Source: an uncultured Pelagibacteraceae bacterium (GTDB taxonomy: Bacteria > Pseudomonadota > Alphaproteobacteria > Pelagibacterales > Pelagibacteraceae). From it: a stretch of DNA of 55,403 nt. Position 1 is the stretch's first letter, and every line of letters begins with the position of its first letter. The DNA lies in assembly GCA_902582385.1 (NCBI GenBank), contig CACHRX010000005.1:1-55403 (forward strand). The letters are read 5' to 3'. The notes under the pieces are model-generated. The model saw nothing but the letters and a program-made list of their open reading frames with translations. It had not been told where the DNA came from and searched no databases. Made by a program: the position numbers and the translations under genes. This document shows, one piece after another, positions 1 to 55,403 of the stretch.

Positions 1-579
1 GATTTATTTAATTTAAAAAATAATAAAAAACTTTTTCAATTAATAATAATCGGTTCATTACCAATTATTTTTTTCGGTTACATGTTATATTCAACTGAGC
101 TTATTTATCTTCTTAGAAATATAAAAGTAATTGCATCCACAACATTATTTTTTGCAATAATTTTATTTTTTGCTGATCAAAAAAAAATTGAAAAAAAATT
201 ATCTACTGACCTCAATATCAAATCTATAATTTTTATTGGTATATTTCAAATTCTTGCGTTAATACCTGGTGTGAGTAGGGCAGGTATAAGCTTGACTGCA
301 GCTAGACTTTTAAAATTTAATAGGGTTGACTCAAGTAAAATTTCTTTTTTATTATCAATACCAGCTTTAGCTGGAGCAAGTTTCCTTGGACTTAAAGATA
401 TATTAAATCAGACAATAGAAATAAATTATTTAGTAATATTAGCAGTTATATTATCCTTTTTATTCTCATATATTACTGTAAAGTTTTTTTTAATTTATAT
501 AAATAAATTTTCTTTAAATGTATTTGTAATTTATAGAATCTTAATCGCTTTATTATTATTTTTAATAATTTATTATTAG
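1..579 (+). CDS. uppP: Undecaprenyl-diphosphatase, C-terminal part (gene starts before the window)
   Basis: The reading frame is open from base 1 and continues in frame with the first internal ATG at 82, so the 5' end lies outside the window. The product is the UppP/BacA integral membrane phosphatase that recycles undecaprenyl pyrophosphate for peptidoglycan synthesis. The second family signature is clear: PGVSRAGISLTAARLLKF followed by SFLLSIPALAGAS, the Ser/Arg-containing phosphatase loop. Several hydrophobic segments follow to the C-terminus. The TAG stop at 577-579 overlaps the stop of the convergent permease gene by four bases. Confidence 0.93.
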   Translation, partial: DLFNLKNNKKLFQLIIIGSLPIIFFGYMLYSTELIYLLRNIKVIASTTLFFAIILFFADQKKIEKKLSTDLNIKSIIFIGIFQILALIPGVSRAGISLTAARLLKFNRVDSSKISFLLSIPALAGASFLGLKDILNQTIEINYLVILAVILSFLFSYITVKFFLIYINKFSLNVFVIYRILIALLLFLIIYY

Positions 580-1466
580 TAAGCTTTTTTCATTAATGGT
601 AACAATTGGGACAGTAAAACTCCACATAAAATAAAAAAACATCCTAATAAATTATTTATATCTAGTACTTGATTTAATAAAAACCAGGCTGCAGCAGTTG
701 CAAAGACACCTTCTAAAGAAAAAATTATAGCTGCAGGTGCTGGGGTAATATTTCTTTGAGCATAAATTTGTAAAACGAAAGCGAAACCGCCAGATAGAAT
801 TCCAGCATACAAAATTGAATCTATTTCTTTTAAAATGTTAGTTAAAATAAATTCTTCGTATATTATTCCAATTAAAAAAGAGAGAAATGCTACAATTAAT
901 GTTTGGATAGCACCTATTGTTAAAGGAAGATTGTACTTTGTAATAATCATTCCAGTAAAAATAATATGTGTACTCCAAAATAAAGCTCCTAATAATACCA
1001 ATCCATCCCCAAGTCTTACAGTCGCATCATAAAAATTTGTTAATAAATAGCCTCCGATTAAACATAAAACAACAGATGGCCAAACACTCCAATGGATTGA
1101 TTTTTTTCTGAATACGAACATTATTATTGGTACTATTGGAACATAAAAAATTGTAAAGAAAGCTGCATTTGCTACATCAGTATATAACAATGCTACTTGT
1201 TGTAATGCAGACCCTAAAAAAAGAGATAACCCAATTAATAAAGATAAGATAATAAATGTTTTGATATCTAATTTAAATTCATTTTTTAATTTTTTTATCT
1301 CAAATAAAAGTGCTAATGGAATTATTGCTAAAAAACCAATAAAAAATCTTACTGCATTAAAAGTAAAAGGACCAATATCATCCATGCCGGTATCTTGAGC
1401 AATAAAAGTTGTCCCCCAAATAAACGTGCACAAAAGAGCACTTAACAAAGAAATAGTTTTTGTCAT
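576..1466 (-). CDS. EamA/DMT-superfamily permease
   Basis: The 296-residue protein has about ten hydrophobic segments arranged as two EamA repeats, the usual size and shape of a drug/metabolite transporter superfamily exporter in the inner membrane. The first repeat opens with LLCTFIWGTTFIAQDT and the second contains the typical GALFWSTHIIFTG and FSLEGVFATAAAWFLLNQ stretches. The substrate cannot be told from sequence; members export amino acids, nucleosides or other small metabolites. It lies 8 bases downstream of aceF on the same strand and may be the last gene of the pyruvate dehydrogenase operon. Confidence 0.85.
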   Translation of the reverse strand: MTKTISLLSALLCTFIWGTTFIAQDTGMDDIGPFTFNAVRFFIGFLAIIPLALLFEIKKLKNEFKLDIKTFIILSLLIGLSLFLGSALQQVALLYTDVANAAFFTIFYVPIVPIIMFVFRKKSIHWSVWPSVVLCLIGGYLLTNFYDATVRLGDGLVLLGALFWSTHIIFTGMIITKYNLPLTIGAIQTLIVAFLSFLIGIIYEEFILTNILKEIDSILYAGILSGGFAFVLQIYAQRNITPAPAAIIFSLEGVFATAAAWFLLNQVLDINNLLGCFFILCGVLLSQLLPLMKKAY

Positions 1467-1474
1467 AAATTTAT

Positions 1475-2404
1475 TTAAACTGCTAACTTATAAGCAAAAT
1501 TTTTTCCCAAATTTTCTTTCAAATCATTATTGAATCTAGCCGCTTCCGCACCATCAATTATTCTATGATCATAGGATAAAGATAAAGGCAATATTGTTCT
1601 AGTAACAAACTTTCCATTTTTATAAATTTGTTTCTTGTCAGACCTTCCAATACCTAAAATAGCAACTTCAGGATAATTAATAATTGGAGTAAAAAACGAC
1701 CCACCTATACCTCCAAGGCTAGTTATAGTCATTGAGCCACCAAAAAATTCTTTTTTGTCAATCTTAAGATTTTTACATTCATTACTTATTTTTTTTAATT
1801 CCTCAGCAATTAATGTAATGTTTTTACTGTTGGCATTTCTGAGCTTTGGAACCATTAGTCCATGTGGAGTATCAACTGCTATACCAATATGATAATATTT
1901 TTTATATGTTATTTTTCCTTTTTCAATTTCATCTATTGAGGAATTAAAGTTTGGAAATTTTTTCAATGATGCTGATAAAGCTTTAATTATAAATGCTAAA
2001 GGAGTTATCTTTTTTTTTTCTCCAGTATAAATGTCTGTGAGCGAATTTCTAAATTCTTCCATTTCAGTGATATCTGCCTCATCATGATTTGTAACATGTG
2101 GGATCTTAGTCCATGAATTAATCAAATACTTTGAGGAAAGTTTTTTAACTCTAGGAATATCCTCAATTGACACTTCACCAAATTCTGCATGGGGATATTC
2201 TAATTCTTCTTTATCATTTTCTTTAATTTCAAGTTTTAAATTTTGATTAGTTTTATTAGATACAAAAATTTTAATATCATCTTCTGTAATTCTTCCATCT
2301 CTTTCACTTCCTAAAACTTTACTAATATCTACTCCTAATTCTCTTGCAAATTTTCTTACTTTAGGAGATGCTGAGACAAGAAATTGATTCTCTTTTTGTG
2401 ACAT
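1475..2404 (-). CDS. aceF: Pyruvate dehydrogenase E2, dihydrolipoamide acetyltransferase lacking a lipoyl domain
   Basis: The protein transfers acetyl from lipoamide to CoA in the pyruvate dehydrogenase complex. The ATG at 2402-2404 is preferred over an in-frame one 66 bases upstream because it follows the aceE stop with a single base between. The resulting 309 residues begin almost directly with the peripheral subunit-binding domain (ASPKVRKFARELGVDISKV, then GRITEDDI) and continue into the catalytic domain, which ends with the active-site SYDHRIIDGAEAARF (His and Asp of HxxxDG). No lipoyl domain precedes the binding domain, although E2 proteins normally carry one to three. The missing domain is found on the N-terminus of the adjacent E1. 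Confidence 0.92.
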   Translation of the reverse strand: MSQKENQFLVSASPKVRKFARELGVDISKVLGSERDGRITEDDIKIFVSNKTNQNLKLEIKENDKEELEYPHAEFGEVSIEDIPRVKKLSSKYLINSWTKIPHVTNHDEADITEMEEFRNSLTDIYTGEKKKITPLAFIIKALSASLKKFPNFNSSIDEIEKGKITYKKYYHIGIAVDTPHGLMVPKLRNANSKNITLIAEELKKISNECKNLKIDKKEFFGGSMTITSLGGIGGSFFTPIINYPEVAILGIGRSDKKQIYKNGKFVTRTILPLSLSYDHRIIDGAEAARFNNDLKENLGKNFAYKLAV

Positions 2405-2405
2405 T

Positions 2406-5400
2406 CTATAATTTTGTAGGCATTGGTTTTTCCGGATCAATTTTATATTTCTTAATTGCTTCATTAGCATATTTAGATTGCAAGAGTTGTTCTTTAGCCA
2501 ATACGCTTAATGCATAAGCAACTATGTGTTCCTTATCCACCTCAAAAAATTTTCTCAAATTTAATCTTGTATCACTTCTTCCAAATCCATCCGTTCCTAG
2601 GGAATAAAAACTTTTATTTATATAGGGTCTTATTTGATCTGAATTCATTCTCATATAATCTGAAGCTGCTAATATAGGTCCCTCTGACTTTCCTAAACAT
2701 TTTTCAACATAAGATTTTTTCTGATCTTTATCTGGATTTAAAAGATTGTATCTTTCTTTTTCAAGCCCATCTCTTCTTAATTCATTAAAACTTGTAACAC
2801 TCCAAACTTCACTATCTATATTATAGTCTTTCTGTAATATCTCAGCTCCAGCAATCATTTCTCTTAATATTGTTCCTGAACCTAAAAATTGAATTTTAGT
2901 TTTTTTATAATTGTTAAACTCTTTTATCTTATACATGCCTTTTAAAATCCCTTCTTCGCAATTTTTATCTTTTGGCATTTCTGGGTGTGGGTAATTTTCA
3001 TTCATAGTTGTAATATAGTAAAAAATATTTTCATTTTTTTCGTGCATTCTTTTTAATCCATCCCTGAAAATTACTGCTAATTCATAATGAAATGTCGGAT
3101 CATAAGAAATACAATTTGGTATTGTTGATGCCATTAGATGACTATGGCCATCTTGATGTTGTAAACCCTCACCAGCCAAAGTTGTTCTTCCAGCAGTTGC
3201 TCCAATTAAAAAACCTCTTGATTGACTGTCAGCCCCTGCCCAAGCAAAATCTCCTATTCTTTGAAATCCAAACATAGAATAAAACAAATAAATAGGTATC
3301 ATTTCTATGTCATGATTTGTATATGAAGTTCCAGCTGCTATCCAAGAAGACATGGCTCCTGCTTCCGTAATTCCTTCCTCTAAAACCTGGCCACTTTTTT
3401 CCTCTCTATAAGAGCTCAATTGTGCAGAGTCTTCTGGTTCATACTTCTGACCTTCGTGAGCATATATTCCAACTTTTTGGAAAAAACCTTCCATACCAAA
3501 TGTTCTTGCTTCATCTGGAATAATTGGAACTAGCCTGGAAGCCACATTCTTATCTCTCAGAAGGCTTGTTAACATTCTAACTAATGCCATTGTAGTAGAC
3601 ATTTCCTTTTTACCAGTTGACTCTTTCATATTATCGAAAATATTTTTGGGAGGCGCCTTAATGGATTTAGCATATGTGGTTCTTTCAGGAATAAATCCAC
3701 CAAGCTTAAGTCTTCTTTCTTTCAGATATTTTATTTCATCAGATTTTTCATTAGGTTTATAATATTCTATATTTTTTACCTGATTATCTGATAGAGGAAC
3801 ATCAAATCTATCTCTATAATACAATAAATCATCAATATCTAATTTCTTTGTTTGATGAGTTGTATTAACACTTTCTCCACTTTTGCCCATTCCATAACCT
3901 TTAATTGTTTTAGCTATTACTACTGTAGGACTTCCAATGTTTTTTGCTGCTTTGTCATAAGCAGCAAATACTTTGTGTGGATCATGTCCACCTCTATTTA
4001 ATCGCCAAATATCTTTATCAGATAAGCTAGAAACCAATTCTTTTGTTTCTGGATACTTTCCAAAAAACTTTTCTCTAACAAATGCACCATCTCTTGCTTT
4101 AATTGCTTGATATTCTCCATCAACTGTTTCATTCATAATTTTAATAAGATGACCCGTCTTATCATTTGCTAATAGGGAGTCCCAATAAGATCCCCAAATA
4201 ACTTTTATTACATTCCATCCAGCTCCCCTAAAAATTCCCTCTAATTCTTGAATTATTTTTCCATTACCTCTAACGGGACCATCTAATCTTTGGAGATTAC
4301 AATTAATTACAAAAATTAAATTATCTAGTTTTTCCCTTGCGGCCAAACCAATGGCACCTAAAGACTCTGGCTCATCCATTTCACCGTCACCTAAAAAAGC
4401 CCAAACTTTTCTTCCTTCATCTTTAATAAGACCTCTATTAATTAAATACTTCATGTATCTAGCTTGATAGATTGCTAGCATCGGACCTAAACCCATTGAA
4501 ACAGTTGGGAACTGCCAAAATTTTGGCATTAGCCATGGATGCGGATATGAAGACAAACCACCAGGATTAACTTCTTGTCTAAAACTATCTAACTGTTTTT
4601 CATTAAGTCTCCCTTCAAGAAAAGCCCTTGCGTACATCCCTGGAGCACTATGACCTTGGAAATAAACTAAATCTCCTCCAAATTTGTTATTTTTTGCTCT
4701 CCAAAAATGATTCATTCCTACATCGTAAAGAGTAGCTGCAGATGCAAAGGTTCCAATATGCCCTCCAAGTTCAGGAAATTTTTTGTTTGCTCTTACTACC
4801 ATCGCAGCAGAATTCCATCTAATTAATGATCTAATTCTTCTCTCGATATTTTGATCTCCAGTAGACTTTTTTTCTTCACTAACAGGAATAGTATTAATAT
4901 AGGGAGTATTTTGAGTATATGGAATATTTGCTCCCTCTCTGTATGCTTTGTTTATTAATTCTTTTATTAAATAATGAGCTCTTTGGTTCCCATCTTTTTG
5001 AATGACTGCGGTTAAAGAATCTAACCATTCATTTGTTTCTCTTGGATCTAAATCACCTTTGTTAACAACTTGAATTGTATCAATCTTTTTTTTCACATTT
5101 TCTGAAGTTTCATTTTCTATTTCTTTTGAATGAATTACAGGTTCCCTAATATATTTCTCTTGAGACATTTGTAGAGAAACTTCTGCTTCTTGGATTAAAT
5201 TTTCAGTATTCTTTGGTACATCCTCTGATGTTTTAGGGGAAACGTCTGTATTTGATATTGTTAAAAGTAAATCACCTTTTGAAACTTTGTCTCCAATTTT
5301 TACATCAATTTTTTCAATTTTACCTTCCATCGTCGATGGGATTTCAACACTTGATTTATCACTTTCTATAGTAACTATTGGATCATTTTTTTTTATTTTT

Positions 5401-5480
5401 TGTCCTTCTTTAACTAGGAGTTCTATTATCTCCACATTTTCAAATTCTCCAATATCAGGGACTAATAATTTTTCATTCAT
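2406..5480 (-). CDS. aceE: Pyruvate dehydrogenase E1 (homodimeric AceE type) with N-terminal lipoyl domain
   Basis: This 1024-residue thiamine-diphosphate enzyme decarboxylates pyruvate and acetylates lipoamide. Residues about 2-75 are a complete lipoyl domain (KLLVPDIGEFENVEIIELLV, with lipoyl Lys42 in ESDKSSVEIPS). A charged linker of about 80 residues follows, then a full AceE body with the thiamine motif GDGEMDEPES near residue 363 ending in NCNLQRLDGP. The start MNEKLLVPDIG at 5480 fits where lipoyl domains begin; an ATG at 5501 is possible. AceE proteins normally lack a lipoyl domain, so this is a domain fusion that complements the lipoyl-free E2 encoded just downstream. The aceE-aceF spacing implies one transcript. 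Confidence 0.95.
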   Translation of the reverse strand: MNEKLLVPDIGEFENVEIIELLVKEGQKIKKNDPIVTIESDKSSVEIPSTMEGKIEKIDVKIGDKVSKGDLLLTISNTDVSPKTSEDVPKNTENLIQEAEVSLQMSQEKYIREPVIHSKEIENETSENVKKKIDTIQVVNKGDLDPRETNEWLDSLTAVIQKDGNQRAHYLIKELINKAYREGANIPYTQNTPYINTIPVSEEKKSTGDQNIERRIRSLIRWNSAAMVVRANKKFPELGGHIGTFASAATLYDVGMNHFWRAKNNKFGGDLVYFQGHSAPGMYARAFLEGRLNEKQLDSFRQEVNPGGLSSYPHPWLMPKFWQFPTVSMGLGPMLAIYQARYMKYLINRGLIKDEGRKVWAFLGDGEMDEPESLGAIGLAAREKLDNLIFVINCNLQRLDGPVRGNGKIIQELEGIFRGAGWNVIKVIWGSYWDSLLANDKTGHLIKIMNETVDGEYQAIKARDGAFVREKFFGKYPETKELVSSLSDKDIWRLNRGGHDPHKVFAAYDKAAKNIGSPTVVIAKTIKGYGMGKSGESVNTTHQTKKLDIDDLLYYRDRFDVPLSDNQVKNIEYYKPNEKSDEIKYLKERRLKLGGFIPERTTYAKSIKAPPKNIFDNMKESTGKKEMSTTMALVRMLTSLLRDKNVASRLVPIIPDEARTFGMEGFFQKVGIYAHEGQKYEPEDSAQLSSYREEKSGQVLEEGITEAGAMSSWIAAGTSYTNHDIEMIPIYLFYSMFGFQRIGDFAWAGADSQSRGFLIGATAGRTTLAGEGLQHQDGHSHLMASTIPNCISYDPTFHYELAVIFRDGLKRMHEKNENIFYYITTMNENYPHPEMPKDKNCEEGILKGMYKIKEFNNYKKTKIQFLGSGTILREMIAGAEILQKDYNIDSEVWSVTSFNELRRDGLEKERYNLLNPDKDQKKSYVEKCLGKSEGPILAASDYMRMNSDQIRPYINKSFYSLGTDGFGRSDTRLNLRKFFEVDKEHIVAYALSVLAKEQLLQSKYANEAIKKYKIDPEKPMPTKL

Positions 5481-5489
5481 TTCCCTATC

Positions 5490-5495
5490 ATTATA
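5490..5495 (-). promoter_or_regulatory. Possible -10 hexamer of the aceE promoter
   Basis: A perfect TATAAT on the minus strand lies 9 bases before the preferred aceE ATG. Transcription from it would give a very short leader starting in or just before AGGGAA. No good -35 hexamer at 16-18 bases is visible (TTGCAA lies 20 bases upstream). It also falls inside the longer possible ORF, so it argues mildly for the downstream start codon. Confidence 0.3.
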
Positions 5496-5575
5496 CCTCA
5501 TAAGCTTATAGTAAATTGCAAATTTTAACACATTCTGATCAATTTTCTGACATTCTTTAAGTAGAAATTAATAAA

Positions 5576-5692
5576 ATGATTAAAAAATTATTAAATACAC
5601 TCTTCAAGCCAAAAGAAAGTGAGTACATAGATGCAAAAGCTTGGATTCAAAAGATTTTGCTAGAGGAAAAATATGGAAAAATTAACTCTTAG
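5576..5692 (+). CDS. Small uncharacterised protein, 38 residues
   Basis: The ORF begins MIKKLLNTLFKPKESEYID and ends EEKYGKINS. It is a charged, probably helical, cytosolic peptide with no recognised domain. It fills the gap between the divergent aceE start and the convergent thiolase gene. Its TAG stop interlocks with the thiolase stop in the same four-base TTAG arrangement seen at the ends of several certain gene pairs in this window, which supports it being translated. I see no strong ribosome binding site (upstream bases are AATTAATAAA). Confidence 0.5.
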   Translation: MIKKLLNTLFKPKESEYIDAKAWIQKILLEEKYGKINS

Positions 5693-6864
5693 TTTCTTTC
5701 AATACATAAAGCTATTCCCATTCCTCCACCAATACAAAGTGTTGCACAACCCTTTTTTTTGTTAGATCTTTTCATTTCATGAAGGAGTGTTACAAGTATC
5801 CTTGCACCTGAAGCTCCTATTGGATGACCTAAAGCGATAGCGCCACCATTTATATTTACTTTACTTTGATCAATTTTAAGTTCACGCCTTACAGCAATAC
5901 ATTGAGCGGCAAAAGCTTCATTAATTTCGAATAAATCTATATCTTTTAATTTCCAATTAGCTTTTTTAATAGCTTGATTGACAGCTCCTATAGGTCCTAA
6001 TCCCATCAAAGATGGATCTACCCCAACAGTAGCCCATGATACTATTTTTGCTAAGGGATCGATTGATTTTTTTTCTGCTTCTTCAAGAGTTGTCAATAAT
6101 AAAGCAGCAGCTCCATCATTTATTCCAGAAGAATTTCCAGCAGTAACAGTTCCATTCTTTTTAAAAACAGATTTTAATTTTTTTAAATCCTCTAATTTTA
6201 AATTTGCTCTAGGATGCTCGTCTTTTTCGATCAAATTTCCATCTTGATTGATTTTAATTATTTCTTCATCAAATTTATTATTACTAATTGCAATTTGAGT
6301 TTTTTTTTGAGAATTTAGAGCATATTCATCTTGTTCTTTTCTTGATATATTAAATTTATTTGCAACATTCTCTGCTGTAACACCCATATGGTAATTATTA
6401 AATGCATCTATCAAACCATCATTCATCATTGTATCTACCAATTTATCTTCAGTGATTTCTTTTTTATCTCGATAAAAAACTGAATGAGGGGCTAAGGACA
6501 TGTTTTCTTGACCTCCACAAATTATTTTTTTTGTTTCGCCCAATTTAATTGATTGATAGCCAGAAATAACTGCTCTAAGGCCAGATCCACACACTTGGTT
6601 TACCATATAAGCTGGTATAGAAGATTGTATGCCTGCATTAATTGCTGCTTGTCTTGCTGGATTTTGTCCTCCTGCGGCTGTTAAAACTTGTCCCATAACA
6701 ACTTCATCAATTTCATTTTTGTGAATTTTAGATTTTTTTAAAACTTCTTTTATAACTATAGAACCAAGTTGGTCTGCTTTGATGTCTTTTAATGAACCTT
6801 TATATGTGCCTATTGGAGTTCTTACTGCGCCTATAATTACTACCTCATTTGATTTATTAGTCAT
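5689..6864 (-). CDS. Acetyl-CoA C-acetyltransferase (biosynthetic thiolase)
   Basis: The 391-residue length is standard for a type II thiolase, which condenses two acetyl-CoA to acetoacetyl-CoA or cleaves it in reverse. The acyl-accepting cysteine is in [11 protein letters not shown] near residue 90, the His motif is [11 protein letters not shown], and the second cysteine is in [14 protein letters not shown] near the C-terminus. The N-terminal [19 protein letters not shown] is typical. No beta-hydroxybutyryl-CoA dehydrogenase or other beta-oxidation gene is adjacent, so the pathway direction is undetermined; atoB/phaA-type would be a reasonable name. Confidence 0.93.
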
Positions 6865-6939
6865 ATTATTCTAAATTTATCTAATAATTAAAATACACTA
6901 AAAATTAGTATACTATAATTAAATAAAATTATAAATGCT

Positions 6940-7016
6940 GCGCCTGTAGCTCAACTGGATAGAGCGCTTGGCTACGGACCAGGAGGTTCTGGGTTCGACT
7001 CCTAGCAGGCGCGCCA
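6940..7016 (+). tRNA. tRNA-Arg (anticodon ACG)
   Basis: The sequence folds into a complete cloverleaf. The acceptor stem GCGCCTG pairs with CAGGCGC, discriminator G, and CCA is encoded at 7014-7016. The D arm is GCTC/GAGC. The anticodon stem CTTGG/CCAGG encloses the loop CTACGGA, giving anticodon ACG (read as ICG, for CGU/CGC/CGA). The T loop is TTCGACT. A microprotein ORF starts 13 bases behind the CCA. Confidence 0.97.
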
Positions 7017-7029
7017 TAAAAAGGATAGA

Positions 7030-7128
7030 ATGTTTAGAAAATTATTGAAATCATCCCTACAATTATCAGTAATTTATTTCTTTTTAATTATTTTTATAAT
7101 TTTATTAATTTTAACTTTTGTATTATAA
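7030..7128 (+). CDS. One-helix membrane microprotein, 32 residues
   Basis: The ORF starts MFRKLLKSSLQLSV and continues as one uninterrupted hydrophobic segment of about 20 residues rich in Ile, Leu and Phe, ending TFVL. An AAGGA lies 5 bases before the ATG, a good ribosome binding site in a window where such sites are scarce. It sits between the tRNA-Arg and the thioesterase gene, whose ATG follows 6 bases after this stop. A basic N-terminus followed by a single helix predicts an inner-membrane peptide with cytosolic N-terminus. No function is recognised. Confidence 0.5.
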   Translation: MFRKLLKSSLQLSVIYFFLIIFIILLILTFVL

Positions 7129-7134
7129 AAAACT

Positions 7135-7539
7135 ATGTCTAAAGAATTTCAACAAATAAGCGTCAAACAAGGATTTATGAAACATAATGGTGGGGTTATG
7201 TTTAGGGATATTTCAAATACAGAATATGAATTTAAAAGCACAATAGATAAAAATCATTTGAATGCAGCGGGTATTACTCATGGTGGATACCTATCAGCTT
7301 TAATTGATGCCGGAGCAGGAACAGCCGCTCACAGATCTGCTGATAATGCGCCATGTGTAACTATTTCATTAGATTTAAAATTTATTGGCGCTTCAAAAAT
7401 TGGAGATGAAATTATAGGTCAGGTAAAAATTCTAAAAAAAACAAAGACTTTAGTATTTTTATTCTGTGAGCTTAAATGTAATAACAAAATTATTACCTCG
7501 GCTTCAGGTGTTTGGAAAATTTTAAAAATTAAACCTTAA
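7135..7539 (+). CDS. PaaI-family hotdog thioesterase
   Basis: The 134-residue protein fits a single hotdog fold. The signature ITHGGYLSALIDAGAGTAAH around residues 43-62 is the PaaI/YdiI HGG motif with the catalytic acidic residue in the following helix. The strand CVTISLDLKFIGASKIGDEI and the C-terminal SGVWKIL are also typical. It probably hydrolyses an acyl- or aryl-CoA, but the substrate cannot be read from sequence. It lies directly after the one-helix microprotein. Confidence 0.85.
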   Translation: MSKEFQQISVKQGFMKHNGGVMFRDISNTEYEFKSTIDKNHLNAAGITHGGYLSALIDAGAGTAAHRSADNAPCVTISLDLKFIGASKIGDEIIGQVKILKKTKTLVFLFCELKCNNKIITSASGVWKILKIKP

Positions 7540-7668
7540 ATTTAATTTATGTAATAAAATAATATTAAAAATGATAATTTAATTTTTATTTATAATTAAA
7601 ATGAGAACTTTTTATCTTACGATTCGGTCATGTTTTAGTCTGTTTTTGTTCTTTAACACTAACAATAT

Positions 7669-10185
7669 GTGGTAGGTGAGAATAGAAACATACCAATCTT
7701 AGGAATGATAAAAAATAAAATCACTGCTGTTCTTGGTCCAACCAATACAGGTAAAACTCATTTAGCTATTGAAACAATGCTTTCTTTCAATAGTGGAATG
7801 ATTGGTTTTCCTTTAAGGCTATTGGCAAGAGAAGTTTACGACAAAGTTATAAAAGAAACTCAAAAAAATGAAGTTGCTTTAATTACAGGAGAGGAAAAAA
7901 TTATACCTTCAAATGCAAAATATTTTTTATGTACTGTTGAGTCTATGCCTATAGATAAAGATTTAGAGTTTGTAGCTGTGGATGAAATTCAAATGTGTGC
8001 AGATCATGAACGAGGTCATATTTTTACAGATAGATTACTAAATATGAGGGGCAATAAGTTAACAATGTTAATGGGCTCAAATACTATTAAAAATATTATT
8101 TCAAAATTAGATGAAGATATAGAATTTATTAACAGAAATCGATTGTCTAAACTTACATATAATGGACATAAAAAGATATCTAGAATAAATAGAAAAACTG
8201 CCATTATCGCTTTTTCAACTGAAGAAGTTTATGCAATTGCAGAATTAATTAGAAGACAAAAGGGTGGGGCAGCTATAGTAATGGGATCTTTGAGTCCAAA
8301 AACAAGAAATTCTCAAGTAGAATTATATCAGTCAGGTGATGTCGATTTCTTAGTTGCAACTGATGCAATTGGTATGGGTATAAATATGGATTTAGATCAA
8401 GTTTATTTTTCGAATTTAAAAAAATTTGATGGAAAAAAATTAAGAAAACTTAATCTTTCAGAAATTGGTCAAATTGCTGGGAGAGCAGGTAGATATTTAA
8501 ATGATGGAAGTTTCGGAATTACTGGCAACTGCAAAGAAATAAATGCTGAGGAAGTTGATTTATTAGAAAGTCATAAGTTTGAGGAAATAAGAACATTGTT
8601 TTGGAGAAATTCAAATTTGAATTTTAATAATCCCTCTGCTTTAATTGAGTCGTTAGATACAAAACCTGATAAAAATTGGCTCAGAAAAATAAATGAGTGT
8701 GAAGATGAAAAAGTTTTAAAATATTTTATTAGGAAATTAGACCTTAATAATGTTTCTAACATTAAAGAAACTCTTGCATTGCTGTGGGAATGTTGTCAAA
8801 TTCCTGATTTCGTTAAAAAAACATATGGAAATCATATTAATGTCGTCGAAAAAGTATTTAATTTTTTAAATGGAGTAAAAGGAAAAATAACTAGTGATTA
8901 TATGCGTTTACAACTAATGAAATTAGATAAATTGGAAGGAAATGTAGACTCTTTGTCTAATAGAATTGCAAATGTTAGAACTTGGTCATATGTTTCAAAT
9001 AAAAACAATTGGGTAGAAAATCAGGATTATTGGATAGAGAAAACAAAATCTTTAGAGGACAGACTATCAGACAGACTACATGAAGAACTTACAAAAACTT
9101 TTATTGATAAAAGAGCCAGTGTTCTTGCAAGGGGTTTAAAACAAGATATGAAATTTGATACTAAGATTTTAGAAAATAATGAGGTTATGATTGATGATCA
9201 ATTCATTGGAAAGATTAATGGTCTTAAATTAGAATTAGACTTAAAAAAAGGGGCACTTGAGACAGATATTAAATCTTTAAAAAAAGCTGCAAGGCAAACA
9301 ATTGGTCCAGAATTAAAAAAAAGAGTCCAGAATATAATTAATACAGGCTTAATTGAACTTAATGATGATTTTAAAATTTATTGGAACGAATTTCCGATTG
9401 CCAAACTTGTTCAGGGAAATGATTATCTTAATCCAAATTTAGAATTAATTGTTGATGACATTTTAGAATTAGATCAGAGAAAAAACTTAAAGGGATTTAT
9501 TAAAAGATGGTTAAAAAATAAAATCGATACAGTTTTACAAAGTCTTATAGATTTAAAAAACATTCAAGATAAACATTCATCAATTAAAGCTCTAGCTTAT
9601 CAACTCTATGAAAATAATGGAGTCCTAAAAAGAGAAAATGTATCTGAATATTTAAAAAATTTAGGCCAAAGTGAAAGAAAAATTTTAAGAGATTTGGGTG
9701 TAAAATTTGGTCGTTATCATGTTTTTTTATATAAATTGATTAAACCTGAACCTGTTGTTTTAAGAACTTTACTTTGGAAAAATTTTCATCAAAAGTATTT
9801 TAAATTAACTCCCCCAACATTTGGATTAAACTTTATAGAAGATAAAGATAAAAAAAATCAACATTTTATGTTGCTTTGTGGTTTTGAAAAATTTAATAAT
9901 TATTTCATAAGAATTGACATTTTAGAAAGATTGTTTATGCAAATTATAAGTTCTGGATCTGATGTGAATAAAGAAATAAAATTAGTACCAGAAATGTTAA
10001 ATTTATTAGGATGTAATAAAGACAACTTTAAAAAAATAATTAAAGAAATGAATTATAAGATAATTGAGAAAAAAGAAGATATATTTTTTAAATATTCTCC
10101 TCGAAAAAAAAACAAGAAAATATTTAAAAAAAAAGAGACTAAAGAGAGTCCCTTTAAAATTTTAAAAAACTTAAATTTAAACTAA
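7669..10185 (+). CDS. SUV3-like superfamily 2 RNA/DNA helicase
   Basis: The 838-residue protein has the SUV3 helicase core: Walker A in GPTNTGKTHLA, a DEIQ Walker B in FVAVDEIQMCADHERGH, motif V LVATDAIGMGIN and motif VI GQIAGRAGRYLN. These place it in the alphaproteobacterial family related to mitochondrial SUV3, which acts on RNA with exoribonuclease partners. The long C-terminal half holds a SUV3-like region and a Lys-rich tail. The listed start is GTG at 7669; ATG at 7705 (MIKNKITAVLG) sits closer to Walker A and is a real alternative. The TerB-domain gene follows after 3 bases. Confidence 0.88.
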   Translation: MVGENRNIPILGMIKNKITAVLGPTNTGKTHLAIETMLSFNSGMIGFPLRLLAREVYDKVIKETQKNEVALITGEEKIIPSNAKYFLCTVESMPIDKDLEFVAVDEIQMCADHERGHIFTDRLLNMRGNKLTMLMGSNTIKNIISKLDEDIEFINRNRLSKLTYNGHKKISRINRKTAIIAFSTEEVYAIAELIRRQKGGAAIVMGSLSPKTRNSQVELYQSGDVDFLVATDAIGMGINMDLDQVYFSNLKKFDGKKLRKLNLSEIGQIAGRAGRYLNDGSFGITGNCKEINAEEVDLLESHKFEEIRTLFWRNSNLNFNNPSALIESLDTKPDKNWLRKINECEDEKVLKYFIRKLDLNNVSNIKETLALLWECCQIPDFVKKTYGNHINVVEKVFNFLNGVKGKITSDYMRLQLMKLDKLEGNVDSLSNRIANVRTWSYVSNKNNWVENQDYWIEKTKSLEDRLSDRLHEELTKTFIDKRASVLARGLKQDMKFDTKILENNEVMIDDQFIGKINGLKLELDLKKGALETDIKSLKKAARQTIGPELKKRVQNIINTGLIELNDDFKIYWNEFPIAKLVQGNDYLNPNLELIVDDILELDQRKNLKGFIKRWLKNKIDTVLQSLIDLKNIQDKHSSIKALAYQLYENNGVLKRENVSEYLKNLGQSERKILRDLGVKFGRYHVFLYKLIKPEPVVLRTLLWKNFHQKYFKLTPPTFGLNFIEDKDKKNQHFMLLCGFEKFNNYFIRIDILERLFMQIISSGSDVNKEIKLVPEMLNLLGCNKDNFKKIIKEMNYKIIEKKEDIFFKYSPRKKNKKIFKKKETKESPFKILKNLNLN

Positions 10186-10188
10186 AAA

Positions 10189-10590
10189 ATGTTTTTAAAA
10201 AAAAGACAGAATTCAGATTTAATAAAAATTGGTGCACTTTTAATACATGCAGCAAAAATTGATGAAAAATACTCAAAGGAAGAGGAGGAAATAGTTAAAA
10301 AAACTTTATTGGAACTTGGAGCTAATAAAGAAAATTTAGACGAATTGATAAATAATGCCAAAAAAAATGAGCAAGAATCTAACCAAATATTAGATTTTAC
10401 TAGGGAAATTAAAATTATGGAAGAAGCTGAAAAAATTAAAATCATAAAATCTCTTTGGAAAATAATTTACTCAAATAAAGATGCAGACATATATGAAACT
10501 AATCTAATGCGAAGACTTGCGGGATTACTTTATATTGACAGTAAAATTATGGGGGATATTAAAGAGGAAGTTAAAAAAGAAAATTTGTAA
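10189..10590 (+). CDS. TerB/DjlA-like domain protein
   Basis: The 133-residue all-helical protein has the TerB pattern: [21 protein letters not shown] near the N-terminus and a second half with [17 protein letters not shown]. TerB-like domains bind metal or act in membrane-associated stress complexes, but many alphaproteobacterial members are uncharacterised. It is placed 3 bases after the helicase and its stop overlaps the ferredoxin ATG by one base (TAATG), so the three are translationally coupled. Confidence 0.7.
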
Positions 10591-10916
10591 TGACCTATAT
10601 AGTTAATGACAAGTGTATCAAATGTAAATTAATGGACTGTGTTGAAGTTTGTCCAGTTGATTGCTTTTATGAAGGCAAAAATATGCTTGTAATTAAACCT
10701 GATGAGTGTATAGATTGTGGCGTTTGTGAGCCAGAATGCCCAGTTGATGCTATAAAAGCAGATACAGAACCTGGCAGCGAAAAATGGTTAGAAATCAATA
10801 AACAATATTCTGAAATCTGGCCTAACATAAATGAAAAAAAAGATCCCCCTTCGGATCATGAAAAATATAAAAATGAGCAAGATAAGTTTGAAAAATATTT
10901 TAAAGAAAACCTTTAA
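10590..10916 (+). CDS. fdxA: 7Fe-8S type ferredoxin FdxA
   Basis: The 108-residue electron carrier has the FdxA double cluster pattern: [21 protein letters not shown] for the first set and [16 protein letters not shown] for the second, followed by the usual C-terminal extension with W and acidic residues. The partner reductase is not in the window. The gene is the third member of the helicase-TerB-fdxA-carD cluster; fdxA next to carD is common in alphaproteobacteria. The carD reading frame starts inside its 3' end. Confidence 0.93.
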
Positions 10917-11739
10917 AAAAAAGAATTCAAAAAAAATTGCAAAAAAAAAGACAAAAAAAAAAGTAAAAAAAAATATTCCTAAAAAAACAAAAAAAGAAAT
11001 AACTAAACTAAAAAAAAAGACATCAAAAAAACCTATAAAAAAGATTGAGGAAAAAACTGAAGTTAAAACCGATAATTTAAGAATTTCTAAAACTAATGAA
11101 ATAAAGCCAGAAATCAAAAAAGTAAAAAAACAACTCTCTGAAAAGAAAGAATACAAAATTAAGGATTTTGTAGTATATCCAAAACATGGTGTAGGACAAA
11201 TTACAGAGTTCAAAAAAATAAATATCGGAGGGATCGATGTTGAAACTTATGTGATTAAGTTTGAGAAAGACAAAGCAAATGGTATGGTGCCAGTAAATAA
11301 ACAATCACATTTACGTCCTCTTTCATCAATTAATCAATTAAATAAATGTATTTCTATTTTAAAAGGTAAACCAAAGATTAAAAGATCTATGTGGAGTAGA
11401 AGAGCCCAAGAATATGAAGCAAAAATATCTTCAGGAAAAGTTTATGAATTAGCTGAAGTTGTAAGAGACCTAAATAAAGGAGACGATATTATGGTTGACC
11501 AATCTTATAGTGAAAGACAACTTTTTGAAAAAGCCTATGAAAGAATTCTTGCTGAATTTAAAATTATTTTAAATGTATCTTTAGAAGACACACAAAAAAA
11601 ATTAGATAAAGCTCTTAAGAGAAATTTGGGAGGCCAGCAAACCCAAGCCCCTCAATCTACTCCAAAGACTTCAACAACTGATTTACCAACAGAAGAGCCT
11701 GCATCAGATACTGAAGAAACTGAGCCAGTTGAAGAATAA
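10873..11739 (+). CDS. carD: CarD/CdnL-family transcription regulator with lysine-rich N-terminal tail
   Basis: CarD proteins bind the RNA polymerase beta subunit and stabilise open complexes at promoters, rRNA promoters included. The RNA polymerase-interacting domain is evident from about residue 95 ([20 protein letters not shown], then [15 protein letters not shown]), and the helical DNA-binding part follows ([32 protein letters not shown]). Unusually, the first ~80 residues are dominated by Lys, Ser, Thr and Ile like a histone H1 tail, and the last ~35 are a Gln/Pro/Thr/Glu-rich acidic tail. Start choice is uncertain: 10873 gives 288 residues and overlaps fdxA by 44 bases; ATG at 10831 or 10858 is also in frame. 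Confidence 0.88.
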
Positions 11740-11741
11740 AA

Positions 11742-11781
11742 AAAAACGCCTCTCACACAAAATGTTATGAGAAGCGTTTTT
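11742..11781. terminator. Bidirectional intrinsic terminator between carD and the Lys/Arg-rich microgene
   Basis: AAAAACGC pairs with GCGTTTTT and TCTCA with TGAGA, interrupted by one C/A mismatch, around a 12-base loop. A-tracts on the left and T-tracts on the right provide a U-run on either strand, so it can end carD on the plus strand and the 27-residue gene on the minus strand. Confidence 0.85.
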
Positions 11782-11802
11782 AATTTAAAGAATACTAAGT
11801 TA

Positions 11803-11886
11803 CTATCTTCTTCTTCTTCTTTTCTTAGCTTTTTTCTTAGCTTTTTTCTTAGTTTTCTTTGCAGCTTTTTTTCTTCTTTTAGGCAT
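11803..11886 (-). CDS. Ultra-basic 27-residue protein, histone-tail-like
   Basis: The ORF encodes 27 residues, of which 13 are Lys and 7 are Arg; the rest are four Ala, one Thr, one Pro and the initiator Met. It begins MPKRRKKAAKK, continues with repeats of KKKA and ends in five consecutive Arg before TAG. A strong ribosome binding site GGGAG lies 6 bases before the ATG, one of the best in the window. A TTGACA-led promoter lies upstream and a bidirectional terminator downstream. Such a peptide could bind nucleic acid or polyphosphate, which is inference. The composition resembles the Lys-rich tail of the adjacent CarD. Confidence 0.72.
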   Translation of the reverse strand: MPKRRKKAAKKTKKKAKKKAKKRRRRR

Positions 11887-11907
11887 CTTTAGCTCCCTTT
11901 AGTTAAT

Positions 11908-11924
11908 CGAATCAAAATGATTCG
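11908..11924 (-). repeat. Perfect 7-bp inverted repeat in the microgene leader
   Basis: CGAATCA and TGATTCG flank AAA (CGAATCAAAATGATTCG). It lies between the predicted -10 and the ribosome binding site of the 27-residue gene, so it would form a hairpin in the 5' leader or serve as a dimeric protein binding site. Confidence 0.6.
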
Positions 11925-11935
11925 CTATTACCTTA

Positions 11936-11964
11936 TTTTTATTTTTTTATACACGTTATGTCAA
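11936..11964 (-). promoter_or_regulatory. Predicted promoter of the Lys/Arg-rich microgene
   Basis: On the minus strand a perfect TTGACA (11959-11964) is followed after 17 bases by TAAAAA (11936-11941), a four-of-six match to TATAAT. The predicted transcript would start near 11930 and carry the inverted repeat at 11908-11924 and the GGGAG site. The remainder of this gap (11965-12080) is A/T-rich with no further recognisable feature. Confidence 0.5.
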
Positions 11965-12080
11965 TTCCTAAATTAAATTTAAAATTTCAAAAAAAAATTA
12001 AAAAAAAAAATTTATTTTTTTAAATGTAATGTTAAAAAAAGTTAGTGTTTATGCGTATAATAATCAATTAATTTAACTTT

Positions 12081-13790
12081 TTAATAAAGTTTTTCTAAAT
12101 CATTTTTATATTTTAATAAAATTTGTTTTCGTTTTAGTTTTAAAGTTGGTGTTAACATTCCATTTTCAATTGTAAACTCTTCTTTAATTAATTGAAATTT
12201 TTTTACTTTTTCTATTAAAGATAAACTTTTATTCAAATTTTCTATATAAAATTCAATTTCTTTTTTATTTTTATCATCTTCACTGACTACTAGCGCAACT
12301 AAATATGTTTTTTTATCGCCATAAACAAAGCTTTGTTTTATTTTTTCACTTAGACATAAAAGATTCTCAATTTTAGAAGGTGAAATATTATCACCACCAA
12401 GATTTACTATAATTTCTTTTTTTCTATCAGTTATTTTGAGATTCCCTTCCTTAGTAATTTCACCAATATCACCTGTGTGTAACCAGCCATCTTTAATAAT
12501 GTCTTCTGTTTCTTTTTTCATATTCCAATAGCCTAGCATTACATTTTCTCCTTTAACTAAGATTTCACCATCATCTGCAATTTTTACTTTATTTGATTTG
12601 AAAGGTGGTCCAACTGTCTCAATTTTAATATTTTGTGGAATATTGCAGCTTACTACTGGAGAAGCCTCTGTTAATCCATAACCTTGCAATGTGGGTAGTC
12701 CTATAGAATTTAAAAACTCTCCAATTTTTTGATCTAACGCTCCTCCCCCAGATACAAAAGCTCTTAAATTTCCTCCAAACTGTTTTTTGATTTTTTTCCT
12801 GACTAATTTCTCACAAAAAAAATTAATGCATTTTTGTTTAAAATTTAAAGGTTCTTTTTTTAAAATTTTAGTGCCAAGTAAGATGGTGTTATTTATCAAT
12901 TTTTTCTTAAAACCCTTTTGTTTAGAAAAATTACTAGAAATTTTGGTATATAAATTTTGATAAAATCTTGGGACTGCAGTCATTATAGTTGGCTTTGATA
13001 TAGACATGTTCGATAATAATTTTTCTAAGCTTTCTGCATAATAAACTTTTGCACCAAGAGAAATTTGCACAAATTGAACTGTATGTTCATATGAATGAGA
13101 GAGTGGAAGCCATGTCAAAAAAACTGGAATGTATTTGTTTAAATCTTTTAAAATTGTTTTTAAAATTTCTAATGCTCCTTCACAATTCGATAAAATACCG
13201 CCATGACTTAGCATTACACCTTTGGGATTGCCTGTTGTTCCTGATGTATAAATTATACAGGCAAGATCTTTTCTTTTTATTTTTGTATTGTACTCGTTTG
13301 AAATAACAGAAATATTTTTGCTGAGATATGCATCCAAAATACTTTCAACACTTTCAATTTTTTCACTAAATTTTTCAATAGACAAAACTTTAATATCATC
13401 AGAAATAAATTTTTCTAATTTTTTAAATTGAACATTATTTGAAACAATGCAGACTTTAGGTTTACAATCATTTAATATATATTCATAATCTTTTTCTGAA
13501 TATGTTGTAAATAGTGGAACAGTAATACCACCTGCATTCATTATTGCTAAATCGGTAATAAGCCATTCAGGTCTATTTTCAGATAATAAAATACATCTAT
13601 CTCCCATAGATAAATTTTTATTTAAATATTTAGATAAAATAATAATTCTCTGTTCAACATCATGCCAAGTTAAAAAATTATCTTTACTGTTTTTCATCCA
13701 CTTTAAAAATGGTCTATTAGGTAAAATATTTTTTTCTTTGTTTTTTTGAAAAAATAGTTCAACTAAGCTGTTAACTTTATTTAATTCCAT
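12081..13790 (-). CDS. Long-chain fatty-acid-CoA ligase / AMP-dependent synthetase
   Basis: The 569-residue enzyme is an adenylate-forming ligase activating a fatty acid to acyl-CoA. The P-loop-like motif is IIYTSGTTGNPKGVMLSHGG, A5 is GYGLTEASPVVSCN, A7 is GWLHTGDIGEI and A8 is ITDRKKEIIVNLGGDNISP. The overall order and the FLTWLPLSHSYEHT segment match the FAA1/long-chain group. The C-terminal Lys of the acylation motif lies in TLKLKRKQILLKYK. The start codon lies only four bases behind the CCA end of tRNA-Leu on the same strand, and no ribosome binding site is available, so translation may be near-leaderless after tRNA processing. Confidence 0.9.
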   Translation of the reverse strand: MELNKVNSLVELFFQKNKEKNILPNRPFLKWMKNSKDNFLTWHDVEQRIIILSKYLNKNLSMGDRCILLSENRPEWLITDLAIMNAGGITVPLFTTYSEKDYEYILNDCKPKVCIVSNNVQFKKLEKFISDDIKVLSIEKFSEKIESVESILDAYLSKNISVISNEYNTKIKRKDLACIIYTSGTTGNPKGVMLSHGGILSNCEGALEILKTILKDLNKYIPVFLTWLPLSHSYEHTVQFVQISLGAKVYYAESLEKLLSNMSISKPTIMTAVPRFYQNLYTKISSNFSKQKGFKKKLINNTILLGTKILKKEPLNFKQKCINFFCEKLVRKKIKKQFGGNLRAFVSGGGALDQKIGEFLNSIGLPTLQGYGLTEASPVVSCNIPQNIKIETVGPPFKSNKVKIADDGEILVKGENVMLGYWNMKKETEDIIKDGWLHTGDIGEITKEGNLKITDRKKEIIVNLGGDNISPSKIENLLCLSEKIKQSFVYGDKKTYLVALVVSEDDKNKKEIEFYIENLNKSLSLIEKVKKFQLIKEEFTIENGMLTPTLKLKRKQILLKYKNDLEKLY

Positions 13791-13794
13791 AATT

Positions 13795-13879
13795 TGGTGG
13801 GCGAAGAGAGAATCGAACTCTCACTTCTTGCGAAACACGATTTTGAGTCGTGCGCGTCTACCAGTTCCGCCATTCGCCC
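13795..13879 (-). tRNA. tRNA-Leu (anticodon CAA)
   Basis: Read on the minus strand, acceptor GGGCGAA pairs with TTCGCCC, discriminator A, and CCA is encoded. The anticodon stem CACGA/TCGTG encloses CTCAAAA, giving anticodon CAA, which reads UUG. A long variable arm (TTTCGCAAGAAGTGA) marks a class II tRNA such as tRNA-Leu. The T loop is TTCGATT. The acyl-CoA ligase ATG follows after four bases. Confidence 0.97.
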
Positions 13880-13938
13880 TTAATTGTTTAATAATTTATT
13901 AAATAGTATAAGAACTAAAATTATATTAAAACCAAAAA

Positions 13939-14544
13939 ATGTTTACTGCTCTTTACAAAAAATGTTTAGATTTAGCTGCTCATAAAAGTTCTAAATATTA
14001 CTTAGCAGCTGTTTCGTTTATTGAAAGTTCCTTTTTTCCTATTCCACCAGATGTAATGATAATCCCCATGGTTATTTCAAAGAAAAATGATTTCTTTAAA
14101 GTATTTCTTATTTCAACGATATTTTCAGTTTTGGGTGGTATATTAGGTTATTTAATTGGAGCTTTCTTTTTTGACATAGGTATACAGGTAGTGACTTTTT
14201 ATGGTTACGAAGACAAACTAATTAATTTCAAAAATGATTTACTAAATAGTGAAGGGTTTTATGCTTGGCTTGGAATACTCTTTTTGGCAGGTTTTACCCC
14301 GTTACCTTATAAAGTTTTTACTATTGCAAGTGGTTTGATTGGATTTAATATTTTAATTTTTATTCTAATAAGCTTAATATCAAGAGGGTTACGTTTTTTT
14401 ATTGTTTCTTACTTGTCTTATAAATTTGGAAATTTATTCACTATATTTATGGAAAAGTATGGGTCTAAATGGTTTACCATTATTGGGATTTTAATTGTAA
14501 TATTTGGGATAATAATTTACTTAATTTCTAAATTTTATGTTTAA
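13939..14544 (+). CDS. YqaA-family (SNARE-associated/DedA-like) membrane protein
   Basis: The 201-residue inner-membrane protein carries the YqaA signature ESSFFPIPPDVMIIPMVISKK near residue 35, then a Gly-rich segment GGILGYLIGAFFFD and FTPLPYKVFTIASGL, both typical of the DedA/VTT fold. DedA-like proteins are linked to lipid carrier flipping and membrane homeostasis; the specific role of YqaA is unknown. Its last eight bases overlap the dsbB start, so it heads a yqaA-dsbB-coq7 operon divergent from tRNA-Leu. Confidence 0.85.
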   Translation: MFTALYKKCLDLAAHKSSKYYLAAVSFIESSFFPIPPDVMIIPMVISKKNDFFKVFLISTIFSVLGGILGYLIGAFFFDIGIQVVTFYGYEDKLINFKNDLLNSEGFYAWLGILFLAGFTPLPYKVFTIASGLIGFNILIFILISLISRGLRFFIVSYLSYKFGNLFTIFMEKYGSKWFTIIGILIVIFGIIIYLISKFYV

Positions 14545-15025
14545 GTTAAATGTTGAATCCTGCTTAAAACTAATTTTTATACTTAGTTTAATCTCAATTA
14601 TTTCTGCGTATTTTATTGAGTATATTCTTGGACATCAGCCCTGTAATTTATGTTTATTACAAAGAATACCATATGTATTAGCTTTAATTTTAGTAATTAC
14701 AAATTACATATTTAAAAAAAATGAAAAATTTATTCTTTTATTATTAATTTTGGTATTTACCTTCTCTTTTTTTATTTCTTTTTACCACTTTGGAATTGAA
14801 CAAGGTTTTTTTAAAGAATCGACAGTTTGTGGTTTAATAAATGCTGCCGATGTGATCTCAAAAGACGAATTATTGAAGCAACTAAGAGAAAAGACTGTTA
14901 GCTGTAAAGATGTGACATTTAGGATTTTTGGGTTATCTCTTACAAGTATTAATATAATATTAAGTTTAATAATTATTATTATATTAATAAGAAGTTATAT
15001 TATACATGAAAAAAACAAGTTATAA
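14537..15025 (+). CDS. dsbB: Disulfide bond formation protein B
   Basis: This is a 162-residue four-helix membrane protein that reoxidises DsbA and passes electrons to quinone. The first cysteine pair is in PCNLCLLQRIPYVLAL at the end of the first helix, and the second periplasmic pair is the Cys of STVCGLINAA and VSCKD. The last membrane helix follows. It starts within the end of yqaA and overlaps coq7 by 20 bases. Pairing with a ubiquinone biosynthesis gene fits its use of quinone as electron acceptor. Confidence 0.9.
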   Translation: MFKLNVESCLKLIFILSLISIISAYFIEYILGHQPCNLCLLQRIPYVLALILVITNYIFKKNEKFILLLLILVFTFSFFISFYHFGIEQGFFKESTVCGLINAADVISKDELLKQLREKTVSCKDVTFRIFGLSLTSINIILSLIIIIILIRSYIIHEKNKL

Positions 15026-15536
15026 AGTTGAAGAATTTATAAGAGTTGACCACGCTGGAGAACGTGGAGCGGTTAAGATTTATGAAGGTCAATTATTAGC
15101 TTTAAGCACTATTATAAAAGATGAAAGTTTGAAAAAAACAATAGAGGATATGAAAGTTCATGAAGTTGAACACTGTCAATTTTTTGAAAGTGAAATTAAA
15201 AAAAGAAACATCCAGCCAACAAAATTTTTACCCCTTTGGGATTTGTTAGGTGTAGGTTTAGGTTTTGGTTCAACCCTTTTAGGAAAAAAAGCAGCAATGT
15301 TATGCACTGCTTCAGTTGAAGAAGTAATAGATAAACATTATTTAAATCAAATTAAACAATTAGGTCCTGAAGAAAAAGAACTTAAAAAGAAAATGATAAA
15401 ATTTAGAGAGGATGAATTACATCACAAAGATATTGCTTACGAAAAAGGTGCCTCCAAAAAAGGTCTTTATTCATTAATGGATAAAATTATTAAAACTGGA
15501 TCAAAAATAGCAATTAATATTTCAGAGAAAGTTTAA
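15006..15536 (+). CDS. coq7: Demethoxyubiquinone hydroxylase (Coq7/UbiF-type di-iron monooxygenase)
   Basis: The 176-residue protein hydroxylates 2-octaprenyl-3-methyl-6-methoxy-benzoquinol in ubiquinone synthesis. The di-iron ligands are visible in ferritin-like helices: VDHAGERGAVKIYEGQ, VHEVEHCQFFE (ExxH), ASVEEVIDKHY and FREDELHHKDIA (ExxH). The ATG at 15006 lies inside the dsbB end. The TAA stop is interlocked with the convergent HNH nuclease stop in TTAA. Confidence 0.95.
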   Translation: MKKTSYKVEEFIRVDHAGERGAVKIYEGQLLALSTIIKDESLKKTIEDMKVHEVEHCQFFESEIKKRNIQPTKFLPLWDLLGVGLGFGSTLLGKKAAMLCTASVEEVIDKHYLNQIKQLGPEEKELKKKMIKFREDELHHKDIAYEKGASKKGLYSLMDKIIKTGSKIAINISEKV

Positions 15537-16102
15537 GCTTCTAATTCAACATCCCAATATAAGTAATCCATCCAACTTTTATGAAGGTAATTTGGTGGAA
15601 AATTTTTGCCATTACGGTGTAGGTCTTCTGTAGACGGTTGGTAAGGATACTGAGAAAGTTTCATTCCTGATGATTTAAGTAATTTTCCTCCTTTTTGTAC
15701 ATTACAAGAGGAACAAGCTGTTACAACATTATCCCAATGAGTTTCTCCACCCTTAGATCGTGGTAATAAATGATCAAATGTTAGCTCTTCTCCACTTCCA
15801 CAATATTGACAAGAAAATTTATCTCTAAGAAAAACGTTAAATCTTGTAAAACTAGGTTTAGACAGAGGAACTATATAGTCCTTTAGAGCTATTACACTTG
15901 GTAATTGCATATTAAACGAAGGACTTCGAACAATTCTATCGTAAGTGTTAACTATAATTACTCTATCTAAAAAAACTGATTTCACTGTGTCTTGCCATGA
16001 CCATAACGACAAAGGGTAATAGCTTAAAGGTCTATAATCTGCATTTAAAACCAACGCAGGACATTTTTCTAAAGATACATCTTGTTCAATAAAATTATTC
16101 AT
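15533..16102 (-). CDS. HNH endonuclease family protein
   Basis: The HNH core with a zinc knuckle spans roughly residues 88-145: CQYCGSGEELTFDHLLPRSKGG, then WDNVVTACSSCNVQKGG. Two CxxC pairs bind zinc and His plus the downstream Asn form the nuclease site. The N-terminal VLNADYRPLSYYPLSLWSWQ is characteristic of a widespread bacterial subgroup whose substrate is unknown. The ATG at 16102 is chosen; an upstream in-frame TTG at 16108 adds two residues. Not associated with any restriction or mobile gene here. Confidence 0.88.
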   Translation of the reverse strand: MNNFIEQDVSLEKCPALVLNADYRPLSYYPLSLWSWQDTVKSVFLDRVIIVNTYDRIVRSPSFNMQLPSVIALKDYIVPLSKPSFTRFNVFLRDKFSCQYCGSGEELTFDHLLPRSKGGETHWDNVVTACSSCNVQKGGKLLKSSGMKLSQYPYQPSTEDLHRNGKNFPPNYLHKSWMDYLYWDVELEA

Positions 16103-16128
16103 TATCAAATCTTAACTTAAATAAAAAT

Positions 16129-16800
16129 TTATTTCAACATTAAGGAATTATTAAATTTTTTTAAAATATAATTTAATGCTATACTAGAGGCCTCAACAGG
16201 AATATGATGGTCGCACCCTTTAATCAAGCGTGTTTCTATTTCTATTTCATTTCTTATAAAAAAATCTTTTGCCTCTAATAAAAAATTAGCTGGAACAACT
16301 TGATCAGCATCTCCATGAATTAATAAAGTATTTGTTGAAACTTTTTTTCTAGATTTTAAATCCTTTTCATCAATAATTTTTCCAGAAAAACCCACTATAC
16401 AATTATATTTTTCGTTGGATGTAAGACCTACATTTATAGACATCATACATCCCTGACTAAATCCTGATAAACATATTGTATTATTTTCCAAATTAAATTC
16501 TTCTTTAATCTCATCAATGAACTGACACAATTTTTTTTCAGCTTTAATGGATTGTTCCAAAATATAGGATGGATCATCTTTAGTTAAATCAAACCATTGG
16601 AATCCTGAAGGATTTATTGAACATCTTTCATGACCGTTTGGACAAATAAATATTGTATTTGGTAAATGTCTTTTCCAATTCAATGAAAGCATACTTATAT
16701 CTTTTCCATCACCACCATAACCATGCAACAAAATTATAGCATTCTTAATTTCCGAATCATTCTGAGGTCTTATTATTTCTGAATCTAGACAAAATGTCAT
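16129..16800 (-). CDS. Phospholipase/carboxylesterase-family alpha/beta hydrolase
   Basis: The 223-residue protein shows the LYPLA/EstB pattern: ILLHGYGGDGKDISML for the oxyanion region, nucleophile Ser in CLSGFSQGCMMS, Asp in IHGDADQVVPANFL, and His in GCDHHIPVEA. It probably acts on carboxyl esters of small acyl or lysophospholipid substrates in the cytosol, as there is no signal peptide. It sits 26 bases upstream of the HNH gene and diverges from the HIG1 gene. Confidence 0.87.
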   Translation of the reverse strand: MTFCLDSEIIRPQNDSEIKNAIILLHGYGGDGKDISMLSLNWKRHLPNTIFICPNGHERCSINPSGFQWFDLTKDDPSYILEQSIKAEKKLCQFIDEIKEEFNLENNTICLSGFSQGCMMSINVGLTSNEKYNCIVGFSGKIIDEKDLKSRKKVSTNTLLIHGDADQVVPANFLLEAKDFFIRNEIEIETRLIKGCDHHIPVEASSIALNYILKKFNNSLMLK

Positions 16801-16849
16801 ACTGTATAATTTATGTTTTTTTATTTTTAAAACACCTTACAATAGATCC

Positions 16850-17053
16850 ATGATATCTGGAATATTTGTAAAAATTTTATCTATAACTTTATTGATAGCA
16901 GTGGGTATTGTACTAATACTTGGCATTGGAACTTTATTTAAAGGTGGTGAAACAAGCAAAAAATATTCTAACAAATTAATGCAATTAAGAGTTTTGTTAC
17001 AATTTATAGCAGTAATCGCTTTAGTTGGCTTTGCATATTTTTTTAAAAATTAA
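16850..17053 (+). CDS. HIG1-domain (twin-helix) inner-membrane protein
   Basis: The 67-residue protein has two membrane helices (about residues 7-30 and 46-64) separated by a short loop with GGETSKKYSNKLMQLRVLLQ, which matches the HIG1 (hypoxia-induced gene) signature NKLMRLRVxxQ. Mitochondrial relatives associate with cytochrome oxidase supercomplexes; a respiratory role here is inference. Its TAA is interlocked with the stop of the convergent TlpA-like gene in TTAA. Confidence 0.8.
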   Translation: MISGIFVKILSITLLIAVGIVLILGIGTLFKGGETSKKYSNKLMQLRVLLQFIAVIALVGFAYFFKN

Positions 17054-17559
17054 TTATAATTTTTTAGCCATTCAATAAATTTTTCTTCTGCAAAATCTAT
17101 TGAACCAATAATTCTTGCAAATTCTAAACCTTCTTTATTAAATAAAATTGACGTAGGGATCCCGCGGAGTCCAAATATTTTTGCCAGAGTTATTGGGGAG
17201 TCGAAATATAATTCTAAGTTCTGAATTTTTAAATTTTCAAAAAATTTTGAAGATTTTTGTATATTATCTTGACCAACATTTATTGGAAATATTTTTAAAT
17301 TATTTAGATCTTTATTAGACTGCAATAAATCTAGGGAGGGCATTTCTTCCTTACAAGGAGCACACCAAGTTGCCCAAAAATTCAATAAAATCAAATTTCC
17401 CTTATAATCTTTTAAATCTAAGTACTTTCCTTTGGCGTCTAGAAACGTTAAATCATCATACTTTTTTAAATCTTTATTGATAACAAGATTTTTTATATTA
17501 GTAGTTTCATCTGCTAATGAACTAGTAAGTAAAAAAAAATATATTATTAAAAATCTCAT
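17050..17559 (-). CDS. TlpA/ResA-like periplasmic thiol-disulfide oxidoreductase
   Basis: The 169-residue protein has a hydrophobic N-terminus ending SSLADE, a likely signal peptide, and then a thioredoxin fold with the redox motif NFWATWCAPCKEEMPSLDLL (CAPC) around residue 67 and the cis-proline in GIPTSILFNKEG. TlpA/ResA members reduce periplasmic thiols, for example during cytochrome c or oxidase assembly. It diverges from argH with a 24-base gap, so the two start sites share very little promoter space. Confidence 0.87.
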   Translation of the reverse strand: MRFLIIYFFLLTSSLADETTNIKNLVINKDLKKYDDLTFLDAKGKYLDLKDYKGNLILLNFWATWCAPCKEEMPSLDLLQSNKDLNNLKIFPINVGQDNIQKSSKFFENLKIQNLELYFDSPITLAKIFGLRGIPTSILFNKEGLEFARIIGSIDFAEEKFIEWLKNYN

Positions 17560-17583
17560 GTTAAACAGGTATAATTAATTATC

Positions 17584-18975
17584 ATGACAAAAAATAAAAA
17601 CAACCATGCAATATGGAGCACAAGAATTAAAAATAGTAATTCCATCCTTTTTCAAAGGGTTGGGAGCTCTATTGGTATTGATAAGAGACTCTATAAAGAA
17701 GATATAGCCGGTTCCATTGCCCATGTAGAAATGTTATTTAGACAAAAAATAATTTCTTTTAAAATTAAAAATAAAATTATTTATGGTCTGAATAAAATAG
17801 AGAAAGAAATTTTAAATAAAAAATTTGATTTTAATAAGAAGTATGAAGATATTCATATAAATATTGAAAAAAGATTATTTCAAATAATTGGTGAAGAGGC
17901 TGGATATATTCACACTGGAAGATCAAGAAATGATCAAGTAATTACTGATTTAAAAATTTGGATAAAAGCTTCAACCAAAAAAATCCATTCTAATTTAGAT
18001 AAAATAATTTTAAGTATATTAAAATTATCAGAAAAAAATGTAGATACAATTATGCCTGGTTTTACCCATCTTAAAAATGCACAACCAGTTTCTTTTGCTC
18101 ATTATTTAATGGCATATATTGAAATGTTTAATAGAGATAAAAAAAGATTTAATAATAATCTAGACAGTCTAAATGAAAATCCTTTAGGAGTTGGAGCTTT
18201 AACTGGAACTTCTTTTAATATTGATAGAAATTATACTACAAAAAAACTTGGTTTTAAAAAACCAACTAATAATTCAATTGATACTGTTTCAGATAGGGAT
18301 TTTGTTTTAGATTTTTTATATAGTGTGTCGGTATGTTCTATGCATATTTCGAGAATTTCTGAAGAACTAATTATTTGGAGTTCAGATGGTTTTAATTTAA
18401 TAAATTTGTCAGATAAAATAGTAACTGGATCATCTATTATGCCCCAAAAAAAAAATCCTGATCTACTTGAATATTTAAGAGGAAAGGCTGGAAACAGTTA
18501 TGGAAATCTATTTTCTATGCTCACAATTTTGAAAGGGCTGCCTTTATCATATTTTAAAGATCTTCAAGATGATAAAGAAATAGTTTTTAGATCGAATGAT
18601 ACACTAATAGATTGTTTAAAAATATTTGATGAAATTCTCAGAAATTTTGCACCTAATAAAAAAAAGATGCTAGAGCTTGCAAATTCTGGATATATTACTG
18701 CAACCGACTTAGCTGATTATCTTGTTAAAAATCATTCAATGTCTTTTAGAGAAGCTTATAAAAAAACTTCTGAAATTGTTAATTTTGCTGAAAAAAAGAA
18801 AAAAAAGTTAAATGAATTAACAATTGAAGAGTTAAAAAAAATTGAACCGAAATTAACAATTGACGTTTTGCGGGTTTTTGATTTAAGAAATTCTGTAAAG
18901 TCCAAGAACTCTTATGGTGGAACATCTTTTGAAAACGTTAAAAGAATGATATTGAAATATAAAAAGAATATATGA
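17584..18975 (+). CDS. argH: Argininosuccinate lyase
   Basis: The 463-residue enzyme splits argininosuccinate to arginine and fumarate. The family signature GSSIMPQKKNPD with the mobile catalytic Ser loop is near residue 280. HTGRSRNDQV and TPGFTHLKNAQP-like MPGFTHLKNAQPVSFAHYL provide the other two conserved regions. It heads argH-lptM-lysA; its TGA overlaps the lptM ATG in ATGA. Confidence 0.96.
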   Translation: MTKNKNNHAIWSTRIKNSNSILFQRVGSSIGIDKRLYKEDIAGSIAHVEMLFRQKIISFKIKNKIIYGLNKIEKEILNKKFDFNKKYEDIHINIEKRLFQIIGEEAGYIHTGRSRNDQVITDLKIWIKASTKKIHSNLDKIILSILKLSEKNVDTIMPGFTHLKNAQPVSFAHYLMAYIEMFNRDKKRFNNNLDSLNENPLGVGALTGTSFNIDRNYTTKKLGFKKPTNNSIDTVSDRDFVLDFLYSVSVCSMHISRISEELIIWSSDGFNLINLSDKIVTGSSIMPQKKNPDLLEYLRGKAGNSYGNLFSMLTILKGLPLSYFKDLQDDKEIVFRSNDTLIDCLKIFDEILRNFAPNKKKMLELANSGYITATDLADYLVKNHSMSFREAYKKTSEIVNFAEKKKKKLNELTIEELKKIEPKLTIDVLRVFDLRNSVKSKNSYGGTSFENVKRMILKYKKNI

Positions 18976-19112
18976 TAAAAAAATTTTCTGCAATTATACT
19001 TTTAACTTTTTTACTAATTTCATGTGGAAAAAAAGGAGATCCTATTTATGATGAGAATGAAGAAAACCAAAATTCAAAAAAAATTATTACTCAGTTGAGT
19101 AAACTTTCATGA
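18972..19112 (+). CDS. lptM: LptM-like small lipoprotein (YifL family), 46 residues
   Basis: The ORF has a short signal peptide with a lipobox LLISC, acylated Cys18, then GKKGDPIY, matching the LptM/YifL motif CGxKGxL/P. LptM assists maturation of the LPS translocon LptDE at the outer membrane in enterobacteria; the same role here is inferred. Its ATG overlaps the argH stop (ATGA) and its TGA overlaps the lysA ATG, giving three translationally coupled genes. The argH-lptM-lysA order is common in proteobacteria. Confidence 0.85.
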   Translation: MIKKFSAIILLTFLLISCGKKGDPIYDENEENQNSKKIITQLSKLS

Positions 19113-20323
19113 AATATAAAAACAATAAATTGATTATTGATAGGATTAACGTTGATTTTTTAGCTAAGAAATTTTCTACTCCAATTTATTGTTATTCATT
19201 TAACAAACTTAAAAAAAATATTCTACATTTTAAAAAAAGTTTTCAAAAAATTAATCCTTTGATCTGTTTTTCAGTTAAATCTAATTCAAATTTACAAATA
19301 TTGAGAGAAATAAAAAAATTTGATTTTGGTGCAGATGTTGTTTCTGGTGGAGAATTAATGAAAGCAATAAAAGCTGGTATAAATCCAAAAAAAATTGTTT
19401 TTTCAGGTGTTGGCAAAACTTCTTCGGAAATAGAGTACGCTATAAATAAAAAAATCTTATTAATTAATGCAGAGTCGAAAAATGAAATTTTAGAAATTGA
19501 AAAAATTGCAAATCTGAAAAAAAAAAATGTCAACATTGGCATTAGATTAAACCCAAATACAGATGCAAAAACAATTAGTCAGATTTCAACAGGAAAAAAA
19601 GAAAACAAGTTTGGAGTAGACGAAAAAAAATTTTTAAAATTAATAGACTATATTAAAAAGTCTAGATATTTAGATTTGAGATGTTTAAGTGTTCATATCG
19701 GAAGCCAAATACTTAGTCACAAGCCTTATGAAAAAATGCTCAAAGCTGTAAATAGAGTTATAGAAAAATCAAATCATAATTTTGAATATGTTGATCTAGG
19801 TGGCGGAATGGGGATCGATTATATGCACAATAATAAAAGGCTAAATTTAAAAAAATATGCTTTAAGTATAATCAAAATTTTAAAAAGAAATAATTCAAAA
19901 ATTATCTTTGAGCCAGGCAGATCTATTATTGGTAATACTGCTATACTTATAACTCAAGTCATTTATGTAAAAGAAGGACATAAAAAAGATTTTGTAATAT
20001 TAGATGCTGCTATGAATGATTTTATGCGTCCTGCTCTTTATAATGCTGAACACAAAATTATTCCATCAAAGAAAAGAAATGGTTTTTCTAAAAAGACTTA
20101 TGAATTTGTAGGTCCAATATGTGAAAGTACAGATAAATTTGCTACAATTAAAAAATTCAAAAAATTGATCGAAAAAGATTTTATAGTTATATGTGATGTT
20201 GGTGCATATGGAACTTCCTTATCATCTAATTACAATGTAAGACCTAAACCACTCGAAATAATGGTAAAAGGTTCTAAAATTCAAATAATCAATAAAAAAC
20301 AAAAACTATCTGAATTAATGTAA
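19109..20323 (+). CDS. lysA: Diaminopimelate decarboxylase
   Basis: The 404-residue PLP enzyme makes lysine from meso-diaminopimelate. The PLP lysine lies in CFSVKSNSNLQILRE near residue 55. HIGSQI, the glycine loop DLGGGMGIDY, EPGRSIIGNTAIL and the active-site Cys motif GPICESTDKFA follow in the expected order, and the C-terminal CDVGAYGTSLSSNYN completes it. It is coupled to lptM and followed after 12 bases by plsC. Confidence 0.95.
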   Translation: MKYKNNKLIIDRINVDFLAKKFSTPIYCYSFNKLKKNILHFKKSFQKINPLICFSVKSNSNLQILREIKKFDFGADVVSGGELMKAIKAGINPKKIVFSGVGKTSSEIEYAINKKILLINAESKNEILEIEKIANLKKKNVNIGIRLNPNTDAKTISQISTGKKENKFGVDEKKFLKLIDYIKKSRYLDLRCLSVHIGSQILSHKPYEKMLKAVNRVIEKSNHNFEYVDLGGGMGIDYMHNNKRLNLKKYALSIIKILKRNNSKIIFEPGRSIIGNTAILITQVIYVKEGHKKDFVILDAAMNDFMRPALYNAEHKIIPSKKRNGFSKKTYEFVGPICESTDKFATIKKFKKLIEKDFIVICDVGAYGTSLSSNYNVRPKPLEIMVKGSKIQIINKKQKLSELM

Positions 20324-20335
20324 CATTAACAAAAA

Positions 20336-21037
20336 ATGTTAAGAAATTTTTTATTCTCTGTTATCTTTTTTTCTGGGATAATTTTTATTTCAATTATATT
20401 TTTGCCCGCTTTAATACTACCTCAAAATATTACTCTTTTTGGTGGAAAGTTAATGGGTTTTTGGACAGGATTTTGTTTAAAAAAAATATTGTTAACAAAA
20501 ATTGAAGTAATAGGAGAAGAAAATATTATAAAAAATGATAAGTTTTTTATCGCATCTTCACATCAATCAATGTTTGAAACTTTTTATCTTCAGACCATAT
20601 TTAATTCTCCAGTTTTTATCTTGAAAAAAGAGCTTTTATTAATACCAATATTTGGATGGTATCTAAAAAAAATTGGGTCAATATCTATTCAAAGAAGCAA
20701 AATAACTAAAGATAACTTAAGTTTCTTTAATGATATTCATAAAATGGTCAAAAATTCAGAAAGACCAATAATAATTTTTCCTCAAGGAACTAGGGTAAAA
20801 CCTGACGAATATCAACCTTTTAAAAAGGGTGCAGGTAGAATTTATGAAGAACTTAAAATTTCGTGTCAACCTATAGCAATTAATTCAGGTAATGTTTGGC
20901 CAAAAAAAGGTATCAAACATACCAACAAAAAAATTGTTATATCAATTTTACCACAATTAAAATATGGAATAGAAAAAGATAAATTTATAAAAAATTTAGA
21001 AGAAATAATTTATTCAGAATTGAAAAAAATTAGTTAG
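20336..21037 (+). CDS. plsC: 1-acyl-sn-glycerol-3-phosphate acyltransferase (PlsC family)
   Basis: The 233-residue membrane-associated acyltransferase has an N-terminal hydrophobic helix, the catalytic block ASSHQSMFETFYLQ (a HxxxxE form of HX4D, as in many proteobacterial members), and the substrate motif IIFPQGTRVKPDE. It would add the second acyl chain to make phosphatidic acid. Its TAG is interlocked with the dnaN stop in TTAG. Confidence 0.9.
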   Translation: MLRNFLFSVIFFSGIIFISIIFLPALILPQNITLFGGKLMGFWTGFCLKKILLTKIEVIGEENIIKNDKFFIASSHQSMFETFYLQTIFNSPVFILKKELLLIPIFGWYLKKIGSISIQRSKITKDNLSFFNDIHKMVKNSERPIIIFPQGTRVKPDEYQPFKKGAGRIYEELKISCQPIAINSGNVWPKKGIKHTNKKIVISILPQLKYGIEKDKFIKNLEEIIYSELKKIS

Positions 21038-22146
21038 CCCTTCATAGGCATTACAACATAGATACTATCAAAATCACCAGGGTCCTTAATCAAAGCAGGA
21101 GACCCGGTATCATTAAAAAAAATCTCAATCTTTTCACCATCAAGTTGGGAAGCAACATCAATTAAGTATCTTGAATTAAAACTGATTTCTAAATCATGAT
21201 CAAATTTGACATTTAATGTTTCATTTCCATCTCCACTATTTGTGTTATTTACAGATAGATTTAAAGCATCTTTTGTCAGATTAAATTTTACCCCATCCTT
21301 TTTATCAAGTGAAACTGATGCTACTCGATCTACAGATCCTTGGAATAATTTAAGATTAATTTCAAGTTTTTTTTGATTATTTTTTGGAATAACCTGAATA
21401 TAATTTGGAAATTTACCATCAATAAGTTTTGAAATTAAAATACTATTATTAAATTCAAATTTGATTTTTGATTTAACGTTAGAAATTTTTACATCACCAT
21501 CATAGTTATCCAATAAAGAACAAAGTTGAAAAATAGTTTTTTTTGGTAAAATTATTGGTTCAAAATCAATTTTTTGTTCTAATCTAATTTTTGAAATTGA
21601 CATTCTATGACTATCAGTTGCTACTGCAGTAAGGTAATTTTTATCTTCTACTTCAGTTTGATGAAAGTAAATTCCACTAAGATAGTGTCTAGTTTCATCG
21701 TTAGAAACTGAAAATTTACATTTGTTGAGTAATTTTAATAATTTTTTTGAATTAATAAAAAATTCATTCTCATTAAAATTTTCCTCAGTTAATGGAAATT
21801 CTGAAGGACTAATACAATTAAGATTAAAAATTGATTTTTCTGACTCTAATTGAAGTTTGCTGACATCAGTTAAAGATAAATTTATTTTTTTACCTGAAGA
21901 AAATTTCCTTATGATATCATACATTATAGATGAGGTTGTAGTAGTTTTTCCTTCCTCTATAACTTCAATATTATTTATTTTATGAAGAAAAATTAAATCT
22001 AAATCTGTCGCTGTAATTATCAATTGAGAATTGTTAACATCTAATAAAACATTAGATAAAATTGGGAGAGTACTCCTTTTCTCAATAACACCTTGGCAAT
22101 AATTTAAAGCTTGTTGGAGATCTTGTTGATTTACATTAAATTTCAT
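21034..22146 (-). CDS. dnaN: DNA polymerase III beta sliding clamp
   Basis: The 370-residue product has the usual three-domain clamp length and the N-terminal MKFNVNQQDLQQALNYCQGV with RSTLPILSNVLLDV; the C-terminal SPALIKDPGDFDSIYVVMPMKG matches the conserved clamp tail. It tethers polymerase III to DNA. Its start overlaps the dnaA stop by 11 bases, so dnaA-dnaN are co-translated. Confidence 0.96.
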   Translation of the reverse strand: MKFNVNQQDLQQALNYCQGVIEKRSTLPILSNVLLDVNNSQLIITATDLDLIFLHKINNIEVIEEGKTTTTSSIMYDIIRKFSSGKKINLSLTDVSKLQLESEKSIFNLNCISPSEFPLTEENFNENEFFINSKKLLKLLNKCKFSVSNDETRHYLSGIYFHQTEVEDKNYLTAVATDSHRMSISKIRLEQKIDFEPIILPKKTIFQLCSLLDNYDGDVKISNVKSKIKFEFNNSILISKLIDGKFPNYIQVIPKNNQKKLEINLKLFQGSVDRVASVSLDKKDGVKFNLTKDALNLSVNNTNSGDGNETLNVKFDHDLEISFNSRYLIDVASQLDGEKIEIFFNDTGSPALIKDPGDFDSIYVVMPMKG

Positions 22147-23557
22147 TATCTTTATTATTATATAATATATGATTTTTTAATTTATCAATGTTTTGTAACA
22201 TTTCTGGATCCTTTTCTTTTAATTTTTCTATGGTTTTTACAGAATGAATAATTGTTGTGTGGTCTCGATTTGAAAATTCGCGTCCAATTTCCGGCAATGA
22301 TTTTGAAGTTAAAATTTTAGTTAAATAAATTGCAGTTTGTCTAGGTCTAACCAAATATCTTGATCTTCTTGAAGACAACATCTCATTTTTGCTTATTTTA
22401 AAAAATTTACATACTAAAGTTTGTATTAGATCAATTGTAACCTTGTTTTCAGATAAATTTAAAAGGTCTTTCAAAATAATTTTTGTCTCACTAAGGTTAG
22501 GAACCTTTTTATAAATTCTCGAGAATGAAATTATTCGATTTATTGCTCCAACTAATTCTCTAATACTTCCTGTTACTTCTGTACTTATATAATCCTGAAT
22601 TTCTCTAGAAATTTTTATATGATCAGTATAAAGTTTATTAAGTTCATCTGTCTTAAATTCAACAATCTTTTTTCTTAAGTCAAAATCTGGCTTTTGAATA
22701 TCAACCACCAGTCCTCCAGAAAATCTAGACTTTATTCTTTCCTGAATTCTTGATAATTTACTCGGAGCCCTATCCGCAGAGACTATAATTTGTGAACCTT
22801 TCTCTAAAAGGGCATTAAATGTATGAAAAAATTCTTCCTGCATAGCTTCTTTACCATTCATAAACTGAATATCATCAATCAACAAAATATCTGTATTTCT
22901 AAAATACTCTTTAAACTTGACCATATCATTAGATTTTATAGATTTAACAAACTGATACATAAAACGTTCAGCTGAAATAAACATTACTTTATTATTTTTT
23001 TTTGTCTCTAATCCAATTGAATTTAGTAAATGAGTTTTACCCATTCCAACCCCGCCATAAATATATAATGGATTATAATGCGAAATATTTTCTGACACTT
23101 TTAAAGAGGCTTCAAAAGCAAGTTTGTTACTTGAGCCAGTTAAAAAGTTATCAAATCTCTTGTTTGGATCAATTCGGTTATATTGAAGATAAGAGTCTTT
23201 TATAAATGAAATTTTTTCAGTATTTTCAAAATTTTGAGTATTTGTTATTTTTTCGTTTGATCCTGTTGTTTCTTTATCAACAATTTTAAATTCTATTCTA
23301 ATAATATTTTTTTTATAGTTTCTAACAATTTGTAAAATTTGATCTAAGTATCTTGATGTTATCCAATCTCTTATGAACCTAGTTGGTACTGAAAGTAGTA
23401 TATAATTGTTTAAATCTTCTATAAAATTTATCTTTTTTAACCAACTTTCATAAATTTCTGTGCCAAGTTTATCTTTCATCTCTTTTTGAATTAGATTCCA
23501 ATTTATATTTTCAGAATTTAAATTGTTTAGATTTTTTTTTGTAAAAGTATTGTTCAT
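22136..23557 (-). CDS. dnaA: Chromosomal replication initiator DnaA
   Basis: DnaA binds the origin and opens it. Domain I starts with NWNLIQKEMKDKLG, domain III has Walker A GGVGMGKTHLLNS and Walker B ILLIDDIQFMNGKEAMQEEFF, and domain IV ends with the DNA-binding signature SNRDHTTIIHSVKTIE. The start is uncertain: ATG at 23557 gives 473 residues, while ATG at 23587 adds ten residues (MVLTELSPTK); neither has a clear ribosome binding site. A set of repeats lies upstream. Confidence 0.95.
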   Translation of the reverse strand: MNNTFTKKNLNNLNSENINWNLIQKEMKDKLGTEIYESWLKKINFIEDLNNYILLSVPTRFIRDWITSRYLDQILQIVRNYKKNIIRIEFKIVDKETTGSNEKITNTQNFENTEKISFIKDSYLQYNRIDPNKRFDNFLTGSSNKLAFEASLKVSENISHYNPLYIYGGVGMGKTHLLNSIGLETKKNNKVMFISAERFMYQFVKSIKSNDMVKFKEYFRNTDILLIDDIQFMNGKEAMQEEFFHTFNALLEKGSQIIVSADRAPSKLSRIQERIKSRFSGGLVVDIQKPDFDLRKKIVEFKTDELNKLYTDHIKISREIQDYISTEVTGSIRELVGAINRIISFSRIYKKVPNLSETKIILKDLLNLSENKVTIDLIQTLVCKFFKISKNEMLSSRRSRYLVRPRQTAIYLTKILTSKSLPEIGREFSNRDHTTIIHSVKTIEKLKEKDPEMLQNIDKLKNHILYNNKDNEI

Positions 23558-23589
23558 TTTCGTAGGGGATAGTTCAGTTAGAACCATAA

Positions 23590-23740
23590 TTAAATTATTG
23601 CAACAAATAATTTAAAATAATCAAAAAAAAATTAAATCTATGATTGTGTAAAATTTTTGTTCAAAAATAAATTATTTGATTAATAATTTCTTTCTCTAAT
23701 AAGAAGAATAAAATTTATGATTGTATTAGGTTCAAAAATT
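23590..23740. repeat. Imperfect ~77-bp tandem duplication with dyads upstream of dnaA
   Basis: Two units are visible. Unit 1 has a 10-bp dyad TTAAATTATT-n6-AATAATTTAA (23590-23615), then TATGATTGT (23639) and TTCAAAAAT (23660). Unit 2 has an 8-bp dyad AAATTATT-n5-AATAATTT (23669-23689), then TATGATTGT (23716) and TTCAAAAAT (23731). Corresponding elements are spaced 71-77 bases. The gap between dnaA and rpsT contains no coding region. Confidence 0.55.
23645..23653 (-). promoter_or_regulatory. Candidate DnaA box upstream of dnaA
   Basis: The minus strand reads TTTTACACA, which fits the relaxed DnaA box TTWTNCACA. It lies about 60-90 bases upstream of the dnaA start, where autoregulatory DnaA boxes are common. 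A single 9-mer in AT-rich DNA can occur by chance, and the corresponding position of the second repeat unit does not match. Confidence 0.35.
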
Positions 23741-23830
23741 AATTTACTAAATCTAAATATTGTAAATGGTAATTATTAAATCATATATAGTGCGTATGCT
23801 TTCAGTTGAATCAACTAAAAGTATAACAGG

Positions 23831-24091
23831 TTATATTGCTGCTATTTTCTTTGAGACTCTTGAAACGTTTCTTGAGGCGTTTTGTTTTTTGATTATTCCA
23901 GTTTTGGCAATTTTCATCAGTTCTGAATTCAACTTAGGTAAGAATTTGAGTGCTTCAGATTTCTTTTTATCTTCAATTAAAAGGTTCATTTTTTTTAAGG
24001 CATTTTTATATCTACTTTTCCTAGCTTTATTAACTAAAGTTTGTTTAGATATTCTTCTTATTCTTTTAATAGCTGATTTAGTATTTGCCAT
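23831..24091 (-). CDS. rpsT: 30S ribosomal protein S20
   Basis: The canonical S20 start MANTKSAIKRIRRISKQ is used, giving 86 residues, the normal length; an upstream in-frame extension is not part of the protein. The basic helical sequence RKSRYKNALKKMN and C-terminal ASRNVSRVSKKIA are typical. S20 binds 16S rRNA during early 30S assembly. It lies between mutM and dnaA as in other alphaproteobacteria. Confidence 0.96.
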   Translation of the reverse strand: MANTKSAIKRIRRISKQTLVNKARKSRYKNALKKMNLLIEDKKKSEALKFLPKLNSELMKIAKTGIIKKQNASRNVSRVSKKIAAI

Positions 24092-24141
24092 AAGCGCAGG
24101 GGTATAGCTTGAGAATTTACTATGGTCAATCAAATAATTGA

Positions 24142-25005
24142 TCATTTTTGACAAACACCACAATAAAAGGTTGATCTATTAGAAATATTTTTTTTTTGGA
24201 TAACTCCTGAACATCTAAATCTTATACAATTTAAACCTTCTCTTTGGTAAACATTAAAATTTTTTTGAAAATTTCCCTTTGTACCAAAAGTATTTTTAAA
24301 ATCTCTTATACTTGACCCCCCTTTACTAATTGCATTAAGAAGAACTTTTTTTGAATTTATAGCGATATCTTCACATTCTTTTTCTTTTAGAAGCCTTGCT
24401 TTTTTTGTAGGTTTAATTTTACTTAAAAATAAAATCTCACTAGCGTAAATATTTCCAATACCAGAAACAAAGTGCTGATCTAATAAAAAATTTTTAATAT
24501 TTTTTTTTTTATTTTTAAAAAATGAATAAATGTAATCTTTATTAAACTTAAAATCAAATGGTTCAGGACCAAGATAGCTTAATCTTTTAGTTAACATATT
24601 GTCATCTTTTATTATTTGAAAAAAACCAAATCGTCTTGGATCATTATAAACTATCTTGAAATCTTTAAAAAAAATCTCAACGTGATTATGTTTTTCCGGT
24701 AACTTAAATGAATTGTAAAAACTAGTATTGGTAAGATAATTTTTCTTAACATTATGAATTAAGTGAATTGTGCCTGACATTCCTAGATGTACTAAGCAAT
24801 GAGTACTATTAGATAAACTCAAAATTAAGTATTTTGAAAATCTTTTTACTTTACTTATCTTTTGATTTTTCAAAGAGCTTTCAAAATTAAGGGGTATCTT
24901 AAATCTTAAATTCCTATTTCTAACTATTACCTTTTCCACCTTTTTTTGTTTTATTTTTTTATCTAAAGACTGTCTTACGATTTCTACTTCTGGTAATTCT
25001 GGCAT
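24142..25005 (-). CDS. mutM: Formamidopyrimidine-DNA glycosylase
   Basis: The 287-residue repair enzyme excises oxidised purines such as 8-oxoG. The catalytic N-terminus PELPEVEIVRQSL with Pro1 and Glu2 is intact after Met removal, and the C-terminal zinc finger is C-x4-C-x16-C-x2-C (NCIRFRC ... FYCGVCQK), the longer first spacer also seen in other alphaproteobacteria. The helix-two-turn-helix segment DQHFVSGIGNIYASEILF is present. It diverges from ubiE with a 31-base gap. Confidence 0.95.
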   Translation of the reverse strand: MPELPEVEIVRQSLDKKIKQKKVEKVIVRNRNLRFKIPLNFESSLKNQKISKVKRFSKYLILSLSNSTHCLVHLGMSGTIHLIHNVKKNYLTNTSFYNSFKLPEKHNHVEIFFKDFKIVYNDPRRFGFFQIIKDDNMLTKRLSYLGPEPFDFKFNKDYIYSFFKNKKKNIKNFLLDQHFVSGIGNIYASEILFLSKIKPTKKARLLKEKECEDIAINSKKVLLNAISKGGSSIRDFKNTFGTKGNFQKNFNVYQREGLNCIRFRCSGVIQKKNISNRSTFYCGVCQK

Positions 25006-25036
25006 TTGATACTATATTCAATATATAATTTATTTT

Positions 25037-25741
25037 ATGCAACAATATCTACAAAATAAAAAAGGGCTAGTCCAAAATGTTTTTGATCAAGTTTATGATC
25101 GGTATGATCTGATGAATGATTTTATGTCACTAGGTATTCATCGATTATGGAAAAAAAATTTACTAAATATGATGAGTCCATCTAATTCTCAAAATTTAAT
25201 CGATGTTGCTTGTGGTACAGGAGACATAGCAAAACTTTTTTTAAATCATATGAATAAAGATTTCCAAGTAACATGTGTAGATCCAAATAAAAAAATGATA
25301 GAAAAAGGAAAGGAAAAATTAAATAAGTTCAAAAATTTAAATTGGATTATTTCATCAGCAGAAAAACTTCCGATAAATGATAATTCATTTGACTTTTATA
25401 CTATTAGTTTTGGTTTGAGAAATACTAAAAATTTAAATAAAGCTCTTAAAGAAGCTCACCGAGTATTAAAGCCTGGTGGTCGTTATTTATGTTTAGAATT
25501 TTCAAAAATACAAAATTCTAGCTTAAATTTTGTCTACAAAAACTATTCAAAGCTAATTCCATCAATTGGTGCTTTAGTTGTAGGAGAAAAAGAGCCCTAC
25601 GAATATCTTATAAAAAGTATAAATAATTTTTTAAATCAAGATGAGCTAATTGATTTAATGAAAAAAAATGGTTTTAAAAAATGTGAATATAGGAATTTAT
25701 CAGGTGGTATTGTTTCTATACACAGTGGATGGAAAATTTAA
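25037..25741 (+). CDS. ubiE: Ubiquinone/menaquinone biosynthesis C-methyltransferase
   Basis: The 234-residue SAM-dependent methyltransferase has motif I DVACGTGDIAKLF, the UbiE signature VFDQVYDRYDLMNDFMSLGIHRLWK, and PGGRYLCLEFSKI. It C-methylates the benzoquinol ring in ubiquinone synthesis. It is the first gene of the plus-strand ubiE-ubiB-coaBC-dut-moeB operon; its TAA overlaps the ubiB ATG by one base. Confidence 0.95.
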   Translation: MQQYLQNKKGLVQNVFDQVYDRYDLMNDFMSLGIHRLWKKNLLNMMSPSNSQNLIDVACGTGDIAKLFLNHMNKDFQVTCVDPNKKMIEKGKEKLNKFKNLNWIISSAEKLPINDNSFDFYTISFGLRNTKNLNKALKEAHRVLKPGGRYLCLEFSKIQNSSLNFVYKNYSKLIPSIGALVVGEKEPYEYLIKSINNFLNQDELIDLMKKNGFKKCEYRNLSGGIVSIHSGWKI

Positions 25742-27309
25742 TGCTTAAAAAAATAATAACTTTATTTAAGCTTGGTAGAAAAGTAGCCTGCTCAGATATA
25801 CTAAATATAACTTCAAAATTTAAAAAACCACCTTTAGCAATAAAAATCTTATTCAAAATATTATCATTTTCTTTTACTACTAAAAAAAGTACGGATATAA
25901 ATAAAGACGAAGGCGAACGATTATCTAGTTCACTTGAGTCAATGGGCACAACTTTCATAAAACTTGGTCAATTTCTTGCTACTAGACCAGATATTATTGG
26001 CGAAGAACTCTCAAAAAAACTTGAAAATCTTCAGGATAAATTACCTCCTTTTTCATTAATCCAAGCAAAAGAAATAATTAAAAAAGATTTAGGTGATGAT
26101 ACTTATAATTCTATAATTAATTTGAGTGAACCAGTTGCTGCAGCCTCTATAGCTCAGGTTCATAAAGCACAGATTAATGATAATGGAACTTTAAAAGATG
26201 TTGCTATTAAAATTTTACGTCCAAATATAAAAAAAATATTTAACGAAGAAATAGATGCTATAATGGTTTTTGCTTTTTTAGTTGAGTCTTTTATTAAAAA
26301 AACGAAAAGACTAAAATTAGTAGAGGTTGTTTTTTTATTAAAAGAAATTACAAACCTTGAAATGGATTTAAGATTTGAGGCCGCTGCAGCAAATGAATAC
26401 GCCGAAAATACTAAAAATGATGTTGGATTTAAAGTTCCTCAAATCTATTGGAACTTTACAAGTGAAAATGTTATGACACTTGATTGGGTAGAAGGAATTT
26501 CGATTAGAGAAACAGAAGAGCTAAAAAAAAGAGATTTAAACACAGAAAAAATAGCAGAGGATATTATCCAAAATTTTTTGAGACATGCTGTAAGAGACGG
26601 TTTTTTTCATGCAGATATGCACCAAGGCAACATTTTCATAGATAATAATGGTCATATAGTTCCAATCGATTTTGGAATTATGGGAAGATTAGATAAAATG
26701 AGTAAAAGATTTTTAGCTGAAATATTATTTGGCTTTATCCAAAGAGATTATCGCAAAGTTGCTGAAGTTCATTTAGTTGCTGGTTTAGTGCCTAAGGAGG
26801 TTCCAATTGATGACTTGGCCCAAGCCTTAAGGTCTATTGGAGAACCAATTTTTGGACAAGCTGTAAAGGATATTTCTGGAGGAAAATTACTAAAACAATT
26901 ATTCGATGTTACTGAAAAATTTAACATGCAAACTCAGCCTCAACTTCTTATGTTACAAAAAACAATGGTAGTAGTGGAAGGGGTTGCTAGGAAATTAAAT
27001 CCTAACACAAATATCTGGACAACATCAAAGCCTGTCCTTGAAAACTGGTTAAAAGAAACTAAAGATCCTATCACAGCTATTAATGAGACTATTCAAAATA
27101 CTTCTGAAGTTATTAAAAGATTACCAGAATTTCCTGAAATAATGGATAAAGCTAACCAAGCACTAACTTATTTAGCTAGTGGGCAAATTCCTCAAAACTC
27201 TAATTCTTATAATGCTTTAAATGCTAAAAAATCAGAAATGATTACTTTTAGAAACCAGTCAATTATAGGATTATTAGTTCTTGTAATTTTTGGTCTATTA
27301 GTATTTTAA
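25741..27309 (+). CDS. ubiB: Ubiquinone biosynthesis atypical kinase/ATPase UbiB
   Basis: The ABC1/ADCK/UbiB family marks are all present: the KxGQ motif in FIKLGQFLATRPDI, the alanine-rich loop AAASIAQVHKA replacing the Gly loop of kinases, DLRFEAAAANEYAEN, the catalytic-like HADMHQGNIFI and the metal motif PIDFGIMGRLD. Two hydrophobic segments at the C-terminus (IIGLLVLVIFGLLVF) anchor it in the membrane. The start at 25741 (MLKKIITLF) overlaps the ubiE stop as TAATG and is preferred over 25729. Confidence 0.95.
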   Translation: MLKKIITLFKLGRKVACSDILNITSKFKKPPLAIKILFKILSFSFTTKKSTDINKDEGERLSSSLESMGTTFIKLGQFLATRPDIIGEELSKKLENLQDKLPPFSLIQAKEIIKKDLGDDTYNSIINLSEPVAAASIAQVHKAQINDNGTLKDVAIKILRPNIKKIFNEEIDAIMVFAFLVESFIKKTKRLKLVEVVFLLKEITNLEMDLRFEAAAANEYAENTKNDVGFKVPQIYWNFTSENVMTLDWVEGISIRETEELKKRDLNTEKIAEDIIQNFLRHAVRDGFFHADMHQGNIFIDNNGHIVPIDFGIMGRLDKMSKRFLAEILFGFIQRDYRKVAEVHLVAGLVPKEVPIDDLAQALRSIGEPIFGQAVKDISGGKLLKQLFDVTEKFNMQTQPQLLMLQKTMVVVEGVARKLNPNTNIWTTSKPVLENWLKETKDPITAINETIQNTSEVIKRLPEFPEIMDKANQALTYLASGQIPQNSNSYNALNAKKSEMITFRNQSIIGLLVLVIFGLLVF

Positions 27310-27317
27310 TTCAGCCG

Positions 27318-28523
27318 ATGGAAAATTTATTAAATAAAAAAATTTTATTCATTATTTGTGGTGGGGTTTCTGCTTACAAAAGTCTTGAAAGTATTAGGCT
27401 ATTTAGAAAAAATAGTGCTGAAATTAAGACAATTCTTACTCAAAGTGCAAAAGAGTTTGTGACTCCTTTATCTATTGCTTCTTTATCACAAGGTAAAGTT
27501 TATGATGATTTATTTAGTCTAGAAAATGAAGCTGAAATGGATCATATTTCTCTTTCAAGGTGGGCAGATGTAATAATCGTTGCTCCAGCAACAGCAAATA
27601 CTATTTCTAAACTTAGTCAAGGTTCATCGGAGGATTTGGCTTCAACAGTAATTCTTGCCTCTAATAAACAAGTTTTTTTGGCTCCTGCAATGAATGTTAG
27701 AATGTGGGAACATCAATCAACAAAAAATAATCTAAAAAAATTAAGGGAATATGGTTATAAAATTATTGGTCCAGTAATAGGGGACATGGCTTGTGGTGAG
27801 TTTGGTGAAGGCAAAATGTCAGATCCTCAAGATATTTTTAATTTAGTAAAGAATTTTTTAATAAACCAAACAAAAAATAAAAAATTAAAAGCTCTTGTGA
27901 CTGCAGGTCCAACAAATGAATATATCGACCCTGTGAGATTTATAACTAACAAATCAAGTGGTAAACAAGGGTATGAAATCGCAAAATCTCTGTCGAAAAG
28001 AGGTTTTGATACAACACTAATATCAGGTCCTACCAATTTAAAAATAGATGAGAATATTAATTTAATAAAAGTAGAAACAACTGAAGAAATGTTTAAAGCT
28101 ACTCAAAAAAACTTACCCACAGATATAGCAGTATTCTCTGCAGCTGTAGGTGACTTTAAAGTAATCAAAAAAAATCATAACAAAATAAAAAAACAAGAAG
28201 AATTAATCATAAATTTAGAAAAAAATATAGATATACTAAATTACATTTCAAATCATAATTCTATGAGACCAAAGCTAGTAGTAGGATTTGCGGCAGAAAC
28301 AAATGAATTAAATAAAAATGCAATTGAAAAGTTGAAAAGTAAAAATTGTGATTGGATTATAGCTAATGATGTATCGAAAAAAGATAGAGGATTTGATTCA
28401 GACTATAATGAAGTAACTATTCACTATAAGAATTTTAAAAACAAAGAAGAAAAGCTTTCGCTCAAAAAAAAATCTGAGATATCTGAAGAAATTGTCGATA
28501 GAATTGTTACTCAAATTAATTAA
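27318..28523 (+). CDS. coaBC: Bifunctional phosphopantothenoylcysteine decarboxylase / phosphopantothenate-cysteine ligase
   Basis: The 401-residue fusion performs two steps of coenzyme A synthesis. The CoaC half has the FMN-binding ICGGVSAYKSLE, PAMNVRMWEH, and active Cys region GDMACGEFGEGKM near residue 160. The CoaB half has TAGPTNEYIDPVRFITNKSSG and VVGFAAET. Its TAA overlaps the dut ATG by one base. Confidence 0.95.
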   Translation: MENLLNKKILFIICGGVSAYKSLESIRLFRKNSAEIKTILTQSAKEFVTPLSIASLSQGKVYDDLFSLENEAEMDHISLSRWADVIIVAPATANTISKLSQGSSEDLASTVILASNKQVFLAPAMNVRMWEHQSTKNNLKKLREYGYKIIGPVIGDMACGEFGEGKMSDPQDIFNLVKNFLINQTKNKKLKALVTAGPTNEYIDPVRFITNKSSGKQGYEIAKSLSKRGFDTTLISGPTNLKIDENINLIKVETTEEMFKATQKNLPTDIAVFSAAVGDFKVIKKNHNKIKKQEELIINLEKNIDILNYISNHNSMRPKLVVGFAAETNELNKNAIEKLKSKNCDWIIANDVSKKDRGFDSDYNEVTIHYKNFKNKEEKLSLKKKSEISEEIVDRIVTQIN

Positions 28524-28960
28524 TGGCAAAAGTATTAATAAAAAAATTAGATCCATCTGTAGAATTACCTTCATATAAAACAAATGGTGCTTCTGGAATG
28601 GATCTTATGGCTTTTATAAAAAAACCTATAAATATAAAATCTAAATCATCATCAATAATTCCTACTGGTTTATCTGTGGCTTTTTCAAAAGATTTTGAAA
28701 TTCAAATAAGACCTAGATCTGGCTTGGCAGCAAAAAATAATATTAGTGTATTAAATACTCCTGGGACAATTGATAGCGATTATAGAGGAGAGATTAAAGT
28801 TATTATATATAATCATGGAGGAAGTGATTTTGTAATTAATAAAGGAGATAGGATTGCCCAAATGATCTTAATGCCTGTAATTAAAATGGAACTAGAAGAA
28901 GCCGAGAATTTGCCTGAAACAATTAGAGGAGAAGGTGGTTTTGGCTCAACAGGTAAATGA
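28523..28960 (+). CDS. dut: dUTP diphosphatase
   Basis: This is a 145-residue trimeric dUTPase with all five motifs: GASGMDLMAF, RPRSGLAAKN, VLNTPGTIDSDYRGE, GDRIAQMIL and the C-terminal GEGGFGSTGK. It removes dUTP and supplies dUMP. Its TGA overlaps the next gene's ATG as ATGA. Confidence 0.97.
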   Translation: MAKVLIKKLDPSVELPSYKTNGASGMDLMAFIKKPINIKSKSSSIIPTGLSVAFSKDFEIQIRPRSGLAAKNNISVLNTPGTIDSDYRGEIKVIIYNHGGSDFVINKGDRIAQMILMPVIKMELEEAENLPETIRGEGGFGSTGK

Positions 28961-29703
28961 GTTTAAAATTTAACAAACATCAAATTGAAAGATTTTCGAG
29001 ACAAATCATCCTAAAAGATGTTGGCACCTTGGGACAAAACAAAATTATTAAATCCAGGGTACTAATTATTGGTATGGGAGGTTTGGGATGTCCTGTTGCT
29101 GAATTTTTAACTAGGGCGGGTGTTGGTTTTATTGGAATTATTGACTCTGATAAAGTTGATTTATCAAATATTCATCGTCAAAGTCTTTATGATATTAGTG
29201 ACTTAAAAAAATCAAAAGTCATAGCTGCTAGAAAAAAATTAAAAAAAATTAATTCTAAAATAAAAGTAAGTTGTCATAAGATAAGACTAAATAAAAATAA
29301 CTATAAGAAAATTTTAAAGAATTACGATTATGTAGTAGATGGCTCAGATAATTTTAAAACTAAATTTTTAATAAATGATTTTTGTAAAATTTCTAAGAAA
29401 TTTCTAGTATCTGGTGCAATCAGTAAATTTGATGGGCATGTATTTACTTTTGATTTTAAAAATAAAAATACTCCATGTATCAGAAGTTTTTTTCAAGAGA
29501 AAAAAATTTCTGATGATATTTTGAATTGTGAGTATGAAGGAGTTTTAGGAACAGTGGCTGGTATTATTGGTACAATTCAGGCTAATGAAATTTTGAAAAA
29601 AATTTTAAATATTGGTAAGAATCTAAATGGCTATATTTTAATTTTAGATTTACTAAATTTAAATTTTAGAAAAGTTAAACTAAATAAATTAAAAAATGTT
29701 TAA
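28957..29703 (+). CDS. ThiF/MoeB/HesA-family E1-like adenylyltransferase
   Basis: The 248-residue protein activates the C-terminus of a ubiquitin-like sulfur carrier such as ThiS or MoaD. The ATP loop GMGGLGCPVAEFLTRAGVG, DSDKVDLSNIHRQSLYD and DGSDNFKTKFLINDF are clear. The usual structural zinc CxxC pairs are not evident: only PCIRSFFQ remains in the first place and a single Cys in ILNCEYEGVLG. Partner carrier genes are not in the window, so moeB versus thiF cannot be settled. Confidence 0.85.
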   Translation: MSLKFNKHQIERFSRQIILKDVGTLGQNKIIKSRVLIIGMGGLGCPVAEFLTRAGVGFIGIIDSDKVDLSNIHRQSLYDISDLKKSKVIAARKKLKKINSKIKVSCHKIRLNKNNYKKILKNYDYVVDGSDNFKTKFLINDFCKISKKFLVSGAISKFDGHVFTFDFKNKNTPCIRSFFQEKKISDDILNCEYEGVLGTVAGIIGTIQANEILKKILNIGKNLNGYILILDLLNLNFRKVKLNKLKNV

Positions 29704-30139
29704 AAAAGTTGTAATTATTTTTTTTTCATTATTTTTTATTTCTATAGCTGTTGCTGAAGAAATTTTTCTATCTTTAAAAAAGAACAAAGTTAATGTTAGA
29801 TACGGTCCAAGTCTTGAGTCCCCAATAAAATATATTTACAAGAAGCTAGACTTACCTATTAAACAAATAGATAAAAAAGAAAATTTTAGAAGAATAATTG
29901 ATCATAAAAAAAATAGTGGTTGGATACATACATCTCAATTAAAAAAAATAAATTCAGTAATTCCTCTTAAAGATAAAATTTTGTTTAAGAAACCCTCTAA
30001 TTTTTCAAAACCTTTAGCAAAAATTAAAAAAGGGAGATTACTCATTATTCAAAAATGTGAAGTTAATTGGTGTAAAATAAAAACTGGAAAATTCAAAGGA
30101 TGGATAGATAAAAATAATATTTGGGGTCAAATCAATTGA
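29696..30139 (+). CDS. Exported bacterial SH3-domain protein
   Basis: The 147-residue protein has a signal peptide (hydrophobic core FFSLFFISIAVA ending AEE) and two SH3b-like repeats: NVRYGPSLESPIKYIYKK with SGWIHTSQL, and KPLAKIKKGRLLIIQKCEVN with KGWIDKNNIWG. Bacterial SH3 domains usually bind peptidoglycan or cell-wall peptides in the periplasm. It overlaps the end of the ThiF-like gene by eight bases and closes the operon. Confidence 0.82.
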   Translation: MFKKVVIIFFSLFFISIAVAEEIFLSLKKNKVNVRYGPSLESPIKYIYKKLDLPIKQIDKKENFRRIIDHKKNSGWIHTSQLKKINSVIPLKDKILFKKPSNFSKPLAKIKKGRLLIIQKCEVNWCKIKTGKFKGWIDKNNIWGQIN

Positions 30140-30174
30140 AGTATATTAAAAGGTGACGAAGAGCGAAAATTTTT

Positions 30175-30414
30175 TTAGTTTTTAGATTTACTTGCCCACC
30201 ATTTATCTAAGATGAAATACCAAATAGAATTAGCAATTGGTTCAACAATGGCATCAGTCAATGCTATAGCGAAAGAGACATCTGCCACCAACATTAAAAC
30301 TGTGATAGCAATAGCAAAATGTCCAATGGTATAAATTACTGTTCTTAATATTGAACCTTTATTATTGTTGTAAATATTTCCAGCTGCTTTAAATATGCCG
30401 CTAGTTATTTCCAT
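30175..30414 (-). CDS. DUF2061-like small membrane protein
   Basis: The 79-residue protein has two predicted membrane segments (GSILRTVIYTIGHFAIAITV and IALTDAIVEPIANSIWYFIL) and the DUF2061-type ending with a Trp-rich DKWWASKSK. Function is unknown. The ATG directly abuts the TAA of the upstream Asp/Asn hydroxylase-like gene, so the two are surely co-transcribed and probably coupled. Confidence 0.65.
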   Translation of the reverse strand: MEITSGIFKAAGNIYNNNKGSILRTVIYTIGHFAIAITVLMLVADVSFAIALTDAIVEPIANSIWYFILDKWWASKSKN

Positions 30415-31011
30415 TTATTCTTTGAAAGGACTTTCTAGAACACATGCTACTAAGTGTATTCTTGCCTGTTCACCACCATTAAAAAAGTTGTGATATTTAG
30501 TATTATTTGTTATCCAAACTTTACCGTCAGCTGGAAGATGTTTTGCAACATTCTCAATTACCATTGAACATCCTTTATTGGTTATAATTGGTACATGAAG
30601 CCTGCATTCAGGATCTTTGTGCCAACTTAAAGTTGATCTAGGTTCTTTTAACAGGAGTCTTACTCTTCCTAATTTGTATCTTTTACTTAATGTTTCGAAT
30701 ACTTCTTTAAAATAAGTTTTTTCAAACTCTGGAACTAATTGAGTATATTTAGACTCATCTATATCTACATCCCTTGAAACTTCTTTTCCAGTATCATCAG
30801 CAATTGTCCAGTATTTACCCCGTATATTATTACCTTTAATAGAGTTTTCATCATTTGGAATTTGATTTATTGGTATTGCACCAAAATGTGTAACTCCTGG
30901 TGAGTTAAATTTTTTATTTTTCAATATTTTATCTAAATCTAACCTTAGTCTTGAAATATCAAAATTTAGATTAGGTACTTCATAAAAATCTTCAAAAGTA
31001 GCTTTTTCCAT
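30415..31011 (-). CDS. Aspartyl/asparaginyl beta-hydroxylase-like 2-oxoglutarate/Fe(II) oxygenase
   Basis: The 198-residue protein has a double-stranded beta-helix core pattern: TLSWHKDPECRLHVPI supplies His and Asp of the HxD metal site and the downstream Arg, and GGEQARIHLVACVLE provides the distal His. This resembles the Asp/Asn beta-hydroxylase (LpxO-like) family, which acts on proteins or lipid A acyl chains. There is no membrane anchor. The substrate is unknown. Confidence 0.7.
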   Translation of the reverse strand: MEKATFEDFYEVPNLNFDISRLRLDLDKILKNKKFNSPGVTHFGAIPINQIPNDENSIKGNNIRGKYWTIADDTGKEVSRDVDIDESKYTQLVPEFEKTYFKEVFETLSKRYKLGRVRLLLKEPRSTLSWHKDPECRLHVPIITNKGCSMVIENVAKHLPADGKVWITNNTKYHNFFNGGEQARIHLVACVLESPFKE

Positions 31012-31030
31012 ATTTTTCTAGTAATCTATT

Positions 31031-33268
31031 TTAATTAAGTTTTAAATCAAATCTGTCAGCGTTCATTACTTTTGCCCATGCCGTTATAAAATCACTCACA
31101 AACTTATCTTGTGAGTCTTCAAATGCATAAACTTCAGCCAAAGCTCTTAGTTGTGAATTTGATCCAAAAATAAGATCAACTCTTGTACCTTTCCATTTTG
31201 TTTTTTTTGTCTTTCTATCTATTCCAACAAATGTTTGCTCAGATTTATCAGTTTCTTTCCATGTTGTATTCATGTCTAATAAATTTGTGAAATAATCATT
31301 CGTTAATACACCGGGTTTTTTTGTGAAAACTCCATGTGTTGAATTATCAAAATTAGTATTTAAAACTCGCATTCCACCCATTAGGACTGTCATTTCTGGA
31401 GCAGTAAGACCCATTAATTGTGCTTTATCAATTAGCTTTTCCTCAGCTGATACGATTGATTTACCACCATTTAGATAATTTCTAAAACCATCCGCTTGAG
31501 GTTCTAATAATCCAAATGAATTTACATCTGTTTGGTCTTGTCTTGCATCTCCTCTACCAGGAGAAAATGGAACTTTTATTTTATGTCCCGCTTTTTTGGC
31601 AGCCATTTCAACTCCCACTCCTCCAGCTAAGACAATTAAATCGGCCATTGAAACTATTCTCTTTTTATTATCAAATTGTTTCTTAATTTTCTTTAACGCT
31701 GAGATAACTTTTGAGAGATTAGAAGGATTGTTAACCTTCCAATTTTTTTGTGGCTCTAACATTATTCTTGCTCCATTAGCACCACCTCTTTTATCAGAAC
31801 CTCTAAAAGTTGAAGCTGAAGCCCAAGCAGTAGAAACTAAATCAGAAACTGATAGTTTGGATTTTGATATTTTTGATTTTAAATCATTAATATCTTTTGA
31901 TTTTAATTTATATTTTGGTTTATCAATTGGATCTTGCCAAATTAATTGTTCTTTAGGAACATCGCTGCCAAGATAACAAACTCTTGGTCCCATATCCCTG
32001 TGAGTTAGTTTAAACCACGCCCTAGCAAATGCGTCATGAAATTCTTTTGGATTTTTATGAAAATGTTTTGTAATAGGCCCATAACTTGGATCAACTTTCA
32101 TAGAAATATCTGTTGTTTGCATCATTGGCGGGTGAAGAACATTCTTATCATGTGCATCAGGAACCATTTTTATCTTTTGTCCATTTTTCTTTGGTGTCCA
32201 TTGATGAGCACCAGCAGGACTTTTTGTAAGCTCCCATTCGTGTTCATAAAGACAGTCTAAATAACCCATATCCCATTGAATTGGGTTTTGTGTCCAAGCA
32301 CCTTCTATACCGCTACTGATTGTATCAACACCTTTTCCAGATTTGTATCCACTATTCCATCCAGTTGACTGATCTTGAATTCTTGAAGCTTCTGGGTCAG
32401 GACCTTTGTGTGACTCAGATGCAGCTCCGTGTGATTTTCCAAATGTATGTCCACCAGCCACGAGTGCTGCTGTTTCATAATCATTCATTGCCATTCTACC
32501 GAATGTTTCTCTAATATCATGTGCTGCAAGTTTTGGATCTGGATTAGCATCAGGACCTTGCGGATTAACATATATCAAACCCATATGTGAAGCGCCAAGT
32601 GGTTGTTCTAAATCTCTTTTTTCAGTATATCTTTCCACACCTAGCATTTCTTTTTCTGATCCCCAGTAAATATCATCCTCTGGTTCCCAAATATCAGTTC
32701 TTCCAGCGCCAAAACCAAATGTTTTAAATCCCATTGAATCTAACGCAACATTACCTACTAGGATAAATAAATCTGCCCAAGAAATCTTATTTCCATATTT
32801 TTTTTTAATTGGCCAAAGAAGTAATCTTGCCTTATCTAAATTAACGTTATCTGGCCAAGAATTAAGTGGTGCAAATCTTTGGTTTCCTGTTCCAGCTCCA
32901 CCTCTACCATCTCCCGTTCTATATGTACCAGCTGCGTGCCAAGCTAATCTGATGAACAAAGGTCCATAATGACCGTAATCTGCTGGCCACCATTCTTGAG
33001 AATCTGTCATTAATTTTTTTAAATCTTTTTTAAGAGCTTTATAATTAAGTTTTTTAAATTCTTTAGAGTAATTAAATTTCTTATTCATCGGATTTGATAA
33101 ATTAGAATGTTGACTAAGTATTTTAAGATTTAGACTATTTGGCCAAAAATCTCTTACTGATTGACCTCTTCCTGCAGAAAATTTTGCAGGTGTTCCAGCG
33201 CCTGTAAAAGGACATTTGCTTAGTTCATTGGCTTTAAAAGATTTATTTTTAAAATTTTCAGTGCTCAT
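31031..33268 (-). CDS. katG: Catalase-peroxidase
   Basis: The 745-residue enzyme removes hydrogen peroxide. The distal heme site [18 protein letters not shown] (with the cross-linking Trp), the Tyr in [16 protein letters not shown] and Met in [19 protein letters not shown] form the covalent Met-Tyr-Trp adduct unique to KatG; the proximal His is in [11 protein letters not shown]. The second, heme-free repeat is complete. The promoter carries an ICE/Irr-like operator, and the Irr-like gene follows upstream, also on the minus strand. Confidence 0.97.
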
Positions 33269-33302
33269 TTAGTTCCCTATGTATAATTGCTTAAATAATA
33301 GT

Positions 33303-33331
33303 AGTTTATAATGATTCTAAAAAACTGTCAA
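33303..33331 (-). promoter_or_regulatory. Predicted katG promoter
   Basis: TTGACA (33326-33331) is followed after 17 bases by TAAACT, or after 15 by TATAAA, on the minus strand. It lies about 40 bases upstream of the katG ATG. The -10 region is covered by the ICE-like dyad at 33305-33321, the expected geometry for repression. Confidence 0.6.
33305..33321. promoter_or_regulatory. ICE/Irr-box-like operator over the katG -10 region
   Basis: The minus strand reads TTTAGAA-TCA-TTATAAA. The rhizobial iron control element bound by Irr is TTTAGAA-N3-TTCTAAA; 13 of 14 defined positions match. The adjacent gene encodes an Irr-like Fur-family protein, which makes regulation of katG by Irr plausible. 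Confidence 0.6.
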
Positions 33332-33364
33332 TTGGTTTAAAATGACGCTAAATTGACTATTGGA

Positions 33365-33763
33365 TTAATCCTCTAGCTTTACGAGAACTTCAACTGACTT
33401 GATTTTTTTTCCGTTAATTTTTTTTAAAATATTTATTGGTCCTACATCTGAATTCTCTAAATCAATCAACTTTTCCTCTTTTAAATCATAAAAATGATGA
33501 TGATCAGTAACGTTTGTATCAAAATATGTTTCACTAGAATTAATGGGGATTTGTTTAAGATATCCTTTTTTTTCAAAAGCGTGGACTGTATTATAAAGAG
33601 TAGCTAATGATATTTTGTTATTTGCTTGTTTTTTAATTTTTTGCTCTAATTCATTTATTGTAAAATGAAATGTTTTGTCAGTATTAAATAAAACCTCACA
33701 AATTTGAAGTCTTTGCTTGGTTGGTCTTAATCCAGAATTTCTCAGTTTTTCAATGTATTTCAC
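33365..33763 (-). CDS. irr: Irr-like Fur-family iron/heme response regulator
   Basis: The 132-residue winged-helix protein begins MKYIEKLRNSGLRPTKQR and has the DNA-recognition segment NKISLATLYNTVHAFEKKGYLK. The dimer/metal region contains YFDTNVTDHHHFYDLKEEKL, the three-His heme/metal motif typical of Irr; classical Fur instead has HHDH, as in the second family member at 48.7 kb. The N-terminal heme regulatory Cys-Pro motif of some Irr proteins is absent. It is divergent from fabA, an arrangement seen in other alphaproteobacteria. Confidence 0.85.
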   Translation of the reverse strand: MKYIEKLRNSGLRPTKQRLQICEVLFNTDKTFHFTINELEQKIKKQANNKISLATLYNTVHAFEKKGYLKQIPINSSETYFDTNVTDHHHFYDLKEEKLIDLENSDVGPINILKKINGKKIKSVEVLVKLED

Positions 33764-33781
33764 TATTTAACCATATTGTTA

Positions 33782-33798
33782 GTTATAATTATTCTAAA
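33782..33798. promoter_or_regulatory. ICE-like dyad in the irr-fabA intergenic region
   Basis: GTTATAA-TTA-TTCTAAA matches 12 of 14 defined positions of TTTAGAA-N3-TTCTAAA. It lies about 20 bases upstream of the irr ATG and 60 upstream of fabA, in a gap that also contains TATAAT hexamers at 33806 and 33819 on the plus strand. Autoregulation of irr, and possibly control of fabA, is inferred. Confidence 0.45.
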
Positions 33799-33857
33799 CT
33801 AGTATTATAATTATATTATATAATCACAAAATCAAGTAAATAAGGGTACTCAATTTT

Positions 33858-34358
33858 ATGAAAAAAAACTCTTACTCATATGATGAGCTAATTAATTGTG
33901 GTGAAGGAAAGCTATTCGGCCCAGGTAATGCTAAATTACCACTTCCACCTATGCTCATGTTTGATAGAATTACAGAAATTACTGATGATAAGGGTGCTTT
34001 TAATAAAGGCTCATTGATAGCCGAATTAGATATAAAAAAAAACCTTTGGTTTTTTGATTGTCATTTTAAAGAGGATCCTGTTATGCCTGGTTGTCTTGGT
34101 CTTGATGCCATGTGGCAATTGGTAGGTTTTTATTTAGGCTGGATTGGAAATCCAGGAAAAGGGAGGGCTTTAGGAGTTGGAACTGTAAAATTTACTGGTG
34201 AGGTTTTGCAGAACGTAAAATTAGTAAAATATGAGATTGATATGAAAAAAATTATGTCACCTGGAGGCACCACTGTGGGTCTTGCTAATGGTGTAGTTTT
34301 TGCTGATGAAAAAAAAATTTATTCAGCAGATAGTTTAAAAGTAGGATTATTTAAATAA
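33858..34358 (+). CDS. fabA: 3-hydroxydecanoyl-ACP dehydratase/isomerase
   Basis: The 166-residue hotdog enzyme introduces the cis double bond for unsaturated fatty acids. [14 protein letters not shown] and the catalytic-His block [22 protein letters not shown] are exact FabA features. Its TAA overlaps the fabB ATG by one base. FabA with FabB is the diagnostic pair for oxygen-independent unsaturated fatty acid synthesis. Confidence 0.97.
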
Positions 34359-35569
34359 TGAGAAGGGTAGTAATTACAGGTTTAGGAATAGTATCTTGCC
34401 TTGGTAATAATCAAGAAGAAGTCCATCAATCTCTTTTAAATTCAAAATCAGGAATATCATTTAGTGAAGAATATAAAGAGCATAACCTAAAAAGTCATGT
34501 TCATGGAAAACCAAAAATTAAACTAGAAGATCATGTGGATAGGAAAACAATTAGATTCATGGGTTCTGGGTCTGCTTATAATTATATTGCAATGAAAGAA
34601 GCAATTGCAGATTCAGGACTTGAAGAAAAAGATGTAAGTAATTTTAAAACAGGAATTGTTATGGGGTCAGGTGGACCTTCAATTGAAAATGTAATTTTAG
34701 CAGCAGATAAAACTAGAGCTAAGACTCCTAAATTAATGGGACCATTCATTGTTCCAAGAACAATGGCTAGTACTGCCTCGGCAACACTTGCTGTTCCATT
34801 TAAAATTAAAGGAACGAACTATACTATGAGTTCTGCTTGCGCAACAAGTGGACATTGTATTGGAAATTCAATGGAACTAATCCAAATGGGAAAACAAGAT
34901 ATTGTTTTTGCGGGAGGCAGTGAAGAAATACATTGGGCAATGACGGCGATGTTTGATGCTATGACTGCATTATCATCAAAATATAATGATACACCACAAA
35001 CGGCATCGAGAGCATATGACAAAACTAGGGATGGTTTTGTAATTGCTGGTGGTGGAGGAGTTCTAGTTCTTGAAGAATTCGAACACGCTAAAGCTAGAGG
35101 AGCTAAAATATACGCTGAATTAACTGGCTATGGAGCAACATCGGATGGATACGATATGGTAGCTCCATCTGGCGAGGGAGCAGTAAGATGCATGAAAATG
35201 GCAATGGCAACGTCTAAAAATAAAATTGATTATATCAATACTCATGGAACATCAACTCTGGTTGGTGACATTACAGAATTAAATTCTGTTAAAGAAGTGT
35301 TTGGAAATGAAATTCCAAAAATTAGTTCAACTAAATCTTTATCTGGACATCCTTTAGGAGCTGCTTCAGTTCATGAAGCAATATATTGTTTAATTATGAT
35401 GAAAAATAATTTTATAGCAGGTTCTGCAAATATAAATGAAATGGATGAAGAGGCTAAAAAATTTCCAATAGTTGCTAAAACTGAGACAGGAGTAAATTTA
35501 AATACGGTGATGTCTAATAGTTTTGGATTTGGTGGAACCAATGCAGCTTTAATTTTTGAGAAAGTATAA
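34358..35569 (+). CDS. fabB: 3-oxoacyl-ACP synthase I
   Basis: The 403-residue condensing enzyme has the nucleophile Cys in [14 protein letters not shown] near residue 160 and the His pair in [12 protein letters not shown] and [14 protein letters not shown]. The N-terminal [17 protein letters not shown] is typical. Together with FabA it elongates the unsaturated branch. It is followed by fabI after two bases. Confidence 0.97.
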
Positions 35570-35571
35570 TT

Positions 35572-36357
35572 ATGAGTTTAATGAAAGGTAAAAAAGGACT
35601 GATTATGGGAGTCGCCAATGAGAGATCTATTGCTTGGGGTATTTCGCAAAAACTTGCTGAAGCCGGAGCGGAACTTGCATTTACTTACCTTGGAGATGCA
35701 TTGAAAAAAAGAGTCATTCCTCTTGCAGAAAAACTCCATTCGAAAGTGACATTTAGCTGTGATGTAGAAAAAAAAGAAGAGATTATAAAATTATTTAAAG
35801 ATATCAAATCTGAATGGGGTCAAATAGATTTTGTAGTTCATGCTGTTGCTTTTTCAGATAAATCAGAACTATCAGGTGAATATTTAAATACTACAAGAGA
35901 AAACTTTTTAAGAAGTATGTTAATTTCATGCTTTTCATTTACAGAAGTTGCAAAGGAAGCTTCAAAAATAATGAGAGAAGATGGTAGTATGTTAACTTTA
36001 ACTTATGAGTCTACTAAAGCTATTCCAAACTATAATGTAATGGGGGTGTGCAAATCAGCGCTTGAAGCAAGTGTAAAGTATTTAGCAAGAGATTTGGGTG
36101 CAAAAGGGATAAGAGTAAATGCTATCAGTGCAGGACCTATAAAAACTTTAGCAGCATCTGCTATTGGTGATGCAAAGTTTTTATATAAATGGAATGAAGA
36201 CCATTCTTTCCTAAAAAGAAATGTAGATATCCATGATGTTGGTAATTCTGCTTTATATTTATTAAGTGATCTTGCAAAAGGAGTGACTGGTGAAGTTCAT
36301 TATGTAGATGCAGGGTATAATAAGGTTGGAATGCCAGATCCAAAAAATATTAAATGA
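35572..36357 (+). CDS. fabI: Enoyl-ACP reductase (NADH)
   Basis: The 261-residue SDR enzyme completes the elongation cycle. The cofactor site is the FabI type GVANERSIAWGISQKLAEAGAEL, and the catalytic pair is in LTYESTKAIPNYNVMGVCKSALEA (Tyr-x6-Lys). The substrate loop region SAGPIKTLAASAI is also conserved. It is the third gene of fabA-fabB-fabI. Confidence 0.96.
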   Translation: MSLMKGKKGLIMGVANERSIAWGISQKLAEAGAELAFTYLGDALKKRVIPLAEKLHSKVTFSCDVEKKEEIIKLFKDIKSEWGQIDFVVHAVAFSDKSELSGEYLNTTRENFLRSMLISCFSFTEVAKEASKIMREDGSMLTLTYESTKAIPNYNVMGVCKSALEASVKYLARDLGAKGIRVNAISAGPIKTLAASAIGDAKFLYKWNEDHSFLKRNVDIHDVGNSALYLLSDLAKGVTGEVHYVDAGYNKVGMPDPKNIK

Positions 36358-36363
36358 AAAGAT

Positions 36364-36576
36364 ATGAAAAAAATCTTAATATATTCATTTTTAGTAATTG
36401 CACTATTAGCTATTTTATCAATATTTATTTTAAGAGAAGTTGAAAAAGATAGAAATGCAAAAGAAAGGTATGATAACGCTGACAAAGGTCATCAGACATG
36501 TGTCAATGTATTAAATAATAGTAAATTTAGTCATAAATCTTTATCTTGGAAACTTGACAAATGTAAAGCTCCATAA
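36364..36576 (+). CDS. Membrane-anchored 70-residue protein of unknown function
   Basis: It has a Lys start, one hydrophobic helix (residues about 4-23) and a charged soluble tail with two cysteines, Cys46 and Cys67, which could form a disulfide if the tail is periplasmic. The tail ends SWKLDKCKAP. It follows fabI by six bases and is likely the last gene of that operon. No family is recognised. Confidence 0.65.
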   Translation: MKKILIYSFLVIALLAILSIFILREVEKDRNAKERYDNADKGHQTCVNVLNNSKFSHKSLSWKLDKCKAP

Positions 36577-36617
36577 TGGAAAAAATAAAAATTGCTTTAA
36601 TATAGGTTCCTTTAAAT

Positions 36618-38690
36618 TTATTCTACAGCTTGTTTCATAGAAAGTTTTACTTTACCCCTGTCAAAACCAATTACTTTAACTTTCACTTCATCACCCTCTT
36701 TAACAACATCAGTAACTTTACCAACTCTTTTATCAGCTAATTCTGATATATGAACAAGGCCATCCTGCTTTCCTAAGAAATTAACAAAAGCCCCAAACTC
36801 CATAATTTTCATAACTTTACCTTTATAAATTTTATTTATTTCGGCTTTCGCGGTAATATCCTTAATCATTTGCATAGCAATGTTTCTAGACTCCTCATCA
36901 GGTGCCGCAACTGTTACTACACCTTCGTCATTTACATCTACCTTAGCACCTGATTTTTCAACAATTTCCCTAATTGTTGCTCCACCTTTTCCAATTACAG
37001 CAGCAATATCTTTTTTATCGACATTAACCTGTTCCATTTTTGGAGTATGTTTACCAACATCATCTCTTGACACTGATAGTGCTTTATTCATTTCACCTAA
37101 AATATGAACTCTTCCATCTTTGGCTTGGTTTAACGCCTGCTCCATGATTTCAAATGTAATCCCAGTTATTTTAATATCCATCTGAAGTGAGGTAATTCCG
37201 TCTTTAGTTCCAGCAACTTTAAAATCCATATCACCTAAATGATCTTCATCACCTAAAATGTCTGATAGAACACTAAAATCATCACCTTCTTTAATCAAAC
37301 CCATCGCAATACCTGCAACTGGTTCTTTAATAGGTACTCCGGCATCCATTAATGCTAAAGATGTTCCACAAACAGTAGCCATTGAAGAAGAACCGTTAGA
37401 CTCTGTAATTTCTGAAACTATTCTAAAAGTATATGGAAAAGAATCTTTTGAAGGGAGTGATGAATTTATTGCTCTCCATGCAAGTTTACCGTGACCAATT
37501 TCTCGTCTTCCAGTTCCAATTCTTCCAGTTTCACCAACTGAGAAAGGAGGAAAGTTATAATGAAGCATAAATCTTTCTCTATGTTGCCCATCTAAACTTT
37601 CTAATCTTTGTTCATCATCTGAAGTTCCTAAAGTAGCAACTACAATCGCTTGGGTTTCACCTCTAGTGAATAGTGCTGAACCATGAGTTCTTGGTAAGAT
37701 ACCAACTTCACATGAAATAGCTCTAACATCGGAAAGACCTCTTCCATCAATTCTCTTTTTTTTCTCTAGAATGTCAGTTCTAACAATAAATTTTTCTAAA
37801 CTTTTTAATTGACTATTTACATCTAGATCGGTGTAATTCTCATTTTCCTCATAAAGTTTTTTGGCTTTATCTGTAATCTCTGAAATTTGATTTGATCTAT
37901 CTTGTTTGTCTTTAGTTGCAAAAGCTTTTTTAAGATCATCTGTAAATGTTAGTTCAAGTTTTTCTTTAATTTCGGATAAGTCTTTTTTCTCAACAATCCA
38001 TTCTGGTTTTCTACACTCTTTAGCAAGTTCTTCTATCATTTCAACAACAGGAACAAAGCCTTCATGTCCAAACTTAACAGCATTTAACATTTCTTCCTCT
38101 GTTAAACCATTTGCTTCAGATTCAACCATTAGTACTGCATCTTTGGTTCCTGCTACAACCAAATCTAAACTGGAATTCTCTAGTTCAGTTTTTGATGGAT
38201 TTAAAATATACTCGCCATCAACAAATCCAACTCTAGATGCTCCGACAGGACCCATAAAAGGCATTCCTGAGATTGCCAAAGCTGCTGAAGATGCTGTAAT
38301 TGCTAAAATATCTGGTTGGTTTTCTTTATCGTATGAAATTACGGTTGGTAATACCTGAACCTCATTTTTAAATTCATCTGGAAATAAAGGTCTAATCGGT
38401 CTGTCAATTAACCTTGATATTAATGTTTCACTTTCAGTTGGTCTAGCTTCTCTTTTAAAATATCCTCCTGGAATTTTTCCACCTGCATAATATTTCTCTT
38501 GGTAGTTTACAGATAAAGGAAAATAATCAATATCTGGATTTACTTTCTTTGCTCCTACTACTGTTGCTAAAATAACTGTTTCACCGGATTTTGCTATTAT
38601 TGCTCCATCTGCTTGTCTTGCTACTTTACCAGTCTCTAGACTTATTTTCTTTCCCGCTACTTCTATTTCCTTTTTGTATACTTTAAACAT
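36618..38690 (-). CDS. pnp: Polyribonucleotide nucleotidyltransferase (PNPase)
   Basis: The 690-residue 3'-5' phosphorolytic exoribonuclease has two RNase PH domains ([27 protein letters not shown] in the first; [15 protein letters not shown] and the catalytic [22 protein letters not shown] in the second), then KH ([20 protein letters not shown]) and S1 ([17 protein letters not shown]). It lies 57 bases behind rpsO; that gap carries a short repeat just before the start codon. Confidence 0.97.
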
Positions 38691-38701
38691 TTCATTTCCA
38701 T

Positions 38702-38721
38702 TTCGTTTCGTTCGTTTCGTT
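38702..38721 (-). repeat. ACGAA repeats in the pnp leader
   Basis: On the minus strand the leader reads AACGAAACGAACGAAACGAA, four ACGAA units in 20 bases, ending 11 bases before the pnp ATG. The stretch is G/A-rich and unusual for this AT-rich genome. It may act as or mask the ribosome binding region. Confidence 0.5.
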
Positions 38722-38747
38722 CCATCCCATTCTACTTATATTGACTT

Positions 38748-38996
38748 TTACTTTCTCAAATTCAATTTTGAAAGAACATTTTTGTAAGAATCCATTTTAT
38801 TTTTTTTTAAGTATTCTAACAATTTTTTTCTTCTATTTACCGCTCTCAGCAATCCAACTGATGAATGTTTGTCTTTTTTGAATTGTTTAATATGTTTTGA
38901 GAGAGTTTCAATTTTTTCTGTTAACAATGCAATTTGTATCTCTGAAGATCCTGTGTCTTTATTATGAATTGCTAGTTCTTGTACCTTTTTATTCAT
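38748..38996 (-). CDS. rpsO: 30S ribosomal protein S15
   Basis: It has 82 residues, close to the usual 88-89, with HNKDTGSSEIQIALLTEKI, LSKHIKQFKKDKHSSVGLLRAVNRRKKLLEYLKK, both diagnostic. It binds 16S rRNA helix 20-22. It precedes pnp, as in most bacteria, but follows rbfA directly because truB is missing. Confidence 0.96.
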   Translation of the reverse strand: MNKKVQELAIHNKDTGSSEIQIALLTEKIETLSKHIKQFKKDKHSSVGLLRAVNRRKKLLEYLKKNKMDSYKNVLSKLNLRK

Positions 38997-39008
38997 GTCT
39001 TATTTTCC

Positions 39009-39377
39009 TTATTTATTTGTTTGTTTGATTAAGTTTTCTATTTTTTCTGCATACTCAAAAGAGTCGTCTTTTCTAAAAAGTAATTTTGGTAAAAATTTCA
39101 TATCCACCTTTTGGGATAAAATTTTTCTAATTAAAAATGAGTATTCTTTTAAAACTTTCACAACTTCCTCTGCATCTTTTCCTCCTAACGGAAGGACATA
39201 TGCTTTAGCAATTTTTAAATCTTGACTCATTCTTACCTCAGTAACTGTTATAGTATTTGTTTCTAAATTGGGGACCTTAGCTTCATTTCTAATAAAAATC
39301 ATGCTTAAAGACTGCTTAATCATTTCACCAACTCTTAGCTGTCTTTGGGTTATTGGTTTTCCTATTCTATCAGCCAT
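39009..39377 (-). CDS. rbfA: Ribosome-binding factor A
   Basis: The 122-residue KH-type 30S maturation factor contains RQLRVGEMIKQSLSMIFIR, ITVTEVRMSQDLKIAKAYVLPLGG and LPKLLFRKDDSFEYAEKIENL, which are typical of the family. Its ATG overlaps the last base of infB. Confidence 0.93.
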   Translation of the reverse strand: MADRIGKPITQRQLRVGEMIKQSLSMIFIRNEAKVPNLETNTITVTEVRMSQDLKIAKAYVLPLGGKDAEEVVKVLKEYSFLIRKILSQKVDMKFLPKLLFRKDDSFEYAEKIENLIKQTNK

Positions 39378-41593
39378 TAAATTGACCTCTCAGTAGATGT
39401 AACACTAAAAGCCTCTATTGTGTCATTTTTTTGAAAATCTACGTAATCTTTCACTGTAATTCCACATTCTTGTCCATTACTTACCTGTTTTACCTGATTT
39501 TTTTCCCTAAAAAGGGTTCCCACTTTTCCAATATAGATTATTGCACCATCTCTTATAATCCTTACATCTGAATTACTTTGTATTTCTCCATCAACTATTT
39601 TTGACCCTGCTACTTTGCCTGCTCCAGAAACTTTAAATATTTCTAAAATTTGAGCTGTTCCAATAATTGTTTCTTTTACATCTGGAGTCAATAATCCTGA
39701 CATTCTTTGTTTAATATAATCTAATACCTCATAAATAATATTATAAGAAGAAATCTTAATCTTTTCAATTTCAGCTAATTTTTTTGCCTCTTTACTTGGT
39801 TTTACATTAAATGCTATTAAAACTGCATTAGAAGCTTTAGCTAAAGTAACATCAGTTTCAGTTACCATTCCAATATCTGACAAAATTATTTTTGGTTTTA
39901 CCTCATCATGTTTAATTTGACTAATAGCATTTTTAATTGCTTCGGAAGATCCATGGACATCTGACTTAATTATTAAATTTAATTCTTCAATTGATTTATC
40001 TGAAAAGGCTGATTCTTGAGTAGCAAATGATAATGGATTTTTTCCTTCTTTACTTTCCTCAGCCCTATTTTCACTAAGACTCTTCGCATCTTTTTCATTA
40101 TCAAGAACAATAAAATCATCTCCAGCTTTAGCAGCACCATTAATACCTAAAATTTCAACAGGTGTTGAAGGTGATGCTTCATTGATATTGATGCCTTTAT
40201 CATTAATTATTGCTCTTACTTTTCCCCATTTTAATCCACTTACAAAAAAATCACCTTTTTTAAGAGTCCCTGTTGTAATAATAATAGTTGCAACTGGACC
40301 ACGACCCACATCAATTTTTGATTCTAAGACTACTGCTGTTGCTTTTGATTCAAAGTCAGTTTTTAAATCTAAGATTTCTGCTTGCAAAATAATTGCTTCA
40401 ACAAGCTTATCTAAGTTTAATTTTGTCTTGGCGGATATTTCAACCATTAATGTATCTCCTGATAAGTCTTCAGCTATTAATTCATGCTCTAATAATTGAT
40501 TTTTTATTTTTTGTGGGTCAGACTCCGGTAGATCACATTTATTTATGGCTACAACGATAGGAACATTCGCAGCTTTTGCATGTTTAATTGACTCTACTGT
40601 TTGAGGCTTAACACCATCATCAGCAGCAACAACTAAAACAACTACATCAGTCAACTTAGATCCTCTAGCTCTCATTTCTGTAAAAGCAGCATGTCCAGGA
40701 GTGTCAATAAATGTTAATTTATTTGATTTATTTTCAATTTGATAAGCACCGATATGCTGTGTTATTCCTCCAAATTCTCCTGATACAACATTTGCACTTC
40801 TTAAAACATCTAAGACTGATGTTTTTCCATGATCAACGTGTCCCATAACAGTTACAATTGGGGGTCTATTCTTTAAATTTTCTACTCTTGTCGCTTTAAT
40901 TTTTTGAATAATTTCCTCTGCCTTTTCTTCTCGAATTGGATTATGACCAAACTCTTTAACTAAAAATTCAGCTGTATCTGCTGCTAAAGTTTGGTTAATT
41001 GTTACAGTTACACCCATTCCAAAAAGATATTTAATAACATTACTTGATTGTTCTGCCATACGATTTGCAAGCTCTCTGACAGTTATAGCTTCTGGAATAT
41101 TTATATCTCGTTTTACTGGTTTTAAATTTTCTTTATTTTCATTTTTAATCAAATTTTTTTGCTCTTTTTCTCTTGCTCTTTTGACTGAAGCTAAACTTCT
41201 TTCTCTTGCCTCAATTTCATCACTTAGTGCTCTTGAAACTGTTAATTTCAATTCTCTTTTTTTTGTTCCTGATTTTAGTTTTTTTCCCTCACTTTCACCC
41301 TTAAGTCTTTTTGTAGCTCTTTGTTCAGCTAATTTTCTTCTCTCAAAATCATTCTGTATTGGAGGTGTTTTTGGTGGAAAAGATGGTTTAAAAGATGATC
41401 CACGGCTTGTTGGAAAAGTAGATTTCGATTTAATACTGACTGAAGGCTGTTTAAAAGAACCTCCTTTTTTAACAAAATTACTTTTTTGTTTTTCAATTAC
41501 GACTGAGTTTTTACTTTGAGTTTTAGCTTTCTCTATACTCTTTATAGATTTTTTGGTAGCACCAGAAATAGTTAATTTTGTTTTTTTTTCCAT
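39377..41593 (-). CDS. infB: Translation initiation factor IF-2
   Basis: The 738-residue GTPase delivers initiator tRNA. A Lys/Ser-rich N-terminal extension is followed by the IF2_N domain (ITVRELANRMAEQSSNVIKYL), G1 GHVDHGKTSVLD, G3 DTPGHAAFTEMRARG, G4 NKCDLP, and domains II-IV ending in VKDYVDFQKNDTIEAF. It is shorter than the E. coli protein because the N-terminal region is compact. It is 10 bases behind nusA; the ylxR gene often found between them is absent. Confidence 0.97.
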   Translation of the reverse strand: MEKKTKLTISGATKKSIKSIEKAKTQSKNSVVIEKQKSNFVKKGGSFKQPSVSIKSKSTFPTSRGSSFKPSFPPKTPPIQNDFERRKLAEQRATKRLKGESEGKKLKSGTKKRELKLTVSRALSDEIEARERSLASVKRAREKEQKNLIKNENKENLKPVKRDINIPEAITVRELANRMAEQSSNVIKYLFGMGVTVTINQTLAADTAEFLVKEFGHNPIREEKAEEIIQKIKATRVENLKNRPPIVTVMGHVDHGKTSVLDVLRSANVVSGEFGGITQHIGAYQIENKSNKLTFIDTPGHAAFTEMRARGSKLTDVVVLVVAADDGVKPQTVESIKHAKAANVPIVVAINKCDLPESDPQKIKNQLLEHELIAEDLSGDTLMVEISAKTKLNLDKLVEAIILQAEILDLKTDFESKATAVVLESKIDVGRGPVATIIITTGTLKKGDFFVSGLKWGKVRAIINDKGININEASPSTPVEILGINGAAKAGDDFIVLDNEKDAKSLSENRAEESKEGKNPLSFATQESAFSDKSIEELNLIIKSDVHGSSEAIKNAISQIKHDEVKPKIILSDIGMVTETDVTLAKASNAVLIAFNVKPSKEAKKLAEIEKIKISSYNIIYEVLDYIKQRMSGLLTPDVKETIIGTAQILEIFKVSGAGKVAGSKIVDGEIQSNSDVRIIRDGAIIYIGKVGTLFREKNQVKQVSNGQECGITVKDYVDFQKNDTIEAFSVTSTERSI

Positions 41594-41603
41594 AACTCAT
41601 TAC

Positions 41604-43157
41604 TCAATCTTTATAAATTATATTTCTTGCAGACATAATTAACTCATCTGCTTCTTCTTTTGACAAAGCAAAATCTTCTAAATAACCTTGGATTCTTACT
41701 CTTTCCCCTTTAATTACGTCAAAACCACCAGTAAGTTCATCTGAGGCTAAATCTGCAAAGTCTTCTAATTTTAAAATTTTCTTCTCACCTAATGTAACTA
41801 ACATTCCAGGTGTTAAACCCTTTAAGTTTATTAACGGCTCCTCGAGGCCTAAGTCTTTTATTCTCTGAGAAATATCTTCTTGATCTTTTTCATAAAATTC
41901 TTTTGCTCTTTCAATTAATGCTTTGGCAGTATCTTCTTCAATACCTTCTATTTTAATTAAATTTTCAGCTGAACTGTCTTTAATATCATCTATTGTTGAA
42001 AATCCCTCAGCTACAAGTAATTGACCCAATGTCTCATCTAGTTCCAAATTTTTTACAAAATTTTCTGTTTTTTCTTTAAATTCTTGCTGTCTTCTCTCAG
42101 AGTCTTCCTGATCAGTCATGATGTTGATTTCATAATTAAGTAATTTTGTTGCTAATCTCACATTTTGTCCTCTTCTCCCAATTGCCTTACTTAAGTTTTC
42201 CTCTGTTAAAATAACATCAAGTTTTTTTCTCTCTAAATCAACATTAACTCTTTGGACTTCTGCAGGTGACAATGCATTTGAAACTAAAATTGCTGGATCT
42301 TCTGACCAATTAACAATATCTATTTTTTCTCCCTGTAATTCATTAACAACTGCTTGTACTCTTGAACCTCTCATACCAACACAAGCGCCAACTGGATCTA
42401 ATGAAGTGTCCACTGCCTTCACACAAATTTTTGCTCTACTTCCAGGATCTCTAGATGATGATTTGATTTCAATTAAACCATCATAAATCTCTGGAACCTC
42501 TTGAATGAATAATTTTTCCATAAACTTTGGGTGTGCTCTTGATAAAAATATTTGTTGACCTCTAGGTTCTCTTCTAACATCATAACAATAAGCTTTAATC
42601 CTGTCACCAGCCTTGATGTTTTCTCTTGGAATCATTTCATTCTTTTGAATAATTGCCTCTGTTCTTCCTAAATCAGTAATAACATTTCCAAATTCTAATC
42701 TTTTTACAATACCACTTAAAATTGTGTCTTTTTTGTCAATAAAATCATTGAATTGTCTCTCTCTTTCAGCCTCTCTTACATTTGAGCTAATTACTTGTTT
42801 TGCAGTTTGAGCAGCTATTCTTCCAAAATCAAAAGAGGGTAGTGGCTGAAGTACTTCATCACCAATTTTTTTGTCTTTATTAATTTCATTTAAAGTTATT
42901 GCATCTTCAAGTTTAATTTCTAAATTCGAATTCTCTGGATTTTCTGAAATTATTAATTTTCTAAAAAGTTCTATGTCTCCATTTTCCCTATTAATTAAAA
43001 CTTTAATTTCATTCTCTTGACCAAATTTAGATTTTGCAGCTTTTGCTATACCTGTTTCCATAGAACTAATGATTAGTTCTTTATCAATAGATTTTTCTAA
43101 TGCTACCGCCTCTGCTATTCTTAGCAATTCTAATTTATCAGCTCTTTTATTTAACAT
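41604..43157 (-). CDS. nusA: Transcription termination/antitermination factor NusA
   Basis: The 517-residue protein starts MLNKRADKLELLRIAEAVA with the N-terminal RNA polymerase-binding domain, then S1 (GIVKRLEFGNVITDLGRTEAII), two KH domains (DPVGACVGMRGSRVQAVVNEL; LSKAIGRRGQNVRLATKL) and C-terminal helix-hairpin-helix repeats (EGFSTIDDI; LKGLTPGMLVTLGEKK). The ATG at 43157 has GGAG 11 bases upstream and is preferred to the ATG at 43196, which lies in a terminator hairpin. rimP, the usual preceding gene, is absent; metK precedes instead. Confidence 0.96.
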   Translation of the reverse strand: MLNKRADKLELLRIAEAVALEKSIDKELIISSMETGIAKAAKSKFGQENEIKVLINRENGDIELFRKLIISENPENSNLEIKLEDAITLNEINKDKKIGDEVLQPLPSFDFGRIAAQTAKQVISSNVREAERERQFNDFIDKKDTILSGIVKRLEFGNVITDLGRTEAIIQKNEMIPRENIKAGDRIKAYCYDVRREPRGQQIFLSRAHPKFMEKLFIQEVPEIYDGLIEIKSSSRDPGSRAKICVKAVDTSLDPVGACVGMRGSRVQAVVNELQGEKIDIVNWSEDPAILVSNALSPAEVQRVNVDLERKKLDVILTEENLSKAIGRRGQNVRLATKLLNYEINIMTDQEDSERRQQEFKEKTENFVKNLELDETLGQLLVAEGFSTIDDIKDSSAENLIKIEGIEEDTAKALIERAKEFYEKDQEDISQRIKDLGLEEPLINLKGLTPGMLVTLGEKKILKLEDFADLASDELTGGFDVIKGERVRIQGYLEDFALSKEEADELIMSARNIIYKD

Positions 43158-43171
43158 TTTTATATTTGCTC

Positions 43172-43197
43172 CAAAAAAAAATGGGCTTACGCCCATT
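43172..43197 (-). terminator. Intrinsic terminator/attenuator in the nusA leader
   Basis: On the minus strand AATGGGC-GTAA-GCCCATT forms a stable 7-bp hairpin with a tetraloop, followed at once by a run of nine T. It lies after metK but only about 15 bases before the nusA ribosome binding site, leaving no space for a promoter between it and nusA. Transcription of nusA must therefore read through it. Confidence 0.8.
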
Positions 43198-43221
43198 AAG
43201 GAAATTCAATGATGTAGGAGC

Positions 43222-43249
43222 AATATATTAAAGTTTTTTTTTAATTCAA
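43222..43249 (-). promoter_or_regulatory. Predicted nusA promoter upstream of the attenuator
   Basis: TTGAAT (43244-43249) and TATATT (43222-43227) are spaced 16 bases on the minus strand in the metK-nusA gap. A transcript from here would begin near 43215 and run into the hairpin at 43180-43197. TTGCTCC at 43217-43223 and GGAGCAA at 43166-43172 are perfect inverse complements; in read-through transcripts from metK this pairing would cover the GGAG ribosome binding site. Confidence 0.5.
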
Positions 43250-43255
43250 TAGAAA

Positions 43256-44425
43256 CTATTTTAAAAAAAAGCTCATTTTATCAGTCTTTTCCCAAGAAAA
43301 TGCTCCATTACTTTCGGGTGCTCTTCCAAAATGACCATAAGCAGCTGTTTTTTCGTAGATTGGCTTATTCAGATTTAGCATTTCTCTTATACCTCTTGGG
43401 CTCAAATCAAAATTTTCACTTATTTTATTTTTAACAAATTTATTTTTTTCTAAATCATTATCAAATAAATCTACATAAATAGATAGTGGTTTTGAAACCC
43501 CAATTGCATAAGCAAGCTGAATTAAACATTTATCTGCAATCTTTGAGGCAACAATATTTTTTGCTATATATCTTGCTGCATAAGCTGCTGATCTATCTAC
43601 TTTGGTAGGATCTTTTCCTGAAAATGCTCCACCACCATGTGGTGCCGCTCCCCCATAAGTGTCAACTATAATTTTTCTTCCTGTTAAACCACAATCTCCA
43701 TCAGGACCACCAATAACAAAATTGCCAGTTGGGTTTACATAAAACTCTTCTTCATTAAAATCCCTTAAAAAATTTTCTGGAATGGACTTTAATAAATATG
43801 GTCTCAATAATTCTTTGACTTCATTTTGATTTACGTCTTCAGAATGTTGGGAGGAAATTACAACAGATTTAACTTTATTTGGTTTACCATCTAAATATTC
43901 AAAAGTTACCTGGCTTTTAGAGTCAGGTTCAATATTCTTTAATTTACCTGACTTTCTATCTTCTGCCATTAATCTTAAAATTTTATGAGAATAATGAATT
44001 GGAGCTGGCATCAACATTTCTGTTTCATTACAAGCATATCCAAACATAATTCCTTGATCACCTGCTCCCTCATCTTTATTTCCAGAGGAATCTACTCCCA
44101 TTGCTATATCAGCTGATTGGGAATGCAAGTGGCTTTCAATCTTAGTTTCTTCTTTCCAAGTAAAACCTTTTTGATCATAGCCTATATCTTTTATACAATT
44201 TCTTACTTTGTGAACTAACTCATCTTTTTTAATTTCTGGACCTCTAACTTCTCCAGCAAGTACTACTTTATTTGTTGTGGTTAATGTTTCACAGGCAACT
44301 CTTGAAAATGGATCTCCTGATAAATAACAATCAACAACCATATCTGAAATTCGATCAGAGACTTTATCTGGATGACCTTCAGAAACTGACTCACTAGTGA
44401 AAAGATAATTTTTAAGATCACTCAT
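43256..44425 (-). CDS. metK: S-adenosylmethionine synthetase
   Basis: The 389-residue enzyme makes SAM from methionine and [38 protein letters not shown] and the P-loop-like [27 protein letters not shown] are the three conserved blocks. Its start overlaps the lnt end by eight bases, so there is no leader and no room for a SAM riboswitch of its own. Confidence 0.97.
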
Positions 44426-45962
44426 TTTTAATTCTATTAAATGAAAATATCAAAAAAATATACAATAAAATTAATAATGCAAAAACTTTGTTTCCATATA
44501 TGGAAAATATTGTTGGTTGTATTTTTCTACTTTCTTTAAAATCTATATAACCAGACGCCCCAAATTTGACCTCTTGTTCAATAACTCCTAATGGATTTAT
44601 TATTGCAGCAGTTCCATTGTTTGCTGAACGAAGAACATATTTTCCACTTTCAATTGCTCTAAAAATACTATGAGTGAAATGCTGTTTAATCCCAATTGAT
44701 TGACCAAACCATCCATCTTCAGAAATATTAATTATAAAATCAAAATTATTATCATCAAATAATTTACCAGAATAAATTATCTCATAACAAATAAGTGGTA
44801 AAATTTTTAAAGAATAGTCATTTTTTTTTATTTCAATTATATTTCTTTCGTCGCCACTAGTGAAGGCTTGATAATTATTCGTTAATGAATTTAAACCCAT
44901 ATTTTTTAATATATTTTCCAAAGGTAAAAATTCCCCAAATGGAACTAAATTAACTTTATTATAAGTGTCTATTACAGTTAACTCATTATTGAAAATAGAT
45001 AGAGAATTATAATAAACTTTAGATTCATTTTTAGTTATTTCATTATTAATTCCCATTAACAAAAAATGATTTTCACTAAAACCCTCATCAAATAATGATT
45101 TATGTTCAATTAAATTTTCCTGAGAAATATTTGGTAAAATTCCCTCAGGCCAAATAAAAATAGTTTTTTCTTTTTTAATAGGGCTGCTTATCTCGATCAA
45201 ATCAACAATAACAGAAGCAGTCTCATTACTTAAATAAAACCTGTCAAGACTAATTGTTGAACCAATGACTCTTATTTTATATTCATGGGTTTTCTGATCT
45301 AAATTATAAAATTTTTCATTCTTAAAAAATCCTTGAACATAAAAAAATATAATTGTTATCAGAAAGAAGAGGCAAAAACCTAAATTTTTTCGAGAATCTC
45401 TTAGTAAAAATATCGCTGGACAAGTAAATAAGGAAATACAGAATAAATTAAATCCATAAGTTCCTATTATTGACATAATACTTAAAATTTCTAATTGATT
45501 TGAAAAACTAAAAGCAATGAGGTTCCAAGGAAAACCTGTTAAAATTGAACCTCTTAAAAACTCTAAAATACCAAATATTAAAGAAAAAATTAAAAATGAA
45601 CTAATGATATTTTTTGGTTTTAAAATTATAAATAAAAAAGAGATTAATCCATAAAATAAAGCTAAAAAAGTGGGAATTAAGATTATTGTTAGCGGAATTA
45701 AAAATTTAAAATTTTGATCAAAAGTTAAGGAAATAGATATCCAATATAAATTCGATACAAAATAACCGAAACCAAATAACCATCCATATAAGAAAAAAAG
45801 CTTAATATCTTTTTGCTGATTAGACTTTTTAACCAAGAATAAAAAAAACAACGAAAATGTTAAAAAGTTTAATAATATGTAATTAAATGGAGGCAAACTT
45901 AAAGAGGTCACCATTCCGAGAAAGACTAAAAATATAAGCTCTAAATATAATTTTTTATTCAA
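44418..45962 (-). CDS. lnt: Apolipoprotein N-acyltransferase
   Basis: The 514-residue inner-membrane enzyme adds the third acyl chain to lipoproteins. Several N-terminal helices precede a nitrilase-like domain with the catalytic Glu in [10 protein letters not shown], Lys in [14 protein letters not shown] and Cys in [12 protein letters not shown] final helix follows. It is placed after ybeY; the hlyC/corC gene that often lies between them is absent. Confidence 0.94.
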
Positions 45963-45963
45963 T

Positions 45964-46425
45964 TTAATTTAACTTTGAAATTACTGATTTATATATACGC
46001 TCCTCTTCTTTTAACATTTTTAAATAATCTTTATTTTTAACATGATCGAAGTTAAGAAGATGTAGAAAACCATGAATAAAAGTTTTAACTAATTTTTCTT
46101 GAAAAAATTTTAATGACTGAGATTTTGGCTTATTAATAAAATTAAAGCTTATAATAATATCTCCTATATAAATTTCTTGGGACATTTTAATTTTTTTGCT
46201 TGAAGGAAAAGACAAAATATCAGTAGATTTATTTTTATTTCTAAAAACTTTATTTAATTTTTTTATATTTTTATTATTTGAAAGCAAAAGTGTAAGACTG
46301 ACTTTTTTACCTAAAAATTTATATCTTTTAGGAAACGCTTTACAAACCTTTCTAAAAAAAATCTTTTTATTCTTAAGTCTTTTAGACCAAGCCTTCTCCT
46401 CTGAGAAGACATTTATATTAATCAT
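45964..46425 (-). CDS. ybeY: Endoribonuclease YbeY (rRNA maturation factor)
   Basis: The 153-residue metalloprotein has the zinc site FIHGFLHLLNFDHVKN (HGxLHLxxxDH) and the upstream NKSTDILSFPSSK and IYIGDIIISF blocks. It takes part in 16S rRNA 3' end processing and ribosome quality control. Its start overlaps the end of the PhoH-like gene by eight bases. Confidence 0.94.
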   Translation of the reverse strand: MININVFSEEKAWSKRLKNKKIFFRKVCKAFPKRYKFLGKKVSLTLLLSNNKNIKKLNKVFRNKNKSTDILSFPSSKKIKMSQEIYIGDIIISFNFINKPKSQSLKFFQEKLVKTFIHGFLHLLNFDHVKNKDYLKMLKEEERIYKSVISKLN

Positions 46426-47413
46426 TATTAGAGTAAGCTTTTACAATTTTTGACACTAAAGGATGTCTAACAACGTCTGAATGATCAAAATCAATAACGG
46501 ATATTTCACTTAAATTTCCAAGTAATTTTTTAGATCTAACTAGACCGGACATGTTTTTATTAGCCAAATCTATTTGTGTTGGGTCTCCATTTACTACAAT
46601 TTTTGAATTTTCTCCAATACGAGTTAAAAACATTTTGATTTGAGTATCAGTCGCATTTTGAGCTTCATCTAAAATAGCAAAAGAATTTTTTAATGTTCTT
46701 CCTCTCATGAAGGCTAACGGAGCAATCTCTATATCACCTATTTCTATCATTCTTTGTATCTTTTCAAAATCAAAAAGGTCATAAAGAGAGTCATATAATG
46801 GTCTAAGATAAGGATCTACTTTTTCTTTCATATCTCCAGGTAAAAAACCTAATCGTTCCCCAGCCTCAACTGCAGGTCTAGATAAAATTATTCTTTCAAT
46901 TTTTTTTTCTAATAACATTGTAAGACCTACTGCTACTGCTAAAAAAGTTTTTCCTGTACCAGCTGGCCCTGCTGAAATAATTATATCACTCTGTCTTAAT
47001 GCTCTAACATATCCTTTTTGTTTTTCAGATCTTGGGATAATAGATTTTTTTGGAGTTTTAATAATATCTGTCACATTATTATTTTTAATTTTTTCGTTAA
47101 TCATAAATTTATCTACAGATGAGACTATATCCTTATTTTCTATACTACCATTGTTAATAAATTGATTAGCTAAAAATTGAATAGCATTTTTAACTAATTC
47201 ATTTTTTTGAGGATTAGACTTAATCAATATTGAATTGCCTCTAGAATATAAATTAGATTGAGTAATTTTTTCTAACATCTTTAAATTTTTGTTAAATTCA
47301 CCAACTACCCCTATCAACAAATCATTATCATGAAAAATAACACTTATAGAATTGTTATCTGAGTAGACAAACTTAAGTGATGTATCAATATTTTTTTTAA
47401 TTAAACCACTCAA
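46418..47413 (-). CDS. PhoH-like ATPase (YbeZ type)
   Basis: The 331-residue protein carries Walker A in SAGPAGTGKTFLAVAVG, Walker B in FAILDEAQNATDTQIKMFLTRIG and the family block VEAGERLGFLPGDMKEKVDPY. The N-terminal region resembles the KH-like fold of YbeZ. The neighbouring YbeY fits the known YbeZ-YbeY association. RNA-related ATPase or helicase function is inferred. Confidence 0.93.
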   Translation of the reverse strand: MSGLIKKNIDTSLKFVYSDNNSISVIFHDNDLLIGVVGEFNKNLKMLEKITQSNLYSRGNSILIKSNPQKNELVKNAIQFLANQFINNGSIENKDIVSSVDKFMINEKIKNNNVTDIIKTPKKSIIPRSEKQKGYVRALRQSDIIISAGPAGTGKTFLAVAVGLTMLLEKKIERIILSRPAVEAGERLGFLPGDMKEKVDPYLRPLYDSLYDLFDFEKIQRMIEIGDIEIAPLAFMRGRTLKNSFAILDEAQNATDTQIKMFLTRIGENSKIVVNGDPTQIDLANKNMSGLVRSKKLLGNLSEISVIDFDHSDVVRHPLVSKIVKAYSNND

Positions 47414-47416
47414 TTT

Positions 47417-48745
47417 TTATGCTACCTTTTGATTTGAATTATCAATTATTTCTCCAAACAAAGTACTTCGATTACTCCGTCTAATTTTAACTGGAATAAT
47501 TTTTCCAATATCATTTTTTTTACCATCAAATATAACTGGTGTCATATATTCTGAGCGTCCAAAAACTTGGGTTTTATCATCAGTTAAGTTTTCAACTAAA
47601 ACATTTAAAATCTTATTCTCTAAAGACTTATTCTTAATTATTTGATTTTCAAACAGTTGGTTTTGGATTTTTTCTAACCTTTTATTAGAAATTTTTTTAT
47701 CAATTAACTCTAAACCTGCTGCTACTGTTCCTGGTCTTGGACTAAAAATAAAAGAGTATGAATTAATAAACTTTACTCTTTTAATTAAATTTAATGTATC
47801 TTCGAAATCTTGATTTTCTTCTCCTGGATAGCCAATAATAAAATCACTAGAAAACTCTATATTAGAGTTAATTTCTTTCAAATTGTAAAATATTTCTAAA
47901 TATCTATCAATTGAATGTTTTCTATTCATAAGTTTTAAAATTTTATTAGACCCACTCTGGACTGGCAAATGTATTAATGGCATTAATTTTTTTGAGTATT
48001 TATATACTTCTATGAGATCTTCGGTCATATCTTTTGGGTGAGATGTTGAGTATCTAATTCTTTTAATTCCTGAAATTTTTTCAATTTCTAAAATTAAATT
48101 TGATAGTCTAGTGCCTTTATTATTGTAAGCATTAACATTTTGTCCAAGTAGAATCAATTCCTTAGCGCCACTATCAACTAGAGATTTTGCTTCATCAATA
48201 ATCTGACTAAATGGTCTAGAGTATTCGGGTCCTCTAGTGAAAGGCACAACACAGAAATGACAAAACTTATCACAGCCCTCTTGAATGGTTAAAAATGAAG
48301 AAACTTTTCCTAATTCATTTTTAATTTTACTCAAATAATCAAATTTGGAAATAGCATCAAATTCTGTTTCTTCAAATTTATTTTGTTTATCAATATAATT
48401 TAAAATTGTATTATTTATCTTATGATAGGATTGTGGTCCAATTACTAAATCTATATAAGGCTCTCTTCTAATCATCTCTTGATTTTCTGCTTGAGCAACA
48501 CACCCAGCAATAATTACTAACGGTTTTTTTTTTGATTTGAACAATTTTTTAACCCTTCCAATTTCATGATAAACTTTTTCTTTTGCTTTATTTCTTATAT
48601 GGCATGTGTTTAATAAATAACAATTTGCTTCCTCATACTTATCTGTTTTTATATAACCAATTTTTTTAACAGTATCGTAGATACGATTAGAGTCGTACTC
48701 ATTCATTTGGCATCCAAATGTTTTTATAAAAATTTTTTGACTCAT
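47417..48745 (-). CDS. miaB: tRNA-2-methylthio-N6-dimethylallyladenosine synthase
   Basis: The 442-residue radical SAM methylthiotransferase modifies A37. The N-terminal cluster Cys are in KTFGCQMNEYDSNR, NTCHIRNKAKEKV and IIAGCVAQAE; the radical SAM motif is EGCDKFCHFCVVPFTRGPE (CxxxCxxC); the TRAM domain follows. It starts one base after the fur stop. Confidence 0.96.
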   Translation of the reverse strand: MSQKIFIKTFGCQMNEYDSNRIYDTVKKIGYIKTDKYEEANCYLLNTCHIRNKAKEKVYHEIGRVKKLFKSKKKPLVIIAGCVAQAENQEMIRREPYIDLVIGPQSYHKINNTILNYIDKQNKFEETEFDAISKFDYLSKIKNELGKVSSFLTIQEGCDKFCHFCVVPFTRGPEYSRPFSQIIDEAKSLVDSGAKELILLGQNVNAYNNKGTRLSNLILEIEKISGIKRIRYSTSHPKDMTEDLIEVYKYSKKLMPLIHLPVQSGSNKILKLMNRKHSIDRYLEIFYNLKEINSNIEFSSDFIIGYPGEENQDFEDTLNLIKRVKFINSYSFIFSPRPGTVAAGLELIDKKISNKRLEKIQNQLFENQIIKNKSLENKILNVLVENLTDDKTQVFGRSEYMTPVIFDGKKNDIGKIIPVKIRRSNRSTLFGEIIDNSNQKVA

Positions 48746-48746
48746 T

Positions 48747-49178
48747 TTATTGAGGTTTTTTCTTAACCCCGTAAAGTTCTAATTTATGATCTACTAAAGT
48801 ATAGCCGTATTTTTCAGCTACTTTTTTTTGAAGTTTTTCTATTTCGTCATCTACAAATTCAATTATTTCTCCAGTCTTAATATCAATTAGATGATCATGA
48901 TGACTCTCTACTATTGCCTCGTATCTCGCTTTACCACCTTTAAAGTCATGCTTTGTTAAAATACCAGCTTCTTCAAATAATTTAACAGTTCTATAAACTG
49001 TTGCGATACTTATTTTTGGATCAATTTTTGAAACTCTACTATAAAGCTCATCTACATCAGGGTGATCTGACTCGCCATATTCTGCTTTGGACTCTGATAA
49101 TACTTTTGCAATTATCTTTCGTTGATCTGTAAGTTTAACACCTTTCGATAAGCATTTTTGCTCAATAGTTTCTGACAT
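48747..49178 (-). CDS. fur: Fur-family metal-responsive repressor
   Basis: The 143-residue regulator has a winged helix (KLTDQRKIIAKVLSES; KISIATVYRTVKLFEEAGIL) and the classical metal site ESHHDHLIDIKTGEIIEF. The C-terminal CxxC zinc motifs are absent, as in many alphaproteobacterial Fur/Mur proteins that sense manganese. It is the second Fur-family protein of the window. Specificity (Fe or Mn) is not decidable from sequence. Confidence 0.92.
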   Translation of the reverse strand: MSETIEQKCLSKGVKLTDQRKIIAKVLSESKAEYGESDHPDVDELYSRVSKIDPKISIATVYRTVKLFEEAGILTKHDFKGGKARYEAIVESHHDHLIDIKTGEIIEFVDDEIEKLQKKVAEKYGYTLVDHKLELYGVKKKPQ

Positions 49179-49186
49179 ATCTAATT

Positions 49187-49573
49187 TTAACTTATATAAA
49201 TAGGATTAATCAAATTTTTTTTAATATTAAATTTATCGCATAGTTTCGGTATATTTTCATATCTATTGTCATTTTCGCCATTAAAATCTTTGAAACTAAA
49301 AGAATAATAGTCAATTTTTTTTGCTAAATTAATTGCCTTTACTACAGAAATTGAATTTCTGATGCCTGCAGCACTTCCTGGGCCCCTGTTTACATATAAT
49401 TTTGTTATATTATCAATTTTTAAATTATTCAAATTCAGAAAATCATTTATCAAAATAGTTAGTTTTTCATAATTAGTTTTACTATTATCATAACTAGCTT
49501 TATAAATATTTTTACTCTTAATGATCATTAAAAAAATTCTTTCATTAGCCGCATCTATAATTAAAGTATTCAT
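49187..49573 (-). CDS. tsaB: Short TsaB-like protein (tRNA t6A biosynthesis)
   Basis: The N-terminal NTLIIDAANERIFLMIIK and YVNRGPGSAAGIRNSISVVKAIN (variant of GPGSFTGxR) are recognisable TsaB/YeaZ features; TsaB partners TsaD in making t6A37. At 128 residues it is roughly half the normal length, lacking the C-terminal ASKHA half. The next gene, fur, begins eight bases after its stop, so no broken remnant remains. Its first 53 bases overlap head-to-head with the plus-strand polysaccharide deacetylase. Confidence 0.78.
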   Translation of the reverse strand: MNTLIIDAANERIFLMIIKSKNIYKASYDNSKTNYEKLTILINDFLNLNNLKIDNITKLYVNRGPGSAAGIRNSISVVKAINLAKKIDYYSFSFKDFNGENDNRYENIPKLCDKFNIKKNLINPIYIS

Positions 49574-50576
49574 ATTAATTTTTTACTTTTATACGAATTC
49601 TAAAGCAGAGGAAAATAATATCAAACAATATTCAAATGATGAAGGGGTTTTGTCTATAATGTATCATAGATTTAATGAAAATAAATATCCCTCAACAAAT
49701 ATAAGAATGGATGTTTTTCAAAGTCACATAAAATTAATAAAAAATCAAAATTATCAATTTATAGAGGCAAATGAATTTATAGAAAAATTCAACTATCCTA
49801 AAAAAAAAAAGAAAATTCTTTTAACAATTGATGATGCATTCAAATCTTTTTATGATGAAGCTTGGCCATTTCTCAAAAAGAATCAAATTCCTTTTATTTT
49901 ATTTGTCTCTACTGAGCCTGTTGGGAATAAAGGTTACATGACTTGGGAACAAATTATAGAAATAGAAAAAGAAGATTTTGTTACTATAGGACATCATTCT
50001 CACTCTCATGAATATTTAATTGAAAAAAGTGATGAAGAATTTATTTTAGATATTGAAAAAGCAAGTAAAATTTTTAATGAAAAAATTGGTTATGTTCCTA
50101 AATTATTTTCTTACCCTTTTGGAGAATATTCTGAGTTTATGAGAAATTTTATCTCCAAAAATTTTAGTTACGCGTTCGGCCAACACTCTGGGGTTATTGA
50201 TGTAAATAAAGAAAAATTTCAATTGCCAAGATTTCCTATAAATGAAAATTATGGAAAAATAAAAAGATTTGAATCAATTATCAAAAGTTACCCACTAGAA
50301 TATAAAAAATTAACACCAGCTGAAAAAAAAATAGGTAGAGAAACCAACCCTCCAAAATTTAAAGTAGAGTTTTTTAAAAATCAAAAAAATATTAAAAATA
50401 TAATCTGCTATTCTAATGAGGGAAATATTTGGAAAAAATCATTAACCACCATTAGTGATAATTTTCTAACAATTGATTTTAGAGAACCATTTAAACCAAG
50501 AAGAGGAAGAATAAATTGTTCCCTAAATGATAATGGAAGATGGCGATGGTTTGGAACTCAGTTTATAGTTCAGTAA
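49521..50576 (+). CDS. Exported polysaccharide deacetylase family protein
   Basis: The N-terminus is a signal peptide or anchor ending NSKAEE. The NodB-type domain has ILLTIDDAFKSFYDEAW for motif 1 (the Asp pair), GHHSHSHEYL for the metal-binding His, and LFSYPFGEYSEFM. About 80 C-terminal residues form an additional beta-rich region with RWRWFGTQF. It may remove acetyl groups from an envelope glycan, which is inferred. It is the only plus-strand gene in this minus-strand block and overlaps the tsaB start. Confidence 0.85.
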   Translation: MIIKKILSLAASIIKVFILIFYFYTNSKAEENNIKQYSNDEGVLSIMYHRFNENKYPSTNIRMDVFQSHIKLIKNQNYQFIEANEFIEKFNYPKKKKKILLTIDDAFKSFYDEAWPFLKKNQIPFILFVSTEPVGNKGYMTWEQIIEIEKEDFVTIGHHSHSHEYLIEKSDEEFILDIEKASKIFNEKIGYVPKLFSYPFGEYSEFMRNFISKNFSYAFGQHSGVIDVNKEKFQLPRFPINENYGKIKRFESIIKSYPLEYKKLTPAEKKIGRETNPPKFKVEFFKNQKNIKNIICYSNEGNIWKKSLTTISDNFLTIDFREPFKPRRGRINCSLNDNGRWRWFGTQFIVQ

Positions 50577-50578
50577 GA

Positions 50579-51664
50579 TTAAATTAGACTTTCAAGTTCA
50601 ATGCTTGAAGGTAACAGTTTTGCATCATCAAAATCTCTTAAATTATTTTGGTTTATAATTTTTTGTAAAACTTCGACATATTGCTCTCCAGTCTCTGCAT
50701 ATTCATTTAAATGTTCAGAAAGAATAATGCTGTCTAATGGTTTTCCTGAATCCCTTAATTGCGCTCTTGCTAATCTAAATTGTTTGTAAGTTGAATGAGT
50801 ATTTAAATTTCTTTGATATGCTCTTACTGAAGCTTGCAATATATTAAACTTCATTACCTTATGACCTTCATTTTTTTCTGCTTCTTTGGGTTTTAAACCT
50901 TCACCTGACCAAGTCCACTGTCCAAAAAGTGCATTACCCTCTTGAGCAAATCTTGAAGTTCCCCAGCCTGTCTCCTTAGCTGCTTGAGCAAGAGCTAATG
51001 ACACAGGAACTTCATCCATTCTAACTTTCAAAATTGATAAATCTTTAGAAGGTATTCCATATTGTTTATATTTTTTATCTAGCCACTTTTTTTCTAAGTT
51101 TGTATTATTGCTTTTGTTGATAATACTAAAAAGTCTTTTTCTATCTAACTTTATGTTATTATTTTCCTGTAAAATTAATGGTAAAATAATTTGTATAAAT
51201 AACTCTTTCCTCTTTTTTAAGTCCTCTATTAACTTAATTTCTCTTGGTAGGAGAGTTAAAGCTACTGGTTTAACTAATTTATTTTTTCTAATGTCATCTA
51301 ATTTGTAATTTGTATCCTCATACAACTGCTTAATAGTTGAAGCATCCAGTCTAACAGTATCAGTTTCTTGTTCATTCAAACTATAAATATCTACTAGTAA
51401 ATCACTTTCATCAAAAGTTTCCTCGGCACTTAAATTTCCATTAGCTTTTTTATCTAAAGTATAAGCTAAAACAATTTTTGAATTATTTCTAAATTCATTA
51501 GTATTTAAGATATTATTATTGGTAAAACTAATAATAATAGGAAGAGAATAAAAAAAGAAAATTACAACAAGACTACTTAAAAAAACTCTAATTAATGATC
51601 CTAAATTACTTTCATCTATGACTCTTAAAACTTTAATTTTTTTTTTTTTAATAAATCTTTTCAT
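50579..51664 (-). CDS. Bax-like glucosaminidase-domain membrane protein
   Basis: The 361-residue protein has one N-terminal membrane helix (LGSLIRVFLSSLVVIFFFYS), a periplasmic region, and a Bax/FlgJ-type glucosaminidase domain from about residue 190: DEVPVSLALAQAAKETGWGTSRFA with catalytic Glu, then NALFGQWTWSGEGL and YKQFRLARAQL. It would cut peptidoglycan glycan strands. It ends two bases from the convergent deacetylase, and its ATG abuts the nfu stop. Confidence 0.83.
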   Translation of the reverse strand: MKRFIKKKKIKVLRVIDESNLGSLIRVFLSSLVVIFFFYSLPIIISFTNNNILNTNEFRNNSKIVLAYTLDKKANGNLSAEETFDESDLLVDIYSLNEQETDTVRLDASTIKQLYEDTNYKLDDIRKNKLVKPVALTLLPREIKLIEDLKKRKELFIQIILPLILQENNNIKLDRKRLFSIINKSNNTNLEKKWLDKKYKQYGIPSKDLSILKVRMDEVPVSLALAQAAKETGWGTSRFAQEGNALFGQWTWSGEGLKPKEAEKNEGHKVMKFNILQASVRAYQRNLNTHSTYKQFRLARAQLRDSGKPLDSIILSEHLNEYAETGEQYVEVLQKIINQNNLRDFDDAKLLPSSIELESLI

Positions 51665-52207
51665 TTACTTAACCTCTACAACTTCTTTAACCTCAGGTAA
51701 ATAATGACATAAAAGATTTTGAATACCTTGTTTTAACGTCAAGGTTGAGCTAGGACATCCCGAACAGCTTCCTTGTAATTGAACTTTTACAATTCCATCC
51801 TTAAATTCTTTAAATCTTATATCGCCACCATCTTTTGCAACTGCTGGTCTAATTTTTTGATCAAGAATTTGTACAATTTTTTTTTCAATTTCATCCAAAT
51901 TTTCATTTTCTTCATTAAGGTTTTTATCAATCACAAATTTTTTACCACTAGAATAAAAATCATTAATCAAAGAAATAATTATATGCTTAATATCATCCCA
52001 GGACGTTTCTCCATATTTATTGACTGAAATAAAGTCTTTACCCAGAAAAATACCCTCTACACCATTTATAGACATAATATTTCTTATAAGTTCGTTTTTA
52101 ATTTTATCTTTTTTGGTAATCTCATGTGATCCAGTGTTTGAGACAATTTTGCCTGGTAAAAATTTTAATGAATTAGGATTTGGAGTAGTTTCTGTTTGAA
52201 CGAACAT
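51665..52207 (-). CDS. NifU-like Fe-S cluster scaffold (Nfu)
   Basis: The 180-residue protein combines the N-terminal Nfu domain (FVQTETTPNPNSLKFLPGK) with the C-terminal NifU domain carrying the cluster-binding CSGCPSS in VQLQGSCSGCPSSTLTLKQGI. It delivers iron-sulfur clusters to client proteins, such as MiaB or lipoyl synthase; the latter is inference. It precedes the Bax-like gene on the same strand. Confidence 0.94.
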   Translation of the reverse strand: MFVQTETTPNPNSLKFLPGKIVSNTGSHEITKKDKIKNELIRNIMSINGVEGIFLGKDFISVNKYGETSWDDIKHIIISLINDFYSSGKKFVIDKNLNEENENLDEIEKKIVQILDQKIRPAVAKDGGDIRFKEFKDGIVKVQLQGSCSGCPSSTLTLKQGIQNLLCHYLPEVKEVVEVK

Positions 52208-52235
52208 ACTTACTATATAGTCAATTATTTCAAAA

Positions 52236-52251
52236 TTTAAACTTGTTTAAA
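52236..52251. repeat. 7-bp inverted repeat between trpS and nfu
   Basis: TTTAAAC-TT-GTTTAAA lies in the 52-base gap between the trpS stop and the nfu ATG. On the minus strand it is followed by TTTT and may be a weak terminator or an operator. The same gap carries TTGACT and TATAGT closer to nfu. Confidence 0.4.
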
Positions 52252-52259
52252 AAATTAAT

Positions 52260-53261
52260 TCAAAAACCTACTATTTCATGCATTTTCTTAATTTTATTAG
52301 ACGCAATGTTTTCAGCCTTATTATAACCCTCTAAAAGAATTTTATCCAAAAATTCTTTTTCATTTACTAATTTTTTTATTTCCATGGAAATTGGATCAAT
52401 TTTTTCAATTAAAACTTGAGAAAGTTTTTCTTTAAATTCTGAAAAATTTTTTCCTCCAAAAATTTCAACTGTTTTTTCTAATGTAGAGTTGGTTAAACTT
52501 GAATAAATTCCTAATAAATTTTTGGCCTCCGGTCTTTTTTCTAATTCTGTAATAACAGAAGGTAAAGGTAAAGGATCAGTCTTTGCTTTTTTTATCTTGT
52601 TGATAATTATATCTTTACTGTCTGTAAGATTAATTCTGCTCAAATCTGATAATTCCGATTTGCTCATTTTTTTAGTTCCATCTTTTAGGCTCATAATTCT
52701 AGCAAATTCATTTTGAATTAGAGGCTCTGGAACTTTAAAAAAATCGTCTACATTAAAATCATTATTAAATCTTTGTGCTATATCTCTACAAATTTCTAAA
52801 TGTTGTTTCTGGTCTTCACCTACAGGAACGTGACTAGCATCATATAATAAAATATCTGCTGCCATTAAAATTGGATAAGAATAAAGACCAATACTTGCTT
52901 TTTCTTTGTCTTTACCTACTTTTTCTTTAAATTGTGTCATTCTATTTAGCCATCCCATTCTTGCAACACAACTAAGAATCCATGCTGCTTCTGAATGAGC
53001 AGAAACTTTAGATTGATTAAAAATAATACTTTTTTGAGGATCAATACCACACGCAATAAAAGTTGCTACAGTTTCTCTGATATTATTTCTAAGTTGTTTT
53101 GGATCTTGTTTAACTGTTATTGCGTGTAAATCTACAACACAAAAAATACATTCATTTTTTTTATCATTGTTCAGTTCAACAAAATTTTTAATTGCACCAA
53201 GGTAGTTGCCTAAGTGCAAATTACCTGTCGGTTGAACACCTGAAAAAATTTTTTTTACCAT
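52260..53261 (-). CDS. trpS: Tryptophanyl-tRNA synthetase
   Basis: The 333-residue class I enzyme has [19 protein letters not shown] (HIGH-like), [19 protein letters not shown] and the KMSKS loop in [15 protein letters not shown]. The length is normal. It follows murJ by three bases. Confidence 0.96.
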
Positions 53262-53264
53262 TTT

Positions 53265-54794
53265 CTAATACTTTAATTTAATATCATTTATTTTAAAAGC
53301 TTTGATCAAATAAGATATCATTAAATAAAAACTTAGACCTAAAAAAACAGATAAAATTAGATATATAGATTTAGTAGAATGATTAAATACAATCTGATCA
53401 CTAAAAATCTTTAATAAATAATCAAAAAATAGTCCCATTAATAAAGATGAAAAAACGATTTTAAAAAATCGATGAATAAAGATATCATTAAAATTAAATA
53501 AGTTTCTTTTTTTTGATATTAAGTATAAAATTATCAAATTAAACCAAGATGAAATAGTTGTAGCAATTGGTATTATAATAAAACCTACACTTTTAAAATA
53601 ATAAATACTTATTAGAATATTCAAAATAACTGATACTAAAGAGACATAAAAAGGTACCTTAGTGTCATGGTTGGCAAAGAAAAAATTAGAAAAAACTTTT
53701 ATCATTGCGAATGCAGGCAGGCCGAAACTAAAAAAATAGAGTGCTTTTGCTGAGTTATAAACTGAATTTTGATTAAACTGACCATAACCAAAAAGAGCTG
53801 ATATAATTTCTTCAGAACCAATTATCAAAGCTATAGTTGCTGGCAAACTTAAAAATAAACTTAATTCTAAGGCTTTGTTTTGTATCAGAATTATTTTTGC
53901 TCTTTTTTTTTTTTGAATATATTTTGATAATTGAGGCAAAATTACTACACCAATTGCGATGCCAGCAATCGCTAAATTAATTTGATAAATTCTGTCAGCA
54001 TAATAAAGATAAGAAACTGCACTAGCTTGAAAAGATGCAATAATTGTTCCAACTAAAATATTTATTTGTGTTACTCCAGAGGAAAAAATACTTGGAAGTA
54101 ATTTTTTAAAAAAAATTTTAACTTTTTTATCTACCTTAAACTTAAAATTAAAGTTAATTACTAAATACTTTTTTACAAAAAAATATAAAAAAGTTAATTG
54201 CAATAAGCCAGATAATGTTACTCCATAGGACAAATAATAAACTAAATTGTCATTAAGAGATTTGCTAAACAATAAGATTATTATTAATAATATATTTAAA
54301 ATAATCGGTGCTGCAGCTGTTTCGGCAAAACGATTATGAGAATTTAGGATTGCAGAAAAAAAAGATGCTAAAGAAATTAAAAAAACAAAAGGGAATGTAA
54401 TTCTTGTGAGATTAGAAGCTAAATTAATTTTTTCAGTATCATCAACAAAACCAGGGGCTATCAAAGATACAAACCATGGCATAAATAATTGAATAACTAA
54501 GACCAAAATTAACAAACTCAAAAATAATAAATTAAAAATATTGTTAGCAAATTTATAAGATTTTTTTTTTCCTTTACTAAGCTCCGAGGCATAGCTAGGA
54601 ACAAAAGCTGCGTTAAATGTTCCCTCCGAAAATAATCTTCTAAAAGTGTTTGGAATTCTAAATGCTACAAAAAAAACATCTGCTAAATAACCTGTGCCAA
54701 GAAAAATTGCGATTAGAATATCCCTTAGATAGCCAAGTAATCTGCTTATTATTGTAAAAAAACCAAAAGTCCCTGTTGACTTAATTAAGTTCAT
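53265..54794 (-). CDS. murJ: Lipid II flippase MurJ
   Basis: The 509-residue MOP-superfamily membrane protein has about 14 helices and the family N-terminus STGTFGFFTIISRLLGYLRD, followed by FFVAFRIPNTFRRLFSEGTFNAAFVP. It flips lipid II across the inner membrane for peptidoglycan synthesis, functionally linked to UppP at the other end of the window. It diverges from maeB with a 50-base gap. Confidence 0.95.
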   Translation of the reverse strand: MNLIKSTGTFGFFTIISRLLGYLRDILIAIFLGTGYLADVFFVAFRIPNTFRRLFSEGTFNAAFVPSYASELSKGKKKSYKFANNIFNLLFLSLLILVLVIQLFMPWFVSLIAPGFVDDTEKINLASNLTRITFPFVFLISLASFFSAILNSHNRFAETAAAPIILNILLIIILLFSKSLNDNLVYYLSYGVTLSGLLQLTFLYFFVKKYLVINFNFKFKVDKKVKIFFKKLLPSIFSSGVTQINILVGTIIASFQASAVSYLYYADRIYQINLAIAGIAIGVVILPQLSKYIQKKKRAKIILIQNKALELSLFLSLPATIALIIGSEEIISALFGYGQFNQNSVYNSAKALYFFSFGLPAFAMIKVFSNFFFANHDTKVPFYVSLVSVILNILISIYYFKSVGFIIIPIATTISSWFNLIILYLISKKRNLFNFNDIFIHRFFKIVFSSLLMGLFFDYLLKIFSDQIVFNHSTKSIYLILSVFLGLSFYLMISYLIKAFKINDIKLKY

Positions 54795-54844
54795 AAATCA
54801 TATTAGTCTTAATTTTACCCCATTTGTACACCTAATTAACAAAA

Positions 54845-55403
54845 ATGAAAAAAACAAAAGTTGATCATTATACAGATAAGGAAGCTTTAGAATTTCATAG
54901 TCATAAAAAACCAGGGAAGATTGAAATTTCTTCATCAAAAAATATGACAACGAAAAGAGATCTTGCTTTGGCTTACTCTCCAGGCGTGGCGGCTCCTGTA
55001 AGAGCAATAAGTAAGGATCCAGAAGCTGCTTTTGATTATACAAGTAAAGGAAATCTCGTTGCAGTTATTAGTAACGGCTCAGCAATTTTAGGAATGGGAA
55101 ATTTAGGTGCTTTGGCTTCAAAACCAGTAATGGAAGGAAAGGCAGTTTTATTTAAAAGATTTGCAGATATAGACTCTATAGATTTAGAAATTGACTCTGA
55201 GGATCCAAATGAAATCATAAACAGTATTAAGAATTTTGCACCTAGTTTTGGTGGAATAAATCTTGAGGATATTGCAGCACCAGATTGTTTTATTATAGAG
55301 GAAAAACTTAAAAAAATTTTAAACATACCAGTTTTTCATGATGATCAACACGGTACAGCTATAATCACAACTGCTGCACTGATTAATGCACTAGATATAA
55401 GTA
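54845..55403 (+). CDS. maeB: NADP-dependent malic enzyme, N-terminal part (continues past the window)
   Basis: The frame opens with MKKTKVDHYTDKEALEFH and runs open for 186 codons to the window end. Malic enzyme signatures are present: KRDLALAYSPGVAAPVRAI, VISNGSAILGMGNLGALASKPVMEGKAVLFKRFADID, INLEDIAAPDCFIIEEKL and PVFHDDQHGTAIITTAAL. Such proteins decarboxylate malate to pyruvate; many alphaproteobacterial forms carry a C-terminal phosphotransacetylase-like domain, which cannot be seen here. Confidence 0.94.
   Translation, partial: MKKTKVDHYTDKEALEFHSHKKPGKIEISSSKNMTTKRDLALAYSPGVAAPVRAISKDPEAAFDYTSKGNLVAVISNGSAILGMGNLGALASKPVMEGKAVLFKRFADIDSIDLEIDSEDPNEIINSIKNFAPSFGGINLEDIAAPDCFIIEEKLKKILNIPVFHDDQHGTAIITTAALINALDIS

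Follow-up and report, generated by a model that had tools for sequence, protein, structure and literature searches.

A conserved Lys/Arg-rich small protein gene convergent with carD in SAR11 bacteria and its likeness to histone H1 tails

A Lys/Arg-rich reading frame next to carD

Can an open reading frame (ORF) of 27 residues, 20 of them Lys or Arg, be a gene, and what would its product do? The question was raised by an initial annotation of a 55,403 nt stretch of DNA (contig CACHRX010000005.1, assembly GCA_902582385.1; in the following called the window) from a SAR11 (Pelagibacteraceae) genome, whose assembly comprises ~0.97 Mb in 44 contigs and is 82.6% complete. Translation confirmed the ORF, MPKRRKKAAKKTKKKAKKKAKKRRRRR, with 13 Lys and 7 Arg. 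It is encoded by the minus strand, from 11886 down to 11803; the annotation had given no strand. The wider proposal, a free-standing histone-tail-like peptide gene with a TTGACA box, a strong ribosome-binding site (RBS) and a terminator, is supported by the comparisons described below, including conservation of the TTGACA box. The features of the locus are:

10831–11739, plus strand: CarD/CdnL-family transcription factor with a Lys-rich N-terminal extension (PF21095, PF02559), the convergent neighbor
11742–11781, no strand assigned: terminator-like hairpin between the convergent ORF and carD, with T-runs on both sides
11803–11886 including the stop codon, minus strand: Lys/Arg-rich ORF MPKRRKKAAKKTKKKAKKKAKKRRRRR, 27 amino acids, supported by conservation and purifying selection
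11887–11897, minus strand: GGGAGCTAAAG, Shine-Dalgarno sequence plus spacer, directly before the ATG
11908–11924, minus strand: leader hairpin CGAATCATTTTGATTCG, a perfect 7-bp dyad (CGAATCA-TTT-TGATTCG) predicted to lie near the mRNA 5′ end
11935–11941, minus strand: weak −10 region, TAAAAA at 17 bp or AAAAAT at 18 bp, a consensus match only
11959–11964, minus strand: −35 hexamer TTGACA, located 39–41 bases upstream of the hairpin in 84 of the 84 close loci possessing both

The upstream neighbor of the ORF on the same strand encodes an acyl-CoA ligase (AMP-binding), and a ferredoxin gene precedes carD. Immediately upstream of the ligase gene is a tRNA-Leu (caa) gene (13795–13879, minus strand).

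The genome is very A-rich and Lys is encoded by AAA and AAG, which would suit the view that no functional protein is made and that the ORF is just A-rich sequence surrounding a terminator or serves to regulate a neighboring gene. However, no other ATG-started ORF of 20 or more amino acids in the window reaches a Lys plus Arg content of 50%, and nothing comparable to MPKRRKKAAKKTKKKAKKKAKKRRRRR appeared in 40 dinucleotide shuffles. A role as attenuator uORF is excluded in the window, because no gene on the same strand follows the ORF before the terminator and the ORF faces carD. Considering also the conserved start codon and RBS and the strong purifying selection reported in the next section, we regard the probability of a non-functional ORF as negligible.

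Conservation in SAR11 and selection on the codons

The peptide gene was sought beside carD. A CarD scan kept 80 loci, 60 with SAR11 names (Pelagibacteraceae, Pelagibacterales, Pelagibacter) and 20 from other Alphaproteobacteria. Our set of close loci consists of those 60 SAR11-named contigs, for which no genus was assigned, 30 loci from same-genus genomes and one extra same-genus locus. Scans without an RBS requirement found the ORF in 28/30 same-genus and 59/60 named loci; a recount gave 87/90, then 88/91 with the extra locus, these being counts of loci rather than of independent species, as named and unnamed records may overlap. The three misses (L036, L040, L123) are contig ends. The encoded proteins range from 21 to 35 residues in length with 65–81% Lys plus Arg, and 35 distinct proteins are specified by 54 distinct coding sequences.

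Beyond the close loci, five other genera of the family contributed 16 loci, each with the gene beside carD (21–50 residues). In the sister family it was found in 21 of 23 loci, the two misses (L052, L060) again being contig ends. Genomes of the order contributed all 16 other-genus loci, three of 20 new sister-family loci and one of 68 new same-genus loci; no CarD match was obtained in 11/61 relatives and 18/147 genomes of the order. A dyad search (see below) led to ten further same-genus genomes, which all possess the gene but are a biased draw and stay outside these counts. The sister-family proteins, MEELKVIFAKARKKAKKKAAPKKK... or similar, are 40–99 residues long with 53–61% Lys plus Arg and carry H1-tail-like AAPKK or KKAAPKK repeats in variable number. 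Wherever both genes were located (85 close, 16 other-genus and 21 sister-family loci), the gene is convergent with carD at a distance of 34–191 bases. The case for homology of the 27-mer with the 85-mers is made by place, leader hairpin and terminator rather than by alignment, and in the best reading MPKRRKKAAKKTKKKAKKKAKKRRRRR represents the short version of a family that varies in length.

Genes in two other carD neighborhoods were named by eye. The sister-family locus L049 (1363–4480) contains, in this order, genes for a ferredoxin, CarD, the peptide, a tRNA-binding-like protein and an rpoH-like sigma factor. Locus L199, from another alphaproteobacterial family, has ferredoxin, carD and rpoH-like genes in succession; in the window, the acyl-CoA ligase gene occupies that place.

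Searching with the protein alone yielded a match in just 16/61 genomes, because a low-complexity query earns low scores; further copies came to light through synteny. Class-wide peptide searches returned nothing or only the window and are uninformative, since one of them missed G267 and G158, both of which possess the gene. Outside the order, the surroundings of carD in 47 loci, several of them short, contained no frame of 20–120 residues with at least half Lys plus Arg; weaker basic frames reach Lys plus Arg fractions of 0.27–0.44. The Lys-rich frames of L199 and L201 overlap the CarD extension, and in L199 a frame break separates this extension from the CarD core.

Loss of the start, the RBS or the reading frame in close relatives, or frameshifts in the Lys/Arg run, had been named in the initial annotation as the outcome that would speak against a gene. 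The opposite was found: the start codon is ATG in 87/87 scored close ORFs and the 11-base GGGAGCTAAAG precedes it exactly in 82/87, with a single deviating base in the other five. The RBS search pattern admitted only these variants, and the scans without it gave the same ORFs.

Over 117 close pairs of equal length, the nonsynonymous fraction was 0.37, compared to a mean of 0.77 (0.72–0.82) in 200 simulations; the pairs share ancestry, which makes their effective number smaller, but the gap is still large. For 124 same-length pairs, the pN/pS ratio was 0.14 once pairs with pN ≥0.15 had been removed as doubtful alignments, a cut that lowers the ratio. One identical 25-residue protein is encoded by eight distinct coding sequences. 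These patterns point to strong purifying selection on the codons. On comparative grounds, the ORF is a genuine gene, and its conservation extends to both families of SAR11 (Pelagibacterales) examined.

The gene may have been encountered before. For the SAR11 strain HIMB5, the accessible part of Stav et al. 2019 (PMC6429828) mentions three or more short intergenic ORFs without names, and these could include it. In PMC2704228, as far as its accessible text goes, misannotated coding regions were screened out, and the term CarD is absent from the main text. PMC8632094 does not mention CarD or histone, PMC5069961 does not mention CarD, histone, nucleoid or small proteins, and PMC5324124, on Caulobacter CdnL, lacks the terms SAR11, Pelagibacter, lysine and N-terminal extension. 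A literature search for SAR11 histone-like, nucleoid or small proteins gave nothing on point among the matches listed.

Promoter, ribosome-binding site and terminator

The GGGAG reported 6 bases before the ATG is present. In genome G000, GGGAGCTAAAG occurs in four copies, and the one at this locus alone precedes a Lys/Arg-rich ORF; another stands before a 10-residue frame and two before a stop after 2–3 codons. An in-frame ATG within the leader hairpin would lengthen the ORF by 9–10 residues in L035, L041, L042, L046 and L185, where we favor the downstream ATG as start because the RBS is conserved. A phage origin was considered and rejected: four viral contigs match the RBS-plus-start pattern and none leads to a Lys/Arg-rich peptide.

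Of the promoter proposed in the annotation, the TTGACA stood, while the −10 element at a 17-base spacing is weak, being TAAAAA by reading and AAAAAT at 18 bp in our scan. The consensus match alone proves nothing, as the 601-base region contains four promoter-like sites versus 2.6 (sd 1.6) expected. TTGACA is kept in 85/87 close loci, the contig stopping before it in the other two (L038, L079).

The terminator had been described as bidirectional. T-runs do flank the hairpin on both sides, but the scan called it on the minus strand only. Hairpins were found at the same place in 13/13 hand-chosen, folded representatives, in several different sequences.

The leader hairpin is a local element

The perfect 7-bp dyad at 11908–11924 was confirmed, and the leader hairpin is kept in relatives alongside the ORF and its ribosome site, which is what the annotation had proposed to look for. 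CGAATC/GATTCG is exact in 82/86 close-locus leaders; of the other four, L045, L125 and L127 carry a mismatch and L124 a U-G pair. We searched for the pattern CGAATC-N3-7-GATTCG and found exactly one copy in G000. Among 14 genomes searched, it occurs once in each of the 11 of the same genus, always at the peptide locus, and not at all in the three from other genera. As a control, the backwards pattern gave one match in 2/14 genomes, i.e., single chance matches occur. In three other genera, the CGAATCA letters at the 5′ side stay but belong to longer complementary stems of other sequence, e.g., AATCACATAATTAATTATGTGAT or TCACTTAAAAAAAATTTTAAGTGA.

A regulon-operator reading of the dyad was rejected. 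The dyad is a single copy per same-genus genome at this locus only, which identifies it by sequence distribution as a local leader element and not a regulon operator. Control by CcrM through GANTC sites was considered as well, the arms containing GAATC and GATTC; however, none of the five other genera of the family has GATTC in the 3′ arm, and each genome has the dyad just once. The spacing between the half-sites differs by 2 bases among close loci and the stems in other genera differ, which favors an RNA hairpin at the predicted mRNA 5′ end over a protein operator.

Covariation is weak. In an alignment of 17 leaders (15 close loci and two from other genera), one pair changed on both sides, and 67/500 shuffles reached the score; the hairpin pairs of the close loci are nearly invariant, and pair counts were not above shuffles. 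Compared with shuffles, the window's leader shows no gain in folding (z −1.06), three sister-family leaders show a slight one (z −1.2 to −2.2), and four other-genus leaders reached z −2.4 to −5.0. In predicted folds, CUCC or CCUC pairs with the Shine-Dalgarno region in L158 and L161 (one leader each from two genera) and in two of three sister-family leaders (as in L055 and L062), which suggests translational control there; the predicted fold of the window's leader has no such pairing. At the Rfam gathering score, the leader had no match, and the window yielded two tRNAs only.

The CarD neighbor

The neighbor is a true CarD-family protein. The annotation had noted a Lys-rich tail on it, similar to the peptide, and a possible shared origin or target. 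The protein is Lys-rich indeed, but through an N-terminal extension of mixed Lys/Thr/Val/Ile/Pro/Glu composition and not KKKA-R repeats. The example extensions all being of this kind, a shared origin is unsupported by sequence; a shared target is possible. The extension was found in every SAR11 group examined, with 31–42% Lys on average and medians of 62–111 residues, and sits before the RNA polymerase (RNAP)-binding domain (window; L017–L066, L068–L127, L158–L177). Outside the Pelagibacterales, 6/46 CarD loci (L194, L201, L205, L207, L216, L217) encode a Lys/Ala-rich, H1-like N-terminal extension of 67–201 residues with uncertain start codons, the 46 being those with a recognizable motif, which one of the 47 lacks.

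Because SAR11 CarD is Lys-extended and six further CarDs have Lys/Ala tails, a functional tie between peptide and CarD appears plausible from these sequences. In its strongest form, the tie would make the peptide a free basic tail that works at promoters together with CarD bound to RNAP. Such a pair would be a split counterpart of the CarD-plus-H1/HMGA-like arrangement in Myxococcus xanthus. There, according to the part of PMC8156234 available, human HMGA, H1 or the H1 tail can stand in for CarD's basic disordered domain. The convergent arrangement in two families fits such a partnership, but the short convergent gap may just reflect a stable shared terminator in streamlined genomes. Moreover, the peptide gene has its own promoter-like box on the opposite strand, implying that the two are not co-transcribed, and a clear case of gene loss was not seen beside carD, the only place searched. 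We consider a dedicated CarD partner quite unlikely.

Proposed function

To us, the chances are about even that the product is a free-standing polycation resembling the tail of histone H1, which coats DNA and perhaps RNA too. Presumably disordered, it would work like the C-terminal tail of H1, binding DNA (possibly RNA) without sequence specificity by charge neutralization and helping to compact the nucleoid beside HU/IHF. HU/IHF-type proteins were found in 31/31 genomes searched, with 2–3 matches in 29, so the peptide would add to them and not replace them. Transcription would start from its own TTGACA promoter and give a short mRNA with a 5′ hairpin, which may have a stabilizing or regulatory role, and a strong RBS, ending in the terminator region common with carD.

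The composition would suit RNA equally well, and we see DNA as the likeliest ligand and RNA as the main rival. bTHX, bS22 and bL37 are very short, highly basic ribosomal proteins. A tiny ribosomal or rRNA-assembly protein of the bTHX, bS22/AURKAIP1 or bL37 type, buried in rRNA, would resemble the peptide in size, charge and Arg-rich end, and the strong, conserved RBS would fit. The ribosome of Mycobacterium smegmatis gave two previously unidentified proteins, according to the accessible part of that work. However, MPKRRKKAAKKTKKKAKKKAKKRRRRR matched no Pfam or NCBIfam family (E up to 1) and no PDB sequence, neither a bTHX/bS22/bL37 family profile nor a solved ribosomal chain being matched, although a 27-residue low-complexity query has little power here. 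The neighbor is carD and not a ribosomal operon. Lengths of 21–99 residues with repeat expansion are unlike those of rRNA-docked proteins; such variability disfavors a docked partner of fixed geometry and argues for nonspecific binding by charge. We therefore rate a ribosomal protein as unlikely.

Binding of polyphosphate (polyP) or RNA condensates instead of the nucleoid is a further alternative. PolyP granules depend on the H1-like AlgP for their even spacing (PMC9239181, in the part accessible), but nothing at the SAR11 locus points to polyP, and we judge this reading very unlikely.

The H1-tail-like polycation can be extended, tentatively and with rather low confidence, to an order-wide tail-only histone: a protamine-like protein of at least 21 residues that condenses the chromosome of the very small SAR11 cells, tunes its own synthesis through the 5′ hairpin and, in some genera, the anti-Shine-Dalgarno helix, and partners the Lys-tailed CarD. 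If true, the peptide or the nucleic-acid load would set its production via the 5′ hairpin. A bare histone-like tail conserved in a streamlined genome suggests a polycation that is hard to dispense with, and the CarD link would bear on how basic disordered tails serve RNA polymerase factors.

Comparison with known basic proteins

The likeness to H1 is one of composition, the low-complexity sequence having no family match. The peptides share with H1-like proteins the Lys-rich low complexity with Ala/Pro spacing and the change in length by in-frame repeats, as seen across the three groups of loci. A curated profile matched neither the 27-mer nor three sister-family forms, for which only unrelated families appeared (E 0.5–8.5). 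bTHX, bS22 and bL37 are alike in being short and basic, but differ in that the peptide has no profile or PDB match and changes length by repeats.

Chlamydia Hc2 (165–237 residues) and Bordetella BpH1 (182–206 residues) are alike in being Lys-rich with Ala/Pro/Thr spacers; for both, as well as for AlgP, the sections of the literature consulted report Lys-rich repeats in variable number. The likeness is greatest for the sister-family forms. Unlike Hc2 and BpH1, the peptide has only 21–99 residues, no profile match and, in the window's family, no N-terminal domain. AlgP of Pseudomonas aeruginosa, as described in the portion of the source available, combines an N-terminal domain with a 195-aa disordered C-terminal domain of KPAA repeats; its basic repeats are H1-tail-like as well, but the SAR11 peptide is the tail alone.

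In M. xanthus, a basic disordered, HMGA/H1-like tail is likewise tied to a CarD-family protein, as far as the accessible source goes. It is fused at the C-terminus there, whereas the SAR11 peptide is encoded by a separate convergent gene and SAR11 CarD has its own N-terminal Lys-rich extension. By composition, the peptide would represent a novel form of the bacterial H1-like proteins, with a proposed function in coating nucleic acids.
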